DNA from: Burkholderiales bacterium
Lineage (GTDB): Bacteria > Pseudomonadota > Gammaproteobacteria > Burkholderiales > Burkholderiaceae_C
Reading direction: 5' to 3'
Assembly: GCA_027484405.1 (NCBI GenBank)
Contig: JAIXTA010000141.1
Span: forward strand, 1 to 64,000
DNA length: 64,000 nucleotides
In this document: piece by piece, positions 1-64,000 of the stretch
How positions within the stretch are numbered: position 1 is the first letter of the stretch
Layout of the letters: each line of letters starts with the position of its first letter
Notes under the pieces: generated by a model
What the model was told of the DNA's origin: nothing
What the model saw: only the letters and a program-made list of their open reading frames with translations
The model's database searches: none
Translations under genes and position numbers: made by a program

Positions 1-1999
1 GAATCGTTGCCGCCATCAGGTGCGAGGTGCCGTCCTGGTGCTGCAGGCCTTCGCCAGCCAGCGTGGTACGCCCGCTGGTCGCCCCCACCAGGATGCCGCG
101 GGCGCGCTGGTCGGCTGCCGCCCAGATCTGATCGCCCACGCGCTGAAAGCCGAACACGCTGTAGTAGATGTAGATCGGCAGCATGGCCAGACCATGCGTG
201 GCGTAGCTGGTCGCCGCCGCAGTCCAGGATGCAATCGCGCCCGCCTCCGTGATGCCCTCCTCAAGGATCTGCCCGTCGGTGGCCTCGCGATAGAACATGA
301 CGGTGCCGATGTCCTCCGGCTCGTACTGCTGGCCCCGCGGGCTGTAGATGCCCGCCTGGCGGAACATGGCCTGCATGCCGAAGGTACGGGCTTCATCGGC
401 CACGATGGGGACCATGCGCGGTCCGAGGGCTGCATCCTTCATCAGCGTGCCCATCATGCGCACGAGGGCCATGGTGCTGCTCATCTCCTTGCCGTCGGCC
501 TTCAGGGCAAAGCCGGCATAGGCTTCGATCTCCGGCACCGGCACCTTGGCGCACTGGGCAATGCGCCGGGGCAGCGCGCCACCCAGCGCGGCACGGCGCT
601 CACGCAGGTAGCTCATTTCCGCGCTGTCTTCGGCAGGTCGATAGAACTCCAGGGCTTCGCACTGGGCGTCTGAGAGCGGCAGGCTGAAGCGCGTCCGGAA
701 GGCCTTGACGGCTTCGTCGTCCAGCTTCTTCTGCTGGTGCGTGGTCATCTTGCCCTGGCCGGCCTCACCCATGCCGTAGCCCTTCTTGGTCTGGGCCAGC
801 ACCACGCAGGGCTGGCCGACCGTCCGGGCGGCCGCATGGAAGGCCGCATAGATCTTGCGGATGTCATGCCCGCCGCGCTTGAGCCGATCAATCTCGTCGT
901 CAGTCATGCCTGCAGCCAGCGCAGCCAGCGCGGGCGTCTGGCCGAAGAACTTCTCCCGATTGAATGCGCCATCGTTGGCCGCAAAGGTCTGCAGCTGGCC
1001 ATCGACGATCCGGGAGAACGCTTCAATCAGCGCGCCCGACTTGTCACGCGCAAACAGCGCGTCCCAGTCGCTGCCCCAGACGAGCTTGATCACGCGCCAG
1101 CCCGCGCCCTTGAACAGGCCCTCTAGCTCATCAATGATGCGCCCGTTGCCGCGGACTGGCCCGTCGAGCCGCTGCAGGTTGCAATTGATCACCCAAGTGA
1201 GGTTGTCGAGTCCTTCGCGCGCCGCCAGCGTGAGTGCCGCCATGGATTCCGGCTCGTCCATCTCGCCATCACCAAAGAAGCCCCAGACCCGGCGCCCGGT
1301 GGTGTCGAGCAGCTTGCGGTCACGCAGGTAGCGCATGAAGCGGGCTGCGTAAATGGAGTTGATGGGGCCGATGCCCATCGATCCCGTCGGGAACTGCCAG
1401 AAGTCCGGCGCCAACCAGGGGTGCGGATAGCTCGGCAGCGCCTGGAGCCCCTTGCGGCGCGCAGCAATCTCCTGCCGGTAGTGGGCGAGGTCCTCGGCCG
1501 TGAGCCGCCCCTCGACATAGGCGCGCGCATAGACCCCTGGCGCAGAGTGCGGCTGCAGGAAAACGATGTCACCCAGCTGCTCGGCGGTCCGGCCGCGGAA
1601 GAAATGGTTGAAGCCCACCTCGAACAGGTCCGCCCCGCTGGCATACGAAGCGATGTGCCCGCCCAGTTCGCTGCTCTCCCGGTTGGCGCGCACCACCATG
1701 GCCAGCGCGTTCCAGCGCATGATCGAGCTCAGCCGTTCCTCGATGGTGAGATTGCCGGGAAACACAGGCTCAGCAGACGGCGCGATGCTGTTGACATATG
1801 GCGAACTCAATCGCTGAGCGCTGGCGGACTCCACACCGAGCAGCCATGCATGAGCCAGCACCGCATCCAGCACAAAGGCAGCGCGCTGTGGTCCCATGGC
1901 GGACACCAGGCCTTCGAGCGCCTGCTTCCACTCGAGCGTTTCCATCGGGTCGACGTCGATGCCATTGAGGACCGCGTCTGGAATCTTGGGCATGTTCAT
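1..1999 (-). CDS. aceE: AceE-type homodimeric 2-oxoacid (pyruvate) dehydrogenase E1, 3' end outside window
   Basis: Partial gene: 666 codons from the ATG at 1999 run open to the window edge, so the ORF track misses it. The reverse-strand translation reads MNMPKIPDAV, then PYVNSIAP, PGNLTIEERL, ELGGHIASYASGADLFEVGF, QPHSAPGVYARAYVEGRL and, at the edge, ADQRARGILVGATSGRTTL and GEGLQHQDGTSH. All are landmarks of the ThDP-dependent single-chain E1 of the pyruvate dehydrogenase complex, which decarboxylates pyruvate and acetylates lipoyl-E2 in the cytoplasm. The ELGGHIASYAS and QPHSAPG forms also occur in the AceE-like MdeB/transketolase-annotated group, so the substrate may not be pyruvate. A second in-frame ATG at 1993 is possible. 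No E2/E3 gene is visible, because they would lie beyond coordinate 1. Confidence 0.9.
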   Translation of the reverse strand, partial: MNMPKIPDAVLNGIDVDPMETLEWKQALEGLVSAMGPQRAAFVLDAVLAHAWLLGVESASAQRLSSPYVNSIAPSAEPVFPGNLTIEERLSSIMRWNALAMVVRANRESSELGGHIASYASGADLFEVGFNHFFRGRTAEQLGDIVFLQPHSAPGVYARAYVEGRLTAEDLAHYRQEIAARRKGLQALPSYPHPWLAPDFWQFPTGSMGIGPINSIYAARFMRYLRDRKLLDTTGRRVWGFFGDGEMDEPESMAALTLAAREGLDNLTWVINCNLQRLDGPVRGNGRIIDELEGLFKGAGWRVIKLVWGSDWDALFARDKSGALIEAFSRIVDGQLQTFAANDGAFNREKFFGQTPALAALAAGMTDDEIDRLKRGGHDIRKIYAAFHAAARTVGQPCVVLAQTKKGYGMGEAGQGKMTTHQQKKLDDEAVKAFRTRFSLPLSDAQCEALEFYRPAEDSAEMSYLRERRAALGGALPRRIAQCAKVPVPEIEAYAGFALKADGKEMSSTMALVRMMGTLMKDAALGPRMVPIVADEARTFGMQAMFRQAGIYSPRGQQYEPEDIGTVMFYREATDGQILEEGITEAGAIASWTAAATSYATHGLAMLPIYIYYSVFGFQRVGDQIWAAADQRARGILVGATSGRTTLAGEGLQHQDGTSHLMAATI

Positions 2000-2269
2000 G
2001 ATCTGGCGAATTCAGTGGAAAAGCGGCCTGCGCCGTTTCGGTGCATACATCTGCCGGCACTCTACGCTCATCCGCCGCCTGGCCGTGCCGGACCGTCTGC
2101 GAGTAAGCCCCAAGGGATCACTGTCGCAGGACGAACAAGAATGCCGCAATCCTGAATTACACAACCCCTGGTCATCGGGGATGATGCACACGTGAACTGA
2201 ACAGCCCGTCACGGCAGATCAAGGTCTCGGGTCACCCCGAAGGCCTGCAAGACACTGCCGCCCCACTGC

Positions 2270-4102
2270 ATGCTCCAAACGTATACACACAGCACCGGCA
2301 TCGACCGGCGCGCCTGGTTCCTGCGCGTGGCCTGCATCTGCATCGCGCTGGCCGGGCTGGGTCTGAACGCGGCGTATGTGCTCGAAGGCGCATTCGACGC
2401 CCGCCGCGTGAGTGTCAACATCGTGATGCTCTCCGTCGTCGCGGTGGTCTGGCTGATCCAGGCCAGAGGGCACTTGCGCCTGGCTTCTGCAGTGCTGCTG
2501 GTCACGATCACCGGGGCCATCGGCGTGCTGTCGGCCGTCAATGGCGGCTTTCGTGCCCCGGTGGCATGGGCCTTTCTGCCACTCATCGTGTTTGCGGGCT
2601 GGATGCTCGGCGCACGCTGGGCCGCAGCCACCTTCCTCGCTGTGGTGGCCATCCTGATCGCGCTCTTCGGTCTGGAGGCCGCCCATCTGCTGCCTGAACA
2701 GGCGCCTGGGTCGATCCGCGTGCAGATCGTTGTCACGCTCTTCATGCTTACCCTGGGCTGCCTGCTCTTTCTGCTGATCGGCCGAGACATGGCCGCCGGC
2801 CTGCGTGCCGCGACCGAGCTGCGCGAAGCGCTGCGAGCGTCCAACGAGGCGCTCGAAGCGAAGGTCAGCGAACGTACGCGTGACCTCGAAGCAGCCAAGA
2901 ATCTCGCCGAGATCGCCAGCCGGGCAAAAGGGGCATTTCTCGCGAACATGAGCCATGAGATCCGAACGCCGATGAACGCGATCGTCGGCTTCTCGCAGAT
3001 CCTGCTGCGCGGCGATCTGCCGCCCGTTGCGCGGCAGCAGGTGCAGCACATGGCTCAGGCCGCTGACCATCTGCTCCTGCTGATCAACGACGTGCTGGAT
3101 ATCTCGAAGATCGAGAGCGGCAAACTGGTGCTCGAGCCGACGCCCTTTGATCTTCGCGCCCTGTTCACGCGCCTGCTCACCCTCGTCGAAACCAATGCGC
3201 GCGCCAAGAAGCTCGGGCTGTTTCATGAAATCGAGGATGCCGTGCCGCGCTGGGTTGTGGGCGATCCGACCCGGCTGACGCAGATCCTGCTCAATTTCCT
3301 GGGCAATGCGGTCAAGTTCACCGAGTCAGGTGCCATCATCCTGCGCTGCATCGTGCAGGCCAGTGATGATGAAGGCGTGCTGCTGCGCTTTGAGGTGCAG
3401 GACACGGGTATCGGCATCGCCAAGGACGCGCAGGAACGGATCTTTCAGCCCTTCGAGCAGGCAGACCCGTCAAGCACCCGCGGCTATGGCGGAACAGGCT
3501 TGGGTCTGTCGATCAGCCGCCAGCTTGCGCAACTCATGGGTGGCAGCGTGGGTGTGGAGAGCGCTGTGGGCCGGGGCAGCCTGTTCTGGGCCACAGCCCG
3601 TCTGGGTCTGTCGAACGCGGCGCAGCAGGGCGCAGGCGGTGCCGAAAGCCTCTCGGCGGCGGAGCGGCTGTTCTTCGCACCCGAGCGCATTCTGCGGCAT
3701 CACTTCAATGCGAGCCGCATCCTGCTGGTCGAGGACAATGAGGTCAACCGTCTCGTGGCTGGTTCACAGCTGGCCCTGGTCGGGCTGGGCGTGACCGAAG
3801 CGCACAACGGTGCCGAAGCCCTGGCGCTGTGCGAATCGCGCGACTTCGATCTGATCCTCATGGATCTGCACATGCCGGTGATGGACGGCCAGAGCGCTGC
3901 CCGGGCCATCCGCCAGCTGCCGCAGCATGCCGAGACGCCGATCATCGCCCTGACCGCGGACGCGTTCTCCGAAGATCGACAGCGCAGCCTTGAGGCCGGC
4001 ATGAACGACCACCTGGCCAAGCCGATCACGCCCGACACCTTCTACCCGCGCATCCTGCGCTGGCTATCGGTCAAGCGGCCGGGCGTGCTCTTGCCCGGAT
4101 GA
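2270..4102 (+). CDS. Orphan hybrid sensor histidine kinase with C-terminal receiver domain
   Basis: 610 aa. About six hydrophobic segments in residues 15-170 form a membrane sensor without a large periplasmic loop. A short coiled-coil linker (ca. 175-215) follows, then a HisKA box NMSHEIRTPMNAIVGFSQIL with phospho-accepting His229. The HATPase_c region shows QILLNFLGNAVKFTESG, DTGIGIA and YGGTGLGLSISRQLAQLMGG. A REC domain starts at RILLVEDNEVNR with phospho-Asp532 in ILMDLHMPVMDG and ends with the conserved KP motif. The cytoplasmic output is therefore a phosphotransfer cascade, but no Hpt protein or response regulator with output domain lies nearby, so the partner is unknown. The 3' end overlaps the convergent GAF gene by 32 nt. 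The signal sensed cannot be inferred. Confidence 0.93.
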   Translation: MLQTYTHSTGIDRRAWFLRVACICIALAGLGLNAAYVLEGAFDARRVSVNIVMLSVVAVVWLIQARGHLRLASAVLLVTITGAIGVLSAVNGGFRAPVAWAFLPLIVFAGWMLGARWAAATFLAVVAILIALFGLEAAHLLPEQAPGSIRVQIVVTLFMLTLGCLLFLLIGRDMAAGLRAATELREALRASNEALEAKVSERTRDLEAAKNLAEIASRAKGAFLANMSHEIRTPMNAIVGFSQILLRGDLPPVARQQVQHMAQAADHLLLLINDVLDISKIESGKLVLEPTPFDLRALFTRLLTLVETNARAKKLGLFHEIEDAVPRWVVGDPTRLTQILLNFLGNAVKFTESGAIILRCIVQASDDEGVLLRFEVQDTGIGIAKDAQERIFQPFEQADPSSTRGYGGTGLGLSISRQLAQLMGGSVGVESAVGRGSLFWATARLGLSNAAQQGAGGAESLSAAERLFFAPERILRHHFNASRILLVEDNEVNRLVAGSQLALVGLGVTEAHNGAEALALCESRDFDLILMDLHMPVMDGQSAARAIRQLPQHAETPIIALTADAFSEDRQRSLEAGMNDHLAKPITPDTFYPRILRWLSVKRPGVLLPG

Positions 4103-4640
4103 GATCCGAGGCGCGATCGTCCTCCGCACAGTAGATGGCGCGGGCCAGCGTGAACGCCTGGCCCAGCTCATGCGCGACTGAAGCAAGCGTTTCATGGTCC
4201 TGCTCGGACCAGGTGCGCGGTGCACCGCAGTGCTCGCAGCAGATCACGGCCACGGCCTCGCCCGCATCAAAGACGAGGCGGTCGAGCAGGGAGTGGATGT
4301 CGGCGGGCAGAAAATAGGCATCACCGAAGCACACGGTCGCCGGGTGCGTCCGTGCGTCAGGTGCATCGATCACGTCCGAGGCACCCAAGGCATCGAAATA
4401 CTCAGGAAAGTCGCCCACGGTGAGGCGCATGCCTGAGGAGAAACGCTGCGTGCGCGCATCGAGCAGCGCCAGTTCGTCGAGCGCGTCACGTGCACCGTTG
4501 TAGAGCCATACGCTGACCCGCGTGCAATTCAGCCGTTCGCTCAAGTGCACACACGCCGCCTCCCAGACCCGGGCAATGCCGCAACGGCCCTCCAGGTGCT
4601 GGGCGAGCGCAGCGGACAGGGCAGGCAGAGATTCAGACAT
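4071..4640 (-). CDS. GAF-domain protein
   Basis: About 189 aa from the ATG at 4640 (MSESLPALSA); the track start at 4670 is a GTG ten codons upstream, and neither has a clear ribosome site. The body looks like a single GAF fold: VWEAACVHLSERLNCTRVSVWLYN near the N-terminus, then a hydrophobic strand EAVAVICCEHCGAPRTWSEQ typical of GAF domains before DHETLASVAHELGQAF. Such stand-alone GAF domains bind small ligands or act as partners of two-component kinases. Its 3' end overlaps the convergent hybrid kinase by 32 nt, so a functional link is possible but unproven. Paired CC and C residues around 165-170 could be redox or metal sensitive (speculative). Confidence 0.75.
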   Translation of the reverse strand: MSESLPALSAALAQHLEGRCGIARVWEAACVHLSERLNCTRVSVWLYNGARDALDELALLDARTQRFSSGMRLTVGDFPEYFDALGASDVIDAPDARTHPATVCFGDAYFLPADIHSLLDRLVFDAGEAVAVICCEHCGAPRTWSEQDHETLASVAHELGQAFTLARAIYCAEDDRASDLIRARARPAA

Positions 4641-4753
4641 GAGATGACCGTCGAGCACAGGGTGCTCCACGCTAGCGCCGGAACGCTTCCACCGTCCAGC
4701 CGGGGTGATCCCCGTGTGTTGCTGAACACCCGGGGTCGAGGCGGCGCGCCGCC

Positions 4754-5176
4754 CTAGTGCGTGCCCTTGCCGGCCGCCTTGGGCTCGCCGGCGGGTACCG
4801 TGGGCAAGCTGAAGCCCGGCGGCAAGCCAGGCATGGCCGGCAGCGCGTTCTTGTCCACTTCGACCGGCTTGACCGGCTCGATCTTGTTCTCGGCCATGTA
4901 GTCGTTCATTTCCCGCCAGCCGGCGTACACCGCGGCCTTGGAGGCACGGGGGTTGCGCGCATAGCAGTCCTCGATCGCACGTGCCGCGTGGCGGCAGGCC
5001 GCGCCGACCGCCTTGCCATCGGCTTCCGCAGCGGCAGCGGCCTTGGCGGGATCTTCGATGCCCAGCAGCTCACAGCCGCTCAGTGCAAGCAGCGCTGCGG
5101 CGCCGAGCAGCACGCTGCGCAGGCGTGCCGAGCGGGGCGGATGCGGACGGGCCATGGGATGCGTGACAGGGTTCAT
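4754..5176 (-). CDS. Small lipoprotein of unknown function
   Basis: 140 aa from the ATG at 5176 (MNPVTHPMARPH); the track start is 13 codons upstream and another Met lies at 5155. A basic n-region and hydrophobic stretch (LRSVLLGAAALLALSGC) end in a lipobox LSGC, so the mature protein should be lipidated on Cys. The mature part contains AACRHAARAIEDCYARNP and GWREMNDYMAENKIEPV, followed by a Pro/Gly-rich tail ending GKGTH. The two mature Cys residues might form a disulfide. I do not recognise the family. It is divergent from the ABC transporter operon across a 239-bp gap. Confidence 0.75.
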   Translation of the reverse strand: MNPVTHPMARPHPPRSARLRSVLLGAAALLALSGCELLGIEDPAKAAAAAEADGKAVGAACRHAARAIEDCYARNPRASKAAVYAGWREMNDYMAENKIEPVKPVEVDKNALPAMPGLPPGFSLPTVPAGEPKAAGKGTH

Positions 5177-5415
5177 GGGACCAGGTTTTTCAGGGGTTCG
5201 AGCTGATATCGGCAAGCGGCGCTGCGAACTGAAGCCGGCTCAGGCAGCGGGCAAGGCCTGAATTGCGGCCTGAATTTCGGCCTGATTGCGGGCAAGCTTG
5301 CGACCTCGCGGTCTGGTGTGCATGGCTGGGGAGCCACGCTGCGCAATGTCGCAGCCGGCCCGGTCCGTGCGGCCCACCCGCGGAGTCGACAGGGTCCGAT
5401 CCATACAATCGACCG

Positions 5416-6099
<684 letters not shown>

Positions 6100-8652
6100 G
6101 TGCTGGCCACCTGGCTGCCGCCACCCCAGCTCTCGCGCTGGCTGCTGCTGGCGCAGCTGCGCGGGCGCCGCACGGCCACGCTGATGTCGGTGCTGGCCAT
6201 CGCGCTCGGCGTGGCGCTGGGCTACGCCATTCACCTGATCAATAGCGCCGCCCTGTCCGACTTCAGCCGCGCCATGCAGGGCCTGCAAGGCGAGCCCGAT
6301 GTGGTGCTCACCGCCGCCGACGGTGCAGACGGGCGGGGGGTCGATTTGGCGCTGCTCAACGATCTGGCGCGCGACCCGCAGGTGCTGGTGGCCAGCCCCG
6401 TGATCCAGTTGCGCGTGCAGCTCCTCGACGCGGCCGGCCGCGCGCAGCCCGTCACCCTGCTGGGTCTGGACATCCTGTCGATTGCCCAGATCACCCCGAG
6501 CCTGCTGCCCCGCGACCAGCGCAACACCAAAGACACGACCAGCCTCTTCGGCCCGGCCCTCTTCGCCAGCCCGACGCTCGCACGCGAACTCGGCGGCGCC
6601 CGCGGGCAGACACTCGGCCTGCGACGCGGCACGCGCGAGTGGCGCGCCCCGCTGGCGGGCGACTTGCCGGCCTTGAACGGGAGCGCACGCGTGCTGGTGG
6701 CCGACATTGCCTGGGTGCAGGCCGCACTGGCCGAGCCCGGACAGGTGTCCGACATCCGCCTGCGCCTGGCGCCCGATGTGAATGCCGATGCCTGGCTGGC
6801 CGATGCGCGCCGGCGGCTGGCGCCACCGCTGCTGCTCAAGAAGCCGGAAGACGACAACCTGCGCGTCTCCAATCTGTCGCGTGCCTACCGGGTCAATCTG
6901 AACGTGCTGGCGCTGGTGGCCCTGCTCACCGGCGCCTTTCTCGTGTTTGCCACCCAGCTCACCGCCGTAGCGCAGCGCGCGCCGCAGTTTGCGCTGCTCG
7001 GCGTGCTGGGCCTGACGCCGCGGCAGCGTTTCATGCAGATCCTGCTGGAGGGCGGCAGCATCGGCCTGCCCGGCGCGCTGCTCGGCCTGGCGCTGGGTTA
7101 CAGCCTGGCGCTGGTGTTCACCCGCGCGCTGGGGGGCGACCTGGGCGGCGGCTACTTTGCGGGCAGCAACCCGGTGATCGATCCCGCCCCCTGGGCGGCG
7201 GCCGCCTTTGGCGGGCTGGGTGTGCTGGCCAGCGTGGCTGGCGCCTGGTATCCGGCCCTGCTCAACCGCGCGCAGCCGCCGGCGCAAACACTGAAGAGCG
7301 GTTTCGTGCACGCGCACCGCTCCGGTACGCCGCGCCGCCGTGCCGCGCTGCTGGGGGCGCTTGCGGCTCTCACGGTCGGGCTGCTGTTCATGCCACCCTG
7401 GCGTGGTCTGCCGGTGGCGGGCTATGCGGCCATTGGGCTGGTGCTGGTGATGGGCATCGTGCTGGCGCCACTGGTCACCTCCGCCGCCTTTGGCTGGATG
7501 GCGCGGCAGACCCGAAGCGGCGCGAGCGCACCGCGCACTGTGGCCGCGCAGCAGGTGGCCCAGGCCCCGCTCATGGCCCAGGTGGCCGCCAGCGGCCTGA
7601 TCGTGAGCTTTGCGCTCACCGCGAGCATGGTGATCATGGTCTCCAGCTTCCGTGTGGCGGTGGACACCTGGCTGGACGAAGTGCTGCCGGCGCCGCTCTA
7701 TGCGCGCACGCGCGGCACGCCCCTGCCCGCTGCTGCACTGGACGCACTGGCCGCCAGCGCCCACTTCGAGCGCATGGAGCAGCTGGCCGTGCGCCCCGTG
7801 GTGCTGGATGCCTCGCGCCCGGCGCTCGATCTCGTGATCCGCGATCTCGACCCGCAGCAGCCCGGTGCGCGCCTGCCCTTCACCGGTGCGGTACTGCCCG
7901 CGCCGCCCGGCATGGTGAGCGCATGGATCAGCGAGCCGATGAGCGTGGTCTACGGTCTGCAGCCGGGCGACCGCCTGCGCCTGCCCCTGCTAGGCAGCGA
8001 GCGCGAGTTTCATGTGGGCGGCGTGTGGCGCGACTATGCGCGGCAGTTCGGTGCGGTGACCCTGGCGCGCTCGGACTTCGAGGCCCTGGGCGGCCGCTTC
8101 GAGGCCAGCGATGTGGCGCTCTGGCCGCGTGAGGGCCGGCAGGCCGCCGCCAAGACCCTGCTCGGCGAGCTGGCCGCACGCCATGGGGTGGAGGTGGCGG
8201 AATCGGCCGAGATCCGCGCGCTGTCCCTGCGCATCTTCGACCGCAGCTTTGCCGTGACCTATGCGCTGGAGGCGGCGGCCATGCTGATCGGCCTGTTTGG
8301 CCTCGCCGTGACCCTGGCGGCAAGCGTCTGGATGCGCAGCCGCGAGATGGCCATGCTGGCCGCACTCGGCTTCTCGCGCGCCATGCTCACCCAGGCGGTG
8401 CGCTTCGAGGGCGTGTTGATCGTGCTCACGGGTCTTGCAGTCGGTACGGTGTGCGGCGTGGCCATCGGCGCGATCCTCACGCATGTCATCAACCCCCAGG
8501 CCTTCCATTGGCGCATGCCGCTGGACGTACCCTGGCGTCTGGTGGCCGCCGGCGCGCTGGCCACCCTGGCCGCCGGGCTGGTGGCCAGCCACCTGGCGGC
8601 GCGGCGCGCTACCCGCCTGCCGGTGGCGCAGATTCTGGCGAGCAGTCAATGA
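6100..8652 (+). CDS. Fused double FtsX-type ABC permease, AttF/AttG-like
   Basis: 850 aa, GTG start abutting the ATPase stop codon. About ten membrane segments are arranged as two FtsX/MacB-PCD units. The first has an N-terminal anchor (LMSVLAIALGVALGYAIHL), a ca. 220-residue periplasmic domain, then VLALVALLTGAFLVFATQL and further segments. The second begins around VAASGLIVSFALTASMVIMV, has another periplasmic domain, and ends in a three-segment block with SREMAMLAALGFSRAML, the cytoplasmic coupling-helix motif of the family. These permeases act as mechanotransmission machines on periplasmic or outer-leaflet [16 protein letters not shown] than as classical pumps. In the reference att cluster AttF and AttG are, to my knowledge, separate; here one polypeptide carries both. 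It is followed by the AttH-like exported protein. Confidence 0.9.
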   Translation: MLATWLPPPQLSRWLLLAQLRGRRTATLMSVLAIALGVALGYAIHLINSAALSDFSRAMQGLQGEPDVVLTAADGADGRGVDLALLNDLARDPQVLVASPVIQLRVQLLDAAGRAQPVTLLGLDILSIAQITPSLLPRDQRNTKDTTSLFGPALFASPTLARELGGARGQTLGLRRGTREWRAPLAGDLPALNGSARVLVADIAWVQAALAEPGQVSDIRLRLAPDVNADAWLADARRRLAPPLLLKKPEDDNLRVSNLSRAYRVNLNVLALVALLTGAFLVFATQLTAVAQRAPQFALLGVLGLTPRQRFMQILLEGGSIGLPGALLGLALGYSLALVFTRALGGDLGGGYFAGSNPVIDPAPWAAAAFGGLGVLASVAGAWYPALLNRAQPPAQTLKSGFVHAHRSGTPRRRAALLGALAALTVGLLFMPPWRGLPVAGYAAIGLVLVMGIVLAPLVTSAAFGWMARQTRSGASAPRTVAAQQVAQAPLMAQVAASGLIVSFALTASMVIMVSSFRVAVDTWLDEVLPAPLYARTRGTPLPAAALDALAASAHFERMEQLAVRPVVLDASRPALDLVIRDLDPQQPGARLPFTGAVLPAPPGMVSAWISEPMSVVYGLQPGDRLRLPLLGSEREFHVGGVWRDYARQFGAVTLARSDFEALGGRFEASDVALWPREGRQAAAKTLLGELAARHGVEVAESAEIRALSLRIFDRSFAVTYALEAAAMLIGLFGLAVTLAASVWMRSREMAMLAALGFSRAMLTQAVRFEGVLIVLTGLAVGTVCGVAIGAILTHVINPQAFHWRMPLDVPWRLVAAGALATLAAGLVASHLAARRATRLPVAQILASSQ

Positions 8653-8708
8653 GCCGCGTCTTTGCCCATCCGCCCGCCGGGATGGCCGGCGGAACAGCTT
8701 CCGGGATG

Positions 8709-8770
8709 CCTTCTCGCTTGTCTGGCAGACATCTTCAGCCATTTTGGCCTGAAGAAGCGCATGAAATGGA
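8709..8770 (+). repeat. Intergenic hairpin repeat, copy A
   Basis: Lies in the 145-bp gap between the FtsX permease and the AttH-like gene. Contains TTCTCGCTTGTC, then the stem-loop CTTCAGCCATTTTGGCCTGAAG and the tail AAGCGCATGAAATGG. The same arrangement recurs at 12101, 28817 and 39678 (see findings). Confidence 0.6.
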
Positions 8771-8797
8771 CTTCTACGTGTTTGGATCGGGGCGTCG

Positions 8798-9946
8798 ATG
8801 CTGAGCCGGCGCCTGTTGCTGGCGCATGCTGCGCAGCTTGCGGCGATGGGCAGCCTGCCCGTGTGCGGCCGCACGCAGGCCGCCTCTGCCGATGCGCCGG
8901 ACTACGCGCCGGTCCTGCCCGGCCGGGTGCTGCGCTTTCCGGCTGACCACGCGGCGCATCCGGACTTTCGTACCGAGTGGTGGTACATCACCGGCGCCCT
9001 GGATGCACCCCACGAGCACATCGGATTTCAGTTCACCCTGTTCCGCTCGCGCCTGATTGCGCCGGACTGGACGCCGGAGCAGCGTGCCAACCCGCTGGCC
9101 CTGCAGCAGCTGATGTTTGCCCACGGCGCGGTGAGCGATGCGCGGCGCGGCAAGATCCTGCATGCCGAACGGGCCGCCCGCGTGCCCCTGGGCGCCGGCT
9201 TCAGCCGCACGGACTGCGACCACTTCATCGGTAACTGGCGCATCTGGCGGGAGGATGCGCAGCCAGCGGGGCAGCCCGAGCGCTTCCGCATCCAGGTGCG
9301 CGACCCGCAGCTCGCCTTCGACCTGACGCTGGCGCTCACCCAGCCGCGCATGCTGCAGGGCCAGGGCGGCTACTCGCAGAAGGGGCCGGACCCGCGCCTA
9401 TCCAGCTACTACGTGAGCCTGCCGCAGCTCGCAGTGAGCGGCACGATCCGCCTGCCCGATGCCACGAACAGCGCCCCGCCCATTGCGGCGCGCGGCCGGG
9501 CCTGGTTCGACCAGGAATGGTCCAGCGAGGTCTTGGGCGACACCGGCGTGGGCTGGGACTGGATCGGCATCAATCTGGACGACGGCGGTGCGCTCATGGC
9601 CTTTCAGATCCGCGACGCCGCCGGGCGCGCTGTCTATGCCCATGCCGCGCTGCGCGATGCCGCGGGCCGGATGACGCAGTACGGCGCCGATGAGGTGCGC
9701 TTCGAGCCCCTGCGCTACTGGGTCAGCCCGCGGCATGGCCAGGGCGGCGCTCGCTACCCGGTGGCGCAGCGCATCCGCTTCGGGCCGCACCGCATTGAGA
9801 CGGCGCCGGTCATGGACGATCAGGAGCTCATCACGCAGCGCCTGGGGCGCGTCGCCTACTGGGAGGGTTTGAGCCGGGTCAGCGGTACCCTGCAAGGCCG
9901 CGGCTATCTTGAAATGACCGGATACGCCGGCAGGTTGAACCTGTAG
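8798..9946 (+). CDS. AttH / CrtC-like (carotenoid 1,2-hydratase-fold) exported protein
   Basis: 382 aa. The N-terminus MLSRRLLLAHAAQLAAMGSL resembles a signal peptide with a twin-Arg start (SRRLLL), so export is likely. Conserved landmarks of the AttH/hydroxyneurosporene-synthase lipocalin-like fold include FRTEWWYITGAL, GFQFTLFRSRL, ARGRAWFDQEWSS, GWDWIGINLDDG and, near the C-terminus, GYLEMTGY. Family proteins of this type sit beside FtsX-type ABC transporters, as here, and are assumed to handle a hydrophobic ligand in the periplasm. No carotenoid genes are present, so a carotenoid hydratase role is unlikely. The start at 8798 is the first ATG giving a complete signal sequence. Confidence 0.88.
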   Translation: MLSRRLLLAHAAQLAAMGSLPVCGRTQAASADAPDYAPVLPGRVLRFPADHAAHPDFRTEWWYITGALDAPHEHIGFQFTLFRSRLIAPDWTPEQRANPLALQQLMFAHGAVSDARRGKILHAERAARVPLGAGFSRTDCDHFIGNWRIWREDAQPAGQPERFRIQVRDPQLAFDLTLALTQPRMLQGQGGYSQKGPDPRLSSYYVSLPQLAVSGTIRLPDATNSAPPIAARGRAWFDQEWSSEVLGDTGVGWDWIGINLDDGGALMAFQIRDAAGRAVYAHAALRDAAGRMTQYGADEVRFEPLRYWVSPRHGQGGARYPVAQRIRFGPHRIETAPVMDDQELITQRLGRVAYWEGLSRVSGTLQGRGYLEMTGYAGRLNL

Positions 9947-9976
9947 CTTTGATCTGCGTGGCGCAAAATCCTTGAG

Positions 9977-10115
9977 CCACAGATGGCCACAGATGAACAC
10001 AGACAAACCCGCTGATTGCTGTTGAGTTGCCCGCGCAGCGAGAACCGCGCACGGCAAGCGTTCTCACCTGCCATGCTTCCGGTTTTCATCTGTGTTCATC
10101 TGTGGCCATCTGTGG
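9977..10115. repeat. Inverted-repeat element 1 (perfect 27-nt arms)
   Basis: The left arm 9977-10003 (CCACAGATGGCCACAGATGA...) and right arm 10089-10115 are exact reverse complements over 27 nt, separated by 85 nt. Internally each arm repeats CCACAGATG. Located between the AttH-like gene and the ABC exporter. A related, less perfect copy lies at 11962-12107, so the exporter gene is bracketed by two such elements. Confidence 0.85.
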
Positions 10116-10144
10116 CTACCCCATTTCCCGTCTGACAGGCGACC

Positions 10145-11950
10145 ATGTCCGCACCCAAGCCCGACCCCGCCCCACCCCACAAGCTGCCCGTGCTGCGCGC
10201 GTTGCTGCCCTTCATCCGGCCGTATCGGGCACGTGTGCTTCTCGCCGGCGTGTTCCTGGTCATCACGGCGCTGGCGGCGCTGGTGCTGCCGGTGATGCTC
10301 AAGCAGGTGATCGACCAGGGCTTTGCGCCCGCCCTGCAGCATGGCGACACGAGCTACCTCAAGACCACGCTGTGGGGTCTGGCGATCGTGGGCATCGTGA
10401 TGAGCCTGGGCGGCGGCGCACGCTTCATGATCGTGACCTGGCTGGGCGAGCGCGTGGTCAGCGACATCCGCAGCGCCGTCTATGCGCGCCTGCTGCAGCA
10501 GCCACCGGCGTTCTATGAAAGCCTCAAGACCGGCGAGGTGCTGAGCCGCCTGACCACGGACACCACGCTGATCCAGACCCTGGTGGGCTCCAGCCTCTCG
10601 ATGGGCCTGCGCAATGTCATCACCCTGGTCGGCGCGGTCATCATGCTCCTGATCGGCCACACCAAGACCACGCTGATCGTGCTGACCATGATCGCGGCCA
10701 TGATCGGCATCGTCATGCTGTTCTCGCGCCGCGTGCGCAAGTTGAGCCGCGCCAGCACCGACCGCGTGGCCGACATCTCCAGCCAGGCCGGCGAGACGCT
10801 CAACGCCATGAGCACCGTGCAGGTCATGACGCAGGAGAGCCGCGAGAACCGCCGCTTTGCCGAGCGCGTGGAAGACGCTTTTGCCACCGCCATGAAGCGC
10901 ACCCGGGTGCGCGCCATGCTGATCGTTTTCATCATGCTCGCGTTTCTGGGCGGCATCCTCTGGGGCATCTGGGACGGTGGCAACGCCGTCATTCGCGGCG
11001 ACACCACCTTCGGCCAGCTCTCGCAGTTCGCCATCTATGCGCTCATGGTGGGCAGCGCCGCCGCCGTGCTGGCGGAAGTGTGGGGTGACGCCCTGCGCGC
11101 CGCAGGCGCCAGCGAGCGCCTGGTGGAACTGCTCAGCGCCCAGCCGGGCATCCGTTCACCCGAACGGCCCGCCGCCCTGCCCGCCACCCAGGGCGGCGTG
11201 AGCGTGGCCTTCGATCAGGTGGAATTCGCCTACCCCACCCGGCCCGAACGCAAGGTGCTGCATGCACTGAACTTCAGCGTGAAAGCCGGCGAGCGTGTCG
11301 CGCTGGTGGGGCCCTCCGGCGCCGGCAAGAGCACCGTCTTTGCCCTACTGGCGCGCTTCTACGACGTACAGAGTGGTGCGGTGAAGGTAGCCGGCGTGCC
11401 CGTCACTGAACTCGCTCTGGATGATCTGCGCCGCCTCATCAGCGTGGTGCCGCAGGAGCCGGTGATCTTCTCGGACAACGCGCTGGAGAACATCCGCTAT
11501 GGCCGCCCGGAGGCCAGCGAAGCCGAGGTCATCGCCGCAGCACGAGCGGCACAAGCGCACGACTTCATCAGCCAACTGCCCGAGGGCTACCAGACCTATC
11601 TGGGCGAGCGCGGCGTGCGCCTCAGTGGCGGTCAGAAGCAGCGCATCGCCATTGCCCGCGCCATCCTGCGCGACGCGCCCCTGCTGCTGCTGGACGAAGC
11701 CACCAGCGCGCTGGACGCCGAGAGCGAACAGGCCGTGCAACAGGCGCTCGAAGTCGCCATGCAAGGCCGCACCACACTGGTCATCGCCCACCGCTTGTCC
11801 ACCATCCAGAACGCCGACCGCATCCTCGTCTTCGAAGACGGGCGCGTGGTGGAAAGCGGCGCGCATGCCCAGCTGGTCGAGGCCGGCGGGCTGTATGCGC
11901 GGCTGGCGGCGCTGCAGAGTTTGGCGGAGGGGCGGCGAGCGGAGCGGTGA
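10145..11950 (+). CDS. MsbA/LmrA-like ABC exporter (fused permease-ATPase)
   Basis: 601 aa. Residues ca. 20-330 form a type I exporter membrane domain of about six segments (RVLLAGVFLVITALAALVLP, LWGLAIVGIVMSLGGG, VITLVGAVIMLLIGH and others). The C-terminal nucleotide-binding domain has Walker A GPSGAGKST (389-397), Q-loop VVPQEPVIF, signature LSGGQKQRIAIARAIL, Walker B LLLLDEATSALDAES and H-switch VIAHRLSTI. It works as a homodimer pumping hydrophobic compounds or lipids outward. Length fits the heterogeneous multidrug/lipid half-transporter family. Nothing nearby (no lpxK, no HlyD partner) supports calling it msbA. The gene stands alone between the two inverted-repeat elements and so probably has its own transcript. 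Confidence 0.92.
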   Translation: MSAPKPDPAPPHKLPVLRALLPFIRPYRARVLLAGVFLVITALAALVLPVMLKQVIDQGFAPALQHGDTSYLKTTLWGLAIVGIVMSLGGGARFMIVTWLGERVVSDIRSAVYARLLQQPPAFYESLKTGEVLSRLTTDTTLIQTLVGSSLSMGLRNVITLVGAVIMLLIGHTKTTLIVLTMIAAMIGIVMLFSRRVRKLSRASTDRVADISSQAGETLNAMSTVQVMTQESRENRRFAERVEDAFATAMKRTRVRAMLIVFIMLAFLGGILWGIWDGGNAVIRGDTTFGQLSQFAIYALMVGSAAAVLAEVWGDALRAAGASERLVELLSAQPGIRSPERPAALPATQGGVSVAFDQVEFAYPTRPERKVLHALNFSVKAGERVALVGPSGAGKSTVFALLARFYDVQSGAVKVAGVPVTELALDDLRRLISVVPQEPVIFSDNALENIRYGRPEASEAEVIAAARAAQAHDFISQLPEGYQTYLGERGVRLSGGQKQRIAIARAILRDAPLLLLDEATSALDAESEQAVQQALEVAMQGRTTLVIAHRLSTIQNADRILVFEDGRVVESGAHAQLVEAGGLYARLAALQSLAEGRRAER

Positions 11951-11961
11951 CGCGCGCTTCA

Positions 11962-12107
11962 GAAAAGCTTTTGGGGCCACAGATCCACACAGATGAAACC
12001 CGATTGAGACCAGCCACCACGCTGGCGCGCTTGCAATGGTGCCCCACACAGTGCGAACGCTTTTGTCGGTGTTCATCTGTGGCCATCTGTGGCCGCAATA
12101 GCTTTTC
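11962..12107. repeat. Inverted-repeat element 2, related to element 1
   Basis: The left arm begins GAAAAGCTTTTGGGGCCACAG (11962) and the right arm ends with the complementary CTGTGGCC...AGCTTTTC (12107). Inside, the CACAGATGAA and GTTCATCTGTGGCCATCTG blocks match the arms of the 9977-10115 element with a few mismatches. The spacer is about the same length but diverged. Right end abuts hairpin repeat copy B. Confidence 0.75.
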
Positions 12108-12164
12108 CGCTTGTTCGGCGCGCCTTTCCAGCCATTTCGGCCTGGAAAACCGCATGAATGCTGG
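12101..12164 (+). repeat. Intergenic hairpin repeat, copy B
   Basis: TTTTCCGCTTGTTC, then stem-loop TTTCCAGCCATTTCGGCCTG continuing GAAA, and tail CCGCATGAATGCTGG. It aligns along its length with copies A and D. Located just downstream of the ksgA stop (on the other strand) and of inverted-repeat element 2. Confidence 0.6.
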
Positions 12165-12186
12165 ATCCAGCTAGCGAACTGCGGTC

Positions 12187-12954
12187 TCAGGCGCCGCGCT
12201 GCGTGTGCGCCAGCAACGCCAGCCACTGATCAAGCGGCACTTCCTCGGCACGCGCCGTGGGCGCAATGCCCACGGCTTCCAGCGCAGCCTCCTGCCCGGC
12301 CAGCGTGTTGCGCAGCATCTTGCGGCGCTGGCTGAAGGCCTGGGCCAGCAGCTTTTCGAGTGCGGGGAAGTCGATGCCAGCGACCTCGTCGGTCTTCTTG
12401 GGGATCATGCGCACCACGGCGGAGTCCACCTTGGGGGCGGGGTCGAAGCTCTCGGGCGGCACGTCCAGCAGCAGCTCCATCCAGTAGCGCGCCTGCAGCA
12501 TGACGGAGAGCCGCCCGTACTCCTTGCTGCCGGCCTCGCCCACCATGCGCTCGACCACTTCCTTTTGCAGCATGAAGTGCTGATCGACCACGCGATCAGC
12601 AAATCGCATGAGGTGAAACAGCAACGGCGAGGAGATGTTGTACGGCAGGTTGCCGACGATGCGCAGGGGCTGCGGGCTCACGCTGGCGAAGTCGAATTCG
12701 AGCGCGTCACCCTCGTGCACCGTGAGCTTGCCGTCGAAGCGGCGGCGCAGTTCAGCGGCCAGGTCCCGGTCGATCTCCACGGCGTGCATGTGGCCGAGCA
12801 CGTCGAGCAGCGGGCGCGTGAGTGCGGCCTGGCCGGGGCCGATCTCGATCATCACCTCGCCCGCCTGCGGGCGGATGGCGCGCACGATGGCGTGGATGAT
12901 GCCGTCGTCCGTGAGGAAGTTCTGGCCGAAGCGTTTGCGGGCAATGTGCTTCAT
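12187..12954 (-). CDS. ksgA: 16S rRNA adenine dimethyltransferase (KsgA/RsmA)
   Basis: 255 aa, normal family length. It dimethylates two adjacent adenosines in the 3' terminal helix of 16S rRNA during 30S maturation, using SAM. Visible motifs: KRFGQNFL (7-14), SAM-binding [11 protein letters not shown] (37-46), acidic [11 protein letters not shown], and the catalytic N-x-P-Y-type motif [12 protein letters not shown] (102-113). The C-terminal helical domain includes [12 protein letters not shown]. Its ATG overlaps the pdxA stop (ATGA), so it is translated from the pdxA-ksgA message, a conserved arrangement in proteobacteria. Confidence 0.97.
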
Positions 12955-13910
12955 GCGCGCACGCTCCTGGTCGCACCGCGCTGGGCGCGCACCATGGCGG
13001 CGGCGGCGTTCACGGCTTCGAGCAGGCTGCCTTCATCGGCCACGCCCTGGCCGGCAATGTCCAGCGCCGTGCCATGGTCCACGCTGGTGCGGATGATGGG
13101 CAGGCCCAGGGTGACGTTGATGCCATGGCCGAAGCTGGCGAACTTGAGTGTGGGCAGGCCCTGGTCGTGATACATGGCCAGCACGCAGTCCACGTCTTTC
13201 AGGATGCGCGGCTGGAACACCGTGTCGGCCGGCCAGGGGCCGGTCACCACCAGCCCGACGGCGCTTGCGGCATCGATGGCCGGGGTAATGATCTCGATCT
13301 CCTCGCGGCCCATGTGACCGCTCTCGCCAGCGTGCGGATTCAGCCCGCAGACCGCAATGCGCGGTGTAGCGATGCCGAACTTGCGGCGCAGGTCGGCATC
13401 AATGATGCGCAGGGTCTGCAGCAGGCTGTCCACGGTCAAGGTGGCGGCCACGCGGGCCAGGGGCAGGTGCGTGGTGGCCAGTGCCACGCGCAGGCCGCCG
13501 CCGGCCAGCAGCATGACCACCCGCTCGGTGCCGGTCTGCTCGGCCAAGAACTCGGTGTGGCCGGTGAAGGGGATGCCCGCGTCGTTGATGACGGACTTGG
13601 CCACCGGGCAGGTGACCATCGCATCAGCTTCGTCGCGTGCAATCAGGTCCAGCCCGCGGCGCAGGGTGTTGAGCACATAGGCGCCGTTGCTGGCATCCAG
13701 CTGGCCGGGATGGACTGGCGCCAGGAGCGACACATCGGAGATCTTCAGCCGCGCGTGAGGTGCAAAGCGCGCCGCGTTCTGTTCGAGCAGCAGGCGGTCA
13801 CCCACAAGAATCAGATCGACGTTTGCAGGCGCGCGCGCCAGCAGCTTGGCCGCGATCTCGGGGCCGATGCCCGCAGGCTCACCCGTGGTGATCGCCAGAC
13901 GCGGCTTCAT
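12951..13910 (-). CDS. pdxA: 4-hydroxythreonine-4-phosphate dehydrogenase PdxA
   Basis: 319 aa. Oxidises 4-phosphohydroxy-L-threonine with NAD(P) in de novo pyridoxal phosphate synthesis; cytoplasmic, metal dependent. Family landmarks: [18 protein letters not shown] at the N-terminus, [29 protein letters not shown], and metal-ligand region [17 protein letters not shown]. The C-terminus has [18 protein letters not shown], typical of the family. Sits between surA (53 bp upstream) and ksgA (4-nt overlap), the usual lptD-surA-pdxA-ksgA order. Confidence 0.97.
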
Positions 13911-13963
13911 CGCACGGGGCGGCCGGGTTCAGCGGCGCTCAAGACATGCAGCCGCAGGGCGGC

Positions 13964-15355
13964 TCAGCGCGCGGCCGGCGCGGGCGCTGCGGCTGTGGCT
14001 GCAGCGGCCTCAAGCCGGTTCTCGACATAGGTCCGGTCGCGAACCAGGCGGGCCCAGTCGACATACTGCTCTTCGACCTTGCGGTCGCGCAGGAGATTGC
14101 GGGCCAGCTGACGCTGCTTCTCGACCGGGATGGCGCGCTTGGCGCGGTCGGTCACTTCGAGGATGTGCCAGCCGAACTGGCTGCGGAAGGGTTGCGAGAC
14201 CTCGCCGGGGCGCGACTGGTTCATCACGCTTTCGAACTCGGGCACCATGTCGCCGGACATGGCCCAGCCCAGGTCGCCGCCCTGCGCGGCGCTGCCGTCG
14301 GCCGAGAAGGTCTTGGCCAGCTCTTCGAAGGTGGCCTGCTTGTTGACGATGCGATCACGGATGGCGCTCAGGCGGCGCTGCGCCTCGGTCTCGTTCACCT
14401 CGGGCGTGACGCGCAGCAGGATGTGGCGCACCTTGGTCTGCACCGCCTCGGCGTTGGCCGAGCCACCCGAGCCGGCCGCGCGGCGGCCCAGCAGCTTGAG
14501 CACATGGAAGCCAGCGCCACTTTGCACAGGGGCAGACAGCTCGCCTGCGCGCAGGCCCGCCACCGTCTTGGTGAAGAGTTCCGGGATGCGGTCGGTGGTG
14601 CGCCAGCCCATTTCACCGCCCTTGTCGGCCTCGGCACCTGCGGAGTTGGCACGGGCGAGCTGCGCAAAGTCGGCGCCGCCACGGGCCTGCTCGAACAGGG
14701 CCTGGGCACGCTCACGGGCCGCCGCAATATCGGCGGCCGCTTCGCTCTTGGGGCGGATCAGGATCTGGGCCAGATTGAGCTCGGTCTCGCCGGCAGCTGC
14801 ACCGCTTTCCTGGGCCAGAAAGGCGTCGACCTCCGCCTCGGAGACGTTGATCTTGCTGTCCACCTCGCGCTCGCGGGCACGGAAGATGGTGATTTCCTCG
14901 CGCAGGTCGCGGCGGAAGCGGGGCACGTCCATGCCCTCGCGCTCCAGACGCTGGCGAAAGCCCTCCACGCTCAGGCCGTTCTGGCGCGCGATGTTGGCAA
15001 AGGCGGTGTCCACCGTGCCGTCATCCACGCGGATGCCGTTCTCGCGGGCCCACTGCACGATGGAGCGATCGGTGATCGCGCGCTCGAGCACCTGGCGTTC
15101 GAGCAGATCCCGTGCGGGCAGCGCGGTGCCCTGCTGCTGCAATTGCAGCTCGGCGTTGCGCACCCGCTGGGACAGCTCACGGCGGGTGATGACCTCGGTG
15201 CCGACCACGGCCACGATGCTGTCTGCCGCCACGCGCTGCGCGGCCGGCGGCGTGCTGATCTGGGTGGACACCTGGGTCTGCGCCTGCACGGGCACAAGCA
15301 GCGCGGCAGACAGGGTGGCAACAACGGCCAGGAGCGCACTCAGGGGTGCGGTCAT
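13964..15355 (-). CDS. surA: Periplasmic chaperone / peptidyl-prolyl isomerase SurA
   Basis: 463 aa from the ATG at 15355 (MTAPLSALLAVVATLSAALL), which overlaps the lptD stop as ATGA; an ATG six codons upstream (15373) is the alternative. The 560-aa track ORF is over-extended into lptD sequence. A signal peptide ending near VQA is followed by the SurA N-domain (IVAVVGTEVITRRELSQRV), then two parvulin PPIase repeats (LAQILIRPKSEA... and VRHILLRVTPEVNE..., each ending in an F-H-x-L/I-E/K type motif such as GFHVLKLL and GWHILEV). SurA chaperones outer-membrane beta-barrels to the BAM complex, LptD being a well-known client, which fits the operon. Confidence 0.95.
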   Translation of the reverse strand: MTAPLSALLAVVATLSAALLVPVQAQTQVSTQISTPPAAQRVAADSIVAVVGTEVITRRELSQRVRNAELQLQQQGTALPARDLLERQVLERAITDRSIVQWARENGIRVDDGTVDTAFANIARQNGLSVEGFRQRLEREGMDVPRFRRDLREEITIFRAREREVDSKINVSEAEVDAFLAQESGAAAGETELNLAQILIRPKSEAAADIAAARERAQALFEQARGGADFAQLARANSAGAEADKGGEMGWRTTDRIPELFTKTVAGLRAGELSAPVQSGAGFHVLKLLGRRAAGSGGSANAEAVQTKVRHILLRVTPEVNETEAQRRLSAIRDRIVNKQATFEELAKTFSADGSAAQGGDLGWAMSGDMVPEFESVMNQSRPGEVSQPFRSQFGWHILEVTDRAKRAIPVEKQRQLARNLLRDRKVEEQYVDWARLVRDRTYVENRLEAAAATAAAPAPAAR

Positions 15356-17775
15356 TCGGTGCGAGACGACCATGATCTTTGCGAATCGAGTTTGCTGTAG
15401 CCGGGGATGCTGCGCTTGAGCAGGGAAAGCGGATCGGTGCCGATGCCGCCGAGACCGGACAACTCCAGCTGGAAGAACAGGGAATTGTTGGACTGGCCGG
15501 TTGCCGTGGCGTAGCGGTTCACCACCAGACGGGCCACCCAGCAGTCGGCATCGTACTCCACGCCCAGCAGCGACTCGGGGCTGCGCTTCTCGCGGATGGA
15601 GTAGTTCCAGCGCGCCACGCCGTAGAAGCGTCCGCCAAGCTGCCACTGGGTGCTGAACTCGAACTGTTCGAGCAGCTCGCGCTGGTAGCGATAGGTCAGG
15701 TTCAGGATGTTGCGTTCGGCCGGTGAATAGCGCACGCCCACGGCCGAGCGCACCGCCGTGTTGTCGCGCGAATTGAGCTGCACGCTGGTATCCAGCGCCC
15801 AGGCCTGGGATACGCGGCCCGCCGCCGACAGCAGCAGGTCCGAGGAGCGCAGTACCGGCAGATTGGTGCCCGGCACGTCCACCCGCGGGGTCTCGAAGTT
15901 GAAGCGCTTGCCCACCTGCAGGCGCAGGCGCTCCAGGCCGGTGGCCGGGTCGCTGTAGCGGCTGGTCAGGGCCATGGTGAGCGCATCGGCGTCGCTGATG
16001 CGGTCATTGCCCGAGAAGCGGTTGGGCGAGAACAGCTGGGCAAAGCCGAAGTCTGTGGCCGCAGAATCGAAGTTGGGCAGCGCGTTCTGATCCCGATAGG
16101 GCACGCGCAGATAGAACAGGCGCGGCTCGAGCGTCTGGCGCAGGTGTGGCGCGAACAGGCCCTGCTCGCGCTCGAACACGAGACCGGTGTCGATCGACAG
16201 CAGCGGCACATTGCGGCTGGCGCTGCGCGGGCTGCCGGCCGAGCCGGGGATGACGCCCGGCGTTTCGAGCTGGCCATAGCGCGTCATGTTCAGCGCCAGG
16301 CGCGGCCGGATGAAGTAGCCCGGCTCGACGATCGGGTACTCGAGCGCCGGCTGCAGGTAGGCACGCCAGCCTTCAGTCAGCGTGGGATGCTTGAAGCGCG
16401 TGAACTCGGCATTGGCCGTGGCCACGAAGCCGGCGACATCCGCGCGGTAGTAGTTGAAGTTGAGCTGCGGCTCGCGCCAGTAGGCCGCCTGCACGGGTGC
16501 CAGCGGGTCCTGCAGGGTCTGGAACTGCTGGACACGGGCGCTTACGTTCCACCAGGGGCGCGTGTAGCTCAGGAAGCCTTCGCGCGGCAGAAACAGGGTG
16601 TTGATGTTGCCGACGTTGCGGGCCACATCGGCAAAGTACTGGTCGTCCGACACCTTCTGGTAGCGCCAGCCACCACGCCACTCGCGGTTGAACTCCGGCT
16701 GCCAGCTGTGCTCGGCGTCGACCAGCCAGCGCTGACGGCCGGCCTGCTCGTCGCGCGGCAGCCACTCGGTGCGCACCGTCCCTGCGAACGAGGGTTCGAG
16801 GTAGCGCGCCAGTCCGCCCAGCAGCACGCCGCGCCGGGTCATGAGCCGCGGCTCGAAGGTGAAGTCGCGGTTCGGGGCGATGTTCCAGTAGATCGGCACC
16901 GTCACATCCAGGCCGGTGCGCGTGGTGATGCCCAACGAGGGCGGCAGAAAGCCGCTGGCGCGCTCGTCGTCCACCGGGAAGGGCATGTAGGGTGCGGCCA
17001 GGATGGGCGTGCCCTTGAAGTAGAGCTTGGCTCCGCGTGCCTCACCCTCGCCCTCGATCTGGTCGATGGTGATCTCGCGCGCCTTGAGCACCCAGGAGTC
17101 GTCACCCGGGCGGCAGGTGGTGTATTCGGCACCGAGCATGCGCGTGACCTGCTGGGCCAGCAGCTCGATGCGATCGGCCTTGCCGCGCCCGCCGATGCGA
17201 CCGTAGGTGATCTGCGGCTGCTCGACCACGCCCGTGTTGGCCAGCAGCTCGAGCTGCGCACGCGGAGTGAGCAGGGTGTCCTTGCCCTCGGGCGAAATGC
17301 GCTCGATCCTGGCCGGGCTGCCGGTGATGATGACCTGATCGGGCACGACGAGGTAGTCGATCAGATCGGCGCTGAGGACCAGGTCGTTCCTGGACAGGCG
17401 CGCGTCGCCGCTCAGGCGCAGGTTGAAGTCCAGGCGCCCGGTGATCTCGCGGCCTTCCACCACCATGGGTGCGTTCGGGTCCTGCTTGCCTGCGCCCGAC
17501 TTGTTGCGCGGCGGCTTGCCCGGCTTGCCGGGGCTGACTTCGCGCACGCCCTGGGCAATGTCCGGTGCCCGCGTGCCCGCTGCGAGCACCGGGCTCAACA
17601 GGCTCTGCGCCTGCGCTGCCTGGCCAAGCACCAGTACCCACCCGGCGGCCGCAAGCGCACGCACCAGCACACGGTGGCGGCGCGGCAGGGTTGCAAGCGG
17701 CTTGCGAGGACTGGAGGACAGGCGAGGCACGAAGACGAGTGCGTTGGCGGGACAGTCAGGGCGCGGGCGCCGCAC
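15352..17775 (-). CDS. lptD: LPS-assembly outer-membrane protein LptD
   Basis: 807 aa, GTG start at 17775. Inserts lipopolysaccharide into the outer leaflet together with the lipoprotein LptE. An N-terminal signal sequence (RALAAAGWVLVLGQAAQAQ, cleavage near residue 56) precedes an OstA-type beta-jellyroll domain (VEGREITGRLDFNLRLSGDA, ITGSPARIER, LLTPRAQLELL). The conserved AEYTTCRPGDDSWVLKA segment and FKGTPILAAPYMPFPVDD come next, followed by a large aromatic beta-barrel to the C-terminus. The long n-region means the real start could lie downstream. First gene of the lptD-surA-pdxA-ksgA operon and divergent from amgK across 120 bp. Confidence 0.95.
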   Translation of the reverse strand: MRRPRPDCPANALVFVPRLSSSPRKPLATLPRRHRVLVRALAAAGWVLVLGQAAQAQSLLSPVLAAGTRAPDIAQGVREVSPGKPGKPPRNKSGAGKQDPNAPMVVEGREITGRLDFNLRLSGDARLSRNDLVLSADLIDYLVVPDQVIITGSPARIERISPEGKDTLLTPRAQLELLANTGVVEQPQITYGRIGGRGKADRIELLAQQVTRMLGAEYTTCRPGDDSWVLKAREITIDQIEGEGEARGAKLYFKGTPILAAPYMPFPVDDERASGFLPPSLGITTRTGLDVTVPIYWNIAPNRDFTFEPRLMTRRGVLLGGLARYLEPSFAGTVRTEWLPRDEQAGRQRWLVDAEHSWQPEFNREWRGGWRYQKVSDDQYFADVARNVGNINTLFLPREGFLSYTRPWWNVSARVQQFQTLQDPLAPVQAAYWREPQLNFNYYRADVAGFVATANAEFTRFKHPTLTEGWRAYLQPALEYPIVEPGYFIRPRLALNMTRYGQLETPGVIPGSAGSPRSASRNVPLLSIDTGLVFEREQGLFAPHLRQTLEPRLFYLRVPYRDQNALPNFDSAATDFGFAQLFSPNRFSGNDRISDADALTMALTSRYSDPATGLERLRLQVGKRFNFETPRVDVPGTNLPVLRSSDLLLSAAGRVSQAWALDTSVQLNSRDNTAVRSAVGVRYSPAERNILNLTYRYQRELLEQFEFSTQWQLGGRFYGVARWNYSIREKRSPESLLGVEYDADCWVARLVVNRYATATGQSNNSLFFQLELSGLGGIGTDPLSLLKRSIPGYSKLDSQRSWSSRTE

Positions 17776-17895
17776 GAGAAGCTTGGAGGCGGCAGGCGCA
17801 CGCTGCGCAGCGCAACAAGGCCGTCGAACGGTCTTGCACCACGCTGCACCGCACGGCGCCGGACCGCCGGAAATGGCCCCGTATCATAGTCGGCC

Positions 17896-18963
17896 ATGTC
17901 GACCCCAATTGCCTCTGGCGCGAGCGCATCCGCCGCTGCCGCAGCCCACTCAGACCCCCGCCTGCCGCTGGTTCAGGCTTTCGTGCAGAGCCATGCGCCC
18001 GCCTACGGCCTGCGTGCCGACACGCTGGCCCCAGCCTCGGCCGATGCCTCGTTCCGGCGCTACTTCCGGGTGCAAGGCGTGGCGGCGAGCTACATCGTCA
18101 TGGATGCGCCGCCCAGCCACGAGGACTGCCGGCCCTTCATCCATGTGGCGCAGCTGTTTGGCGCCACCGGCATCCAGGTGCCGCGCGTGCTGGAGCAGGA
18201 TCTGGCCGGCGGCTTTCTGCTGCTGACCGATCTGGGCCGCCAGACCTACTTGACTGCGCTGCGCAGTGAGGCCGCGTCGGCCAGCGTGCTGTATCTGGAC
18301 GCGCTCAATGCCTTGGTGCAATTGCAGCGCGGCACCGTGCCTGACAGCCTGCCACCCTACGACGCCGAGCGCCTGAAGCGCGAGATGATGCTGTTTCCCG
18401 AGTGGTACCTCGACCGCCACCTCGGCAAGCCGGCCACGGCCGAGCAGATGAAGACGATCGACGCCGCCTTCGACACGATCCTCAAGGTCAACGTGGCCGA
18501 GCCGCAGGTGTATGTGCACCGCGACTACCACTCCCGCAACCTGATGCGCACCGCCGAGCACAACCCCGGCGTGCTCGACTTCCAGGACGCCGTCATCGGG
18601 CCGATGAGCTACGACTTGGTGAGCCTGCTGCGCGACGCCTATATCGAGTGGCCCGAGGAGCAGCAGCTGGACTGGGCCGTGCGCTACTGGGAGCGCGCCC
18701 GCACGGCCGGTCTGCCGGTGCGCGAGGACTTCGGCGACTTCTGGCGCGACTTCGAGATCATGGGCCTGCAGCGCCATCTCAAGGTGCTCGGCATCTTTGC
18801 GCGCCTGTATCACCGCGACGGCAAGGACGGGTATCTGAAGGACATCCCGCTGGTGAGCAAGTACGCCCGGGCCGTGATGGAGCGCTACCGCATCTTCCTG
18901 CCCCTGCTGAAGATCCTCGACGAGGCCGAGGGCTACGCACGGCCGACCGGCTACACCTTCTGA
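17896..18963 (+). CDS. amgK: Cell-wall sugar kinase AmgK (aminoglycoside-phosphotransferase fold)
   Basis: 355 aa. AmgK phosphorylates the anomeric position of MurNAc and GlcNAc released from peptidoglycan, the first step of the recycling route that bypasses MurA/MurB. The phosphotransferase fold is visible: ASFRRYFRVQG near the N-terminus, ASYIVMDAPPSHEDCRPF, catalytic loop VYVHRDYHSRNLM and metal loop GVLDFQDAVIGPMSYDLVSLL. Ten bases separate its stop from a short murU-like ORF, and the intact murU follows. Genomic placement divergent to lptD is the same as in pseudomonads, which supports AmgK over a generic phosphotransferase. The first 25 residues are Ala/Ser-rich and probably disordered. 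Confidence 0.9.
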   Translation: MSTPIASGASASAAAAAHSDPRLPLVQAFVQSHAPAYGLRADTLAPASADASFRRYFRVQGVAASYIVMDAPPSHEDCRPFIHVAQLFGATGIQVPRVLEQDLAGGFLLLTDLGRQTYLTALRSEAASASVLYLDALNALVQLQRGTVPDSLPPYDAERLKREMMLFPEWYLDRHLGKPATAEQMKTIDAAFDTILKVNVAEPQVYVHRDYHSRNLMRTAEHNPGVLDFQDAVIGPMSYDLVSLLRDAYIEWPEEQQLDWAVRYWERARTAGLPVREDFGDFWRDFEIMGLQRHLKVLGIFARLYHRDGKDGYLKDIPLVSKYARAVMERYRIFLPLLKILDEAEGYARPTGYTF

Positions 18964-18973
18964 GAGGCGCGCA

Positions 18974-19120
18974 ATGAAGGCAATGAGTCTTGCTGCGGGG
19001 CGCGGAGAGCGCATGCGGCACGGCCGGGGTTTCGGCAAGCACCGCTTGCCCCCGGCCAAGCGGCCCGCGCCTGCTAGCGCGGGCTCCGTGGCGCACAAAC
19101 TGGAGCTCGCCTGCCGATGA
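18974..19120 (+). pseudogene. 48-codon ORF carrying a degenerate copy of the murU 5' end
   Basis: Too short for the ORF track. It opens MKAMSLAAGRGERMR, matching the first 15 residues of murU (MKAMILAAGRGERMR) at 14 of 15 positions, then runs on with unrelated sequence (HGRGFGKHRLPP...). Over the 45 nt there are 11 differences, 9 of them silent third-position changes. It has a plausible ribosome site (GAGAGG) five bases before the ATG, whereas murU has none. Its TGA overlaps the murU ATG (ATGA), so it could act as a translated leader. Read as a truncated paralogue remnant, possibly co-opted for coupling; see findings. Confidence 0.6.
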
Positions 19121-19812
19121 AAGCCATGATCCTCGCAGCCGGTCGGGGCGAGCGCATGCGCCCCCTGTCCGACTTCGCGCCCAAGCCGATGCTCTCGGTC
19201 GCCGGCAAGCCGCTGATCCGATGGCAGCTCGACCGGCTGGTGGCCAGCGGCATCACGGAGATCGTGATCAATCACGCCTGGCTGGGCGACCACATCGAAC
19301 ATGCCCTGGGCAATGGCGAGGGCTTCGGCTGCAGCATCAAGTACAGCCGCGAAGCCCAGGCCCTGGAAACCGCCGGCGGCATTGCCTACGCACTCGACTG
19401 GCTGGACGACGGCCCCTTCGTGGTGGTCAGCGGCGACATCTACACCGAATACAACTACCGCACGCTCTTCAGCGTGGCCGAGGACATTGCCGCCGGCAAG
19501 GCCGACGCCCACCTGGTGCTGGTGCCCAACCCGGACTTCCACCCGGAGGGCGACATGGGGCTGGATGGCGGGCTGATCGCGCCCGAAGCCTCCCCGCGCT
19601 ACACCTACGGCAACATTGCCGTGTTCAACCCGGCCCTGTTCCGGGATACACCAAAGGGCGAAAAGAAGAAGCTGTTTCCCTGGCTGTACGACTTCGCCCG
19701 AGCCGGCCGTGTGAGCGGGGAAGTCTTCGACGGCACCTGGGACAACATCGGCACGCCCGAGCAGCTCAATGCCCTGGACGCCCGGCTCAATCGGCCCAGG
19801 CAGATTCACTAG
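19117..19812 (+). CDS. murU: MurNAc alpha-1-phosphate uridylyltransferase MurU
   Basis: 231 aa. Converts MurNAc-1-phosphate plus UTP to UDP-MurNAc, the second dedicated step after AmgK in peptidoglycan-sugar salvage. The nucleotidyltransferase signature is complete: AMILAAGRGERMRPLSDFAPKPML, then GKPLIRWQLDRLVASGITE, sugar-site LETAGGIAYAL, metal-binding VVSGDIYTEYNY and a C-terminal GTWDNIGTPEQL. Length matches MurU rather than longer RmlA/GalU-type enzymes. The start overlaps the stop of the upstream mini-ORF and lacks its own Shine-Dalgarno, suggesting translational coupling. Confidence 0.9.
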   Translation: MKAMILAAGRGERMRPLSDFAPKPMLSVAGKPLIRWQLDRLVASGITEIVINHAWLGDHIEHALGNGEGFGCSIKYSREAQALETAGGIAYALDWLDDGPFVVVSGDIYTEYNYRTLFSVAEDIAAGKADAHLVLVPNPDFHPEGDMGLDGGLIAPEASPRYTYGNIAVFNPALFRDTPKGEKKKLFPWLYDFARAGRVSGEVFDGTWDNIGTPEQLNALDARLNRPRQIH

Positions 19813-20018
19813 GCCGGCAGCATTGCTGCATGAGGTCAATTTCGGCCATCTTTCGACTGATGTCGACCTGCCTCAAGACGTGCTTCAGACAATCGAAAAG
19901 CTGCTTTCCGCCTTTTTTAAATAATTCAATTCCGGCCATTTCATTAGTGCGTCGGATACGGGTTCGCAGCGCAGCACTGCTGCTCGCCGCCACACCAAAC
20001 GGCACCTAAACTGCCGCG

Positions 20019-21392
20019 ATGGACTTGAGCAACCCCACCCGGCACATCGCCGTCTACCAACGCCGCCGCGCCGCCCTTCTGGCGCAGATGCAGGCCGCAG
20101 GCGGCGGCATCGCCGTCATCGAAACCGCACCGGAGTTGCACCGCAACGCCGACAGCGAGTTCCCCTACCGCTTCGACAGCAACTTCTACTACCTGACCGG
20201 CTTTTCCGAACCCGGCGCCGCCCTCGTGCTGATTGCGGGCGATGGATCCAGAACCGCACCGCAGAGCATCCTGTTCTGCCGCGAAAAGAACGAAGAACGC
20301 GAGATCTGGGACGGCTACCGCCATGGTCCGGTCGCCGCGCGCGAGCTCTTCGGTTTCACTGCCGCACACGACATCGAAAGCTTCGAGACCAAGCTCAAGG
20401 AGCTGATGGCCAATCAGCCCACGGTCTGGGCCCTGATGGGCGCGGGGCTCGACGGGCGGATCGCCAAGGGCATCGAACTGCTGCGCGAACGCAGCCGCAA
20501 CGGACAGCTCGCCCCCACGAGCCTGCGCGATCTCGCCCCGCTGCTGGGCGAAATGCGCCTGATCAAGGATGCGCACGAACTCGCCATCATGCGCGAGGCC
20601 GGCCGCATCTCTGCCGCCGCGCACGTGCGCGCCATGCGTGCCTGCAAGCCCGGCCTGCGCGAATACCACCTCGAGGCCGAGCTGCTCTACGAATTCCGCC
20701 GCCAGGGCGCCGAGAGCCCGGCCTACACCAGCATCGTCGGCACGGGCGCCAACAGCTGCATCCTGCACTATCGCGCTGGCAACACCGAGATCCGGAACGG
20801 AGACGTGGTGCTGATCGACGCCGGCTGCGAGCTGCACGGCTACGCCAGCGACATCACCCGCACCTTCCCGGCCAACGGCAAGTTCACGGGCGAGCAGAAG
20901 GCCATCTACGAGCTGGTGCTCGCTGCGCAGGAGGCCTCGATTGCCGCGGTGCGCAGCGGTCGGCGCTTCTCCGACTACCACGAGGCGTCCGTCCGCACCC
21001 TGACCGACGGGCTCATCCAGCTCAAGCTGCTGGAAGGCAGCGTGGACGGCGCGATCGAGTCGCTCGCCTACCGTCGCTTCTACATGCACGGCGCCGGCCA
21101 TTGGCTCGGCCTCGATGTACATGACGCTGGCGAATACATGGACGTCAACGCGCCCTACAACTCCGAGGCGCCCGAAGCGAAGCGCCGCGCCCGCCGCCTG
21201 CTGGCCCCGGGCATGGTGGTCACGGTCGAGCCCGGCCTCTACATCCGCCCGGCCAAGGACGTGCCCGAGGGCTTCTGGAACATCGGCGTGCGCATCGAGG
21301 ACGACATCGTCGTCACAGAGACCGGCCATGAGAACCTCACGCGCGGCGTGCCGGTGACGGTGGCGGAGATCGAGGCCCTGATGCGCTCATGA
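20019..21392 (+). CDS. pepP: Xaa-Pro aminopeptidase (aminopeptidase P)
   Basis: 457 aa. Cytoplasmic dimanganese peptidase removing N-terminal residues preceding proline. N-terminal AMP_N domain (YQRRRAALLAQM, YRFDSNFYYLTGFSEPGA, FCREKNEEREIWDGYRHGP), then a pita-bread catalytic domain. Metal ligands lie in VLIDAGCELHGYASDITRTF (two Asp), HGAGHWLGLDVHDAG (His), VVTVEPGLYI (Glu) and GVRIEDDIVVTETGHENL (Glu). Full family length. Upstream lies a 206-bp gap with AT-rich stretches; downstream a stem-loop plus T-run. Confidence 0.95.
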   Translation: MDLSNPTRHIAVYQRRRAALLAQMQAAGGGIAVIETAPELHRNADSEFPYRFDSNFYYLTGFSEPGAALVLIAGDGSRTAPQSILFCREKNEEREIWDGYRHGPVAARELFGFTAAHDIESFETKLKELMANQPTVWALMGAGLDGRIAKGIELLRERSRNGQLAPTSLRDLAPLLGEMRLIKDAHELAIMREAGRISAAAHVRAMRACKPGLREYHLEAELLYEFRRQGAESPAYTSIVGTGANSCILHYRAGNTEIRNGDVVLIDAGCELHGYASDITRTFPANGKFTGEQKAIYELVLAAQEASIAAVRSGRRFSDYHEASVRTLTDGLIQLKLLEGSVDGAIESLAYRRFYMHGAGHWLGLDVHDAGEYMDVNAPYNSEAPEAKRRARRLLAPGMVVTVEPGLYIRPAKDVPEGFWNIGVRIEDDIVVTETGHENLTRGVPVTVAEIEALMRS

Positions 21393-21398
21393 GCAGCT

Positions 21399-21438
21399 GC
21401 GTCGCGCCTTCCGGCGCAACGCGCGTTGCTCATTTTTT
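21399..21438 (+). terminator. Probable rho-independent terminator after pepP
   Basis: Stem GCGT-C-GCGCC / GGCGC-A-ACGC with a TTCC loop (21399-21422, one internal mismatch), followed ten bases later by six T (21433-21438). The T-run is further from the stem than ideal. Confidence 0.45.
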
Positions 21439-21449
21439 AGGCAGCCGGG

Positions 21450-21458
21450 TGGTATAGT
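21450..21458 (+). promoter_or_regulatory. Extended -10 element of the dusB-fis promoter
   Basis: TGGTATAGT sits about 50 bp before the dusB ATG, in the pepP-dusB gap. A TG dinucleotide precedes TATAGT by one base (extended -10 form); no well-spaced -35 hexamer is evident. Confidence 0.4.
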
Positions 21459-21509
21459 GCGCGCCTTCCCGCCCGGCCCCAATCCCCCTTCTCTGCATCT
21501 GTCTGCGCC

Positions 21510-22517
21510 ATGCGCATTGGCCCTCATGTGCTGCCCAACAACGTGTTCGTCGCGCCCATGGCCGGCGTCACGGATCGGCCATTCCGCCAGCTGTGCAAGC
21601 AGCTGGGCGCGGGCTATGCGGTCAGCGAGATGGCGGCGAGCAACCCCAAGCTCTGGGCCACCGACAAGACCACGCGCCGCCTGAACCATGCGGGCGAGAT
21701 TGCGCCCGTGGCCGTGCAGATTGCCGGCAGCGACCCCGCCATGCTGGCCGAGGCCGCCAGGTTCAACGTGGACAAGGGCGCAGCGATCATCGACATCAAC
21801 ATGGGCTGCCCGGCCAAGAAGGTCTGCAATGTGGCCTGCGGCAGCGCCCTGCTGCGCGACGAACCCCTGGTGGCGCGCCTGCTGGATGCCGTGGTGCGCG
21901 CGGTGGATGTGCCGGTGACCCTGAAGTTCCGCACCGGCTGGGACCGCAGCCATCGCAATGCGCTGACCATCGCCCGCATGGCGCAGGAGGCCGGCATTGC
22001 CATGCTGACCCTGCATGGCCGCACGCGCGCCGATCTCTACACCGGCCAGGCCGAGTACGAGACCATCGCTGCGGTGAAGTCTGCCGTGTCCATTCCGGTC
22101 GTGGCCAACGGCGACATCGACTCGCCACAGAAGGCCAAGCACGTCCTCGCCGCCACGGGTGCCGACGCCGTGATGATCGGCCGCGCCGGCCAGGGTCGCC
22201 CGTGGATCTACGGCCAGGTGGCGCACTACCTCGCCACCGGTGAACTGAAGCCCGACCCCAAGCCCTCGGCCATCAAGCCCATCCTGCTCGAACACCTCGA
22301 GGCGCACTACGCCTTCTATGGCGAGTTCATGGGCGTACGTACCGCGCGCAAGCACATCGGCTGGTACACCGAGGGCCTGGTGGGCAGCGATGCCTTCTGG
22401 CAGCGCCTCACCCCCATTGAAGACACGCAGGCCCAGTGGCAAGCGGTGTCTGACTACTTCGACGAGCTCATTGCCGCAGGCGATGAGCTTCGCTACACAC
22501 TCGATCAAGCTGCATGA
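21510..22517 (+). CDS. dusB: tRNA-dihydrouridine synthase B
   Basis: 335 aa. FMN enzyme reducing uridine to dihydrouridine in tRNA D-loops. TIM-barrel motifs in order: NNVFVAPMAGVTDRPFRQL, VQIAGSDP, DINMGCPAKKVCN with the catalytic Cys, VTLKFRTGWD, LHGRTRADLYTG, VANGDIDS and GADAVMIGRAGQGRPWIY. The MGCPAKKVCNVACGSALLRD form is typical of DusB rather than DusA/DusC. As in many proteobacteria, it is the first gene of an operon with fis, here overlapping it by 4 nt (ATGA). Confidence 0.95.
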   Translation: MRIGPHVLPNNVFVAPMAGVTDRPFRQLCKQLGAGYAVSEMAASNPKLWATDKTTRRLNHAGEIAPVAVQIAGSDPAMLAEAARFNVDKGAAIIDINMGCPAKKVCNVACGSALLRDEPLVARLLDAVVRAVDVPVTLKFRTGWDRSHRNALTIARMAQEAGIAMLTLHGRTRADLYTGQAEYETIAAVKSAVSIPVVANGDIDSPQKAKHVLAATGADAVMIGRAGQGRPWIYGQVAHYLATGELKPDPKPSAIKPILLEHLEAHYAFYGEFMGVRTARKHIGWYTEGLVGSDAFWQRLTPIEDTQAQWQAVSDYFDELIAAGDELRYTLDQAA

Positions 22518-22750
22518 GCCATCCCCCCTCCATCGAGGACTGCGTACGCCGCAACCTCGACAAGTTCTTCCGTGATCTTGACGGCGAAGACGTGAGCAAC
22601 GTCTACGACATGGTGATCCGCGCCGCGGAGAAACCCATGCTCGAGGTCGTGATGGACCGCGCCGGCGGCAACCAGAGCCTGGCAGCGCAAATGCTCGGCA
22701 TCAACCGCAACACGCTGCGCAAGAAGCTCACGGACCACGGCCTGCTCTGA
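22514..22750 (+). CDS. fis: Fis-family nucleoid protein
   Basis: 78 aa. Homodimeric DNA-bending factor. The C-terminal helix-turn-helix is clear (LEVVMDRAGGNQSLAAQMLG followed by INRNTLRKKL), with N-terminal beta-hairpin/helix region SIEDCVRRNLDKFFRDLDG. Shorter than the 98-aa enterobacterial Fis, as usual in betaproteobacteria. Its start overlaps dusB (ATGA) and its TGA shares one base with the next ATG (TGATG), so four cistrons dusB-fis-mazG/GNAT-purH look like one transcript. Confidence 0.93.
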   Translation: MSHPPSIEDCVRRNLDKFFRDLDGEDVSNVYDMVIRAAEKPMLEVVMDRAGGNQSLAAQMLGINRNTLRKKLTDHGLL

Positions 22751-23649
22751 TGCGCCCCTCCTCCAACCTGCCGGACCTCACCCAGATCGACGCGCTCACC
22801 GAGCGGCTCGATGCCATCTCGCGCCGCTATGCGGAGCACTTCGGCTTTGATCGCAGCGACAGCTGGTACCTGCTCAAGCTGCAGGAGGAGCTGGGCGAGC
22901 TGACTCAGGCGGCACTGAAAATGCAGGGCCAGGCGCGCACCCGCGGCCAGAGCGCCGATGCGCTGCGGACCACCTTCGAGAACGAATTTGCCGATGTGCT
23001 CGGTCAGCTGCTGCTGCTCGGGCGGCACCATGGCATCGACGTGGCCGCCGCGCTGCAGCGCAAGTGGCTGAAGTGGGCTGACCGGCATGAGCGCCACGGC
23101 AGCTTCCGCCTGGAGACCGAGCGCCTGGTCGTGCGCAGCTTCAAGCTCGACGACGTCGATGCCCTGCACGCCTACCGCAACGACCCGGCCATTGCCCGCT
23201 ACCAGGCCTGGAGCCTGCCCTACAGCCGCACCAATGCCGCCCAGCTGGTGGCCGACATGTTCGAGCTGCACGAGCCTCTGCGCGGCCAGTGGAACCAGTT
23301 TGCGGTGGAGCGCAAGGATGCACCCGGCTTGATCGGCGATGTGGCCGTGAACCTGGATGCCGAGGGCGACACGGCCGAGATCGGCTTCACCTTCGCCCGC
23401 GAGCATCATGGCCTGGGCTATGCCCGCGAGGCGGTGCGCGCCCTGCTGGGCGAGCTGTTCGGCGCGCTCGATCTGCGCCGTGCGATTGCCATCATCGATG
23501 AGCGCAACGTGCCTGCGCTGAACCTGCTGGAGCACCTGGGCTGGCGGCGTGAGGCGCACTTCCGCGGCAGCTGGCCACGCGAAGACGGCCAGTGGGCCGA
23601 CGAACTGCAGTACGCGCTGCTGCGCAGCGAATACCTCGAACAACTCTGA
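22750..23649 (+). CDS. MazG-like NTP pyrophosphohydrolase fused to a GNAT (RimJ/RimL-type) acetyltransferase
   Basis: 299 aa. Residues ca. 10-112 form an all-helical MazG-like domain: [14 protein letters not shown] supplies E46-E47-x-x-E50 and [14 protein letters not shown] supplies E79-x-x-D82, the EExxE/ExxD Mg-binding pair of this superfamily. Residues ca. 118-295 form a GNAT domain of the RimJ/RimL group: [40 protein letters not shown], acetyl-CoA loop [13 protein letters not shown], then [20 protein letters not shown]. Substrates of either half are unknown. Position between fis and purH, with TGATG coupling to fis, suggests housekeeping expression; nucleotide sanitation is a guess. No frameshift or stop separates the two domains. 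Confidence 0.85.
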
Positions 23650-23680
23650 CGCTTTTCACAACCATTCCGGAACCGACCGC

Positions 23681-25261
23681 ATGACCATCCAAACCGCCCT
23701 GCTCTCCGTCTCCGACAAGACCGGCGTGCTCGAATTTGCCCGCGCCCTTCACGGCCTGGGCGTGAAGCTCATCTCCACCGGCGGCACAGCCAAGCTGCTG
23801 GCTGACAACGGCCTGCCCGTCACCGAGATCAGCCAGCACACGGGCTTTCCGGAAATGCTCGACGGCCGCGTGAAGACCCTGCACCCCACCGTGCACGGTG
23901 GCCTGCTGGCACGCCGTGACCTGCCGGCGCACATGGACACCATCAAGGCGCACGGCATCCCGACCATCGATCTCGTCGTGGTCAACCTGTATCCGTTCGA
24001 GGCCACCATCAGCAAGCCGGGCGTGAGCTTTGAAGACGCCATCGAGAACATCGACATCGGCGGCCCCGCCATGCTGCGCTCCTCGGCCAAGAACCACCAT
24101 GGCGTGACGGTCGTGATCGATCCGGCCGACTACGCCACCGTGCTCGAGGAAATGAAGGCCCACGGCGGCGCCACTACCTACGCGACGCGCCTGGCCCTGG
24201 CCAAGAAGGTATTTGCCCACACCGCCCGCTACGACGGCATGATCGCCAACTTCCTGACGCGCCTCTCCAATGACGGCAGCACCGACAACGCACGCGCCTA
24301 CCCGGACGTGCTCACCGTGCAGTTCAAGAAGGTGCAGGACATGCGCTACGGCGAGAACCCGCATCAGAGCGCTGCCTTCTATGAAGACGTGCTGACCGCG
24401 GGCGTGCCCAAGGGCCTGCTGGCCGGCTACACCCAGCTGCAGGGCAAGGAACTGTCCTACAACAACATCGCCGATGCGGATGCCGCCTGGGAGTGCGTGC
24501 GCCAGTTCACCGAAGAGCCGGCCTGCGTCATCATCAAGCACGCCAACCCTTGCGGCGTGGCGATTGCCGACAGCCCCCTGGCCGCCTACCAGAAGGCCTT
24601 CAAGACCGACACCACCAGCGCCTTCGGCGGCATCATCGCCTTCAACCGCCCGGTGGACGCCGCCTGCGCCGAGGCCGTGAGCAAGCAGTTTGCCGAGGTC
24701 ATCATCGCCCCGGCCTTTGACGACGCCGCGCGCGCCGTGTTCGCCACCAAGCAGAACCTGCGCCTGATGACCGTGAGCCTGGGCGATGGCCATAACCCGC
24801 TCGACATCAAGCGTGTGGGCGGCGGCATTCTGGCGCAGTCGCCAGACACCCGCACCATGAGCGAATCTGAACTCAAGGTCGTGACCACACTGGCCCCCAC
24901 CAAGGACCAGCTGCGCGATCTGCTGTTTGCCTGGCGCGTGGCCAAGTTCGTCAAGAGCAATGCCATCGTCTTCTGCAAGGACGGCATGACCGTGGGCGTG
25001 GGCGCCGGCCAGATGAGCCGCGTGGACAGCGCGCGCATCGCCGCCATCAAGGCCGCCAACGCCGGCCTGGAGATCAAGGGCAGCGTGGTGGCGTCGGATG
25101 CCTTCTTCCCATTCCGCGACGGTCTGGATGTGCTGGCCGACGCCGGTGCGGTGGCCGTGATCCAGCCCGGTGGCTCCATGCGCGACGAGGAAGTGATCGC
25201 TGCGGCCAACGAGCGTGGGGTGGCGATGGTGCTGACCGGCGTGCGGCACTTCCGGCACTGA
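23681..25261 (+). CDS. purH: Bifunctional AICAR transformylase / IMP cyclohydrolase
   Basis: 526 aa from [15 protein letters not shown] (23681); the track start is 44 codons too early. Catalyses the last two steps of de novo IMP synthesis. The N-terminal MGS-like cyclohydrolase has [33 protein letters not shown] and NLYPFEATI; the C-terminal AICAR-formyltransferase has [38 protein letters not shown] and [18 protein letters not shown], ending in GVRHFRH. Full length. In betaproteobacteria purH commonly follows fis, with ruvC nearby; here the Fe-S/rubrerythrin group intervenes before ruvC. Confidence 0.97.
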
Positions 25262-25280
25262 TCGGCACCGGACGATCCCC

Positions 25281-26492
25281 ATGAGCAAGCGCCGCTGGCC
25301 CGCGCTGCGTCGCGTCGAAGCCGCCGCGGAAACCTCGGTTGAGGTCCGCGATACGGTGACGCAGCGCCTGACCATCGGCTTCACTGCCTGCCTGCTGCTG
25401 CTCCTGATCCTGAGCGCAACCAGCTACTGGCTGCTGCGCCAGGTGATCGACGAGCAGCGGGCCTCGGCCACGGTCATCAGCGTGGCCGCCAAACAGGTGA
25501 CCTATGCCAGCCGCGTGGCCCTGTTCGGGCTGGACTACAGCGTGGCGCCCACCGACGCCACGCGCGAGCTGCTGCTCAATTCGATCAACGAGATGGAGTA
25601 CGCCCACCTCTCGCTGGTCGACCCGAATCACCCCAGCCGCTTCACGAGCAAGCTCAGCCCGGCCCTGCGCGCCATCTACTTCGACAAGCCTTTTGAACTG
25701 GACGCCTCGCTGCGTAAGTTCGTGGCTGACGCACGCGAGCTGGCCGAGTTTCCGGACCGCGACCTGATTGCCTACCGCCTGCGTGACGACGCCACTGAAC
25801 ATCTCGCGGTGCGGATGGAACGTGCGGTGGCGCAGTACACCGCCGAAGCCGAGCAGCGCGTGGACCGCATGGCACTGGCTGCCGGCCTGAACCTGGCGGC
25901 CGTGCTGATCACCCTGGTCTTCGAGGCCTTCGTGATCTTCCGGCCCATGCTGCGCTATGTGCAGAACGCCGTGCACCGCCTCGTGCGATGGGCCACACAG
26001 GATGCCCTGACTGGTCTGCTCAACCGCCGCGGCTTCTTCGATGAGTGCCTGCGCCTGCTCGCCCGCACCTGCGCGCAGCAGCCGGTCTGCGTCGTGCTGC
26101 TGGACATGGACCACTTCAAGCAGATCAATGACCGCCACGGACACGCCGCGGGAGATCGCGTGATTGCCGAGGTCGGATCGGTGATCCGCCAGGCCCTGCC
26201 CGAAGGCGCGGTGGCTGCGCGCATTGGCGGCGAGGAACTCTGCGTGGCTTGGCTCGAACCCACTCCCGGCGCAGGCAACGCGCTCGCGCAACGCCTGTAC
26301 GAAAGCCTGTCCGGCTTGAGCGTGCCGCTCGAGGCGGGCGGTTCAGGCTCCCCGCTGACTGTCAGTGCCAGCGTGGGCGCATTCGTCGGGTATCTGCCGG
26401 GCAAGCCGATTGACGCCTACATCCAGCAGGCCGACGACGCGATGTACGCCGCCAAGGCTGCGGGGCGGAACACGCTGCGGTTTGCGGCCTGA
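25281..26492 (+). CDS. Membrane diguanylate cyclase (GGEEL variant)
   Basis: 403 aa. An N-terminal membrane helix (GFTACLLLLLILSATSYWLL) and a second one (LNLAAVLITLVFEAFVIF, ca. 200-215) enclose a ca. 150-residue periplasmic sensor rich in helix, with some PilJ-like features (VISVAAKQVTYASRVALFG). The C-terminal GGDEF domain is well conserved (ATQDALTGLLNRRGFF, LDMDHFKQINDRHGHAAGD, VSASVGAF, ADDAMYAAKAAGRN). The active-site loop reads RIGGEEL (316-320), Leu replacing the usual Phe; the metal-binding Glu residues remain. No RxxD product-inhibition site precedes it. Likely makes c-di-GMP at the inner membrane. Confidence 0.9.
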   Translation: MSKRRWPALRRVEAAAETSVEVRDTVTQRLTIGFTACLLLLLILSATSYWLLRQVIDEQRASATVISVAAKQVTYASRVALFGLDYSVAPTDATRELLLNSINEMEYAHLSLVDPNHPSRFTSKLSPALRAIYFDKPFELDASLRKFVADARELAEFPDRDLIAYRLRDDATEHLAVRMERAVAQYTAEAEQRVDRMALAAGLNLAAVLITLVFEAFVIFRPMLRYVQNAVHRLVRWATQDALTGLLNRRGFFDECLRLLARTCAQQPVCVVLLDMDHFKQINDRHGHAAGDRVIAEVGSVIRQALPEGAVAARIGGEELCVAWLEPTPGAGNALAQRLYESLSGLSVPLEAGGSGSPLTVSASVGAFVGYLPGKPIDAYIQQADDAMYAAKAAGRNTLRFAA

Positions 26493-26512
26493 GCGGCAGG
26501 CCGCACGCTCAA

Positions 26513-26770
26513 CTAAACGTCCGAGCCTTCTGCACGCGTGCTGTCCGTCGCCCATCCGGGGCGGATCCAGAGCACCAGTGCCCAGATCACCCAGCCGACC
26601 ACCTGCATGCAGCTAACGATCACGGCAATGGACACGATCCATTGCGCCCAGTTGCGGTCAAACCCCTCGGGTACATCGGCTGCGACCAGGATGAAATGCG
26701 CCATGACCGCACCCAGCAGCAGCCGCAGCCAGAAACACCAGCGCCGCTGCTCCAGGAGCGGCTGAGTCAT
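26513..26770 (-). CDS. Small two-helix inner-membrane protein
   Basis: 85 aa. Two hydrophobic segments (WLRLLLGAVMAHFILVAAD and WIVSIAVIVSCMQVVGWVIW plus ALVLW) and charged tails. The ATG overlaps the stop of the DUF3501 gene (ATGA), making it the last cistron of the rubrerythrin/Fe-S/DUF3501 group. I do not recognise the family. Coupling to its neighbours suggests a shared role at the membrane, perhaps anchoring, but nothing in the sequence proves it. Confidence 0.7.
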   Translation of the reverse strand: MTQPLLEQRRWCFWLRLLLGAVMAHFILVAADVPEGFDRNWAQWIVSIAVIVSCMQVVGWVIWALVLWIRPGWATDSTRAEGSDV

Positions 26771-27363
26771 GCCAGATCCCTCACCAGCGCATTGCGCACC
26801 TCGATCGGCAGCGGGCTCACGGCCTGGCTGTACATCGGGTGATCCACGCCCACCGAAAGCGTCACGCCGTACTTCAGCGCAGCGACCATCTCGTCGGTGA
26901 GTTCGAAGCGCATGAAGTGCACGGCGCTGGTCTTGGTGTCGTTGCTGCGCTCGAGGTCTTCGTCGGCAATCGCATAGACCTTGGCCGAGCCCTCGACCTG
27001 TACCCAGACCTTGTGCTCAATGCCCTTGAGACGCTGCAGCGCCTCCTTGCGCTCGGCCACCTCGGGGTACTCGATCATCATCGTGGCCTTGAGGTTGCGA
27101 CCATCCGGAATCAGCGGGTTGTAGGCGGCCAGCTCATCCAGGATGCCCTGCTCCTCGAAGGTCTTCTCGATGCGCAGCATCTCCTGGATCTGGTAGCGCA
27201 CGGTCAGCTCGTCTTCGAAGATGAGCGTGACATGGTTGCCCACGCTCACGGTGCGCAGCTTCTTGTGCTCGAGCACCTGCTTGCGGAACTCGGGCCGGGC
27301 CTTGGCATAGGCTTCAAGCGTCATCAGCGAATCGCGGGTGATCTTGTTCATGGTCGTGCTCAT
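26767..27363 (-). CDS. DUF3501 family protein
   Basis: 198 aa from MSTTMNKITRDSLM (27363); the 352-aa track ORF includes out-of-context upstream sequence. Recognisable features: SLMTLEAYAKARPEFRKQVLEHKK, then VSVGNHVTLIFEDELTVRYQIQEMLRIEKT and KATMMIEYPEVAERKEAL, the conserved core of DUF3501. Family members co-occur with GlpC-like Fe-S oxidoreductases and rubrerythrins, as here (38 bp downstream of the Fe-S gene). No catalytic motif is evident. A role in peroxide or redox homeostasis is inferred from neighbours only. Confidence 0.85.
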   Translation of the reverse strand: MSTTMNKITRDSLMTLEAYAKARPEFRKQVLEHKKLRTVSVGNHVTLIFEDELTVRYQIQEMLRIEKTFEEQGILDELAAYNPLIPDGRNLKATMMIEYPEVAERKEALQRLKGIEHKVWVQVEGSAKVYAIADEDLERSNDTKTSAVHFMRFELTDEMVAALKYGVTLSVGVDHPMYSQAVSPLPIEVRNALVRDLA

Positions 27364-27401
27364 GAGGTGCTGCTCTGATGTGTGGAGGATGAGTTGCTGG
27401 T

Positions 27402-28754
27402 TCAGTCGGGCAGGCCGTAGGCCTTGCGCACCAGGGTGATGGGGTGGGCCACTTTGCCGGCGGCGCTGCCCGGCTTCAGTTGCTCCATGCCCTGCTCGAT
27501 GTGATGGCCGGCCAGCGCGCAATCGGAACTCACGTGGTCCGGGGCGGCCTCTTCCATCTGGCGGAAAACAGGCTTGCCGATCTTCATGCTGCGTTCGTGG
27601 AACTCCTTCTTCACGCCCCAGGTGCCGGCATGGCCGGAGCAGCGCTCCACAGTCGTGACCTTGGTGTCCGGGATGCTCTGCAGGAAGTCGCGGGTCTTGA
27701 GACCGATGTTCTGCACGCGCAGATGGCAGCTCACGTGATAGCTGATGTTGCCCAGGCTCTTCGGGAAGTCGGTCTTGAGCAGGCCGTCCTTCTTGCGTGC
27801 TTCCAGATAGTTGAACGGATCCCACACCGCCTTCTGCACGAGCTTGAGCTCTTCGTCCTCAGGGAACATGAGCGGCAATTCCTGCTTGAACATCAGGTTG
27901 CAGCTTGGAATCAGGCCGACGATGGCGTAGCCCTCGAGTGCCAGCTTGGCCAGCTGCGGCACGTTCTTGTCCTTGTTGGCCGCCACGCTGTCCAGGTCGC
28001 CAAGCTCGAGCTTGGGCATGCCGCAGCAGGCCTCCTTCTCGACGATGACGTAGGGAATCGCATTGTGGTCGAGCACCTTCAGGAAGTCGTGGCCGATGCC
28101 CGGCTCGTTGTAGTTCACGTAGCAGGTGGAATACACCGCCACCTTGCCCGGCGTGCGCTCGCCGTTCTTCACAGGGTGCGGCTGGCTCGTTGCAGCGTGG
28201 GTGCGGAACTTTCTTGAGGTGAATTCCGGTACCCAGGCGTCCTTGTGCACGCCGAGCATGTTTTCGCCAAGTTTGCGAACGGCCGGCATCTTGGCCAGCG
28301 CGTTCACGGTCTGGGCCACCACAGGAATGGCTGCGAGCTTGCCGTTGGCATCGGTGTTCGAGAGCTTGATGTCGCGCGACTGCGTGGGCGTGCCCTGCTT
28401 GAACTGCACCGCCTTGGCGCGCAGCATCAGGTGCGGGAAATCCAGGTTCCACGGATGCGGCGGTACGTAGGGGCACTTGGTCATGTAGCAGACGTCGCAC
28501 AGGTAGCACTGGTCGACGACCTTGACGTAGTCCTCCTTCTTGACGCCGTCCATCTCGCCCGTGGGGCCTTCATCGATGAGGTCGAACAGCGTGGGGAAGC
28601 TGCCGCACAGACTCACGCAGCGGCGGCAGCCGTGGCAGATGTCGAACACCCGCTCCATCTCGGCGTTGAGCTTTTCAACGTCCCAGAAATCGGGGTTCTT
28701 CCAGTCGAGCGGATGCCGGGTGGGCGCTTCGAGATTGCCTTCGCGTTGGCTCAT
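27402..28754 (-). CDS. GlpC-like Fe-S oxidoreductase with CCG domains
   Basis: 450 aa. Two ferredoxin-type 4Fe-4S motifs, CHGCRRCVSLCGSFP and CYLCDVCYMTKCPYVPP, lie in the first third. Two CCG (heterodisulfide-reductase-like) cysteine modules follow: STCYVNYNEPG...EKEACCGMPKLE, and SCHLRVQNIG...ERCSGHAGTWG. In the second module one Cys of the CCG triad is replaced by Ser (CSG). Lacks a membrane segment, so it probably works as a soluble electron carrier or peripheral subunit. Lies between rubrerythrin and DUF3501 genes on the same strand. GlpC itself is unlikely, as no glpA/glpB is present. Confidence 0.9.
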   Translation of the reverse strand: MSQREGNLEAPTRHPLDWKNPDFWDVEKLNAEMERVFDICHGCRRCVSLCGSFPTLFDLIDEGPTGEMDGVKKEDYVKVVDQCYLCDVCYMTKCPYVPPHPWNLDFPHLMLRAKAVQFKQGTPTQSRDIKLSNTDANGKLAAIPVVAQTVNALAKMPAVRKLGENMLGVHKDAWVPEFTSRKFRTHAATSQPHPVKNGERTPGKVAVYSTCYVNYNEPGIGHDFLKVLDHNAIPYVIVEKEACCGMPKLELGDLDSVAANKDKNVPQLAKLALEGYAIVGLIPSCNLMFKQELPLMFPEDEELKLVQKAVWDPFNYLEARKKDGLLKTDFPKSLGNISYHVSCHLRVQNIGLKTRDFLQSIPDTKVTTVERCSGHAGTWGVKKEFHERSMKIGKPVFRQMEEAAPDHVSSDCALAGHHIEQGMEQLKPGSAAGKVAHPITLVRKAYGLPD

Positions 28755-28816
28755 GGAGGGGCCCTGTTGTTGCTGTTGTGGGTAGCGGCTGAGGTAGTGC
28801 TGTTCAGACGATCAGG

Positions 28817-28892
28817 ATGGCTTCTCGCTTGATCCATGCGGGTTTCCAGCCAAAAGTGCCCGGAAACCCGCATGGAGACTGCGAGAAGGCTC
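28817..28892. repeat. Long stem-loop between rubrerythrin and Fe-S genes (hairpin repeat, copy C)
   Basis: Inner perfect 13-bp stem CATGCGGGTTTCC / GGAAACCCGCATG with a 14-nt loop (28835-28874), nested in an outer 8-bp stem CTTCTCGC / GCGAGAAG (28821-28888). The outer sequence CTTCTCGCTTG and the GCATGGA tail match the repeat family seen at 8709, 12101 and 39678. No T-run follows on either strand, so it is better read as an mRNA processing or stability element than a classic terminator. Confidence 0.7.
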
Positions 28893-28930
28893 TTGAGATA
28901 TCGAGCCTTCCGCAATCACGGCCGTGAGGC

Positions 28931-29353
28931 TCAGGCGCTCACGGACTCCAGCGCCTTGGCGAACTTGTTGGCGTGGCTGCGCTCGGCCTTGGCCAGGGTC
29001 TCGAACCAGTCGGCGATCTCGTCGAAGCCTTCGTCGCGCGCCTGCTTGGCCATGCCCGGGTACATGTCGGTGTACTCGTGCGTCTCGCCGGCCACGGCGC
29101 TCTTGAGGTTGTCGGCGGTGGAGCCGATCGGCATGTCGGTCGCGGGGTCACCCACCTGGGCCAGGTAGTCGAGGTGCCCGTGCGCGTGTCCGGTCTCGCC
29201 TTCCGCGGTGGAGCGGAACAGCGAAGCCACATCTGCATGGCCTTCGATGTCGGCCTTGTTTGCGAAGTACAGGTAGCGACGGTTGGCCTGCGACTCGCCG
29301 GCGAAGGCGGCCTTCAGGTTCTCGTGGGTCTTCGTACCTTTGAGGGAGGGCAT
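28931..29353 (-). CDS. Rubrerythrin (di-iron domain only)
   Basis: 140 aa. Start fixed at 29353 ([14 protein letters not shown]) by an AAGGAG site six bases upstream; the ATG at 29359 sits directly on that site. The four-helix di-iron domain is complete: [47 protein letters not shown] and [14 protein letters not shown] provide the paired Glu/His ligands. The C-terminal rubredoxin-like FeS4 module of classical rubrerythrin is absent. Probably reduces hydrogen peroxide in the cytoplasm, with electrons perhaps coming from the adjacent Fe-S oxidoreductase (inference). First gene of the minus-strand group; divergent from ruvC. Confidence 0.92.
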
Positions 29354-29602
29354 CAACATCTCCTTGTGTTGGGTCGAGCTGGTGCGAAGTGCACCAACGC
29401 AACCGATGCTAGGCAGCGGGCGCACGGCAAACAATTTGAAAATGATGAAGACGCCCATAGCCGCGGGCAAACCCGAAGCTGCAGCGCACCAATCGAACGG
29501 CCCGCAGCACTTGATTGAGAAGCCTTCTCACTTGCATGCCGGTACCGTGCCGCGGCTGCATCGATTTGGACGCCACGCGCAGCCCGGCTACCGTCGCACC
29601 CC

Positions 29603-30166
29603 ATGAGAATTCTCGGCATCGACCCCGGCTCGCGCATCACCGGCTTCGGCGTGGTGGACGTGGACGGCGCACGCGTGAGCTATGTGGCCAGCGGCGTCAT
29701 CCGCACCAGCGAAGGCGAGCTGGCCGAGCGGATCGACGAGATCGTGCACGGCATTGCCGAGGTGGCGCAGACCTACCAGCCCACCTGCGCTGCCATCGAG
29801 CAGGTCTTTGTGAACGTCAACCCCAAGGCCACGCTGATGCTCGGCCAAGCCCGCGGCGCCGCGATTGCGGCACTCGTCCTGGCCAAGCTGCCGGTGACGG
29901 AATACACCGCCCTGCAGGTCAAGCAAAGCGTGGTGGGCTATGGCAAGGCCAAGAAGGAGCAGGTGCAGGAAATGGTCACGCGCCTGCTCAATCTGCCGGG
30001 CACGCCGAGCGCCGATGCGGCCGACGCCCTGGCCTGCGCGCTGGCCCACGCCCACGCAGGCAAGCTGGCCGGCTCGCTCAACACCTTGGCAGCCCAGGCC
30101 GGCGTGCAACTGGGTTTGCGCGGCCGCCGGGGCGATGTCAAGACGCGCCGCGGGCGGCTGGTCTGA
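29603..30166 (+). CDS. ruvC: Holliday-junction resolvase RuvC
   Basis: 187 aa. Dimeric endonuclease that cleaves Holliday junctions. All four acidic catalytic residues are present at the same positions as in E. coli: D7 ([14 protein letters not shown]), E66 (CAAIEQVFV), D138 and D141 ([15 protein letters not shown]). Contains [11 protein letters not shown] and [17 protein letters not shown] short basic tail ([14 protein letters not shown]) extends past the usual C-terminus. ruvA follows 81 bp downstream; ruvB is separated and lies at 36270. Confidence 0.97.
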
Positions 30167-30247
30167 GTTCAGCGCCTACGCTGCGCCGCTGCGCGCACAT
30201 GCTGAAATCAGACACTGCACAATGAGTCAGAACACCGAGTCCACACC

Positions 30248-30820
30248 ATGATCGGCCGAATCACTGGCACCCTGATCGAGAAGAACCCCCCCGCCGTGCT
30301 GGTGGATTGCAATGGCGTCGGCTACGAGATCGACGTGCCCATGAGCACGCTCTACAACCTGCCCGAAGCGGGGCACAAGGTCACGCTGCTCACGCACTTT
30401 GTGGTGCGCGAGGACGCGCAGTTGCTCTATGGGTTTGGTACGGCTGCAGAACGCGCCACCTTCCGCGAGCTGATCAAGATCAGCGGCATCGGGCCGCGCA
30501 CCGCACTGGCGGTGCTCTCCGGGATGAGTGTGACGGAACTGGCCCAGGCCATCACCCTGCAGGAAGGCGGGCGCCTGCAGAAGGTGCCGGGTATCGGCAA
30601 GAAGACCGCCGAGCGCCTGCTGCTTGAGCTCAAGGGCAAGCTGGGTGCGGATATCGGCGCCACGGCTGCTGCCGCGAATGACGACAGTGCAGACATCCTG
30701 CGCGCCCTCACCGCCCTGGGCTACAACGACAAGGAAGCGCTCGCTGCGCTCAAGAGCGTGCCCGCGGGGAGCTCGGTGAGCGAGGGGATCAAGCTCGCGC
30801 TGAAGGCGCTGAGCAAGTGA
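30248..30820 (+). CDS. ruvA: Holliday-junction branch-migration protein RuvA
   Basis: 190 aa. Tetrameric junction-binding subunit of RuvAB. The N-terminal OB fold starts [20 protein letters not shown], followed by [12 protein letters not shown], then helix-hairpin-helix motifs [18 protein letters not shown] and [20 protein letters not shown], and a C-terminal RuvB-contacting domain ([21 protein letters not shown]). Full length. Convergent with the carbonic anhydrase gene, 32 bp away. Confidence 0.97.
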
Positions 30821-30852
30821 GATGACGCCGCCGGCGCGGCATGTGCGAAGCG

Positions 30853-31983
30853 CTACTGCGCCGACTTCACGATCCGCCCGTTGACCGGCTGCACCGGTCG
30901 CGCATTCATCGGGAAGATGCGTGCAAAGGTGTCGATCTGCTGCGCAGACACCGTGGCCGGTACCTTGAGCACGTTCCAGATCACGCCCTCGGTGCAGGGC
31001 GGCGTGGTCAGCGATCCGATGAACTGGTAATAGCGCTGATCCGTGGGCAGCAGGGCGGCGAGGTCGATGCCTTCGGTCGGCAATCGCACGCGATCACCCT
31101 TGTCCAGCGGAATGCTGGACCACACGCGGGCGATCTGCGGGTTCACCTCGCCGCGGTCCATCAGCAGCGCCACCACGGCCAGCTGGCCGTCATCGGCCTT
31201 GTGCACGAAGTGCGCCACCATCGGGAAGCTGCGGCCGTTCACGCGCTCCTCGCTGGGCAGGTGAAAGTGGAACTGCAGCAGGCGGAAGTCCTTGCCGCGG
31301 ATGTGCATGCCGTGCCCCGCCTCCAGGTCCACCTGCAGGGTGTGGCCGTTGTGCACCACGCTGCCGGCCGCCGTGCCCCAGTTGAAGCGGATCGGCTCCA
31401 TGGGCGTCTGCAGGGCCTCGCTGTCGAGGATCTCGATGGGGCTCTGGCGCTTTCCGATCGCACAGACGTTGAAGCGCGGCTCCAGGCGCCCCCACTGTGC
31501 GGGGCCGGTCTCGTCGTCGGCATAGCTCCAGTGCGCGGAATGCTCGCTCTTTGCTGCAGCAGGTGCGGCGCCCCTTGCGGCGGGCGCGGCACCTGGCGCA
31601 CGGCTGCGCGGCGCGCCAGTGGCACTGGCCGCAGGTGCGGCGCTGGCCGCGCTCAGGATCAGCTCACCGGTCCGCGGCGCCTTGCCGTCCTTGAGCAGCT
31701 CCTGCAAGGCCGCCAGGGTGAGCTCCCCGCCTTCGGTGCTGGGCTTGGGCAGAGAGGCCTCGCGGCGCCGGTTGGCCAGCGCCGGCGTTTCAATGTTGTG
31801 GCGTCGCTGCGGATTGTTGTCCTGCGGCGACTTGGGTGCATTGGGGTTGGTGACCGGCACCTTCTGCGCGTCCGGCACCTCGGGCGTGACGATCGCGTGC
31901 GCGGATGCAGCCAGACCCAGAGCGAGGCCGCAGGCCGCGGCGCGGATCAGGATGGACAGCGAGCAGGGGGCAGCAAGGCGCAT
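30853..31983 (-). CDS. Alpha-class carbonic anhydrase with long N-terminal extension
   Basis: 376 aa. A signal peptide (LSILIRAAACGLALGLAASAHA, cleavage near residue 30) sends it to the periplasm. Residues ca. 150-375 are an alpha-carbonic anhydrase: HWSYADDETGPAQWG, KRQSPIEI, zinc ligands H239, H241 (LQFHFHLPSEE) and H258 (MVAHFVH), and SLTTPPCTEGVIWNVL. It should hydrate CO2 to bicarbonate. About 120 residues between signal peptide and catalytic domain are low-complexity Ala/Pro-rich, beyond the usual ca. 245-aa bacterial enzyme, perhaps a linker or envelope tether. Stand-alone gene. Confidence 0.93.
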   Translation of the reverse strand: MRLAAPCSLSILIRAAACGLALGLAASAHAIVTPEVPDAQKVPVTNPNAPKSPQDNNPQRRHNIETPALANRRREASLPKPSTEGGELTLAALQELLKDGKAPRTGELILSAASAAPAASATGAPRSRAPGAAPAARGAAPAAAKSEHSAHWSYADDETGPAQWGRLEPRFNVCAIGKRQSPIEILDSEALQTPMEPIRFNWGTAAGSVVHNGHTLQVDLEAGHGMHIRGKDFRLLQFHFHLPSEERVNGRSFPMVAHFVHKADDGQLAVVALLMDRGEVNPQIARVWSSIPLDKGDRVRLPTEGIDLAALLPTDQRYYQFIGSLTTPPCTEGVIWNVLKVPATVSAQQIDTFARIFPMNARPVQPVNGRIVKSAQ

Positions 31984-32146
31984 GGCGTGGACCCGATGGG
32001 CAAGCGAGAAGACAGATGCAAGACGGGGTGCGCATCACCCCCGCGTCAGCATCGTCCATGACCGAACGCGCGCATGCAGCAAGAAGCAGGCTGCAGCACG
32101 GCCAATTCCGTGCATGCGGCACCCGGACGGCCGAGGTGCGTTGCGC

Positions 32147-33043
32147 TCAGGCGCGGCGGCCCATGGCCTCGAAGGCGCGGCGTATCGCGGTGCCCAGGTC
32201 CCGCATGAGCTCGCTTTGCAGCTTCCAGGTCTGCCAATGGAGTGTGACGGGCAGGGGCCTGCCCGGCTGCAGTTCCACCACGCGGCCGCGCTGCAGCGCC
32301 TCGCGCGCCAGGGTCTCGGGCACCATGCCCCAGGCCACACCCATGCCCGCCAGCTCCAGAAAGGCGGACGACGACGGCACGCAGTGCTGCGGCGGGACGA
32401 TGCGCTTGCGAGTGATTGAACGCAGGTAGCGGTGCTGCAGATCGTCCTTGGCGTTGAAGACCAGCATGGGCGCAGCCGCCAGGCTGTCGGCATGCACGCC
32501 GCCGGCAAACCAGCGCTGCATGAAGGCCGGCGAGCACACGGCCAGATAGTCCATGGTGCCCAGGGTCTGCACCCTGCAGCCCTGCACGGCCTGCGGCTCG
32601 GCGGTCACGGCCGCATGGGCGCGGCCCTGCCTGAGCAGCTCGGCGCTGTGGTCCTGGTCTTCAACGATCAGATTGAACAGCGCGCCGTGGGCCTCGCTGA
32701 CGGGCGCCAGCGCCGGCAGGAACCAGGTGGCCAGGGAATCGGCGTTGACCACGATGCTGATCTGCGGCGCGGCACCAGCCTGCGCCACGGCGCCCATCTG
32801 GCGCAGGGCCTGCTGCTCGAGCAGCTGCGCCTGCTGCACGTAGCGCAGCAGGGCCTCGCCGGCGGCGGTGGTGTCCACCGGCGTGCTGCGCCGCAGCAGC
32901 ACCTGGCCGACGCGCTCCTCCAGCGCCTTGATGCGCTGGCTCACGGCCGAGCGCGTGACGTGCAGCTCGCCGGCCGCCGCTTCAAACGAACCGTGGCGGG
33001 CGGCAGCGGCAAAGGCGGCCAGTTGGGCGGTATCCAGACGCAT
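32147..33043 (-). CDS. argP: LysR-type regulator ArgP
   Basis: 298 aa. N-terminal winged HTH (LAAFAAAARHGSFEAAAGEL, VTRSAVSQRIKALEERVG) and a LysR substrate-binding domain. The LDTAQLAAFAAAARHGSFEAAA and QRIKALEERVGQVLLRR forms are those of ArgP/LysG, which binds basic amino acids and activates the LysE/ArgO exporter. The gene is divergent from exactly such an exporter (argO), 148 bp away, with a LysR-type dyad in the gap. This pairing makes the assignment firm at family level. Confidence 0.9.
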   Translation of the reverse strand: MRLDTAQLAAFAAAARHGSFEAAAGELHVTRSAVSQRIKALEERVGQVLLRRSTPVDTTAAGEALLRYVQQAQLLEQQALRQMGAVAQAGAAPQISIVVNADSLATWFLPALAPVSEAHGALFNLIVEDQDHSAELLRQGRAHAAVTAEPQAVQGCRVQTLGTMDYLAVCSPAFMQRWFAGGVHADSLAAAPMLVFNAKDDLQHRYLRSITRKRIVPPQHCVPSSSAFLELAGMGVAWGMVPETLAREALQRGRVVELQPGRPLPVTLHWQTWKLQSELMRDLGTAIRRAFEAMGRRA

Positions 33044-33123
33044 GGCAACTCCCCGGAACGATGCGCAGCGGGCATGTACCGCCGCTTCATGGCGTTAGCT
33101 TGACTTAACTTGATTCAGAAAGA

Positions 33124-33136
33124 TTAGCTGGGCTAA
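33124..33136 (+). promoter_or_regulatory. Candidate ArgP-binding dyad in the argP-argO gap
   Basis: Perfect palindrome TTAGC-TGG-GCTAA, fitting the T-N11-A LysR box, 56 bp before the argO ATG. A related half-site, TTAGCTTGACTTAA, lies about 28 bp away on the argP side. Confidence 0.5.
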
Positions 33137-33143
33137 CAAAATA

Positions 33144-33161
33144 CGGCACTTTACGCTTGTC
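33144..33161 (+). repeat. 18-nt repeat CGGCACTTT(A/C)CGCTTGTC, copy 1
   Basis: CGGCACTTTACGCTTGTC, directly downstream of the LysR dyad and 31 bp before the argO start. Matches 40857-40874 at 17 of 18 positions and shares CGCTTGTC with hairpin repeat copy A. Confidence 0.5.
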
Positions 33162-33191
33162 CTGTCTCATGCCTTTCTGGAAGTTGATCCA

Positions 33192-33818
33192 ATGCTTGAT
33201 GAAGCGAGTTCCAGCCTGTCTGCCGCTCTGCTCGGCTTCGGCAGCGCCGCCGCGCTGATCATCGCCATCGGCGCGCAGAACGCCTTTGTGCTGCGCCAGG
33301 GGCTGGCGCGCCGCCACGTGCTGCCGGTGGTGCTGGTCTGTGCCCTGTCCGATGGGCTGCTCATCAGCGCCGGCATCCTCGGCCTGGGCGCGCTGGTGCA
33401 GCGCCAGCCACTGCTGCTGGAGCTTGCGCGCTGGGGCGGCGCGGCGTTTTTGCTGGTGTACGGCGCCATGGCGGCCCGCCGCGCCCTGCATCCGGGCCAG
33501 CTGGACGCGGCGGGCGGTGCCAGCGGCTCGCTGCGCAGCACGGTGCTGGCCTGCCTGGCCTTCACCTGGCTGAACCCGCATGTCTATCTGGATACGGTGG
33601 TGCTGCTGGGCAGCATTGCCAGCCAGCAGCCCGAGGGCACTCGAGCTGCCTTTGGCGTGGGCGCGGTGGGCGCCAGCGTGGTGTGGTTCACCGCACTGGG
33701 CTTTGGTGCGCGCTGGCTCGCGCCGCTGTTTGCGCGCCCGGCCGCCTGGCGGCTGCTGGATGCGCTTGTCGCTGGCCTGATGTTCTTGATTGCAGCCTCG
33801 CTGATCGCCGGCGGCTGA
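33192..33818 (+). CDS. argO: LysE/ArgO-family amino-acid exporter
   Basis: 208 aa, about six membrane segments. Conserved family start LGFGSAAALIIAIGAQNAFVLRQG, then VLPVVLVCALSDGLLISAGILG, AFTWLNPHVYLDTVVLLGS and WRLLDALVAGLMFLIAASL. Exports basic amino acids (arginine, lysine or analogues) across the inner membrane under ArgP control. Divergent from argP. A GC-rich dyad overlaps its stop codon. Confidence 0.92.
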   Translation: MLDEASSSLSAALLGFGSAAALIIAIGAQNAFVLRQGLARRHVLPVVLVCALSDGLLISAGILGLGALVQRQPLLLELARWGGAAFLLVYGAMAARRALHPGQLDAAGGASGSLRSTVLACLAFTWLNPHVYLDTVVLLGSIASQQPEGTRAAFGVGAVGASVVWFTALGFGARWLAPLFARPAAWRLLDALVAGLMFLIAASLIAGG

Positions 33819-33837
33819 TCGACGGCGGGCGTCGATC
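33817..33837. terminator. Stem-loop at the argO stop, convergent gap
   Basis: Perfect 8-bp dyad GATCGACG / CGTCGATC with a 5-nt loop, overlapping the argO TGA in the gap to the convergent peptidase gene. No T-run, so termination is only a possibility. Confidence 0.35.
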
Positions 33838-33909
33838 GCCCGCACCCCAAAGCACAGCGGGCCGTCCGCTTGACGCAGGACGTCCCGCCAGCCTGTGGGG
33901 CGTGGTGGC

Positions 33910-36189
33910 CTACTGCGCGGCGCGCATGCCCAGGTAGCGCGCAAAGAAGGCCAGGGTATCGGCCGTCTCGTTACGCTGCTGCGCGCCGGTGTTGCCGATG
34001 CCGTGGCCAGCGGCGTAGTCCAGACGCACCAGTACCGGCTGGCCGCTGCTGGTGGCGGCCTTCAGGCGTGCGGCGGTCTTGACGGTATGCCACACCTCCA
34101 CGCGCGGGTCGTTCACCCCATGCGTGAGCATCACGGCCGGATAGGGCGTGCCGTCCTTGATCTGGTGGTAGGTGCTCATGGCCAGCAGCGCGCGGAAGCC
34201 GGCCTCGGTGGCCGTGCTGCCGAACTCCGGAATATTGGGCACGCCGTTCGGCGTGGTTTCCATGCGGATCATGTCCAGCGCGCCCACTTGCGGCACCACG
34301 GCGGCGAAGAGGTCCGGCCGCTCGGTCATGGCTCGGCCCACGGTGATCCCGCCGGCGCTGCCACCAACGATGCCCAGGTTCGCCTTGCTGGTGATCTTCA
34401 TGTTGATCAGCTGCTCGCCGCAGGCAATGAGGTCACGCCAAGTGTTGGGCTTGGTGGCCTGCTTGCCGGCCTCGTACCACTGCGCACCGTACACACCCGA
34501 GCCGCGCGGATTGGCAAAGGCCCACACCCCGCCACGGCTGATCCAGGCCATGCGATTGGCCGAGAATCCGGGCTCGATCGTCATGCCGTAAGCGGCGTAG
34601 GCCGTGAGAATCGTCGGGTTGGTGCCGTCGAGCTTGATGTCGCGCCGGTGCAGCACACTCATCGGGACCAGGGCGCCGTCGGCCGCGCGGCACTGCGTCT
34701 CGGTGGCCACCAGCTCGGGCGGGTTGTCGAAGCTGCCCGAGGGCTGCAGGCCGGTGTTGCTGACCTTGCCGGTCTCATCCACGAGGTAGTGCTGGCGCGC
34801 CTGCGTCCAGCCGCCCAGCAGGATCTGCACGCCGGGCAGCAGCGGATTGGCCGCCTGCCAGACAGACTCGAAACCGTTGAGCGCAAAGTTGCCCGCCACC
34901 GGCAGGGCGACGGGTTCCACCTTGGGCGGCGCAGCGCGCGCAGGCCATGCCCCCGCGGCCATGGCCTGGCGGTACAGGCGCTTGACGTTGCCCTCGCGGG
35001 CCTCGATGTACAGGCCGTCGCGTGCGGCCGTCAGCCCGGTGATGACCTGCTGGCTTTCCTGCACCTGCACCCAGGCCTCGCGGCGCGGGTTGGAGTCCAG
35101 CAGATCCATGCGCAGGATGCGGCCGCGCGGCGCCTTGCGCAGCGACAGCGCAAAGACCTGGTTCTCGCGGTAGGTCAGGTTCACGACCTGGTCGGCGTAG
35201 TCCGCCAGCAGGCGCCAGCGGATCGGCGCTGCCGTGCGCATGCGCAGGGCCGACTGCGGCGCCACGTACACCTGCAGCTCGCGCTGCACGCCGTTGTAGA
35301 TCGTGGCGATCATCCAGCGCCCATCGGCCGTGAACTCCACCGCCGGGCTTTGCTCGGGCTTGAGCGTGATGCCCGGCAGCCCGGTGCCCAGGATCGGCCG
35401 GGCGATGCTGTTCTTGCCATCCACCGGCCGCACCCAGACGCGGCTGTTGAGGTACTTCTCGGTGGCCGCTGCACCCGGCTTGAGCTCGGCCAGCTGGTTG
35501 TAGGCCATGAAGCGGCCGTCCGGCGTGAAGCTCATGGCGCCGAAATCAGCGCGCGGAATCGGCTCGCCGAGCTGGCGACCGCTGGCCACGTCGATCACGT
35601 AGGCCGAGGCGGCCTCGGAGCCCGCCTCGGACACGCCATAGGCGGCCAGCTTGCCGTCCGGTGACACGACGAGATAGTTGATCGCATGCGGCTTGCCGGT
35701 CTGCTTGGCAAGGGTGTCCGGATCGAACAGGATGCGCTCCTCGCCCTGCAGGCCCGCGCGCGTCACCAGCTTGAAGGCATTGGCTCCGGCCGCGCGCTTC
35801 ATGTAGACATAGCGTTCGCCCGGCGCGCGCCAGATGTCGAACACGCGGCTGCTGACCGCCTTCTCGAAGCGCTCCAGATCGGCCAGGAAGGCGCCGCGCA
35901 GAGGCAGCGCCTGCAGCGTGCGCGCGGTGTCGTCGCTGTGGGCCTTCATCCAGGCCGCCACTTCCGGCGCCTTGATGTCTTCCATGTAGCGGTACGGGTC
36001 AGTGACCTGGGTGCCGAAGTAGGTGTCGGTCACCGGCGCAATCCGCGCCACGGGCAGGGCCGGGCTGGTGGGGGCAGCCGCAGCAGGCGTCGTGGCTGCC
36101 GGTGAGACGGGCGCGGTCTGAGCCGCGACCCAGGTACTGCTCAGCGCAAGGCCCAGGGTGGCGAGCGTGCGCGCGAACGTGATCTGCAT
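33910..36189 (-). CDS. Secreted prolyl oligopeptidase (S9A family)
   Basis: 759 aa from MQITFARTLATLGLALSSTW (36189), chosen because GGAGG lies five bases upstream and a signal peptide follows; the 842-aa track ORF is over-extended. Cleavage is likely after WVAAQ. An N-terminal Ala/Pro linker precedes DPYRYMEDIKAPEVAAWMKAH (S9A start), a seven-bladed propeller, and an alpha/beta hydrolase domain with nucleophile S611 in GIVGGSAGGITVG, Asp in THGVNDPRVE and His in YAAGHGIG. Cleaves after proline in short peptides, presumably in the periplasm. Divergent from ruvB across 80 bp. Confidence 0.92.
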   Translation of the reverse strand: MQITFARTLATLGLALSSTWVAAQTAPVSPAATTPAAAAPTSPALPVARIAPVTDTYFGTQVTDPYRYMEDIKAPEVAAWMKAHSDDTARTLQALPLRGAFLADLERFEKAVSSRVFDIWRAPGERYVYMKRAAGANAFKLVTRAGLQGEERILFDPDTLAKQTGKPHAINYLVVSPDGKLAAYGVSEAGSEAASAYVIDVASGRQLGEPIPRADFGAMSFTPDGRFMAYNQLAELKPGAAATEKYLNSRVWVRPVDGKNSIARPILGTGLPGITLKPEQSPAVEFTADGRWMIATIYNGVQRELQVYVAPQSALRMRTAAPIRWRLLADYADQVVNLTYRENQVFALSLRKAPRGRILRMDLLDSNPRREAWVQVQESQQVITGLTAARDGLYIEAREGNVKRLYRQAMAAGAWPARAAPPKVEPVALPVAGNFALNGFESVWQAANPLLPGVQILLGGWTQARQHYLVDETGKVSNTGLQPSGSFDNPPELVATETQCRAADGALVPMSVLHRRDIKLDGTNPTILTAYAAYGMTIEPGFSANRMAWISRGGVWAFANPRGSGVYGAQWYEAGKQATKPNTWRDLIACGEQLINMKITSKANLGIVGGSAGGITVGRAMTERPDLFAAVVPQVGALDMIRMETTPNGVPNIPEFGSTATEAGFRALLAMSTYHQIKDGTPYPAVMLTHGVNDPRVEVWHTVKTAARLKAATSSGQPVLVRLDYAAGHGIGNTGAQQRNETADTLAFFARYLGMRAAQ

Positions 36190-36269
36190 GGGGTCCCTCC
36201 ATCGCAAACGAAGCGGCGAGCGTAACGCAGGGTCGGCGCGGATGACATGCAAAGCTATGCTCTCGTCCC

Positions 36270-37328
36270 ATGCCGATCCAGACCGACGAATTCGCCGCCG
36301 CGCCGCGCGTGGTGTCTGCTGCCAGCACCAGCCCGAACGAGGAAGCGGTGGAACGCGCCCTGAGGCCGCAGCGCATCGATGACTATGTCGGTCAGGTGAA
36401 GATCCGCGAGCAGCTGGAGATCTTCGTGGGCGCCGCACGCGGCCGCGCCGAGGCGCTGGACCATGTGCTGCTGTTCGGCCCGCCGGGCCTGGGCAAGACG
36501 ACCCTCGCGCACATCATCGCCCGCGAGATGGGCGTGAATCTGCGCCAGACCTCCGGCCCCGTACTCGAGCGCGCCGGCGACCTCGCCGCCCTGCTCACCA
36601 ACCTCGAGAAGAACGACGTCCTCTTCATCGACGAGATCCATCGCTTGAGCCCGGTGGTCGAGGAGATCCTGTACCCGGCGCTCGAGGACTACCAGATCGA
36701 CATCATGATCGGCGAAGGTCCCGCGGCCCGCTCGGTCAAGCTCGACCTGCAGCCCTTCACCCTGGTGGGCGCCACCACGCGCGCCGGCATGCTCACCAAC
36801 CCGCTGCGCGACCGCTTCGGCATCGTCGCGCGGCTGGAGTTCTACACGGCCGACGAACTGGCGCGGATCGTCACGCGCTCCGCCGGCCTGCTCGACACGC
36901 CTATCGTGGCCGAGGGCGCCACGGAAATTGCCAAACGCAGCCGCGGCACGCCACGCATTGCCAACCGCCTGCTGCGCCGCGTGCGCGACTATGCGCAGGT
37001 CAAGGGCAACGGCACCATCACCCAGGCGGCTGCCCAGGCCGCGCTGCAGATGCTCGATGTCGACCACATCGGTTTCGACGTCATGGACAAGAAGCTGCTT
37101 GAGGCCGTGATCCACAAGTTCTCGGGCGGCCCCGTCGGCCTGGACAACCTCGCCGCCGCCATCGGCGAGGAGCGCGAGACCATCGAAGACGTGATCGAGC
37201 CCTACCTCATCCAGCAGGGCTACCTGCAGCGCACTCCGCGCGGGCGGATTGCCACGCCGAGCGCCTACCGCCACTTCGGCCTGGCTGCGCCGGCGGGTAC
37301 GCCCAACGGGGACTTGTTCGGGGCTTGA
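36270..37328 (+). CDS. ruvB: Holliday-junction helicase motor RuvB
   Basis: 352 aa. AAA+ hexameric motor of Ruv[23 protein letters not shown], Walker [10 protein letters not shown] (70-78), Walker [12 protein letters not shown], sensor [20 protein letters not shown], sensor [22 protein letters not shown], and a C-terminal winged helix ending [21 protein letters not shown]. Separated from ruvC-ruvA by 5.4 kb holding carbonic anhydrase, argP/argO and a peptidase. Confidence 0.97.
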
Positions 37329-37352
37329 ACGCAGGCCATGCGCCGGCTGCGT

Positions 37353-37910
37353 TCAAGGCAGCAGGTCATGGTCGAAGTCTTCCGTCTTAAAGCCAGGAAT
37401 CAGGCTGTAGGCCAGCGGCGAACTGGCTGCGCACTTGCGTACCGACGTGAGCTTGCCCCCTGCGCGCGTGGCAATCCCGGAGGTGAACTGCGGATCGTTC
37501 GGCGCGCCGCCAAAGCCCGTGCGCACGGTCTGATCGAACAGGATGTAGTCCGTGTCGCCGTTGCGAAAGCGGATCCGCGCCTCGCCACCGCCGGAATACA
37601 TCGTGGTGCTCAGCCAAAACAGTTCACTCGGCGGCTGCGGCGCGGATGGAAACCGCAACTCAATCCTGCGGGATGTCCCGAAGCGGTATTGCACCGCAGG
37701 CCCACCCTCGGCGGTAGTACTGGCACACAGCGAGGCGGTTTTGCCCTTGAGTTTGCACGTGAACACCACCTTTTCCCCGCTTGCACAAAGCGATGGCGCT
37801 GGCGAGGCACCGTGCGACGCCCATGCAAACAAGGCTGCGCTTACGCCGATGAGCCAAACGCCGACTGACCGATACATTCTCGGCGCTCCACGAGCAATGA
37901 GGTTCTTCAT
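37353..37910 (-). CDS. Exported Cys-motif protein, candidate immunity partner of the GH19 protein
   Basis: 185 aa from MKNLIARGAPRMYRSVGVWL (37910), whose ATG overlaps the GH19 stop (ATGA). A signal peptide (VWLIGVSAALFAWASHGA) points to the periplasm. The mature protein opens with C42, C52, C62 in LCASGEKVVFTC and ASLCAS, then VQYRFGTSRRIELRFP, and a fourth Cys at 160 (SVRKC). The same C-x9-C-x(9-11)-LCA...RF pattern occurs in the protein at 40146. Tight coupling to a putative peptidoglycan hydrolase lacking a signal peptide is the arrangement of an effector with periplasmic immunity protein. Alternatives: a lysozyme-inhibitor-like protein or an unrelated exported protein. Confidence 0.8.
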   Translation of the reverse strand: MKNLIARGAPRMYRSVGVWLIGVSAALFAWASHGASPAPSLCASGEKVVFTCKLKGKTASLCASTTAEGGPAVQYRFGTSRRIELRFPSAPQPPSELFWLSTTMYSGGGEARIRFRNGDTDYILFDQTVRTGFGGAPNDPQFTSGIATRAGGKLTSVRKCAASSPLAYSLIPGFKTEDFDHDLLP

Positions 37911-38746
37911 CGACGCGTCCAACCGAGCGCCCGTGCAAGCACGCGATGAGCGCGCTCCGTGCAACTGACACGCTCTTCAAGGTGCAGCCTCGCCGCATTG
38001 ACGCGCTTGGTCAGATCCTTGATGTTGTTCGCATCCGCTAGGCGATTCAGATCTACCTGCTTCCAAAACACGCACGCGGACCAAACGGCGTTGTAGGGTT
38101 GGAGCAGCAAGTCAGGGTTGCTGAGTACCCCGAGTTTCGTTTCACGCTCAACCACAGCGTAGTTGTCCTTGAACGTCGTCTGGATCAGACCTCGCCCGCG
38201 ATATCTCCAACCGTCGCCACTTGCCGCATCGCCATTCCCGTATCGACCAGCGTAGGCCAAGTTGGCTAGCTTTTCCGGATTGTGCGCGTAGTCTTCAGAC
38301 TTAGATCCATCGGCCGGTAGCCGGTTACCAAAGATTCGGGTAACGGTCTCGGCGCGATAGTTCAGGTTTTCCTCCAGATCGGCAAATCCGTTGCTCTCAA
38401 TGATGGTCTGCCCCAGAAACGCAGCTATCCGCCGGACATTGGTGATCTTGTAGGTCGGGAACAACGCGTTCATCGCCGCGGCAAAGATTGGAGCGCGCAT
38501 CACACTTACTCGGCTGCTGATTTCAGTCAAGTGCGTGCCCAGCAGCCGAAACGGTGCGTTCGGGTACTCCCAGCTTCGCCCGAGCGCCAGACCGTCTGGT
38601 TCAACGGAGCTGCAGCCTGCATACAGATTGATGCCATACGGCGCGCGCATGAGTGGAACGCCAAGCTCGCGCTCTCGCAGCCACGAAAGATCTTGCGGCC
38701 AGACACCAAGCACGTCTTCGAGGTCGTATCGGTGGAACACTGCCAT
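37907..38746 (-). CDS. GH19-type (chitinase-like/endolysin) peptidoglycan hydrolase, candidate antibacterial effector
   Basis: 279 aa from MAVFHRYDLEDVLGVWPQDL (38746, GGGAG seven bases upstream). Residues ca. 80-279 match the GH19 endolysin pattern: RIAAFLGQTIIESNGFADLE with predicted catalytic E117, ENLNYRAETVTRIF, NPEKLANLAYAGRYGNGDAA, SGDGWRYRGRGLIQTTFKDN and KRVNAARLHLEER. The usual His-Glu-Ser around the catalytic Glu is Ile-Glu-Ser here. Residues 1-80 are an N-terminal region I do not recognise. There is no signal peptide and no prophage or holin gene nearby, which argues against a phage endolysin. Local GC is visibly lower than in neighbours. Coupled by ATGA to the exported protein downstream. 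Confidence 0.85.
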   Translation of the reverse strand: MAVFHRYDLEDVLGVWPQDLSWLRERELGVPLMRAPYGINLYAGCSSVEPDGLALGRSWEYPNAPFRLLGTHLTEISSRVSVMRAPIFAAAMNALFPTYKITNVRRIAAFLGQTIIESNGFADLEENLNYRAETVTRIFGNRLPADGSKSEDYAHNPEKLANLAYAGRYGNGDAASGDGWRYRGRGLIQTTFKDNYAVVERETKLGVLSNPDLLLQPYNAVWSACVFWKQVDLNRLADANNIKDLTKRVNAARLHLEERVSCTERAHRVLARALGWTRR

Positions 38747-39020
38747 GGGCTGACTCCCAGAGAAGCATCGCGGAACCGTCAGTGCGCAGTCCGCATCAAC
38801 CACTTCGCATTACGCAACGACTCGCGCTCGGACATCACTCCCCCAATTGCGCGATGCTGGCTACGCGGGTTGGCCTAACGTGAGTGCAGACGCTGCGGCT
38901 GCGCCCGGAGCCGTAGCCCCATCGACACACAACGATCGCGTGAGAAGTTCGGTGCGGAATCCCAGGATCGTGATGCAGGTGCAGTACACATCGACCGTCG
39001 CTGCGCCGAGGGTTACTCGC

Positions 39021-39530
39021 ATGGCTGTGTACTTCTGCCTGCTGCTCGCCATCATGCCCACTGCGAACGGCGCCCGCGCAGCACCCCCACCCAGCCCGAC
39101 CGCCGAGCTGCCCGTCGACCCTTATGAAGGCGGGCCGCAGTCCGATGTGCCCCGCCCCTACAAGCGTGCGCCCGTGGCCAGGGTGCTGAGCCTGTCCGGC
39201 GGCCTGTCGGCTCAGCCTGCGGCGGCGCAAGCCTGCCAGCGCTTCCAGCCCAAGCCGGCCGATGTGAGCCAGTACTTCGCCCGCGCCCGGCCGGTGAGCT
39301 GGAACGCCTACCTGCAGCAAGGTGACTGGTCGCCCTGCAGCGCGCAGGGCGAGCTGCGCCTGACCGACGGCCGCATGGCGCAATGGCGCATCCAGTCCTT
39401 CGGCCTGGGCACCCTGCGGATCGACGGCGCAAACCACTACTTCAGCTGCACCGAGCGCTGCCGCATCACCCGCCTGCCGCCGAGCGCGGCGGCACTGCAG
39501 GAGGCCGAGCGCAGCCCGCCACCGCGCTGA
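39021..39530 (+). CDS. Exported Cys-rich protein of unknown function
   Basis: 169 aa from MAVYFCLLLAIMPTANGARA (39021), chosen for its signal peptide and GAGGG eight bases upstream; the track ORF starts 58 codons too early. After a Pro-rich stretch the mature domain reads ACQRFQPKPADVSQYFARAR, DWSPCSAQGELRLTDGRMAQ, WRIQSFGLGTL and YFSCTERC, with four Cys in two likely disulfides. I have no named family for it, although the W-S-P-C...G-L-G-T-L...C-x3-C layout looks like a genuine conserved domain. Divergent from the GH19 gene across 274 bp; could be a further envelope or immunity-type protein (inference). Confidence 0.72.
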   Translation: MAVYFCLLLAIMPTANGARAAPPPSPTAELPVDPYEGGPQSDVPRPYKRAPVARVLSLSGGLSAQPAAAQACQRFQPKPADVSQYFARARPVSWNAYLQQGDWSPCSAQGELRLTDGRMAQWRIQSFGLGTLRIDGANHYFSCTERCRITRLPPSAAALQEAERSPPPR

Positions 39531-39572
39531 GCACGCGCGGCTGGTGGGTTCAGGGAAGCGCCAGAAACCGGC

Positions 39573-39957
39573 GCGAGGGCGTCAAGCTGCGTGTGAGGAG
39601 CGCAGCCAGGACGAGCCGTACAGCGAGCAGCGGAGCGGGCACATTGGCCCGCGCAGCAGGTTTCCAGAAGCCCTCTTCAAGCCATCTCGCTTGTGGCACG
39701 GGCATCTTCAGGCCCTTGTGCTCCAAAAGGCGCATGGATGCTGGACTTGGCGATCGAGACCGAGCACTGGTGCGCTTCTTCAGGGCAAATTGCCTCGAAA
39801 AGCGCATGGAACAAGCGAGAAGCCTGCGGGGAGCGTCCAGACACCGTAGCGAGGGGTGAAGTTGCGGGGGAGGAGCGCAGACTGCACGCATCGAACGGCG
39901 ACGAGTTTGCAACGCTCGGGAGCACGCCGATGGGCCCGCGCAGTCGGTTTCCAGAAG
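39573..39957 (+). repeat. Imperfect direct repeat, units 39573-39670 and 39849-39957
   Basis: Both units open with GCGAGGG, share GAGGAGCGCAG, and close with GGCCCGCGCAG-(C/T)(A/C)-GGTTTCCAGAAG; middle parts are diverged. The units are about 276-287 nt apart and flank hairpin repeat copy D. Confidence 0.65.
39678..39825. repeat. Hairpin repeat, composite copy D
   Basis: Starts AAGCCATCTCGCTTGT and ends with the inverse ACAAGCGAGAAGCC. Between them are two tail modules, TTCAGGCCCTTGTGCTCCAA-AAGGCGCATGGATGCTGG and TTCAGGGCAAATTGCCTCGA-AAAGCGCATGGA, aligning with copies A and B. Confidence 0.6.
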
Positions 39958-40145
39958 TGCGCTGCGGTTCGCCCGGGGCCGAGTGCCATACCGCCAAAGG
40001 CACCACACATCCTGCGGCGTGCGAGGCACTAGATTCCGGGCAGCGTGGCTGCGGCGCGCCGCGCCTCCACCGCCCGCCTGCGCCCCCCACCTCCCCGCCC
40101 TCTTCTGCACCCTGACATCCCCCGTCGCCCCACGGGCTTCAACCC

Positions 40146-40817
40146 ATGACTGCCAAGATCTTCGCCCCGATCCTTCTGACCCTGCTGACCCTGCTGAATC
40201 TGGCGGGCGCGGCGCTTGCACAGACCGCCGCCCCCAGCGCAGCCCAGCCCTTGGCCCCACCCGCTCCCCAAGCCGCGGCGCCAGCGGGGGCGCAGACATC
40301 CGCGCAAGCCCCCGCGGCCGCAAGGGCGCTGCCCGCGATGCGCGCTCCCGCCCCCGCGCCCCAGGCCACCGCGGCCCGGCTATGTACCCCCGCGCAGCAG
40401 GTGGCCTTTGCCTGCACCACGCGCGACCCCGCCGGGCAACTGGCCCTGTGCGCACCGGCTGCAGGCCGGCGCGGCGCACTGGCGCTGCGGTTTGCCGCGC
40501 CGCAGGCATCTGCACGTACCGTGCACAGCGCCAGGCCCGGGCAGCCGCTGGCGCAAGGCGGATTTGGCTTTGCAGCGAGCGAGACGCCGGGCAGCGCGCG
40601 GGTGGCGCTGCGCTTTGAGGGTCGGGCGGGCAATCAGATGCTGATCCACCAGCGCGTGGCGGGGCGCGAGATTGCCGGCTGGGTCAGCGTCGATGCCGAA
40701 GACGAGTGGCACTACGAGGCAGTGTGCGAGCAGGTGACGGTGATGGCGCTGCCGGCGCTGCGCGATCAGCTGGTCTGTGACCCGCACAATCAGCTCGGGG
40801 TCAATGCCTGCCCGTAG
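40146..40817 (+). CDS. Exported Cys-motif protein, distant paralogue of the 37353 protein
   Basis: 223 aa. Signal peptide FAPILLTLLTLLNLAGAALA, then about 50 residues of Ala/Pro-rich linker. The mature domain has LCTPAQQVAFAC (C80, C90) and LALCAPAAGRRGALALRFAAP (C102), the same Cys spacing and V-x-F-x-C / LCA / RF pattern as the protein at 37353. It ends in EAVCEQV and VCDPHNQLGVNACP, adding further Cys. Cytoplasmic function is excluded by the leader. Probably envelope-located. No effector gene sits beside it, so if it is an immunity-type protein it is an orphan. Unusually GC-rich compared with the GH19 locus. Confidence 0.72.
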   Translation: MTAKIFAPILLTLLTLLNLAGAALAQTAAPSAAQPLAPPAPQAAAPAGAQTSAQAPAAARALPAMRAPAPAPQATAARLCTPAQQVAFACTTRDPAGQLALCAPAAGRRGALALRFAAPQASARTVHSARPGQPLAQGGFGFAASETPGSARVALRFEGRAGNQMLIHQRVAGREIAGWVSVDAEDEWHYEAVCEQVTVMALPALRDQLVCDPHNQLGVNACP

Positions 40818-40856
40818 TTTTTATGTCCGTTTTTGATATTTTGTATCTGAACCAAT

Positions 40857-40874
40857 CGGCACTTTCCGCTTGTC
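40857..40874 (+). repeat. 18-nt repeat CGGCACTTT(A/C)CGCTTGTC, copy 2
   Basis: CGGCACTTTCCGCTTGTC; 17 of 18 bases match the copy at 33144 in the argP-argO gap. Confidence 0.5.
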
Positions 40875-41023
40875 TGTAGCGGATTCCGGTGAGATCTGCC
40901 TTCTCATTGTTTTTGGCCGAATTGGCGATCTCCTGCACGCTCTGAAGCGCGACGCCGGGGTGGCTGTGCGCCTGCCGGGCAGCCGCCGCGCTGCAACGCG
41001 GCCGCCGCCCGACCCCTCCGGAC

Positions 41024-41052
41024 TTGACGCCGCCGTCTTGGTGTATTACTGT
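41024..41052 (+). promoter_or_regulatory. Promoter of the GntR-ABC operon
   Basis: TTGACG (41024-41029) followed after 17 bp by TACTGT (41047-41052). The -10 is a weak match, but it lies within the dyad operator, as expected of an auto-repressed promoter. Confidence 0.45.
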
Positions 41053-41062
41053 ACTAATACAC
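41041..41062. promoter_or_regulatory. Perfect dyad, likely operator of the YtrA-type GntR regulator
   Basis: GTGTATTA-CTGTAC-TAATACAC: perfect 8-bp inverted repeats around a 6-bp core, striking in this GC-rich context. It overlaps the predicted -10 region and lies upstream of the small membrane protein and the GntR gene. The location fits autoregulation by the GntR protein encoded in the operon. Confidence 0.7.
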
Positions 41063-41143
41063 AAGAGACGCAAGGCCATGAAGGCCCCTTGGCCCGGCGG
41101 CCAGTGCGTTGAAGCGCGGCTCGTGCCGCGGGGAGTGCAAGCC

Positions 41144-41326
41144 ATGACTTTCCTGACCACCTATTCATTGAGCTGGATCTGGCTGGGGACCGGCGTGGGC
41201 GCGGTGCTGGGCGCCAGCAGCTCATCGGACGGCGCCGGCGTGGCCGCCGGCATCGCAGTCGCCTTGGTGCTCGCCGCCGCGGCGCGCCACGCCCGCCGCC
41301 GCCGCAACAGCATCCGCGGGCGCTGA
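41144..41326 (+). CDS. Small single-helix membrane protein leading the GntR-ABC operon
   Basis: 60 aa (ATG at 41144, GGGAG about nine bases upstream); the track ORF begins 40 codons earlier. A hydrophobic N-terminal segment (SLSWIWLGTGVGAVLGA), a second Ala/Val-rich one (GVAAGIAVALVLAAAA) and a basic tail RHARRRRNSIRGR. It ends 4 bp before the regulator start. Unknown family; likely co-transcribed with the transporter it precedes. Confidence 0.6.
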   Translation: MTFLTTYSLSWIWLGTGVGAVLGASSSSDGAGVAAGIAVALVLAAAARHARRRRNSIRGR

Positions 41327-41330
41327 TTCA

Positions 41331-41747
41331 ATGCCGCCCAGACCCGACACCTCGGCCGCCGCCCTGTTCAGCGTGAACACGGGCTCCAGCGAGCCGATCT
41401 ACCGCCAGCTGATGGACCAGGTGCGCCGCCTGATCGCCGCCGGCCAGCTGGCCGAAGGCGACAGCCTGCCCTCGGTGCGCGACGTGGCCGAGACCTTTGC
41501 CGTCAACCCCATGACCGTCTCCAAGGCCTACAGCCTGCTGGAGGCCGCCGGCGTGCTGGCGCGCCAGCGCGGCGTGGGCATGGTGGTGGCGCAGGGCACC
41601 CCCACCGCCCAGGCCATGGGCAGCCGCCTGAGCCTCTTGCAACCCACGCTGGAAAAGGCGGCACTGGAAGCCGCGCAACTCGAAATCCCGGCCGAAGAGG
41701 CACTGGCCCTCTTCACCAAACTGCTCAAGGAAGGACGCTCCGCATGA
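41331..41747 (+). CDS. GntR-family (YtrA subfamily) transcriptional regulator
   Basis: 138 aa. The N-terminal winged HTH is clear: PIYRQLMDQVRRLIAAGQLA, GDSLPSVRDVAETFAVNPMT and VSKAYSLLEAAGVLARQRG. The short C-terminal part (EKAALEAAQLEIPAEEALAL) replaces the large effector domain of other GntR subfamilies, which defines the YtrA type. Such regulators repress their own operon with an ABC transporter, often in response to cell-wall-active compounds. The ABC gene overlaps by 4 nt (ATGA), and a perfect dyad at the promoter is the probable binding site. Confidence 0.9.
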   Translation: MPPRPDTSAAALFSVNTGSSEPIYRQLMDQVRRLIAAGQLAEGDSLPSVRDVAETFAVNPMTVSKAYSLLEAAGVLARQRGVGMVVAQGTPTAQAMGSRLSLLQPTLEKAALEAAQLEIPAEEALALFTKLLKEGRSA

Positions 41748-42664
41748 CCGCGCCCCAAGCCATTTCAGGCAACCCCTTCGTGGTGTCTGCACCCGACCCC
41801 AGCCTGCCCCTGTCCATCCGCGGCATGAGCAAGGCCTATGAAGGCAAGGCCGTGCTGGATGCACTCGATCTCGATGTGCCCGCTGGCACGGTGCTGGGTC
41901 TGCTCGGCCGCAACGGCGCAGGCAAGAGCACGCTGATGGAATGCGCCCTCGGCCTGCGCGGCATGGAGCTGGGCCAGGCCCGGCTGTTCGGCGAGGACGC
42001 CATGCAGCTGACCGACGCCACCCGCGCTCGGCTGGGCTACGTGCCGCAGGACAGCGGCATCTTTGAGTGGATGACGGCCAGCCAGCTGCTCGAGTACTTC
42101 GCCAGCTTCTATCCGCGCTGGAACACGGCCAAGGTGGACATGCTGCTTGCGCGCTGGGGCATCGAGCGCAACAAGAGCATCAACAAGATGTCGGGCGGGC
42201 AGAAGCAACGCCTGTCCATCATCCGCGCCCTGGCGCCGGACCCGGAGCTGCTGGTGCTGGACGAACCCGTGGCTGCACTCGACCCCGCCGGGCGGCGCGA
42301 CTTCCTGCGCGAACTGGTGGACAGCGTGGAACGCGGCACCACCATCATCTTCTCCACGCACATCCTCACGGATCTGGAGCGCATTGCCATGGACGTGGCC
42401 TTCCTGCGCGAGGGCAAGATCTCCGTGCAGGCGCCGCTGGATGAGCTGATCGACCAGGCGCGCCGCGTCACCGGCCCGGCCAGCGTGCTCACGGGCAAGA
42501 TGCCGCGCGCGGTACTGGGCAGCCAGCGTCTGCCCGACGGCCAGCTCAGCGCCGTCGTGCGAGTGGACTCGCGCAGCGAAGCCGAACTCGCCAATCTGGT
42601 GCCGCAGGGCGTGCGCATCGACCGCGTCGGCCTGGAAGACCTGTTTGTGGAGCTGACGCAATGA
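41744..42664 (+). CDS. ABC transporter ATPase of the YtrA-type operon
   Basis: 306 aa. Walker A GRNGAGKSTLME, Q-loop YVPQDSGIFEWM, signature MSGGQKQRLSIIRAL, Walker B LLVLDEPVAALDPAGR and H-loop FSTHILTDLE. The C-terminal extension of ca. 80 residues is seen in drug/lantibiotic-type export ATPases. Coupled to the regulator upstream and the permease downstream by ATGA overlaps, so the three work as one unit. Substrate unknown. Confidence 0.92.
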   Translation: MTAPQAISGNPFVVSAPDPSLPLSIRGMSKAYEGKAVLDALDLDVPAGTVLGLLGRNGAGKSTLMECALGLRGMELGQARLFGEDAMQLTDATRARLGYVPQDSGIFEWMTASQLLEYFASFYPRWNTAKVDMLLARWGIERNKSINKMSGGQKQRLSIIRALAPDPELLVLDEPVAALDPAGRRDFLRELVDSVERGTTIIFSTHILTDLERIAMDVAFLREGKISVQAPLDELIDQARRVTGPASVLTGKMPRAVLGSQRLPDGQLSAVVRVDSRSEAELANLVPQGVRIDRVGLEDLFVELTQ

Positions 42665-44151
42665 GCGCCAACGTTCGCTCGGCCGCGCGCTTCGGCCGGC
42701 AGGAGTGGCTGGTGCTCAGGCAGGTGGGCACCCTGATGAGCCGCGGCTTCCGCTGGATTCTTTTGGCGGTGGTTGTTGTGTTCGGCTTGGTGGTGGGCGG
42801 CGCTGCCTACTGGTCGGGCGACACGCCGCTATGGCGCGCGGCACTCATCGGCCTTGTGCCGGCGGCGATTGTCGGGCTGCTTGCGATCGCCGTGGGCGTG
42901 CCGGCCACAGTGCAGCGCCAGCAGTCCAGCGTGGTGGCGTTCAATGCGCCAAGGCACCACCGGGTGCTCCAGCGGGTGCTGAGCCTGGCCTGGCTCGTCA
43001 CGATGGGCGTCATCTGCATCGGTGCGGCCTTGATGACGCTGATCAGCGCAAAGGCGGTCAGCCTCTCAGGCATGGCGCAGGGCATGAGCGTGGCCGCGCT
43101 GCTGGCCTTCCTGATGATGCTGAGCCTGCGCATGCAGCAGCTGTGGTTGTTCTGGCTCGTGTTCTGGTTGTTGCCGCGCCCGGTCCGGGACTTCGCAAGC
43201 GACCAATTGACCCTGCTGTACACGGCGCTTGGTACCTGGAGCCTGCTGGTCTTCGCAGGCCTGGCCTGGGGCCTGCACCGGGTGCTGCAATGGGCCTACT
43301 TTCGCGGCACGGCCTCGGACCGGGCCAGCTGCGCCAAGTCCTTCTATCTGCAGCAGCGCAACGGCAACAACATGACTGCCGTGCGTCCCACGGGCAACCG
43401 CCTGGCAGATCTGCTCAACATCGGTCTGGTGGGGCGCTGGAGCCTGGTCCGCAGCCGTCATTGGACGCCGACCGCACGACTCCGTCTGGCCATGGGACCG
43501 TCCTGGAGCCCATGGACCCTGCTTGCCTATGTGCCGGTACTGGCGCTGGCGATTGGGGTGATTCTCATCTGGACGGGGACGCAACCGCTTGCGCATGTGG
43601 ATAGCGCACCGGCCTTTTCCCAGGGCGTGTGGATCGGGATCATGGCGATGACCGCCAGCCTCGGAGGCAACTTCATGCTGACGCTGGGCGCCACCCGCAC
43701 GGAGCAGGGCCTGGCCATGCTGCTGCCCGGTGCACCGGCGCCGCAGCGGCGCGCTGCCTGGCTGTCCTCGCAGGCACTGCGCCTGGCGGCGGCCAACAGC
43801 GGTGTATTGATCGCCGTGAGCCTGCTCACTGGCTGGGCCCTGGGCGCACCTATCTGGGCGCTTCTTGTGTTGCTGCAAGTACTGCTGGCGGTGAATGTGA
43901 TTGACCTGATGGTCTCGCAACTGCCGCCGCGCCTGTTCGAGCAGCCCGGACGCGCATCCATGGCCTTGATCTTGATGAAGATCATGGCGGCCATGCTGAG
44001 CGTGGCGGTGTTCATGTCGTTGCGCGAGCGCCCAGACTGGAGCTGGCAGATTCTTGTGCTGTGGTGCGGAACGGCACTTCTGGCCACCTTGCTCCTGCGC
44101 GCGCGCCGTCTGCGCGGCGCGCCCGCGCTGCCCGTGGGGAACTTCGGGTAA
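42661..44151 (+). CDS. ABC transporter permease of the YtrA-type operon
   Basis: 496 aa, about ten to twelve membrane segments (ILLAVVVVFGLVVGGAAYWS, LIGLVPAAIVGLLAIAVGVP, WTLLAYVPVLALAIGVILIW and others), with soluble loops between. No recognisable signature beyond ABC-2-like topology. Translationally coupled to the ATPase (ATGA), so assigned by context as its membrane partner. Ends a four-gene operon that starts with the 60-aa membrane protein. Confidence 0.85.
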   Translation: MSANVRSAARFGRQEWLVLRQVGTLMSRGFRWILLAVVVVFGLVVGGAAYWSGDTPLWRAALIGLVPAAIVGLLAIAVGVPATVQRQQSSVVAFNAPRHHRVLQRVLSLAWLVTMGVICIGAALMTLISAKAVSLSGMAQGMSVAALLAFLMMLSLRMQQLWLFWLVFWLLPRPVRDFASDQLTLLYTALGTWSLLVFAGLAWGLHRVLQWAYFRGTASDRASCAKSFYLQQRNGNNMTAVRPTGNRLADLLNIGLVGRWSLVRSRHWTPTARLRLAMGPSWSPWTLLAYVPVLALAIGVILIWTGTQPLAHVDSAPAFSQGVWIGIMAMTASLGGNFMLTLGATRTEQGLAMLLPGAPAPQRRAAWLSSQALRLAAANSGVLIAVSLLTGWALGAPIWALLVLLQVLLAVNVIDLMVSQLPPRLFEQPGRASMALILMKIMAAMLSVAVFMSLRERPDWSWQILVLWCGTALLATLLLRARRLRGAPALPVGNFG

Positions 44152-44295
44152 GCCCTAGGTTCTGCGGCGCGTGACTGTTGGGGGCACGCAAGCGCGGTGC
44201 GAGCAGCAGTACGGCGCGGGGCAGGCCGCCACCTATCATCCGCAGCTTCGCAACCCGGCCCGCCACCCGCGGGCCGCGCTCATCGGAGCCCGAGC

Positions 44296-46326
44296 ATGAC
44301 CCTGCGCCGAGCCGCACTGACCCTTGCCCTGGCCACAGCGGGCACCCTGCCCGCGCTGGCCCAAACCGCCGCCACGCCTGCCGTGCCGGCCACACCAGCC
44401 ACCAGCGCCGCGGCCGTGATTGCGCCGAATGCCAATCTGCGCGCCGAGGGCATTCCGCCCATCCAGCGCACGATTGCCGAACGCGTGGCGGCCTACACCG
44501 ACTTCCGCGGCTACGCCTTCATGGGCTGGCACCCGAAGAACCGCAGCATGCTGGTGCGCCACCGCGGCGCCACCGACAATCTGCCGCAGGTCTATCTGCT
44601 CGACGGCCCCAGCGGCACCCTGACCAAGCTCACCGACTTTGCCGAATCGGTGCAGGGCGCCTCCTTCGAGCCCAAGGAAGGGCGCTATCTGGTGTACGGC
44701 CGCGACACGGGGGGCAATGAAGCCACCAAGGTCTACCGCATGGACCTGCCCAGCCGCGAGAGCACGCTGCTGTCCAACCCGGACGAACGCTCCACGGCCA
44801 TGTGGACCGAGAGGGGCGACCGCATCCTGATCAGCAGCGTGCCGCTGGATCGCACGGCCCAGGGCGGCACGCGCGCCCAGGTCACCACCACGATGACCTT
44901 CGTGAACCCGCTGAAGCCCGAGGAGAAGACCAAGCTGGCCGAGCTGCCCGGTGGCGGCTGGTTCGGCGGCCGCTTCTCGCCGGACGACAGCCGCCTGGCA
45001 CTGGTGCAGTACCGCACCAACTCCGACACCGAGCTCTTTTTGCTCGACGCCAAGACGGGTCAGCGCGAGCGCATCCTGCCTGCCGCCGGCCAACCGGCAG
45101 CCGGCTACTTCCCGGCCGCATGGAGCAAGGACGGCAAGCGACTGTTCCTGACCACCAACGCCGGCAGCGAGTTCAACGAACTCGCGGTCTACGACCTCGC
45201 CAGCAAGACCCTGACCTCGCTGACCAAGCACATCCCCTGGGATGTCTCTGGCGTGGATTTGTCCAGGGACGGCAAGCTGCTGATTGCCGAGATCAACAAC
45301 AACGGCCGCGACGAGATGCGCCTGTTCGATGCCGTCACCGGCAAGGAGCTGCCTGCGCCCAAGGTGCCCGCCGGCGCCATTGGCGGCACGAGCTGGCACG
45401 AGAGCCTGGGCGACGAGGTGGCCTTTTCGCTGAACTCGCCGCAGAGCCCGGGTGATGCCTACTCGCTCAATGTGAAGACCGGCGTGGTCACGCGCTGGAC
45501 CACCGCGTTTGCACCGGCCACGGTCGATCCGGGCAGCTTTGTCACGCCGCAGCTCATTCAATGGAAGAGCTTTGACGGCCGCATGATCTCCGGCTGGCTG
45601 TTTGCGCCGGATGCGAAGAAGTTCCCCGGCAAGCGCCCGGTCTTCGTGGACTTCCACGGCGGCCCCGAGGCCCAGAGCACGGTGCGCTTCATGGGCCGCT
45701 GGAATTACTACATCAACGAAATGGGCATTGCCGTGATCCTGCCCAACGTGCGCGGCTCCACCGGCTATGGCAAGAGCTTCGCGCAGCTGGACAACGGCTT
45801 CCTGCGCGAGGACAGCGTCAAGGACGGCGGCGCGCTGCTTGACTGGCTGGCCACCCAGCCCAACCTGGACGCAAAGCGCGTAGTGGTCAGCGGCGGCAGC
45901 TACGGCGGCTACATGAGCCTGGCCATGGCCACGAACTACAGCGAGCGCCTGCGCGGCGCCATCGACATCGTGGGCATCAGCCACTTTGTCACCTTCCTGA
46001 ACAACACCGAGAGCTACCGCCGCGATCTGCGCCGCGTGGAGTACGGCGATGAGCGCGACCCGAAGATGCGCGAGTTCCAGGAGAAGATTGCGCCGCTGAA
46101 CAACGCACAGCGCATCAAGGTGCCGCTGTTCGTGATCCACGGAAAGAACGACCCGCGCGTGCCCTACACCGAGGCCGAACAGATCGTGCAGAAGGTCCGC
46201 GCCAACGATGTGCCGGTCTGGTACCTGCTGGCCGACAACGAAGGCCACGGTTTTGCGCGGCGCGTCAACGCAGACTTCCAGTTCTACGCTACCGTCAAGT
46301 TCCTGGAGACTTATCTTCTGAACTGA
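44296..46326 (+). CDS. Secreted S9-family peptidase (acyl-peptide hydrolase / DPP IV-like)
   Basis: 676 aa from MTLRRAALTLALATAGTLPA (44296), a signal peptide ending near ALAQ; the track start lies 33 codons upstream. An N-terminal beta-propeller (ca. 70-400) is followed by an alpha/beta hydrolase domain: PVFVDFHGGPEAQS oxyanion region, nucleophile S535 in VSGGSYGGYMS, D619 in GKNDPRVPY and H651 in NEGHGFARR. This is the S9C-like layout, distinct from the S9A enzyme at 33910. Acts in the periplasm or outside the cell on peptides. The following gene starts 1 bp after the stop. Confidence 0.92.
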   Translation: MTLRRAALTLALATAGTLPALAQTAATPAVPATPATSAAAVIAPNANLRAEGIPPIQRTIAERVAAYTDFRGYAFMGWHPKNRSMLVRHRGATDNLPQVYLLDGPSGTLTKLTDFAESVQGASFEPKEGRYLVYGRDTGGNEATKVYRMDLPSRESTLLSNPDERSTAMWTERGDRILISSVPLDRTAQGGTRAQVTTTMTFVNPLKPEEKTKLAELPGGGWFGGRFSPDDSRLALVQYRTNSDTELFLLDAKTGQRERILPAAGQPAAGYFPAAWSKDGKRLFLTTNAGSEFNELAVYDLASKTLTSLTKHIPWDVSGVDLSRDGKLLIAEINNNGRDEMRLFDAVTGKELPAPKVPAGAIGGTSWHESLGDEVAFSLNSPQSPGDAYSLNVKTGVVTRWTTAFAPATVDPGSFVTPQLIQWKSFDGRMISGWLFAPDAKKFPGKRPVFVDFHGGPEAQSTVRFMGRWNYYINEMGIAVILPNVRGSTGYGKSFAQLDNGFLREDSVKDGGALLDWLATQPNLDAKRVVVSGGSYGGYMSLAMATNYSERLRGAIDIVGISHFVTFLNNTESYRRDLRRVEYGDERDPKMREFQEKIAPLNNAQRIKVPLFVIHGKNDPRVPYTEAEQIVQKVRANDVPVWYLLADNEGHGFARRVNADFQFYATVKFLETYLLN

Positions 46327-46327
46327 C

Positions 46328-47962
46328 ATGGCACAAGGCGCTGCGGCTTCCGACGTCTGGCTCGATGCACAAGCCAACTGGGAGGAGCTGCACGCCCGAC
46401 CCGAAGAAGTCAGTGAACGCGCGCACCGGCTCGTCACCTCTGTGCAAGGCGACGACCGGGCCTGGGGGCACCTGCTGATCGCCACGCGCGAGCAGCACTA
46501 CGGTGACGCGCGCGTGGCGCGCGTGCATCTGCGCCATGCCCATGAAGCCGCCCGGCATTCGGGCTCCGGTCGACTCCGCTGGCTGCTTGCCGCCGCGCAG
46601 GGCATGCAGGACGCCCTGGAGGGCGACGCCGCACTCGCCTTGCGAGGCGCACGGCAGCTCGAGGCCACCTGCAGCGAGCAGGCCATGCCCGAGGACCTGC
46701 TCCAAAGCCTGTACGTGCAGTACGCCGCCAGCCTGCGCCTGCAGGACATGGACGGGGCGTTCATGGCGCTGTTTGCAGCGCTCGACTGTGCCGAGCGCTT
46801 CCGCCAGCGACCCGAACGAGCCTGGCTCTTTCTCAAGCTGGCCGAACACGCGATTGATGCCGAGGACTGGCACTACGCGGGCGAATGCCTGCGCGAAAGC
46901 GAACTGGCACTACGTACCTTGGGCAACGACTGGCTGGCATCACGCCTCATTGCGCAGCAGGCGCTGCTCGGGGCGGCAATTGCTCCGCCCGAGCAGGCCC
47001 TGAGCGCCGTGCTCCAGGCAATGTCAGCCGACGCGCGACAGCCGCAGATGCTTCAACATCGCCTGGCGCTGTCTGCGGCCGATCTGCAGACCCGCCGCGG
47101 CGATTTCGAGAGCGCGCAGCAGACCCTGGTCGGAGCGCGCACGCTGGTGCCGATCGACCAGCCGAGGATCTACCAGATCCAGCGCGTCCATGAAAGCCGT
47201 CTGCAGCTCGCCATGGGCCGATTTGCCGAGGCGGCTCGCGGGCTGGAGGGGGCCTTGGCAGCCCTGCCTGACGAGGAGCTGCGCGCAGACCGCCACCTGT
47301 GCCGCTTGGCCATGGATGCAGCCCAGGCGCGGGCGGGCGAGGATGCCTATGCCAAGGCCTATGCCCACGCTGTGACCCACGGCACGCTCGTCGAGGGCTA
47401 TCAGCAGCGCTGCGCCGGACTGCGTCTGAGGATGCAGAAGGCACGCTTCGAGGTCGCGCGACGCCGCACCGAGCAGGACCAGGCGTTCGCCATGCAGCTG
47501 CAGATCCAGCAGCTTGCGCTGCGCGACCCCATCAGCGGCCTGTACACGCGGCGCCACCTTGTCCAGAGCCTGCCCGCGCTGCTCTCGCGGTGCTCCCGCA
47601 CGCAGACCCCGGTGGCGGTCGTGGCGCTGCGCTTCACGGACGCCGGAGGCGCCGAGTTCGTCGACGGCGCGATCGAGACGCGCCTGATCAATGCGCTGGC
47701 GATCGCGCTGGAGTCCCAATTGCGGGCATATGACTTCGGCTGCCGCTACGACGACGACATCGTGCTGGTCGTGCTCGAGCACTGCGACGCCAATCAGGCG
47801 CGCACAAGGCTGACCCATCTGAGCGAGCGCGCCCTGCCCATGCTCGACGGCACAGCCGTGCAATTGACGCTGGGCGTAGCGGACACACGCAGCACCGGTT
47901 ACGAACCCCAGACGCTCATCGATGCCGCATTGGGGGGCGCACTGGAATCCGCCCCCGGCTGA
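46328..47962 (+). CDS. TPR-like protein with degenerate GGDEF domain
   Basis: 544 aa, no membrane segment. Residues ca. 1-370 are all-helical with TPR-like periodicity (VARVHLRHAHEAARHSGSGR, DWHYAGECLRESELALRTLG). After a coiled coil (RLRMQKARFEVARRRTEQDQ) a GGDEF fold begins at LALRDPISGLYTRRHLVQSL. The metal-binding and GGDEF positions are lost: where RxGGDEF is expected the sequence reads GCRYDDDIVLVV. It therefore probably cannot make c-di-GMP and may act as a receptor or scaffold. Starts 1 bp after the S9 peptidase stop, so co-transcribed. Confidence 0.8.
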   Translation: MAQGAAASDVWLDAQANWEELHARPEEVSERAHRLVTSVQGDDRAWGHLLIATREQHYGDARVARVHLRHAHEAARHSGSGRLRWLLAAAQGMQDALEGDAALALRGARQLEATCSEQAMPEDLLQSLYVQYAASLRLQDMDGAFMALFAALDCAERFRQRPERAWLFLKLAEHAIDAEDWHYAGECLRESELALRTLGNDWLASRLIAQQALLGAAIAPPEQALSAVLQAMSADARQPQMLQHRLALSAADLQTRRGDFESAQQTLVGARTLVPIDQPRIYQIQRVHESRLQLAMGRFAEAARGLEGALAALPDEELRADRHLCRLAMDAAQARAGEDAYAKAYAHAVTHGTLVEGYQQRCAGLRLRMQKARFEVARRRTEQDQAFAMQLQIQQLALRDPISGLYTRRHLVQSLPALLSRCSRTQTPVAVVALRFTDAGGAEFVDGAIETRLINALAIALESQLRAYDFGCRYDDDIVLVVLEHCDANQARTRLTHLSERALPMLDGTAVQLTLGVADTRSTGYEPQTLIDAALGGALESAPG

Positions 47963-47971
47963 GGGCGGCGA

Positions 47972-49975
47972 TCAGCGGGCCGCTTCGTCGCGGCGCTCGG
48001 CCGGCGCTGGCTCACGCGGCGGCACGAGGAACTGCAGCGGCGTGCGCAGCATTCGGCGTCCGAGCAAGCGCAGCAGCAAGCCGATGCGCACCCCAGACGC
48101 GCCCCGAGCGCGCACTGCCATGAACAGGGACAGCCCGAAGCTGACTGCCACGTTCATGGCGCCGATGCTCAACACCCCGAGCGCGAACAACGGAATCCAC
48201 CACAGCGCCATCGACTGCCCGCCGTGAACCACGGCGAAGGCCGTGTTGGCCGAGGAGAATGCGACGTGTCGGATGTCCAATCCGGTCCCGGTCAAGGCCC
48301 CCAGGAAGCTCACTCCGCCGAGCAGGAATCCGAACAGCAGGTTGCCGGACAGCGCACCCAGGTGCTCGCCCGCGTAGTTGCCGACACGCGCAGCTCGCCG
48401 GGCGCCGAGAAGGCGCAGCAGTGCAGGATGCACCGCGAGTCGGCTGGATAGACGGGTCACGGCGGCGAAGTTGTCGAACCAGCCACTGATCATGCCCGCC
48501 AGGAACAAGCACGTGCCTGCCACCGCGGCAAACAGCAGTGACGGGCCAGCCCAGACGCTCGCATCAGCCAGGAAGCCCGCCGCCTTGGTGTCATTGATGA
48601 GGCTGTGACCGGTGATGAGCGGCCACAGGGCGGCCAGCAGCGCTGCAACCGGGACCGCCATGAGGACGTTGCCGGCAATCGCCACAGTCTGGCTGCGCGC
48701 CATCTTCACGCACAGGTCGGCTGTCCTCTGCAGCGACAGGGGCGTCCCGTCGTCTTCAGCGAGTCGGCGCGCGAGCACGGCGGCCGTCATGGCCGGTTGC
48801 TTGGTGGCCACCGTGCCATGGATCATGTGGATGAACACGAATCCCAAGCCGTAGTTGAGGCAAACGAAGAGTGCCTCCCAGAGTGGCGGGAAGTGCGCAG
48901 CCGCGATCTTGATCTTCAGGATCGCCATGAAGGCCACCACGACGCCAGCCACGCAGGCCGCGCGCAACAAGGCGGCCCACTCCGTGCGGGAATTGGCGAC
49001 ATAGTGTTCGCCACTCTGGCTGGCGCTTTCGGTCATCCGGTAGGCAAGATCGGCGCTGGACCGACGAATCAAGGCCCGCAGACTGCCGTGCTGCGCGCGC
49101 GCGGCCAGCAGATCAAGGAGCAGGCTCGTACGGCGGGCGGGTGCACCCTCATCCTCGTCCAGAGCGAGCACGATCTGGCGCAGGCGGATCACGGCGTCGC
49201 GCAAGCTGCGGAGCTCGTGCGTCAGCGCAGCGGTCGTGCCCGATTCGCGCACCGCCTCGCGCCATTTGGCCACCAGGGTTTCGGCGCGCGACAGGCGCGC
49301 GAGCAGGTCCGCCCTGGATCTCCCCGGCGGCTCGCCATTTGTCAATGTGCTGACAGCCGCGGGCAGACCGATGAACACGTCGGAATCAAGCCGGGCAGGC
49401 TGGATGAGTGTCTGCAGATCTGGAGAGAGCGTGGCAGACGCGGCCCGCAATGCGATCCACTGCATGGCGGATTGCAGTTCCTCGCGCACATGGTCCGCCG
49501 CTGCGCCTTCGGGCGCCCACGCAGGCGACTGGCTCAATAGCGCGATCAGGCGCCCCCACGCCTGCAACTCGTCCGCCTGCAGTTCGGCAGACGCCAGCCC
49601 GGCACCCGCCAGCGCATGGAGCACGGCTTGCGCACCAGACGCGGGCACGACGGGCGGGACGATCTTTCTGCCGATTCGCCCCAGCGTCTGCGCAAGCAGG
49701 CTTTGGCCGGACGCGAGCCCCACGTCGGCCAGGTCGGCACGCAGCGGGCCTGACAGGAGTTCGCCTGCGAGCAGCTGCCCGAGTGCGTCACGCCATACGG
49801 GCTCGCGGTCAAGCAAATCACAGACCCGGTGCACGCCAGGACCGACCTGCTCGGCAGCCAGCAGGCTGGCGAGGACCCGCAGCCGCGCAATGCGATCAGT
49901 GCGCGGGTCCTGTCCGATCTGTCGAAGCACCGACTCGATCTTTTCCTTCGCGTAGCTGCTCAGCGAAGCCTGCAT
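47972..49975 (-). CDS. Gcr-family membrane protein (often annotated site-specific recombinase)
   Basis: 667 aa. The N-terminal half is helical and soluble (IARLRVLASLLAAEQVGPGV, RLSRAETLVAKWREAV). The C-terminal half has about six membrane segments (LLRAACVAGVVVAFMAILKI, VLMAVPVAALLAALWPLI, SLLFAAVAGTCLFLAGMISG and more), with GYGLGF-type and GMISGWFDNFA motifs of the Neisseria Gcr family. Despite the database name, I see no Tyr- or Ser-recombinase catalytic motif, and the topology is that of an integral membrane protein. Convergent with the TPR/GGDEF gene and divergent from ybgC. Confidence 0.8.
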   Translation of the reverse strand: MQASLSSYAKEKIESVLRQIGQDPRTDRIARLRVLASLLAAEQVGPGVHRVCDLLDREPVWRDALGQLLAGELLSGPLRADLADVGLASGQSLLAQTLGRIGRKIVPPVVPASGAQAVLHALAGAGLASAELQADELQAWGRLIALLSQSPAWAPEGAAADHVREELQSAMQWIALRAASATLSPDLQTLIQPARLDSDVFIGLPAAVSTLTNGEPPGRSRADLLARLSRAETLVAKWREAVRESGTTAALTHELRSLRDAVIRLRQIVLALDEDEGAPARRTSLLLDLLAARAQHGSLRALIRRSSADLAYRMTESASQSGEHYVANSRTEWAALLRAACVAGVVVAFMAILKIKIAAAHFPPLWEALFVCLNYGLGFVFIHMIHGTVATKQPAMTAAVLARRLAEDDGTPLSLQRTADLCVKMARSQTVAIAGNVLMAVPVAALLAALWPLITGHSLINDTKAAGFLADASVWAGPSLLFAAVAGTCLFLAGMISGWFDNFAAVTRLSSRLAVHPALLRLLGARRAARVGNYAGEHLGALSGNLLFGFLLGGVSFLGALTGTGLDIRHVAFSSANTAFAVVHGGQSMALWWIPLFALGVLSIGAMNVAVSFGLSLFMAVRARGASGVRIGLLLRLLGRRMLRTPLQFLVPPREPAPAERRDEAAR

Positions 49976-50042
49976 CCTCTACCCCCTGCGTGGCCACACT
50001 GCGCACCGCGGCCGATCCCGGTGGCCGGTGCACAATGCGCCG

Positions 50043-50495
50043 ATGAATCCGCTCAGCACCCTTGCACCCTTCGGGGCGTTCAGGCACTCGATCCGTGTGT
50101 ACTTTGAGGATACCGATGCCGCCGGAATCGTGTACTACGCCAACTACCTGAAGTTTATGGAACGCGCGCGCACCGAGTGGCTGCGTGCGCTCGGTCATCC
50201 GCATGCGGATATGGTCCAGCGTGACCGGAGCGTCTTCGTGGTGCAAGCGGTGCAGATGCAGTACCTGGCACCAGCCCGGCTCGAGGAGATGCTCGAAATC
50301 GCCACCTGCATCCGCGAAGTCGGTCGTGCCAGTCTGACGCTCGACCAGTGGGCGCTGCGAGACGGGCACTGCCTGGTGGCAAGTCGAATCCGCCTGGGCC
50401 ATGTGGACGCCGGAACGCTGCGCCCCAAGCGAATTGCAAGCCATCTCGTTGGGCTGCTGGAAGCACGGCTCAAGGAGCCTGGCGAGGCACGCTAG
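50043..50495 (+). CDS. ybgC: Tol-Pal-associated acyl-CoA thioesterase YbgC
   Basis: 150 aa from MNPLSTLAPFGAF (50043); an ATG at 50028 is possible. Hot-dog fold 4HBT thioesterase with the catalytic motif EDTDAAGIVYYANYLKFMER, then ERARTEWLRALG and VQAVQMQYLAPARLEEMLEI. Hydrolyses acyl-CoA or acyl-ACP and is the usual first gene of tol-pal operons. Here its stop codon overlaps that of a convergent glycosyltransferase gene (TAG/CTA), which separates it from tolQ. Confidence 0.93.
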   Translation: MNPLSTLAPFGAFRHSIRVYFEDTDAAGIVYYANYLKFMERARTEWLRALGHPHADMVQRDRSVFVVQAVQMQYLAPARLEEMLEIATCIREVGRASLTLDQWALRDGHCLVASRIRLGHVDAGTLRPKRIASHLVGLLEARLKEPGEAR

Positions 50496-51694
50496 CCGAG
50501 GCTGGCTTCGACGCGCTGCACGATCCAATCGCCCGCAGAGTCTGGCGCAGCAACACAGGCGTCTTGCTGCTCACGAACAAACTGACGAACACGGGCAGCG
50601 AAGCGCTCGGTGTCGTGTTGCAACGCATTGATCGCTGCCGCCAGCTCGCTGTCTGGGGCGCCCGGTCGAACGACATGGCCCAGGCCAAGCGCCGCAATGC
50701 GTTCCCCTGTCAGATACTGCTCTGCCTGGGTTGGTACCACGAGAACCGGGAGTCCCGCGGCCATCGCCTGCAAAGTGGCACCCTGCCCGCCATGGGTGAT
50801 GGCAAAGCGCGCTCCGGAGAATGCCGCGGCAAGGTCGGCAATCCAGCGCTCGATTGCCACGCTGGAACCGTCCAGCGACTGTCGGGCTTCTGCGTCGAGG
50901 TCAGGTACCGCCGCGAGGGTATTCACGCCGGCACGCGCAAGCCCCTGCAGGACGGGCAGTGCGGCGCCAGAAGGGTCCCAACGCAGATAGGCCACGGCAT
51001 CGCGCACCGGGCGGAGGGCATCAAGGCCTGGTGGCGGCAGTGTGTTCGGTCCGACCGGGCCGAGATACGCCGCATCTCGCCGAAAGTGCGCGTACGGGTC
51101 GAGTGCAGGCCAGGTCGTCAATACCGGGGCGGACGCGGCGTACAGCTCCGCCATGGAACCCATGGGTGTGCGTCCACGCGCTGCAAGCGCGGCATTGCTG
51201 GCCAACAGGGCGCGGTATTCGGCCGCTAGCAGGCGCTCGCGCGGTACGGGCGCCCAGTGGCGAAAGCCCGGCCAGGGCGCCCAGGCCGGCGCAATGCAGA
51301 AACCCGCACCCACGGAGAGCGCAGGCAGACCAAGGCAGCGCGCAGCCAGCAAGGCTGTCGGGGCGAAGTCTTCAACCAGGAGATCGGCGTTGGCCTGGGC
51401 CAGAGCGCGTTCCCAGACGCGCAGGGCGGTGCCCAGCGCTTCGGGGTCCAGAAACCCCGCCACCTCGATGCATTCCGCAAAACTGCCCGGATCAGGAATC
51501 GTCGGCGCAACGTGAGGCGCATCCACCGCCAGCGTCAGATAGCGGTGGGGGGCCTTGGATCGAGCCGCCTTGGCCGCATGAACGGCAAACACGACCTCAT
51601 GCCCCCGCGCCGCCAAGAGATCGGCCAGCCATAGGGAAACGGTCTCGTGTCCCGACCCGGCACCCAGTTCCCAGGCCAGCATGATGCGAGCCAT
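50492..51694 (-). CDS. UGT/MGT-like glycosyltransferase inserted between ybgC and tolQ
   Basis: 400 aa from MARIMLAWELGAGSGHETVS (51694), fixed by AGGAGG five bases upstream; the 445-aa track ORF is over-extended. GT-B fold: N-terminal AGSGHETVSLWLADLLAARG (acceptor side, GSGH motif), C-terminal FAITHGGQGATLQAMAAGLP and VVPTQAEQYLTGERIAALGL, the nucleotide-sugar site of the GT1/GT28-like group. Acceptor unknown. It lies on the strand opposite to the tol-pal genes and interrupts the normally contiguous ybgC-tolQ pair. No transposon ends are visible. Confidence 0.85.
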   Translation of the reverse strand: MARIMLAWELGAGSGHETVSLWLADLLAARGHEVVFAVHAAKAARSKAPHRYLTLAVDAPHVAPTIPDPGSFAECIEVAGFLDPEALGTALRVWERALAQANADLLVEDFAPTALLAARCLGLPALSVGAGFCIAPAWAPWPGFRHWAPVPRERLLAAEYRALLASNAALAARGRTPMGSMAELYAASAPVLTTWPALDPYAHFRRDAAYLGPVGPNTLPPPGLDALRPVRDAVAYLRWDPSGAALPVLQGLARAGVNTLAAVPDLDAEARQSLDGSSVAIERWIADLAAAFSGARFAITHGGQGATLQAMAAGLPVLVVPTQAEQYLTGERIAALGLGHVVRPGAPDSELAAAINALQHDTERFAARVRQFVREQQDACVAAPDSAGDWIVQRVEASLG

Positions 51695-51844
51695 CCATTC
51701 CTCCTGCGATTCAGACGGACTGAACCTCGCGCCCATGTGTCGGTCTGTAAGCGCAGGCTTTGTAACATCGAGCTGAATTTCCCCGAAGGACCGGCATCGG
51801 ATCCATCGGCCCGGTCCTTCCACATCCAATTCTCATCGCAACCC

Positions 51845-52525
51845 ATGTTAAGCACCTCGGATCTGTCTGTTCTCACTCTCATCACGCAGGCCAGCGTGGT
51901 CGTGCAGATCGTGATGGCCGGGCTGGTGCTGGCCTCGCTGGTGTCGTGGTACACGATCTTCCGCAAGTACTTCGGACTGTCGTCTGCCATGGCAGCCACA
52001 CGCCGGTTCGAGCATGAGTTCTGGAGCGGGGGTGATCTCGCCGCCCTGCTGCAGCGCGCCCAGCAGCGCAAGGGCCGAGATGGCGGGCCGCTGGAACGAA
52101 TCTTCGAGGCAGGTCTGCATGAGTTCATGAAGGCGCGGACCAGTCGGCCTGGTGACGCAGGGAGCCAGATGGATGGCGCACGTCGTGCCATGCGGGCCAC
52201 CTATCAGCGCGAAATGGACGCGCTGGAGCGGAAGCTGCCTTTCCTTGCATCGGTCGGCTCGGTGTCGCCGTATGTCGGCCTCTTCGGAACGGTCTGGGGG
52301 ATCATGAATGCCTTCCGGGGGCTGGCCAATGTGCAGCAAGCCACGCTTGCGCATGTGGCGCCCGGGATTGCGGAGGCCTTGATCGCGACCGCCATCGGGT
52401 TGTTTGCAGCCATTCCCGCGACCGTGGCCTATAACCGCTTCGTTGCAGACTCCGATCGCTTGGCCAACCGCTTCGAGACCTTCATGGACGAGTTCTCGAA
52501 CATCCTGCAGCGTCAGACGCGCTGA
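51845..52525 (+). CDS. tolQ: TolQ, inner-membrane motor subunit of Tol-Pal
   Basis: 226 aa from MLSTSDLSVLTLITQASVVV (51845); the track start is 66 codons too early. MotA/TolQ/ExbB family with three membrane helices: near residue 20, and LASVGSVSPYVGLFGTVWGI and AEALIATAIGLFAAIPATVA. With TolR it converts proton-motive force into movement of TolA. Because the gene upstream is on the other strand, its promoter must lie in the 150-bp gap 51695-51844. Confidence 0.95.
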   Translation: MLSTSDLSVLTLITQASVVVQIVMAGLVLASLVSWYTIFRKYFGLSSAMAATRRFEHEFWSGGDLAALLQRAQQRKGRDGGPLERIFEAGLHEFMKARTSRPGDAGSQMDGARRAMRATYQREMDALERKLPFLASVGSVSPYVGLFGTVWGIMNAFRGLANVQQATLAHVAPGIAEALIATAIGLFAAIPATVAYNRFVADSDRLANRFETFMDEFSNILQRQTR

Positions 52526-52539
52526 GCGGGAGCTGCCTC

Positions 52540-52968
52540 ATGAGCGACTGGCGGGTCCGGCGGGCCAAGCGATTCAAGTCCGAGATCAACGTCGTGCCGT
52601 ACATCGACGTGATGCTGGTGCTGCTGATCATCTTCATGGTTTCGGCGCCGCTGATCGCGCCATCGGTTGTCAATCTGCCCTCGGTCGGTTCGCGCAGCAC
52701 GCAGCAGTCCGTGCGCCCTGTCGAACTGGTCATCGACAAGACAGGTCGCATCATTGAAGCCGTGGACCGAGAGACCGCAAAGCCGCTTGGCGTCACCCGG
52801 ATCGAGGACATCGCTGCCGCCGTACTGCTGCTGCAGCAAAAGGCCGAAAAGCCCGTCGTGATCTCCGCAGACAAGGACGTGCGCTATGAGGAGGTCCTCA
52901 AGGTCATGGATGGTCTGCAGCGCAAAGGCGTCAAGCGCGTGGGCCTCGCTGTGAAGCCCGCAAGCTGA
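52540..52968 (+). CDS. tolR: TolR, inner-membrane motor subunit of Tol-Pal
   Basis: 142 aa. ExbD/TolR family: short cytoplasmic start with RFKSEINVVPYIDVMLVLLI, carrying the essential proton-path Asp (YIDVMLVLL), one membrane helix, then a periplasmic domain ending KRKGVKRVGLAVK-like (QRKGVKRVGLAV). 14 bp after tolQ and 7 bp before tolA; GGGAG ribosome site. Confidence 0.95.
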   Translation: MSDWRVRRAKRFKSEINVVPYIDVMLVLLIIFMVSAPLIAPSVVNLPSVGSRSTQQSVRPVELVIDKTGRIIEAVDRETAKPLGVTRIEDIAAAVLLLQQKAEKPVVISADKDVRYEEVLKVMDGLQRKGVKRVGLAVKPAS

Positions 52969-52975
52969 GATCGGC

Positions 52976-53830
52976 ATGCCACTGGACGCTCCAACAGCCA
53001 CTGCGCGCATCGACATGGATCGCCTGGCCGCCATTGCGGCAATGGCGGCACCAGGACGAAACGTGCCGCCGCCTCCCGGTGGCTGGCAGTCGTGGGGGCT
53101 GTCACTCGCCGCGCACGGCGCGCTGGTTGCTGCATTGCTGTTCAGCATCCGCTGGCAGTCTGCGCACGTCGAGGCGATAGAGGCCGAACTCTGGAGCCCG
53201 ACGCCGCAGCTCGCCGCGCCGCCTGCGCCACCACCACACCCGCCACTCGCTGTCGAAGCGCCCAGGCCCGAACCCAAGGTGGACGATGCCGCACTTCAAG
53301 CCGAAATCGCCCTGCGCAAGATCAGGGAAATCGAGGATCGCAGGCGCGCCCTGGAACGGGAGCGACAGGAGCAGGACCGTCGCGAGCGACTGGAGCGTGA
53401 AAAGGTGCTCAAGGCCGAGCGCGACAAGCAGGCGCGTGCCAAGGCCGAAGCGGAAGCCGCCGAACAACGGCAACAGGACAACGTGCGCCGTCTGCAGGCA
53501 CAGGCATCACAACCGCTCGGCTCCGGGAGCGCAAATGCCACGTCCAGCCCTCGGGGTGATCCCACCTTCAATGCAAAGGTGGTGGCTTGTGTACGCCCGA
53601 ATGTGAGCTTCCCGATCGGCTTGGTTCGCGGCAATGCACCCAGCGAGTTTCTCGTCGAAAGGCTCCCTGATGGCAGCATCGGCCGGGTAACCGTGCGACG
53701 CTCGGGCGGGAACTCTGCGTTTGATGAGGCGGTCATTCGTGGTATCCGCGCATGCAATCCCTTCCCTCGCCCTCCAGGCGACGCAAGGGAATTCACTATC
53801 AGTTACCGCCCCGAAGACACGGGCGGTTGA
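52976..53830 (+). CDS. tolA: TolA, periplasm-spanning protein of Tol-Pal
   Basis: 284 aa. One N-terminal membrane helix (LSLAAHGALVAALLFSI), a Pro-rich segment, and a long charged helix (ALERERQEQDRRERLEREKV and Ala/Lys/Glu repeats) that bridges the periplasm. The C-terminal TonB-like domain (SFPIGLVRGNAPSEFLVERL, VRRSGGNSAFDEAVIRGIRA) contacts Pal and TolB. The Ala/Lys-rich domain is shorter than in E. coli TolA (421 aa), as in many betaproteobacteria. Confidence 0.93.
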   Translation: MPLDAPTATARIDMDRLAAIAAMAAPGRNVPPPPGGWQSWGLSLAAHGALVAALLFSIRWQSAHVEAIEAELWSPTPQLAAPPAPPPHPPLAVEAPRPEPKVDDAALQAEIALRKIREIEDRRRALERERQEQDRRERLEREKVLKAERDKQARAKAEAEAAEQRQQDNVRRLQAQASQPLGSGSANATSSPRGDPTFNAKVVACVRPNVSFPIGLVRGNAPSEFLVERLPDGSIGRVTVRRSGGNSAFDEAVIRGIRACNPFPRPPGDAREFTISYRPEDTGG

Positions 53831-53837
53831 CGACAAA

Positions 53838-55193
53838 ATGACCGTCATGCAATCTCCGAACCACATTGACTTTCAACGACACGATCTGATGATTGCTCTT
53901 GCGCGCCGCATAGGCGCGGTTTGGCGCGGCTTGAGCGCCGCACTCGTGCTCCTGCTCGGCAGCCACGCAGCACACGCGCAACTGAGAGTCGAGATCTCAG
54001 GCGTGGGCTCGCAGCAATTTCCCATCGCGGTGCTCACATTCGCCGGGGACGCGCTGCCGCAGGATGTTGCTGGAATCATCCGCGCCAATCTGACCCGAAG
54101 CGGCATGTTTCGAGTAGTGGATACGGGGTCGACAGCGCTGCCAGACAGCGCAAACCTGGGCTTCGCGGACTGGCGCAGTCGCGGCGCCGACGCCGTGGTC
54201 ATCGGTCAGGTGCAGAAGCTCGCCACTGGCGCATACGACATCCGCTTCCGGTTGTTCGATGCCGTCAAGCAGCAACAGCTCGATGCAGGCGCCTACACAG
54301 CGCAGCTGAACATGCTGCGCTTCACTTCCCACCAGATCGCAGACCGCATCTACGAGCGCATCACCGGTGAGAAGGGCGTGTTCGCCACACGCATTGCGTA
54401 CGTCGTCAAGCTGAGCAAGGAGTCGTACGAACTTCAGGTTTCGGACGCGGATGGTCAGAACGCCCAAACGGCGCTGCGCTCAAGAGAACCCATCATTTCA
54501 CCGACATGGTCGCCCGACGGCTTGCGTCTTGCCTACGTATCGTTCGAGGACAAGAAGCCCGTGGTCTTTGTGCATGAAGTCGAGACTGGGCGTCGAAGTC
54601 GGGTGGCCGCTTTCCGCGGATCAAACAGCGCGCCTGCGTTTTCGCCTGACGGCCGGACCCTCGCAGTTGTTCTGACCCGGGATGGCTTCTCGCAGATCTT
54701 CACGATGCCGGTAAACGGCGGGGAGCCCGTTCGCATGACGCGCTCGAACGCGATTGACACTGAACCGACCTACAGCGCTGACGGGCAGATCTACTTCACC
54801 AGCGATCGCGCTGGCGGACCGCAGATCTATCGGATGCCAGCCACCGGCGGCGAGGCGTCACGCGTGACGTTTCGAGGCGACTACAACATCAGCCCAACCC
54901 TGTCCCCCGATGGAAAGACACTGGCCTACGTGAGCCGCAGGGCCGGCAGGTTCCAGGTGTTTGCGCTTGATCTTTCATCCGGAACGGAACTACAGCTGAC
55001 GGAAACAGTCAGGGACGAGTCGCCCAGCTTTGCCCCGAATGGCAAGGTCTTGATCTATGCAACCGAATCGCGCGGACGCGGAGCCTTGGCTACCGTGAGC
55101 AGCGATGGTCGCGTGCGCCAGATCCTGACTACCCAGGCTGGGGACATTCGTGAACCCGCGTGGAGTCCTTGGCCCAGAGGCGTGCAGCCCTAG
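53838..55193 (+). CDS. tolB: TolB, periplasmic beta-propeller of Tol-Pal
   Basis: 451 aa from the ATG at 53838; ATGs at 53847 and 53889 ([20 protein letters not shown]) are also possible and the last gives the tidier signal peptide. Leader cleavage near AHA, then TolB N-domain ([20 protein letters not shown]) and a six-bladed propeller of repeats such as [37 protein letters not shown] and [16 protein letters not shown]. Binds Pal and TolA. Starts 7 bp after tolA. Confidence 0.94.
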
Positions 55194-55263
55194 TACGCAT
55201 TCCCCGTCCAAGTCGCCCCCCCTGCGAAGTACCCTTGACGTACGAACCAAAGAGGAAACTGAC

Positions 55264-55803
55264 ATGATTCGTTTGCTTGCTGCCGCCTCGTTTGTCGCCC
55301 TGCTCTCTGCCTGCGCGTCCAATGTCCCTCTCGATGAGAAGCCCGCACCACCGGTCGAAAACAAGAGCGTCCCCGCAGCGGGCAGCAGCACCACCTCGGC
55401 ACAGCCCGGAGCGACGGGCGCCATGCCTACTGTGGACGCACGACGCAACGACGCCGCCCCTACTGCCGGCGCGCCACAGGCCCGCTCGGTCTTCTTTGAC
55501 TTCGACAGCTTCACCCTGCGTGATGAGGCCAAACCCATCATCGAGGCGCATGCCAAGTTCCTGGCGGCGAACCCCAATACCCGCGTTGTGTTGGAGGGCA
55601 ACACGGACGAGCGCGGCGGGCGCGAATACAACCTCGCACTCGGCCAGAAGCGTGCCGAGGCGGTCAAGCGCGCACTGACGCTTCTCGGTGTACGTGACAG
55701 CCAGCTCGAGGCCGTGAGCTTCGGCGAGGAAAAGCCGCGTGCCACTGGCAGCGATGAAGCCGCATGGGCGGAGAATCGTCGCGTCGATATCGCATACCGT
55801 TGA
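55264..55803 (+). CDS. pal: Pal, peptidoglycan-associated lipoprotein
   Basis: 179 aa (AGAGGAAAC ribosome site before 55264). Lipobox LLSAC after [13 protein letters not shown]; mature Cys anchored to the outer membrane. A Ser/Ala/Pro-rich linker leads to an OmpA-like domain: [53 protein letters not shown] and [20 protein letters not shown], which includes the peptidoglycan (mDAP)-binding residues. Links outer membrane to the cell wall. 5 bp before cpoB. Confidence 0.96.
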
Positions 55804-55808
55804 ACCCC

Positions 55809-56600
55809 ATGCAGCAGCTGTTGCGTAACGGTGTAGTCCCCGCATTTCGCGCACTCGCCCTCGGCATTGCGCTGGTTGGACCGGCCAGTGCAGGCATTCT
55901 GGAGGACGACGAGGCACGCAAGGCGATCCTGGATCTGCGCAAGGAGGTCCGTGATGGTCGTGAGGTCACCAATCGCGAAATCCGCGACGTCAACGCACGA
56001 TTGGACACGGCCCAGCGCAGCCAGCTTGAACTGGTCAACACGATTGAGCGGTTGCGTGAGGAAGTCGCCAAGCTGCGCGGGCAAGTCGAAGTACTGACCA
56101 ACGAGTTGGCAAATCAACAGAAGCGCAGCAAGGACCTGTATGGCGACCTTGATGCGCGACTGAAAGCGCTGGAACCGCGCAAAGCCAGCGTTGACGGACG
56201 CCAAGGCGCCGTGGAACGCCAGGAAGAACAGGCCTTCAACAGTGCGCTCGAGTTGTTCCGGGGCGGCGACATGCGCGGCACCATCGCAAGCCTGACAACA
56301 TTTCAGAAGACCTACCCCCAGAGCATCCTAGGGCCTAGTGCGCAGTTCTGGATTGGTGCAGCCCAGTATGGGATCAAGGACTACAAGGCATCCATCGCGA
56401 CGCTGACACGCTTTGTTGAGACCAACCCGGAAAGCCCGCGCCTGGCCGATGCCTGGCTGACAATTGGCAACGCGCAACTCGACAGCGGCGATCGCCGGGC
56501 AGCCAACAAGACCTTCGGCAAGGTCGTGAGCGACTTTCCTGGTACGCCTGCTGCTGAAACTGCGCGCGAACGCGTAGCTGCAACGGCGCCAAAACGCTGA
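55809..56600 (+). CDS. cpoB: CpoB (YbgF), Tol-Pal coordinator of cell division
   Basis: 263 aa from MQQLLRNGVVPAFRALALGI (55809). A signal peptide ending near PASA is followed by a trimerising coiled coil (DLRKEVRDGREVTNREIRDV, TIERLREEVAKLRGQVEVL) and a C-terminal TPR domain (FNSALELFRGGDMRGTIASL, YGIKDYKASIATLTRFVETN, AWLTIGNAQLDSGDRRAANK). Periplasmic; couples Tol-Pal energy to PBP1B/LpoB-type synthesis in E. coli. Last gene of the tol-pal operon. Confidence 0.94.
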   Translation: MQQLLRNGVVPAFRALALGIALVGPASAGILEDDEARKAILDLRKEVRDGREVTNREIRDVNARLDTAQRSQLELVNTIERLREEVAKLRGQVEVLTNELANQQKRSKDLYGDLDARLKALEPRKASVDGRQGAVERQEEQAFNSALELFRGGDMRGTIASLTTFQKTYPQSILGPSAQFWIGAAQYGIKDYKASIATLTRFVETNPESPRLADAWLTIGNAQLDSGDRRAANKTFGKVVSDFPGTPAAETARERVAATAPKR

Positions 56601-56641
56601 GTCCGATCGTTGCACCCTTTGGGCTGCATATTGCCCCTTTA

Positions 56642-56668
56642 AAATCGAGGGTTTAGAACCTTCGATTT
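56642..56668. promoter_or_regulatory. Dyad in the cpoB-yeeE gap
   Basis: AAATCGAGGG-TTTAGAA-CCTTCGATTT: 10-bp arms with one mismatch, ending 9 bp before the transporter start. No T-run follows, so operator-like rather than a terminator; the binding protein is unknown. Confidence 0.35.
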
Positions 56669-56677
56669 GAGTTGCCG

Positions 56678-57760
56678 ATGGCTGTCGCAGACGTTCAATC
56701 GATTCAGCACACCGTAGTCTGGGCCGGACTGGGCATTGGCCTTCTGCTCGGTGCGACCATGCAGCGCAGCCACTTCTGCACGATGGGCGCTATCGCTGAC
56801 GTCGTCAACTTCGGTGACTGGTCGCGCGCGAAGATGTGGATCATTGCGGTCGCAGTCGCGATGTTCGGCTTGTCCGTCATGGCGCTCGCAGGATGGGTCA
56901 AGCCTGCCCAATCGATTTACGCAGGCGATCGCTTTCTCTGGCTGTCCGCCGCAGTCGGCGGGCTGTGTTTCGGCTTCGGAATGGTGCTGGCAGGCGGTTG
57001 TGGCAGCCGGACCCTGGTCAAGATGGGCAGCGGTAGCTTGAAGGCGCTCGTGGTGTTCTTGGTGCTCGGTCTGTTTGCCTACATGACACTCCGCGGTGTG
57101 CTCGGCGTGATGCGTGTCAATACGCTGGATCGCGTGGCAATCAGCGTCACGAATCACTCGCTGCTCGTCTGGATCAGCGCATGGATAGGCGTTGTTGTCA
57201 GTACGGTTCTGATCGCTGGTGTGATGGGCACAAAGCAAGGTCGCTCTGTGCACACCCTCGTGAGTGGAATCCTCGTTGGTGCGATCGCTGCACTCGCTTG
57301 GTTCGTGAGCGGCAAGCTAGGCTTCGTTTCCGCGGACCTGTCCGAGACGCTCGAGGAAGCCTACGTCGGAACCAACTCCGGCCGCATCGAAGCTCTGAGC
57401 TTCGTTGCACCGGTGGCCTATGTGCAGGACCTGTTGATTCTTTGGAGCGACAAGTCGCGCGCAGTGAGTTTCGGCATCACCATAGTGCTCGGCGTCGTTC
57501 TTGGGTCGCTGGCATCGGCATTGGCAAGTGGTGGCTTCCGGTGGGAGGGCTTCGCGAGCACCGAAGATTTGGCCAACCACCTCGTCGGTGCAGCGCTGAT
57601 GGGCTTCGGCGGTGTCCTTGCCGGCGGCTGCACCGTCGGACAGGGCATCAGTGGACTGAGTGCGTTGAGCCTGACGGCCATGGTCGCGACCTCGGGCATC
57701 GTTTTCGGTGCATGGCTATGTATCAAGTACCAGGAGCGGCGCATCGAGGCCATGGGCTGA
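56678..57760 (+). CDS. YeeE/YedE (TsuA-type) sulfur-compound transporter
   Basis: 360 aa from the ATG at 56678 (the track uses a TTG two codons earlier). About nine to ten membrane segments. Two pseudo-repeated motifs hold the functional cysteines: FGFGMVLAGGCGSRTLVKMG and GFGGVLAGGCTVGQGISG, plus an N-terminal GATMQRSHFCTMGAIADV. The family imports thiosulfate or related sulfur species; the Cys residues relay the substrate. No adjacent TusA/YeeD gene is seen. Between cpoB and the tRNA genes. Confidence 0.9.
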   Translation: MAVADVQSIQHTVVWAGLGIGLLLGATMQRSHFCTMGAIADVVNFGDWSRAKMWIIAVAVAMFGLSVMALAGWVKPAQSIYAGDRFLWLSAAVGGLCFGFGMVLAGGCGSRTLVKMGSGSLKALVVFLVLGLFAYMTLRGVLGVMRVNTLDRVAISVTNHSLLVWISAWIGVVVSTVLIAGVMGTKQGRSVHTLVSGILVGAIAALAWFVSGKLGFVSADLSETLEEAYVGTNSGRIEALSFVAPVAYVQDLLILWSDKSRAVSFGITIVLGVVLGSLASALASGGFRWEGFASTEDLANHLVGAALMGFGGVLAGGCTVGQGISGLSALSLTAMVATSGIVFGAWLCIKYQERRIEAMG

Positions 57761-57865
57761 GTTCTGCTTGGCACGTGCGAGGCCGAGCATCTTCTCCAGC
57801 CTGAGGGCCGGCTCGCTTTGACTGGGCCGGTGAATCATGCAATAATTCTGTGCTTTGCCGACGTA

Positions 57866-57941
57866 GGGTCGTTAGCTCAGTCGGTAGAGCAGCGGACTTT
57901 TAATCCGTTGGTCGCAGGTTCGAATCCTGCACGACCCACCA
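57866..57941 (+). tRNA. tRNA-Lys (anticodon TTT)
   Basis: 76 nt including encoded CCA. Acceptor GGGTCGT pairs with ACGACCC; D-arm AGCTCAGTCGGTAGAGC; anticodon loop ACTTTTAAT in stem CGGA/TCCG; T-arm GCAGGTTCGAATCCTGC. All cloverleaf arms pair. Confidence 0.97.
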
Positions 57942-57993
57942 AGTTAAGTCGGCACGCGCAGTCTGGTTCCAGACGCGTTCAATGCGAGTTTCA

Positions 57994-58069
57994 GGGCTCT
58001 TAGCTCAGTTGGTAGAGCAGCGGACTCTTAATCCGTTGGTCGTAGGTTCGAATCCTACAGGGCCCACCA
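57994..58069 (+). tRNA. tRNA-Lys (anticodon CTT)
   Basis: 76 nt including encoded CCA. Acceptor GGGCTCT pairs with AGGGCCC (one G-U); D-arm AGCTCAGTTGGTAGAGC; anticodon loop ACTCTTAAT; T-arm GTAGGTTCGAATCCTAC. Lies 52 bp after the TTT isoacceptor and differs from it mostly in the acceptor and T stems. Confidence 0.97.
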
Positions 58070-58199
58070 CTTTCCCCTCACATTCAGCAGCTTAGGAAGC
58101 ATTGGCATTGCCATTGCGGGATACAGCAGCGCATGCGCGTGGCAAGCCGCCGCATACTGGGTGTCCGGCTGCATACTCGTCGCACCCAGCTCGACGCCC

Positions 58200-61100
58200 A
58201 TGCTCAGCCTGCGCTTTTCCAACCACTACGAACGCCTGGCGGATCAACTCGTCTCCGACCTCGCTTCCGAACGCCGCTCGCCGTTTGATGCGCCGGTGGT
58301 CATCGTGCCCAGCCTGGCGCTGCAGCGGGACATCACGCGCCGTCTGGCCGATCGCGTCGGTGTCGCTGCAAACCTGCGCTTCTATCTGCCAGGGAGTTGG
58401 CTCTGGTCACTGCTGGCCGGGCTGGTACCCACACGAGCGGAGCGCGCACCATTTGAGCGGGACGAACTGACCTGGCGCTGCTACAAGTGCCTTAGCGATC
58501 CGGCTCTGATTTCAACTGAACCTGTTCTCAGGCTCTATCTCGATGATGCCGACGAACTCCAACGCCTCGAGCTGGCGGAGTCCGCGGCGCAACTGCTCCG
58601 CACCTACGCAAATTGGCGCCCTGAGTGGCTATCGGCTTGGCAAAGGGGCACCAGGGTGCCCGGCTTGGCGGCTTCTCGTCATGAACCTTGGCAGGCAAGG
58701 CTCTGGCGTGCTGTAAGCCAGGAACTTGGAGTCGGCGATACACACCCGATGGCACTGTTTCGCCAAGAGCTGCTACGGCGCGCCTCAGGTGATCCGGCCT
58801 TGCGCGGACTACCCGCACAAGTCCATCTGTTCTGCGTGGATGAGCTCCCGCCACTTGCGCTTGGCATGGTCGAAGCACTTGCCCGCCACATCGATCTGCG
58901 GTGGTATGCGCTGAATCCCTGCGAATCATTCTGGTTTGATACGGTCAGTCCGCGTCGGCTTGCTCGCATGCAACAGCTGCGCCGCGCGGAACATGCCGAG
59001 ATCGGCCATGCACTGCTGGCCACGATGGCGCCGCGATCCCGCGTGCATCTGGCGCGCTTGATCGAGCTTGATCCAGCAATGACGACCGACCACTTTGACG
59101 TCGTGGAGCCCGGCCCCGGAACGGCGCTTGCTGCTCTGCAGTCATCGATCCTGCACCTCGATGAGCCACCGCTGGGCGCATGGAGCGATCTGGCGACCAA
59201 TCCGGGCATTGAGGTCCACGTCTGTCATTCGCTCACTCGCGAACTCGAAGTGCTGCACGACCGCCTGCTGGGTCACTTCGCACACTCGCATGAACTGCGC
59301 CCTGGTGATGTTCTTGTGCTGGTGCCGGACATTGAAGCTGCCGCGCCGTTGATCGACGCGGTGTTCGGAACGCGCCGCGACGCTGGCAACCTGCCGTATC
59401 GAATCTCGGGCCGTCGCATGCCCGAGGATGAGTCGGCCTTGCGCTGTCTAATGCTTGTGCTCGCAGAGAGCGGAGCGGACTGGACCATCAGCAAGGCACT
59501 TGAACTGCTGGCAGAACCGATCGTTCAAAGCCGCTTCGGGCTGGGTGAAGACGACGTCAGCAGGCTGCACCGCTGGCTGGATGCCGCGGGCGCCCATCGA
59601 GGGATGGACACGCTTGACGAGACGCCCGGGCTGAACGGCGCTCACCCGTCCCTGCCCAGCAGCCTCGAGCGTCTCGTGCTGGGTTTCGCGTTGCCCGATG
59701 GCAACTGCACACCGCTCGGACAATTGGCGCCGGTTGCGGCTGCCGAAGGCCGCGACGTCGACATCCTGGCAGCCTGGAGCCGGTACCTCGAGGTCTTGAC
59801 CCAGTTTTCGATGCTTTCACGCAAGGCCTTGGATGCAGCCCAATGGCAAGAGCAGCTGATCTCGCTTTCCGCTCGGCTGCTCTCAGGGGGAGGCAGGTTC
59901 AACGCTGACTGGCTAGAGCTTCAATCTGTGCTGGCGGATACCTGTACCAAGCTGTCAGGCATCCTGGCCGATCAGCAGTTGAGCCTGCCGATCCTGCGTC
60001 ACGCACTGCATGAGGAACTCGAAGGTCGCGCAGCGGCGGCCACGCCCGGGGGCAGCGTGACTTTTGCCAGCTTCCACGCGCTGCATCCGTTGCCGTTCAA
60101 GCTGATTGCCGCGCTCGGCCTGAACGATGGCGTCGTCCCGCCCCGCACCCGGGCCGTTGAACACGACCTTCTCCGCATCTTGCCTCGAGAGGGCGACCCG
60201 TCTCAAAGCGATGCTGCACGAGAGCGCTTTCTGGGTTTGATCGTGGCCGCGCGAGACCGCCTCCACCTCAGCTACACCGGCCGGAGCATCAAGGACAACA
60301 GCATCCTTCTGCCGTCTTCCTTGATCACCGAACTGCTCGACTGGCTTGTACCCAGGCTGAGCAGCGCACCGTACGGATCCGCCGAGCTCCAGGCTGCTCG
60401 CCACGCCCTCGTCATCGAACAACCGTTGCAACCCTTCGCCCGAGCGCTGTTCGATCCCCACGCCGACGCGAGGCTGCGCAGCCACGACGCGCAGTGGATG
60501 CCCCGATCCGTCGACCGGGTTCACGCAGACGCCACGACTCCAACAGTGAAATCTCGCGCTGGCACTGATGCTGACGCTGAAGAGTCCAACGACGAGGCTG
60601 ATGTATCGCGTAATGAACTGCGGAGCGGTCTGCCGTTCTTCACGACGGCCCTGCACGCGACCGACCCCACACCAACCATCAAGTTGGACGCATTGGCCAG
60701 CTTTCTTGCGAATCCGGCCCGCTATCTGCTCCAGCACCGTCTGCAGATTGACCCCTGGCTCAGCAACGAAGTCCCGGGAGATGACGAGGCCGACGCTGCA
60801 AGCGCTGCGCGAGACCGGGTGTTAGCCACGCTTGCGCTTGAGCAACTGATCTCTGGCGAGTCCGAGCAGGTCGTCGAAGCCGTGCTGCTCCATCATCCTC
60901 GGATGCCCTTCGGCTCACAGGCTGTACATGCAGCACGGGCGCTGGTGGCGGACCATCAAACGCTCGCGCTGCAAATTCGGGCAAAACACTTGTACAGAAT
61001 TGATGATCTGCACGTTGATCTGCCGCTGAGCACTGCGCTCGGTCCAATCCGCATCCAGGGACGACTGAGGAATCTCGTGCAGCCATCGGGATTGATGCCC

Positions 61101-61568
61101 GGCCTACTTGACTGGCGCGCATTCGAGCCGACGGCAAACGACACACTTCGATTCTGGGTGCAGCACCTGGCGCTATGCGCAGCGCAAGGCCGCACAGCGG
61201 AAGCCGCCGGTGCACTGCCTGCTTTCCAGTCCAGCATGCTTCATGCCCATGGCAGTCTGCATCTGACGCAATGCCTGAACGCTCCCGAACAGCTTGTCGG
61301 GCTTGTGGAGTGTTACTTGCAGGGCCAGAACCAGCCGCTGAAGTTCTTCCCGAAGACCTCGCGGGCATCGGCCGAGGGTCTCACACTGGACAAGATCCTT
61401 GAGCGCTGGGAGGGCCGCCATGGACGGCCCGGAGAGCGTGATGATCCAGCCTTTGCATTGGCGTTTCGCGGAAAGGCCGACTGCCTTGACGAAGAGTTCG
61501 AATCGCTGGCCAAGCGCATCTGGACGCCGCTCCTGGAGCATCTCCTCGAGTCGGAGGACGCCCAATGA
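58200..61568 (+). CDS. recC: Exodeoxyribonuclease V subunit RecC
   Basis: 1122 aa from MLSLRFSNHYERLADQLVSD (58200); the track start is 13 codons upstream. Gamma subunit of RecBCD, which recognises Chi and splits the duplex. It has a dead SF1 helicase fold: VIVPSLALQRDITRRLADR, ANLRFYLPGSWLWSLLAGLV, DVLVLVPDIEAAAPLIDAVF, LPYRISGRRMPEDESALRCL and VTFASFHALHPLPFKLIAAL, plus a C-terminal inactivated nuclease region. Full length. recB overlaps by 4 nt (ATGA). Confidence 0.96.
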   Translation: MLSLRFSNHYERLADQLVSDLASERRSPFDAPVVIVPSLALQRDITRRLADRVGVAANLRFYLPGSWLWSLLAGLVPTRAERAPFERDELTWRCYKCLSDPALISTEPVLRLYLDDADELQRLELAESAAQLLRTYANWRPEWLSAWQRGTRVPGLAASRHEPWQARLWRAVSQELGVGDTHPMALFRQELLRRASGDPALRGLPAQVHLFCVDELPPLALGMVEALARHIDLRWYALNPCESFWFDTVSPRRLARMQQLRRAEHAEIGHALLATMAPRSRVHLARLIELDPAMTTDHFDVVEPGPGTALAALQSSILHLDEPPLGAWSDLATNPGIEVHVCHSLTRELEVLHDRLLGHFAHSHELRPGDVLVLVPDIEAAAPLIDAVFGTRRDAGNLPYRISGRRMPEDESALRCLMLVLAESGADWTISKALELLAEPIVQSRFGLGEDDVSRLHRWLDAAGAHRGMDTLDETPGLNGAHPSLPSSLERLVLGFALPDGNCTPLGQLAPVAAAEGRDVDILAAWSRYLEVLTQFSMLSRKALDAAQWQEQLISLSARLLSGGGRFNADWLELQSVLADTCTKLSGILADQQLSLPILRHALHEELEGRAAAATPGGSVTFASFHALHPLPFKLIAALGLNDGVVPPRTRAVEHDLLRILPREGDPSQSDAARERFLGLIVAARDRLHLSYTGRSIKDNSILLPSSLITELLDWLVPRLSSAPYGSAELQAARHALVIEQPLQPFARALFDPHADARLRSHDAQWMPRSVDRVHADATTPTVKSRAGTDADAEESNDEADVSRNELRSGLPFFTTALHATDPTPTIKLDALASFLANPARYLLQHRLQIDPWLSNEVPGDDEADAASAARDRVLATLALEQLISGESEQVVEAVLLHHPRMPFGSQAVHAARALVADHQTLALQIRAKHLYRIDDLHVDLPLSTALGPIRIQGRLRNLVQPSGLMPGLLDWRAFEPTANDTLRFWVQHLALCAAQGRTAEAAGALPAFQSSMLHAHGSLHLTQCLNAPEQLVGLVECYLQGQNQPLKFFPKTSRASAEGLTLDKILERWEGRHGRPGERDDPAFALAFRGKADCLDEEFESLAKRIWTPLLEHLLESEDAQ

Positions 61569-64000
61569 GCAGCGAATTGGATCCGGTGCGCTGCAATCTC
61601 CATGGAGTCAGCTTGGTCGAAGCCTCGGCCGGCACGGGAAAGACCTGGAACATCTGTGGACTCTATGCACGCCTGCTGCTGGAACTGGATTTGAACGTCA
61701 GCCAGATTCTGGTCGTGACCTTCACGCAAGCGGCCACAGCCGAACTGCGCGACCGGATTCGCATGCGGCTTCAAAACTTGCGCGATGCGCTTGTCGCACG
61801 TGATTCTGCGGATGCCTTGTCGATTGCGCTGCTTGCGAGATTGACAGGCGCAGCCGGCCGAGCCGATGTACAGATCCGTCAGGCGCTGAACCAGGCTCTT
61901 CTGGACTTTGACAACGCAAGCATCACCACGATCCACGGTTTCTGCCAGCGCGCCTTGGCTGATGTGCCCCTGTCGATCGGCCAGCCCTTGGCACTGGATC
62001 TGGTCGAATCCGACGAAGAACTGGCCGACGAAGTTGCGCGCGGCTTGTGGCGCGAGCATGTGGCGTCATCCTCGCCGGACAGTGCGCTTTCGTGCTGGGT
62101 CTGGCAGGAGCGATTGCGCGCTGCCGACGTAGCAGATGCGCTGCGCCTGCATGACGCCAAGCCCACGGCCGAGATCCGCTGGCCAGAAGTGGATGCAGCC
62201 GCTGCGAGCGTCGACTGGACCGCGCTGATCGATTCCGCACGGGCGGCCTGGGACCCTGACCAGCTGATTCACTTGCTTGAAGACGCATCAAGTGCGGACC
62301 ATCTGAATCGCACTCGGATCAAGCCAGAGCAACTGCCTCGCCGCTTGGACCGTGCTGTACGGGACTGGCATACGCTGTTGGCACAGGGTGGCGTGCCCCA
62401 GGCGAGGCCGCAGGATGGGGAGCTCAGGCTGTTCAGCAGGGCCTACCTTGATGCCTGCACCAAGAAATCAGCGCCACGTGTGGTGCACCCCTTCCTGGAC
62501 GCGGCACAGCCGGTACTGGACGCGCTCGCGCAACGCGACAGGGAAGGACGCACCGCATGGCTGAAGACGCTGGCCCGGATGCTCGACGAAGGCCGAGCCC
62601 GGCTGAGAACGATCAAACGGGTGCGTCGCCTGCAATCCTTCGACGACTTGTTGGGACGTCTGCGCGAAGCGCTGCTGGGTAAGAACGGCCCTGAGCTTGC
62701 GCAGTCCCTGCGCGACCGCTTCCCTGCAGCGCTCATCGACGAGTTCCAGGACACCGATCCGGTGCAGTACGACATCTTTCGCAGCATCTATGCGAATACC
62801 AACCAGCCGCTGTTTCTTGTAGGCGACCCGAAGCAGGCCATCTACAGCTTCCGCAATGCAGACCTCCAGGTGTACCTGCGGGCCGCTCGCGCCGCCCAAC
62901 ACCGGTATGCGTTGTTGCGCAACTTCCGCTCAAGTCAGGGCCTGATTGATGGACTCAATGCATTGTGGAGCATGTCGCCGCGCCCCTTTCTCATTGAAGG
63001 CCTTGCATACCAAACCATCGAGGCGGCAGGCGCCCGCCTGGGACCCCTCTACGACACCTCCGGCGGGCCCGCCGAACCGCTCCAGGTGCGCCGCTGGGCG
63101 CCACCTGAAGACGGGCAAGCCTGCAGCAAAGCTCTGAGCAAGAAACGTGTGTGCAGCGATGTGGTGGCAGAAATAGTCCGCCTGCTCGCTGCTGCAGACC
63201 GCGGCAACCTGCGGATCAGTGATCGACCCGTCGCACCGGCAGATATCGCCGTACTGGTACGCACTCGCGCGCAGGGCCAGATGATCAAGCGCGTGCTTTC
63301 GCAAGCCGGTGTGGGCAGTGTGGAGCTGACACGAGAAAGCGTGTTCGCCAGCCTGCTGGCGCGCGATCTGGGACAGGTGCTGCGCGCCATCATCCAGCCT
63401 GGGGACCTCACACGCGTTCGCACTGCGCTGGCAACGCGTCTTCTGGGGCTTGGCGCCAACGAGCTCGAGTCGCTCGCTCGATCGCCGGACGGGCTGCTGC
63501 GATGGAGTGCACAGCTGCGCGATTGGCAAAACCTCTGGCGCCATCGCGGCATCGGAGCGATGCTGCGCGAGCTCGGCGCGCAGATGCAGGTTGCACAGCG
63601 CTTGATGGGTACCGGCGAAGGCGAGCGACAGCTCACCAACCTGCGTCACCTCATTGACCTGCTTGCGCAGCAGGCCGGACGCGGCCTGGCGCCCGATGCG
63701 CTGTTGCGCTGGTTCCTGCGGCAGGTGAGCGATCCACCTGCCCTGGAAGAGGCCCAGTTGCGGCTGGAGTCGGATCAACATCTGGTACAGATTGTCACCG
63801 TGCATCGCTCAAAGGGTCTGGAGTATCCGATCGTGTTCTGCCCCTTTGAGTGGGACGACGCTCAAGCGTCGAGCACCAAGTCGCTCAGTACGCAGTGGCG
63901 CAACGATGCTGGCCAGGTGATTGACTACCGCAGTACCGAGGAAGGCCTGCCTGCCGACATAGAGATGCAACGCAAGCTGGCAACGGCTTCCGAGCGTCTG
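61565..64000 (+). CDS. recB: Exodeoxyribonuclease V subunit RecB, 3' end outside window
   Basis: 812 codons visible, open to the window end and so missing from the ORF track. UvrD-type SF1A helicase: Walker A VEASAGTGKTWNICGLYARL, motif Ia LVVTFTQAATAELRDR, TTIHGFCQRAL, Walker B ALIDEFQDTDPVQ, motif III LVGDPKQAIYSFRNAD, motif IV ALLRNFRSS and, near the end, motif V TVHRSKGLEYPIV. The C-terminal nuclease domain lies beyond the window. The start codon overlaps the recC stop. RecBC(D) processes double-strand breaks, matching the nearby RuvABC. recD is expected downstream. Confidence 0.96.
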   Translation, partial: MSSELDPVRCNLHGVSLVEASAGTGKTWNICGLYARLLLELDLNVSQILVVTFTQAATAELRDRIRMRLQNLRDALVARDSADALSIALLARLTGAAGRADVQIRQALNQALLDFDNASITTIHGFCQRALADVPLSIGQPLALDLVESDEELADEVARGLWREHVASSSPDSALSCWVWQERLRAADVADALRLHDAKPTAEIRWPEVDAAAASVDWTALIDSARAAWDPDQLIHLLEDASSADHLNRTRIKPEQLPRRLDRAVRDWHTLLAQGGVPQARPQDGELRLFSRAYLDACTKKSAPRVVHPFLDAAQPVLDALAQRDREGRTAWLKTLARMLDEGRARLRTIKRVRRLQSFDDLLGRLREALLGKNGPELAQSLRDRFPAALIDEFQDTDPVQYDIFRSIYANTNQPLFLVGDPKQAIYSFRNADLQVYLRAARAAQHRYALLRNFRSSQGLIDGLNALWSMSPRPFLIEGLAYQTIEAAGARLGPLYDTSGGPAEPLQVRRWAPPEDGQACSKALSKKRVCSDVVAEIVRLLAAADRGNLRISDRPVAPADIAVLVRTRAQGQMIKRVLSQAGVGSVELTRESVFASLLARDLGQVLRAIIQPGDLTRVRTALATRLLGLGANELESLARSPDGLLRWSAQLRDWQNLWRHRGIGAMLRELGAQMQVAQRLMGTGEGERQLTNLRHLIDLLAQQAGRGLAPDALLRWFLRQVSDPPALEEAQLRLESDQHLVQIVTVHRSKGLEYPIVFCPFEWDDAQASSTKSLSTQWRNDAGQVIDYRSTEEGLPADIEMQRKLATASERL

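What the first reader, a model, noticed from the sequence alone, without database searches (positions are those of the whole stretch)
37340..40820. Candidate antibacterial effector-immunity locus centred on a GH19 peptidoglycan hydrolase
Seen: a GH19 endolysin-like protein with no signal peptide and an unrecognised 80-residue N-terminus, translationally coupled (ATGA) to a small protein that does have a signal peptide; a divergent exported Cys-rich protein; lower GC than the flanks; and repeats alongside. Known: GH19 and lysozyme-like effectors of type VI (and type IV) secretion are cytoplasmic-made wall hydrolases paired with periplasmic immunity proteins. Inference: the pair 37907/37353 is such a cassette, with 39021 and 40146 as extra immunity or immunity-derived proteins. 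No secretion genes or holin lie in the window.
Basis: partly seen in the sequence, partly recalled or inferred. Interest (0 to 1): 0.75.

Follow-up and report, generated by a model that had tools for sequence, protein, structure and literature searches.

The report
Wall-cutting enzyme with its periplasmic guard
Two overlapping genes encode a cell-wall-cutting enzyme made inside the cell and a small exported protein that probably blocks it; the same small-protein family sits beside such enzymes in many bacteria, several times inside the gene clusters of a toxin-injecting machine that this genome also has, so it looks like a weapon-and-shield pair with a shield family that the databases searched do not name.

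Summary
Window 37907-38746 (-) is a GH19 endolysin-type hydrolase without a signal peptide. It overlaps by ATGA with 37353-37910 (-), an exported protein with four invariant cysteines and no Pfam, NCBIfam, PHROG, PADLOC or PDB match. 40146 is a divergent member of the same family; 39021 is not.

New evidence favours a hydrolase/inhibitor pair. Of 63 other loci with the small family, 15 have a GH19 gene next to it, in varied architectures; one more has an N-acetylmuramidase, one a GH108 protein two genes away. Several lie in T6SS gene clusters (Burkholderia: tssC, vgrG, M23-like/GH19 effector, small gene, PAAR). [quoted passage not shown] This genome has a T6SS cluster and five VgrG matches, but no VirB4. 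The sister species AAP99 keeps the locus at a chromosomal, non-prophage site; the hydrolase is under strong purifying selection (omega 0.05).

Limits: about 46 of 63 loci have no recognised hydrolase neighbour, including the nearest relatives (Herbaspirillum); one genus with the pair lacks T6SS; the conserved N-terminal 80 residues are unexplained; inhibition and secretion are untested. Verdict: a plausible T6SS wall-hydrolase effector with a periplasmic immunity protein from an unnamed family; a new member of a known kind.

The parts
37907..38746 (-). GH19 endolysin-type peptidoglycan hydrolase, 279 aa, no signal peptide; about residues 84-270 are catalytic domain, residues 1-80 an unexplained N-terminus conserved only in this genus
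   Evidence: omega 0.047 against AAP99
37353..37910 (-). Exported four-cysteine beta-rich protein, 185 aa, putative cognate inhibitor (immunity); start overlaps the hydrolase stop (ATGA)
   Evidence: no Pfam/NCBIfam/PDB match
40146..40817 (+). Divergent exported member of the same small family, 223 aa; possible extra inhibitor paralogue
   Evidence: E 7e-10 with a family profile built without it; BLASTP E 0.004; kept in AAP99
39021..39530 (+). Exported-looking Cys-containing protein of unknown role, neighbour only; not a member of the small family

Best explanation
37907 is a muramidase-like GH19 enzyme made in the cytoplasm and, most likely, loaded on a type VI secretion spike encoded elsewhere in the genome and injected into the periplasm of neighbouring bacteria, where it cuts glycan strands. 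37353, co-translated with it and exported by the Sec route, sits in the producer's own periplasm and blocks the enzyme, probably by putting the conserved loop around residues 103-111 (TMYSGGGEA) into or over the GH19 cleft. Shown: the two domains and their overlap, selection, repeated pairing of the two families, the T6SS in the genome. Inferred: inhibition, the loop's role, secretion by T6SS.
For: 15 of 63 other small-family loci have a GH19 gene next to it, against about 0.1 expected if a genome of 4000 genes had three GH19 genes (an assumed rate). Partner architectures differ: GH19 alone, PG-binding domain before or after, M23-like+GH19. T6SS genes beside the small gene in L028, L045, L047, L049, L109, L111, L112. 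The label 'wall hydrolase beside it' needs 9 changes on the family tree; the window's clade (SH-aLRT 94) includes the T6SS-cluster member of P. sprentiae. GH19 domain matches TseP C-domain 8XCL (PMC11893102). Own genome: TssB with a cluster TssM to ClpV, five VgrG matches, no VirB4 match. Purifying selection on the hydrolase, omega 0.047, N-terminus 98% identical. No sequence relative of the small protein by tblastn in 50,697 phage records or IMG/VR contigs.
Against: About 46 of 63 loci have no recognised hydrolase neighbour, including the nearest relatives in Herbaspirillum and Rivibacter. Genus g156 has the pair in three species but no TssB match, and G108 lacks it too. The pair is not beside vgrG, and no known T6SS marker was found in the N-terminus. 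T6SS presence is only modestly more common in genomes with the pair (8/12 against 10/34, p 0.04, species not independent).
Confidence: 0.62

Rival explanations
1. The pair is a hydrolase/inhibitor pair, but not a T6SS weapon: a housekeeping or lysis-released autolysin held in check in the periplasm.
For: Three species of genus g156 keep GH19 plus small gene beside mutL without a TssB match; many solitary relatives lie in ordinary chromosomal surroundings.
Against: The enzyme has no export signal and no holin-like partner was recognised; several pairs lie in T6SS clusters, and this genus has T6SS.
Confidence: 0.2
2. The GH19 gene is a domesticated phage endolysin and the small gene a chance neighbour or a general anti-lysozyme/anti-phage guard (comparable in effect with T4 Spackle, which inhibits a phage tail lysozyme).
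For: The GH19 domain is endolysin-like, with 1033 phage matches; jumbo phage PhiEaH1 carries an exported relative of the small protein (profile E 4e-13, Foldseek E 1e-7); many solitary members; Spackle precedent PMC7677548.
Against: No phage genes recognised around the pair or in the sister species; the two families are paired far too often for chance.
Confidence: 0.12
3. The GH19 protein is an effector of another secretion route such as a bactericidal type IV system, as XAC2609 is.
For: XAC2609/XAC2610 is a GH19 effector with a periplasmic inhibitor (PMC10933484).
Against: No VirB4 match in the genome (draft assembly); no XVIPCD-type domain found by Pfam.
Confidence: 0.05

Closest known systems
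TseP/TsiP of Aeromonas dhakensis (T6SS)
   Same: Catalytic domain of the same GH19 type (8XCL matches residues 92-259, E 1e-18); T6SS lysozyme effector with an immunity protein that inhibits it (PMC11893102).
   Different: The window protein lacks the amidase domain and has its own N-terminus; it is not beside vgrG; whether TsiP is related to the small family was not tested.
BCAL1166/BCAL1167 of Burkholderia cenocepacia (predicted T6SS pair, PMC6612558 Table A6)
   Same: Described there as M23, SH3 and lysozyme-like effector beside a tssI gene with a putative immunity gene; same order as locus L045 of B. stagnalis, whose small gene is in this family.
   Different: BCAL1167 itself was not compared by sequence here; the window's effector has no M23 part.
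XAC2609/XAC2610 of Xanthomonas citri (T4SS)
   Same: GH19 effector with a periplasmic inhibitor that puts a conserved tyrosine loop at the active site (PMC10933484).
   Different: The family profile matches no PDB sequence and Foldseek gives no PDB match at E 0.001 or better; no VirB4 match.
T4 Spackle
   Same: Periplasmic protein that inhibits a phage tail lysozyme (PMC7677548).
   Different: Phage-encoded; no relatedness tested beyond the PDB searches, which did not report it.

Membership tests
GH19 / endolysin-type peptidoglycan hydrolase | GH19 domain above the curated cut-off | tested here: met
   PF00182 27.6 bits against cut-off 25.5; PHROG 181 E 2e-66
GH19 / endolysin-type peptidoglycan hydrolase | Conserved acidic residues of the domain kept | tested here: met
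   E117 and E126 invariant among 14 aligned sequences; their catalytic role is inferred from the family
GH19 / endolysin-type peptidoglycan hydrolase | Cleaves peptidoglycan glycan strands | not testable with these tools
   Needs an enzyme assay
T6SS effector-immunity pair | T6SS in the genome | tested here: met
   TssB E 3e-55 and a cluster TssM to ClpV; five VgrG matches
T6SS effector-immunity pair | Toxin without signal peptide, adjacent exported partner | tested here: met
   Read from sequence; ATGA overlap
T6SS effector-immunity pair | Recognised T6SS marker or spike domain, or vgrG/PAAR neighbour at this locus | tested here: not met
   No Pfam, NCBIfam or PHROG match in the N-terminus; no vgrG on contig C212. 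This marker is not required of every cargo effector
T6SS effector-immunity pair | Partner family found with hydrolases inside T6SS clusters elsewhere | tested here: met
   L045, L047, L049, L109, L111, L112
T6SS effector-immunity pair | T6SS-dependent secretion and specific neutralisation | not testable with these tools
   Bench work
XAC2610-type (X-Tfi), Tsi1 or PliI inhibitor | Sequence or fold similarity to the solved structures | tested here: not met
   No PDB sequence match to profile A1 at E 5; no PDB fold match at E 0.001; model pLDDT 80 from eight sequences
Phage lysis cassette / prophage | Holin, spanin or other phage genes nearby | tested here: not met
   No phage genes recognised among the neighbours in the window or AAP99, by reading translations and selected searches, not a full annotation

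The most novel reading that the evidence does not exclude
The small proteins form one widespread, unnamed family of periplasmic inhibitors of glycan-cutting wall enzymes, used as T6SS immunity proteins, as orphan shields and as domains of larger exported proteins, and also carried by jumbo phages, perhaps to block rival lysozymes.
Probability: 0.35. Interest if true: 0.72.

Novelty: new member of a known kind. Interest (0 to 1): 0.5.

Why it matters
If true, it names a recurring partner of GH19-type effectors that Pfam and NCBIfam do not hold, which would let effector pairs outside vgrG islands be found by their immunity gene, and it raises the testable question why many bacteria, and at least one jumbo phage, carry the inhibitor alone.

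Tried and rejected
A1 was too diverse for a pattern scan, so the narrower A2 was used. Weak GAF-like resemblances of the N-terminus (E 1e-3 to 9e-3 in 301 genomes) are near chance and were set aside. Immunoglobulin light-chain hits of the small protein (E 0.05 or worse) rejected as chance. No structural relative in the PDB. 39021 as an immunity protein: not a family member, nearly genus-only. Neighbours of several unpaired loci gave no informative Pfam family; most unpaired loci were judged only from translations and searches with a few seeds, so other toxin types may have been missed. Repeats near 39.6-40.0 kb gave no lead. The TseP 2021 paper was not held.

Full report
Observation. The hydrolase gene 37907-38746 (-) encodes 279 residues; residues 84-270 match GH19 endolysins and chitinase-type domains (Pfam PF00182 E 3e-6; PHROG 181 E 2e-66; PDB 9eoi E 5e-29, 9ms6 E 5e-27 and 8xcl E 1e-18). 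[quoted passage not shown] The ATG at 38746 has GGGAG upstream, and the stop overlaps the start of the small gene as ATGA. The small protein begins with a typical export signal (read by eye) and has four cysteines that stay invariant across 19 relatives. No Pfam, NCBIfam, PHROG or PADLOC family matched it, nor any PDB sequence beyond chance (Pfam and NCBIfam were also run on all 19 members of A1).

Genome context. Another contig, C191, holds TssB and, read from translations, a TssM-to-ClpV cluster; five VgrG-family matches lie on other contigs. No VirB4 match was found. The sister species, Beta proteobacterium AAP99, keeps the same neighbours, with an IS110-like transposase gene between hydrolase and 39021 homologue. 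No phage genes were recognised on either side, from translations rather than a full annotation. Between the two species the hydrolase has omega 0.047, the small gene 0.235, 39021 0.263 and 40146 0.258. The N-terminal 86 residues are 98% identical and otherwise unmatched.

The small family. Profile searches found it in 32 of 399 genomes of the order and 7 of 369 of the class, each count including this genome. I looked at 63 loci outside this genome, with phmmer seeds for GH19, GH108, an M23-like domain and T6SS genes, and a second round on six further loci. Fifteen have GH19 next to the small gene. A GH108 protein lies two genes from it in L047 and an N-acetylmuramidase (PF11860 E 3e-115) next to it in L104. 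Burkholderia stagnalis L045 has tssC, vgrG, an M23-like/GH19 protein, the small gene and PAAR; P. sprentiae L047 is annotated with tssC, vgrG, GH108, PAAR and an ImcF-related gene. L112 has VgrG, GH19 and several tandem small genes. The neighbour scan used few seeds, so unpaired loci may still have other toxins beside them.

Pattern on the tree. On a 62-row tree the label 'wall hydrolase beside it' needs nine changes, fewer than in shuffles (15.8) but far more than one; many branches are weak. This fits repeated gain or loss of the pairing. The window protein's nearest relatives are AAP99, then solitary Herbaspirillum members; the supported clade (94) also holds the T6SS-cluster member L047.

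T6SS association. Of 12 genomes with the GH19 pair 8 have TssB; of 34 with unpaired members 10 do (p 0.04); in the family overall 63 of 201 do. Species are not independent, and genus g156 contributes three pairs without TssB.

Structure. An AlphaFold model of the small protein from eight sequences has mean pLDDT 80, high over residues 40-130, and is almost all beta strands. No PDB fold matched at E 0.001. Two jumbo-phage proteins matched by fold (E 1e-7 and 4e-7); the PhiEaH1 one also matches the family profile (E 4e-13) and has an export-like start. The conserved stretch TMYSGGGEA lies between strands and is my candidate for the inhibitory loop, by analogy with XAC2610 Y170 (PMC10933484); this is inference. 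The hydrolase model is confident only from about residue 65 on.

40146 and 39021. A profile built without the 40146 sequences finds 40146 with E 7e-10 and does not report 39021.

Conclusion. Pairing, context and selection support a hydrolase with a cognate periplasmic inhibitor; T6SS delivery is the likeliest route but rests on genome context alone. Neither enzyme activity, binding nor secretion was tested.

Noticed in passing
L160:31646-32119 (Erwinia phage PhiEaH1): A jumbo-phage protein with an export-like start belongs to the small family (profile E 4e-13; Foldseek E 1e-7, with a second match in Klebsiella phage Miami).
   Followed up: partly
L112:3227-8006: VgrG, a GH19 gene, a GH19 fragment and several tandem small-family genes: looks like an immunity gene array.
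   Followed up: partly
L090, L094, L096: Three species of one genus keep a GH19 plus small-gene pair beside mutL although no TssB was found.
   Followed up: partly
L022, L026, L088, L089, L091-L093, L095, L097: Small domain near or fused behind another exported domain (motif like GTVxEITNGDxACYI), in sets of two to three exported proteins.
   Followed up: partly
L049:5145-6437: GH19 and small gene are each split between frames in Cupriavidus sp. EM10: decayed or sequencing error.
   Followed up: no
L019:9002-10063: IS110-like transposase gene between the hydrolase and the 39021 homologue in AAP99.
   Followed up: no

Follow-up and report, generated by a model that had tools for sequence, protein, structure and literature searches.

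The window, by which we mean the whole 64-kb stretch of DNA that was analysed, keeps the usual order and strand of the tol-pal operon from ybgC to cpoB (ybgC-tolQRAB-pal-cpoB), and differs from it by a 1.2-kb opposite-strand gene that separates ybgC from tolQ. The genes tolQ (51845-52525; TIGR02796, 280 bits against a cut-off of 221), tolR (52540-52968; PF02472) and tolA (52976-53830; TIGR02794, 59.7 bits against 59.45) follow each other in order on the plus strand, as they do in tol-pal operons; together with ybgC, an acyl-CoA thioesterase gene (50043-50495, plus strand; TIGR02799, 145 bits against 141), tolQ and tolA score above their curated cut-offs and tolR slightly below (TIGR02801, 123 bits against 127). 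The adjacency typical of the operon is lost: ybgC is co-directional with tolQ but 1.35 kb away from it. The gene in between (50492-51694, minus strand; ATG at 51694, stop at 50492-50494) encodes a 400-aa GT-B glycosyltransferase of the GT1/EryCIII-like type (hereafter GT), as judged from its ORF and translation, Pfam, an AlphaFold model and dN/dS, and is preceded by a Shine-Dalgarno-like AGGAGG upstream of its ATG (51700-51705, minus strand). It meets ybgC (ATG at 50043, TAG at 50493-50495) tail-to-tail, the two stop codons sharing the palindrome CTAG (50492-50495), i.e., a 4-bp overlap, and its start is separated from the tolQ ATG at 51845 by a 150-bp gap (51695-51844). All three features had been described in an earlier, sequence-only reading of this DNA (an opposite-strand 400-aa GT-B enzyme between ybgC and tolQ, overlapping stop codons and a 150-bp gap ahead of tolQ), and its coordinates proved correct to the base, with the gene families borne out by NCBIfam and Pfam. 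On the other side, a SpecificRecomb-family gene (47972-49975, minus strand; PF10136) is divergent from ybgC.

Within the genus AAP99, a small group of freshwater and sludge bacteria of which enrichments are reported (PMC10734543), the comparison covered n = 2 genomes, i.e., the window's species and Beta proteobacterium AAP99 (contig LJIA01000012.1), which was sequenced independently. Gene order, strands and the tail-to-tail overlap of ybgC and the GT gene are found again in the latter (17 bp of overlap there versus 4 bp in the window), and the whole 64-kb window is collinear with it; the recurrence of this layout in an independently sequenced genome rules out a chance ORF or an assembly artefact. 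Identity between the two reaches 67% for the GT, 66-67% for ybgC and 95% for tolQ. Given that both genomes share the layout and that the GT ORF has a dN/dS of ~0.13, with dS near saturation, the gene has a long history at the level of the genus and is evolving under purifying selection, and the timing of its insertion is loosely bounded by two genomes. The entire SpecificRecomb-ybgC-GT block (47972-51694) is only 64-67% identical to its AAP99 counterpart, while the flanks (44197-47962 and tolQ-tolB) are 81-95% identical, possibly reflecting replacement or faster evolution of the block. Further upstream, a 496-aa ORF without a Pfam match (42661-44151), situated after an ABC ATPase gene, shares only 30% identity with the ORF at the corresponding place in AAP99.

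Among 61 genomes of relatives, tolQ was found in 60, and the DNA upstream of it was read in all of these. Outside the genus, ybgC lies on the same strand within ~270 bp of tolQ in 51 of 58 Burkholderiales genomes; the remaining seven have no adjacent ybgC, with ruvB directly ahead of tolQ in five and other genes in two. The statement that ybgC and tolQ are contiguous in most proteobacteria thus holds for these relatives and is nevertheless too simple, as ybgC is sometimes absent or replaced while the order of the tol genes is conserved (PMC7391070). Owing to these recorded absences and replacements, a change at the ybgC end of the operon represents a known kind of variation. A gene inserted between ybgC and tolQ was seen in none of the 58 other Burkholderiales genomes, and the synteny check suggested by the sequence-only reading accordingly places the split in the AAP99 genus only; an insertion ancestral to the whole order, the outcome that this reading had set against its own claim, is contradicted by the same count. 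These comparisons support a genus-restricted split, and our literature search found no paper on a glycosyltransferase between ybgC and tolQ.

The predicted AlphaFold model of the GT (pLDDT 90.7, pTM 0.89) displays the two Rossmann domains of the GT-B fold, and a Foldseek search with it returned OleI as the best PDB match (2iya, E 2e-20, TM ~0.7). The nearest solved folds are OleI, GtfD, CalG4 and CalG1, i.e., macrolide and glycopeptide/enediyne transferases, and the best PDB sequence matches agree. The EryCIII-like C-terminal domain (PF06722) is recognized at 35.6 bits (gathering cut-off 31.7) and the GT28-type C-terminal domain (PF04101) is also above its cut-off. As the score for the macrolide glycosyltransferase subfamily TIGR01426 is 71.8 bits, far under the cut-off of 260, the GT is by this measure a relative and not a member of that subfamily. 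It shares with GT1-type enzymes (OleI/OleD, CalG4, YjiC; EryCIII-like_C) the GT-B fold, a C-terminal HGGxG...P...EQ donor motif and an N-terminal GH with His16 and Asp109, but is only ~23% identical to them over the fold alignment and differs by an N-terminal WELGxxxGH signature of its own. Across 32 homologues W8, E9, G15, H16, P316 and E325 are invariant and D109 is at least 90% conserved, H16 and D109 both being part of the region that aligns with OleI. By analogy with GT1 enzymes, whose catalytic dyad and donor site we take to correspond to these positions, H16-D109 would be the putative catalytic dyad and HGG...EQ the putative donor site. The fold and this analogy suggest that the enzyme most likely glycosylates a small or a lipid acceptor, with a nucleotide sugar as the donor.

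The 150-bp gap contains a conserved non-coding block of 53 bp (51719-51771), which may be a divergent control region for the GT, for tolQRA or for both and in which 48 of 53 positions are identical to AAP99, as against a difference of ~60-69% at neighbouring synonymous sites (62-69% in ybgC and the GT). In each of the two genomes, 25 bp separate the block from the GT start, and the distance of the block to tolQ differs by a 23-nt indel. This indel places it out of frame between the two species, so an N-terminal extension of TolQ was rejected; an extension of the GT is also unlikely, since the 17 codons show amino-acid-changing differences only and zero synonymous ones, the annotated Met is also where the homologues begin, and conservation is lacking in the 25 nt beside the ATG. 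Such identity despite near-saturated synonymous sites supports a DNA-level control element for the GT, tolQ or both, and the block most likely holds control sites for the GT and, judging by position, for tolQRA. It also speaks, indirectly, for a control region in this gap; that the tol genes need a promoter of their own there, as claimed earlier, does not follow from it, as the block may serve the GT, tolQ or both and a scan for sigma70-type promoters found no site. A terminator scan found no terminator-like site, and antisense read-through from tolQ-ward transcription is therefore possible. The 21-bp core of the block (TGTAAG...CTTTGTAAC) occurs a single time in the genome and was not found within 5 mismatches in other tol loci or upstream of tol in other genera, on which grounds a regulon sharing this core was rejected. 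A sigma-E-like GAACCT-N16-TCTGT within the block is conserved in both species, but sites of this quality number 19, against 11-23 in shuffles, and the match is at chance level. No Rfam family of structured RNA was matched. Closer to tolQ, RNA folding predicts a GC-rich hairpin in its leader (GAAGGACCGG...CCGGTCCTTC, 51785-51820) with a perfect 10-bp stem; it is present as a single copy in the window's genome and absent from AAP99, so a repeated element was ruled out.

The GT family is patchily distributed, with members in 6 of the 61 relatives' genomes and in 41 of 399 genomes of the order, which answers the question of genome distribution raised together with the synteny check. Members outside the genus are 26-38% identical to the window GT, and no relative above ~40% identity was found there (399 order genomes, 77 loci). 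A recent foreign origin is not indicated by composition, as the GC3 of the GT matches that of its right-hand neighbours; GC3 along the window drops near position 50000, from 0.81-0.90 (2-50 kb) to 0.68-0.81 from ybgC onward, including the GT, tol and recC.

Outside the family to which the window belongs, many Burkholderiales families have ruvB (together with ruvC and ruvA where these were seen) directly ahead of ybgC-tolQRAB. The window has kept its ruv genes upstream of tol and co-directional with it, yet spread out: ruvC at 29603-30166 and ruvA at 30248-30820 (both plus strand, by Pfam), ruvB at 36270-37328 (plus strand, PF05496) and then ybgC at 50043, ruvC and ruvA being a remnant of the ruvCAB-ybgC-tol linkage of the order. 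The compact cluster is thereby stretched over more than 20 kb (29603-52525) and interpolated with carbonic anhydrase, a LysR/LysE pair, prolyl oligopeptidase, ABC transporter, GGDEF and SpecificRecomb genes, so that the GT is one among several interpolations in this stretch. Unexpectedly, a large clade of uncultured Burkholderiales (f47) carries one GT of this family, or two in tandem, in the ruvC-ruvA interval, and the genes often overlap there by 4 bp in ATGA (15 loci of the type yebC-ruvC-GT(-GT)-ruvA-ruvB(-ybgC-tolQ)); a second group (f21, two loci) also has a GT, in the order ruvC-GT-ruvA-ruvB, which belongs to a different GT lineage. These clusters share with the window the GT family and the neighbourhood, but their GTs are co-directional, 30-35% identical to the window's and leave ybgC-tolQ contiguous where seen, whereas the window GT is inverted at ybgC-tolQ. 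In the GT trees the AAP99-genus copy sits on a long branch outside the f47 and f21 groups; this placement is weakly supported, and the nearest neighbour of the copy shifts from tree to tree. One clade for all three groups was compatible with a quick tree (74 rows, p-AU 0.587) and weakly rejected in a careful one (36 rows, p-AU 0.025); p-AU was 0.135 for the AAP99 copy with f47 alone (43 rows), and the f47 and f21 copies alone as one group were not rejected (p-AU 0.452, 36-row careful tree). On these trees, a separate arrival of the AAP99-genus copy is favoured, not proven, and its common descent with the ruvC-ruvA copies is uncertain.

Taken as a whole, we consider it likely that, before the AAP99 genus divided into its two known lineages, ybgC and tolQ were separated by the reversed insertion of a single-gene cargo, a GT1/macrolide-transferase-like member of this patchy Burkholderiales family, and that this gene has since been kept by selection, with a divergent control region and a sugar-transfer role. 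Position and strand are the same in both genomes and the gene is under purifying selection; a single insertion event is what we infer from this. The insertion would have left ybgC as the last gene ahead of a convergent junction, and tolQRAB-pal-cpoB would start downstream of the 150-bp divergent region, the conserved 53-bp element presumably functioning there. The retained enzyme would use the putative N-terminal His16-Asp109 dyad and C-terminal HGG...EQ donor site, in keeping with the conservation of both and the predicted fold. We thus regard the locus, with good support, as a local variant of the tol-pal operon, i.e., a real, stable, selected, genus-level reversed insertion. That the ORF is instead spurious or decaying, a functionless leftover of an insertion, could be entertained because long spurious ORFs arise at high G+C, but it is intact in both genomes, has full-length homologues with invariant motif residues and a confident GT-B model, and the selection test (dN/dS ~0.13) effectively refutes this idea, to which we give almost no credence.

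Two further explanations draw on the ruv-tol neighbourhood. The GT may have resided there since an early Burkholderiales ancestor (ruvC-GT-ruvA-ruvB-ybgC-tolQ) and have been moved and inverted within it in the AAP99 lineage. Such a history is in line with the family members found between ruvC and ruvA in f47 (where ybgC-tolQ follows a few kb downstream) and in f21, with the ruvC, ruvA and ruvB genes retained upstream of tol in the same orientation and with the two tree tests (74 and 43 rows) that did not reject it. However, the careful 36-row tree weakly rejects the three-group clade, identity is ~30-35%, position and strand differ, no GT lies in the ruvC-ruvA gap of the window, and none of the sampled genomes of the same family carries a family GT near tol; we consider this history unlikely. 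Less likely still, in our estimate, is that the GT and Tol-Pal act together in maintaining the envelope (e.g., with the GT in glycolipid synthesis) and that its repeated ruv-tol location reflects co-selection. In three Burkholderiales families the ruv-tol cluster harbours GTs of this family, which represent at least two, perhaps three, lineages; by our own estimate (~10 kb of 4 Mb) they should seldom land there by chance, and YbgC has been linked to phospholipid metabolism (PMC7391070). Nevertheless, most relatives are found away from tol, with an RTX-type protein as the neighbour in Comamonas and unrelated neighbours in Duganella and Piscinibacter, and the f47 and f21 GTs lie in the ruv part, not adjoining tol. 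Given that the family was not found in ~90% of Burkholderiales genomes, Tol-Pal does not generally need such an enzyme. A location beside tol need not imply work with Tol-Pal.

As the tol-pal gene order is unusually stable, a fixed and selected opposite-strand insertion provides a natural setting in which to ask how an operon important to the envelope copes with being severed from its upstream promoter. In its most far-reaching form, the WELGxxxGH GT1-like family would have a recurrent, selected association with ruvCAB-ybgC-tol (at least two, perhaps three lineages), would make a glycosylated envelope factor or a glycolipid, acting in coordination with Tol-Pal or cell division, and control of tolQ would have been rewired in the AAP99 genus via the divergent GT-tolQ region; we regard this as a speculative and unlikely proposal. 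That GTs of this family recur at the ruv-tol locus is nonetheless the aspect most worth following, and the ruvC-GT-ruvA clusters make the role of an uncharacterised transferase family testable. Two smaller observations concern family members elsewhere. The yebC-ruvC-GT-GT cluster of uncultured Burkholderiales also turned up on a MAG contig whose title, Bordetella parapertussis, is probably a mislabel. In Comamonas kerstersii, judging by translation alone, a relative of the GT is flanked by a very long RTX/cadherin-repeat-like protein on one side and an HlyD-like secretion gene on the other.
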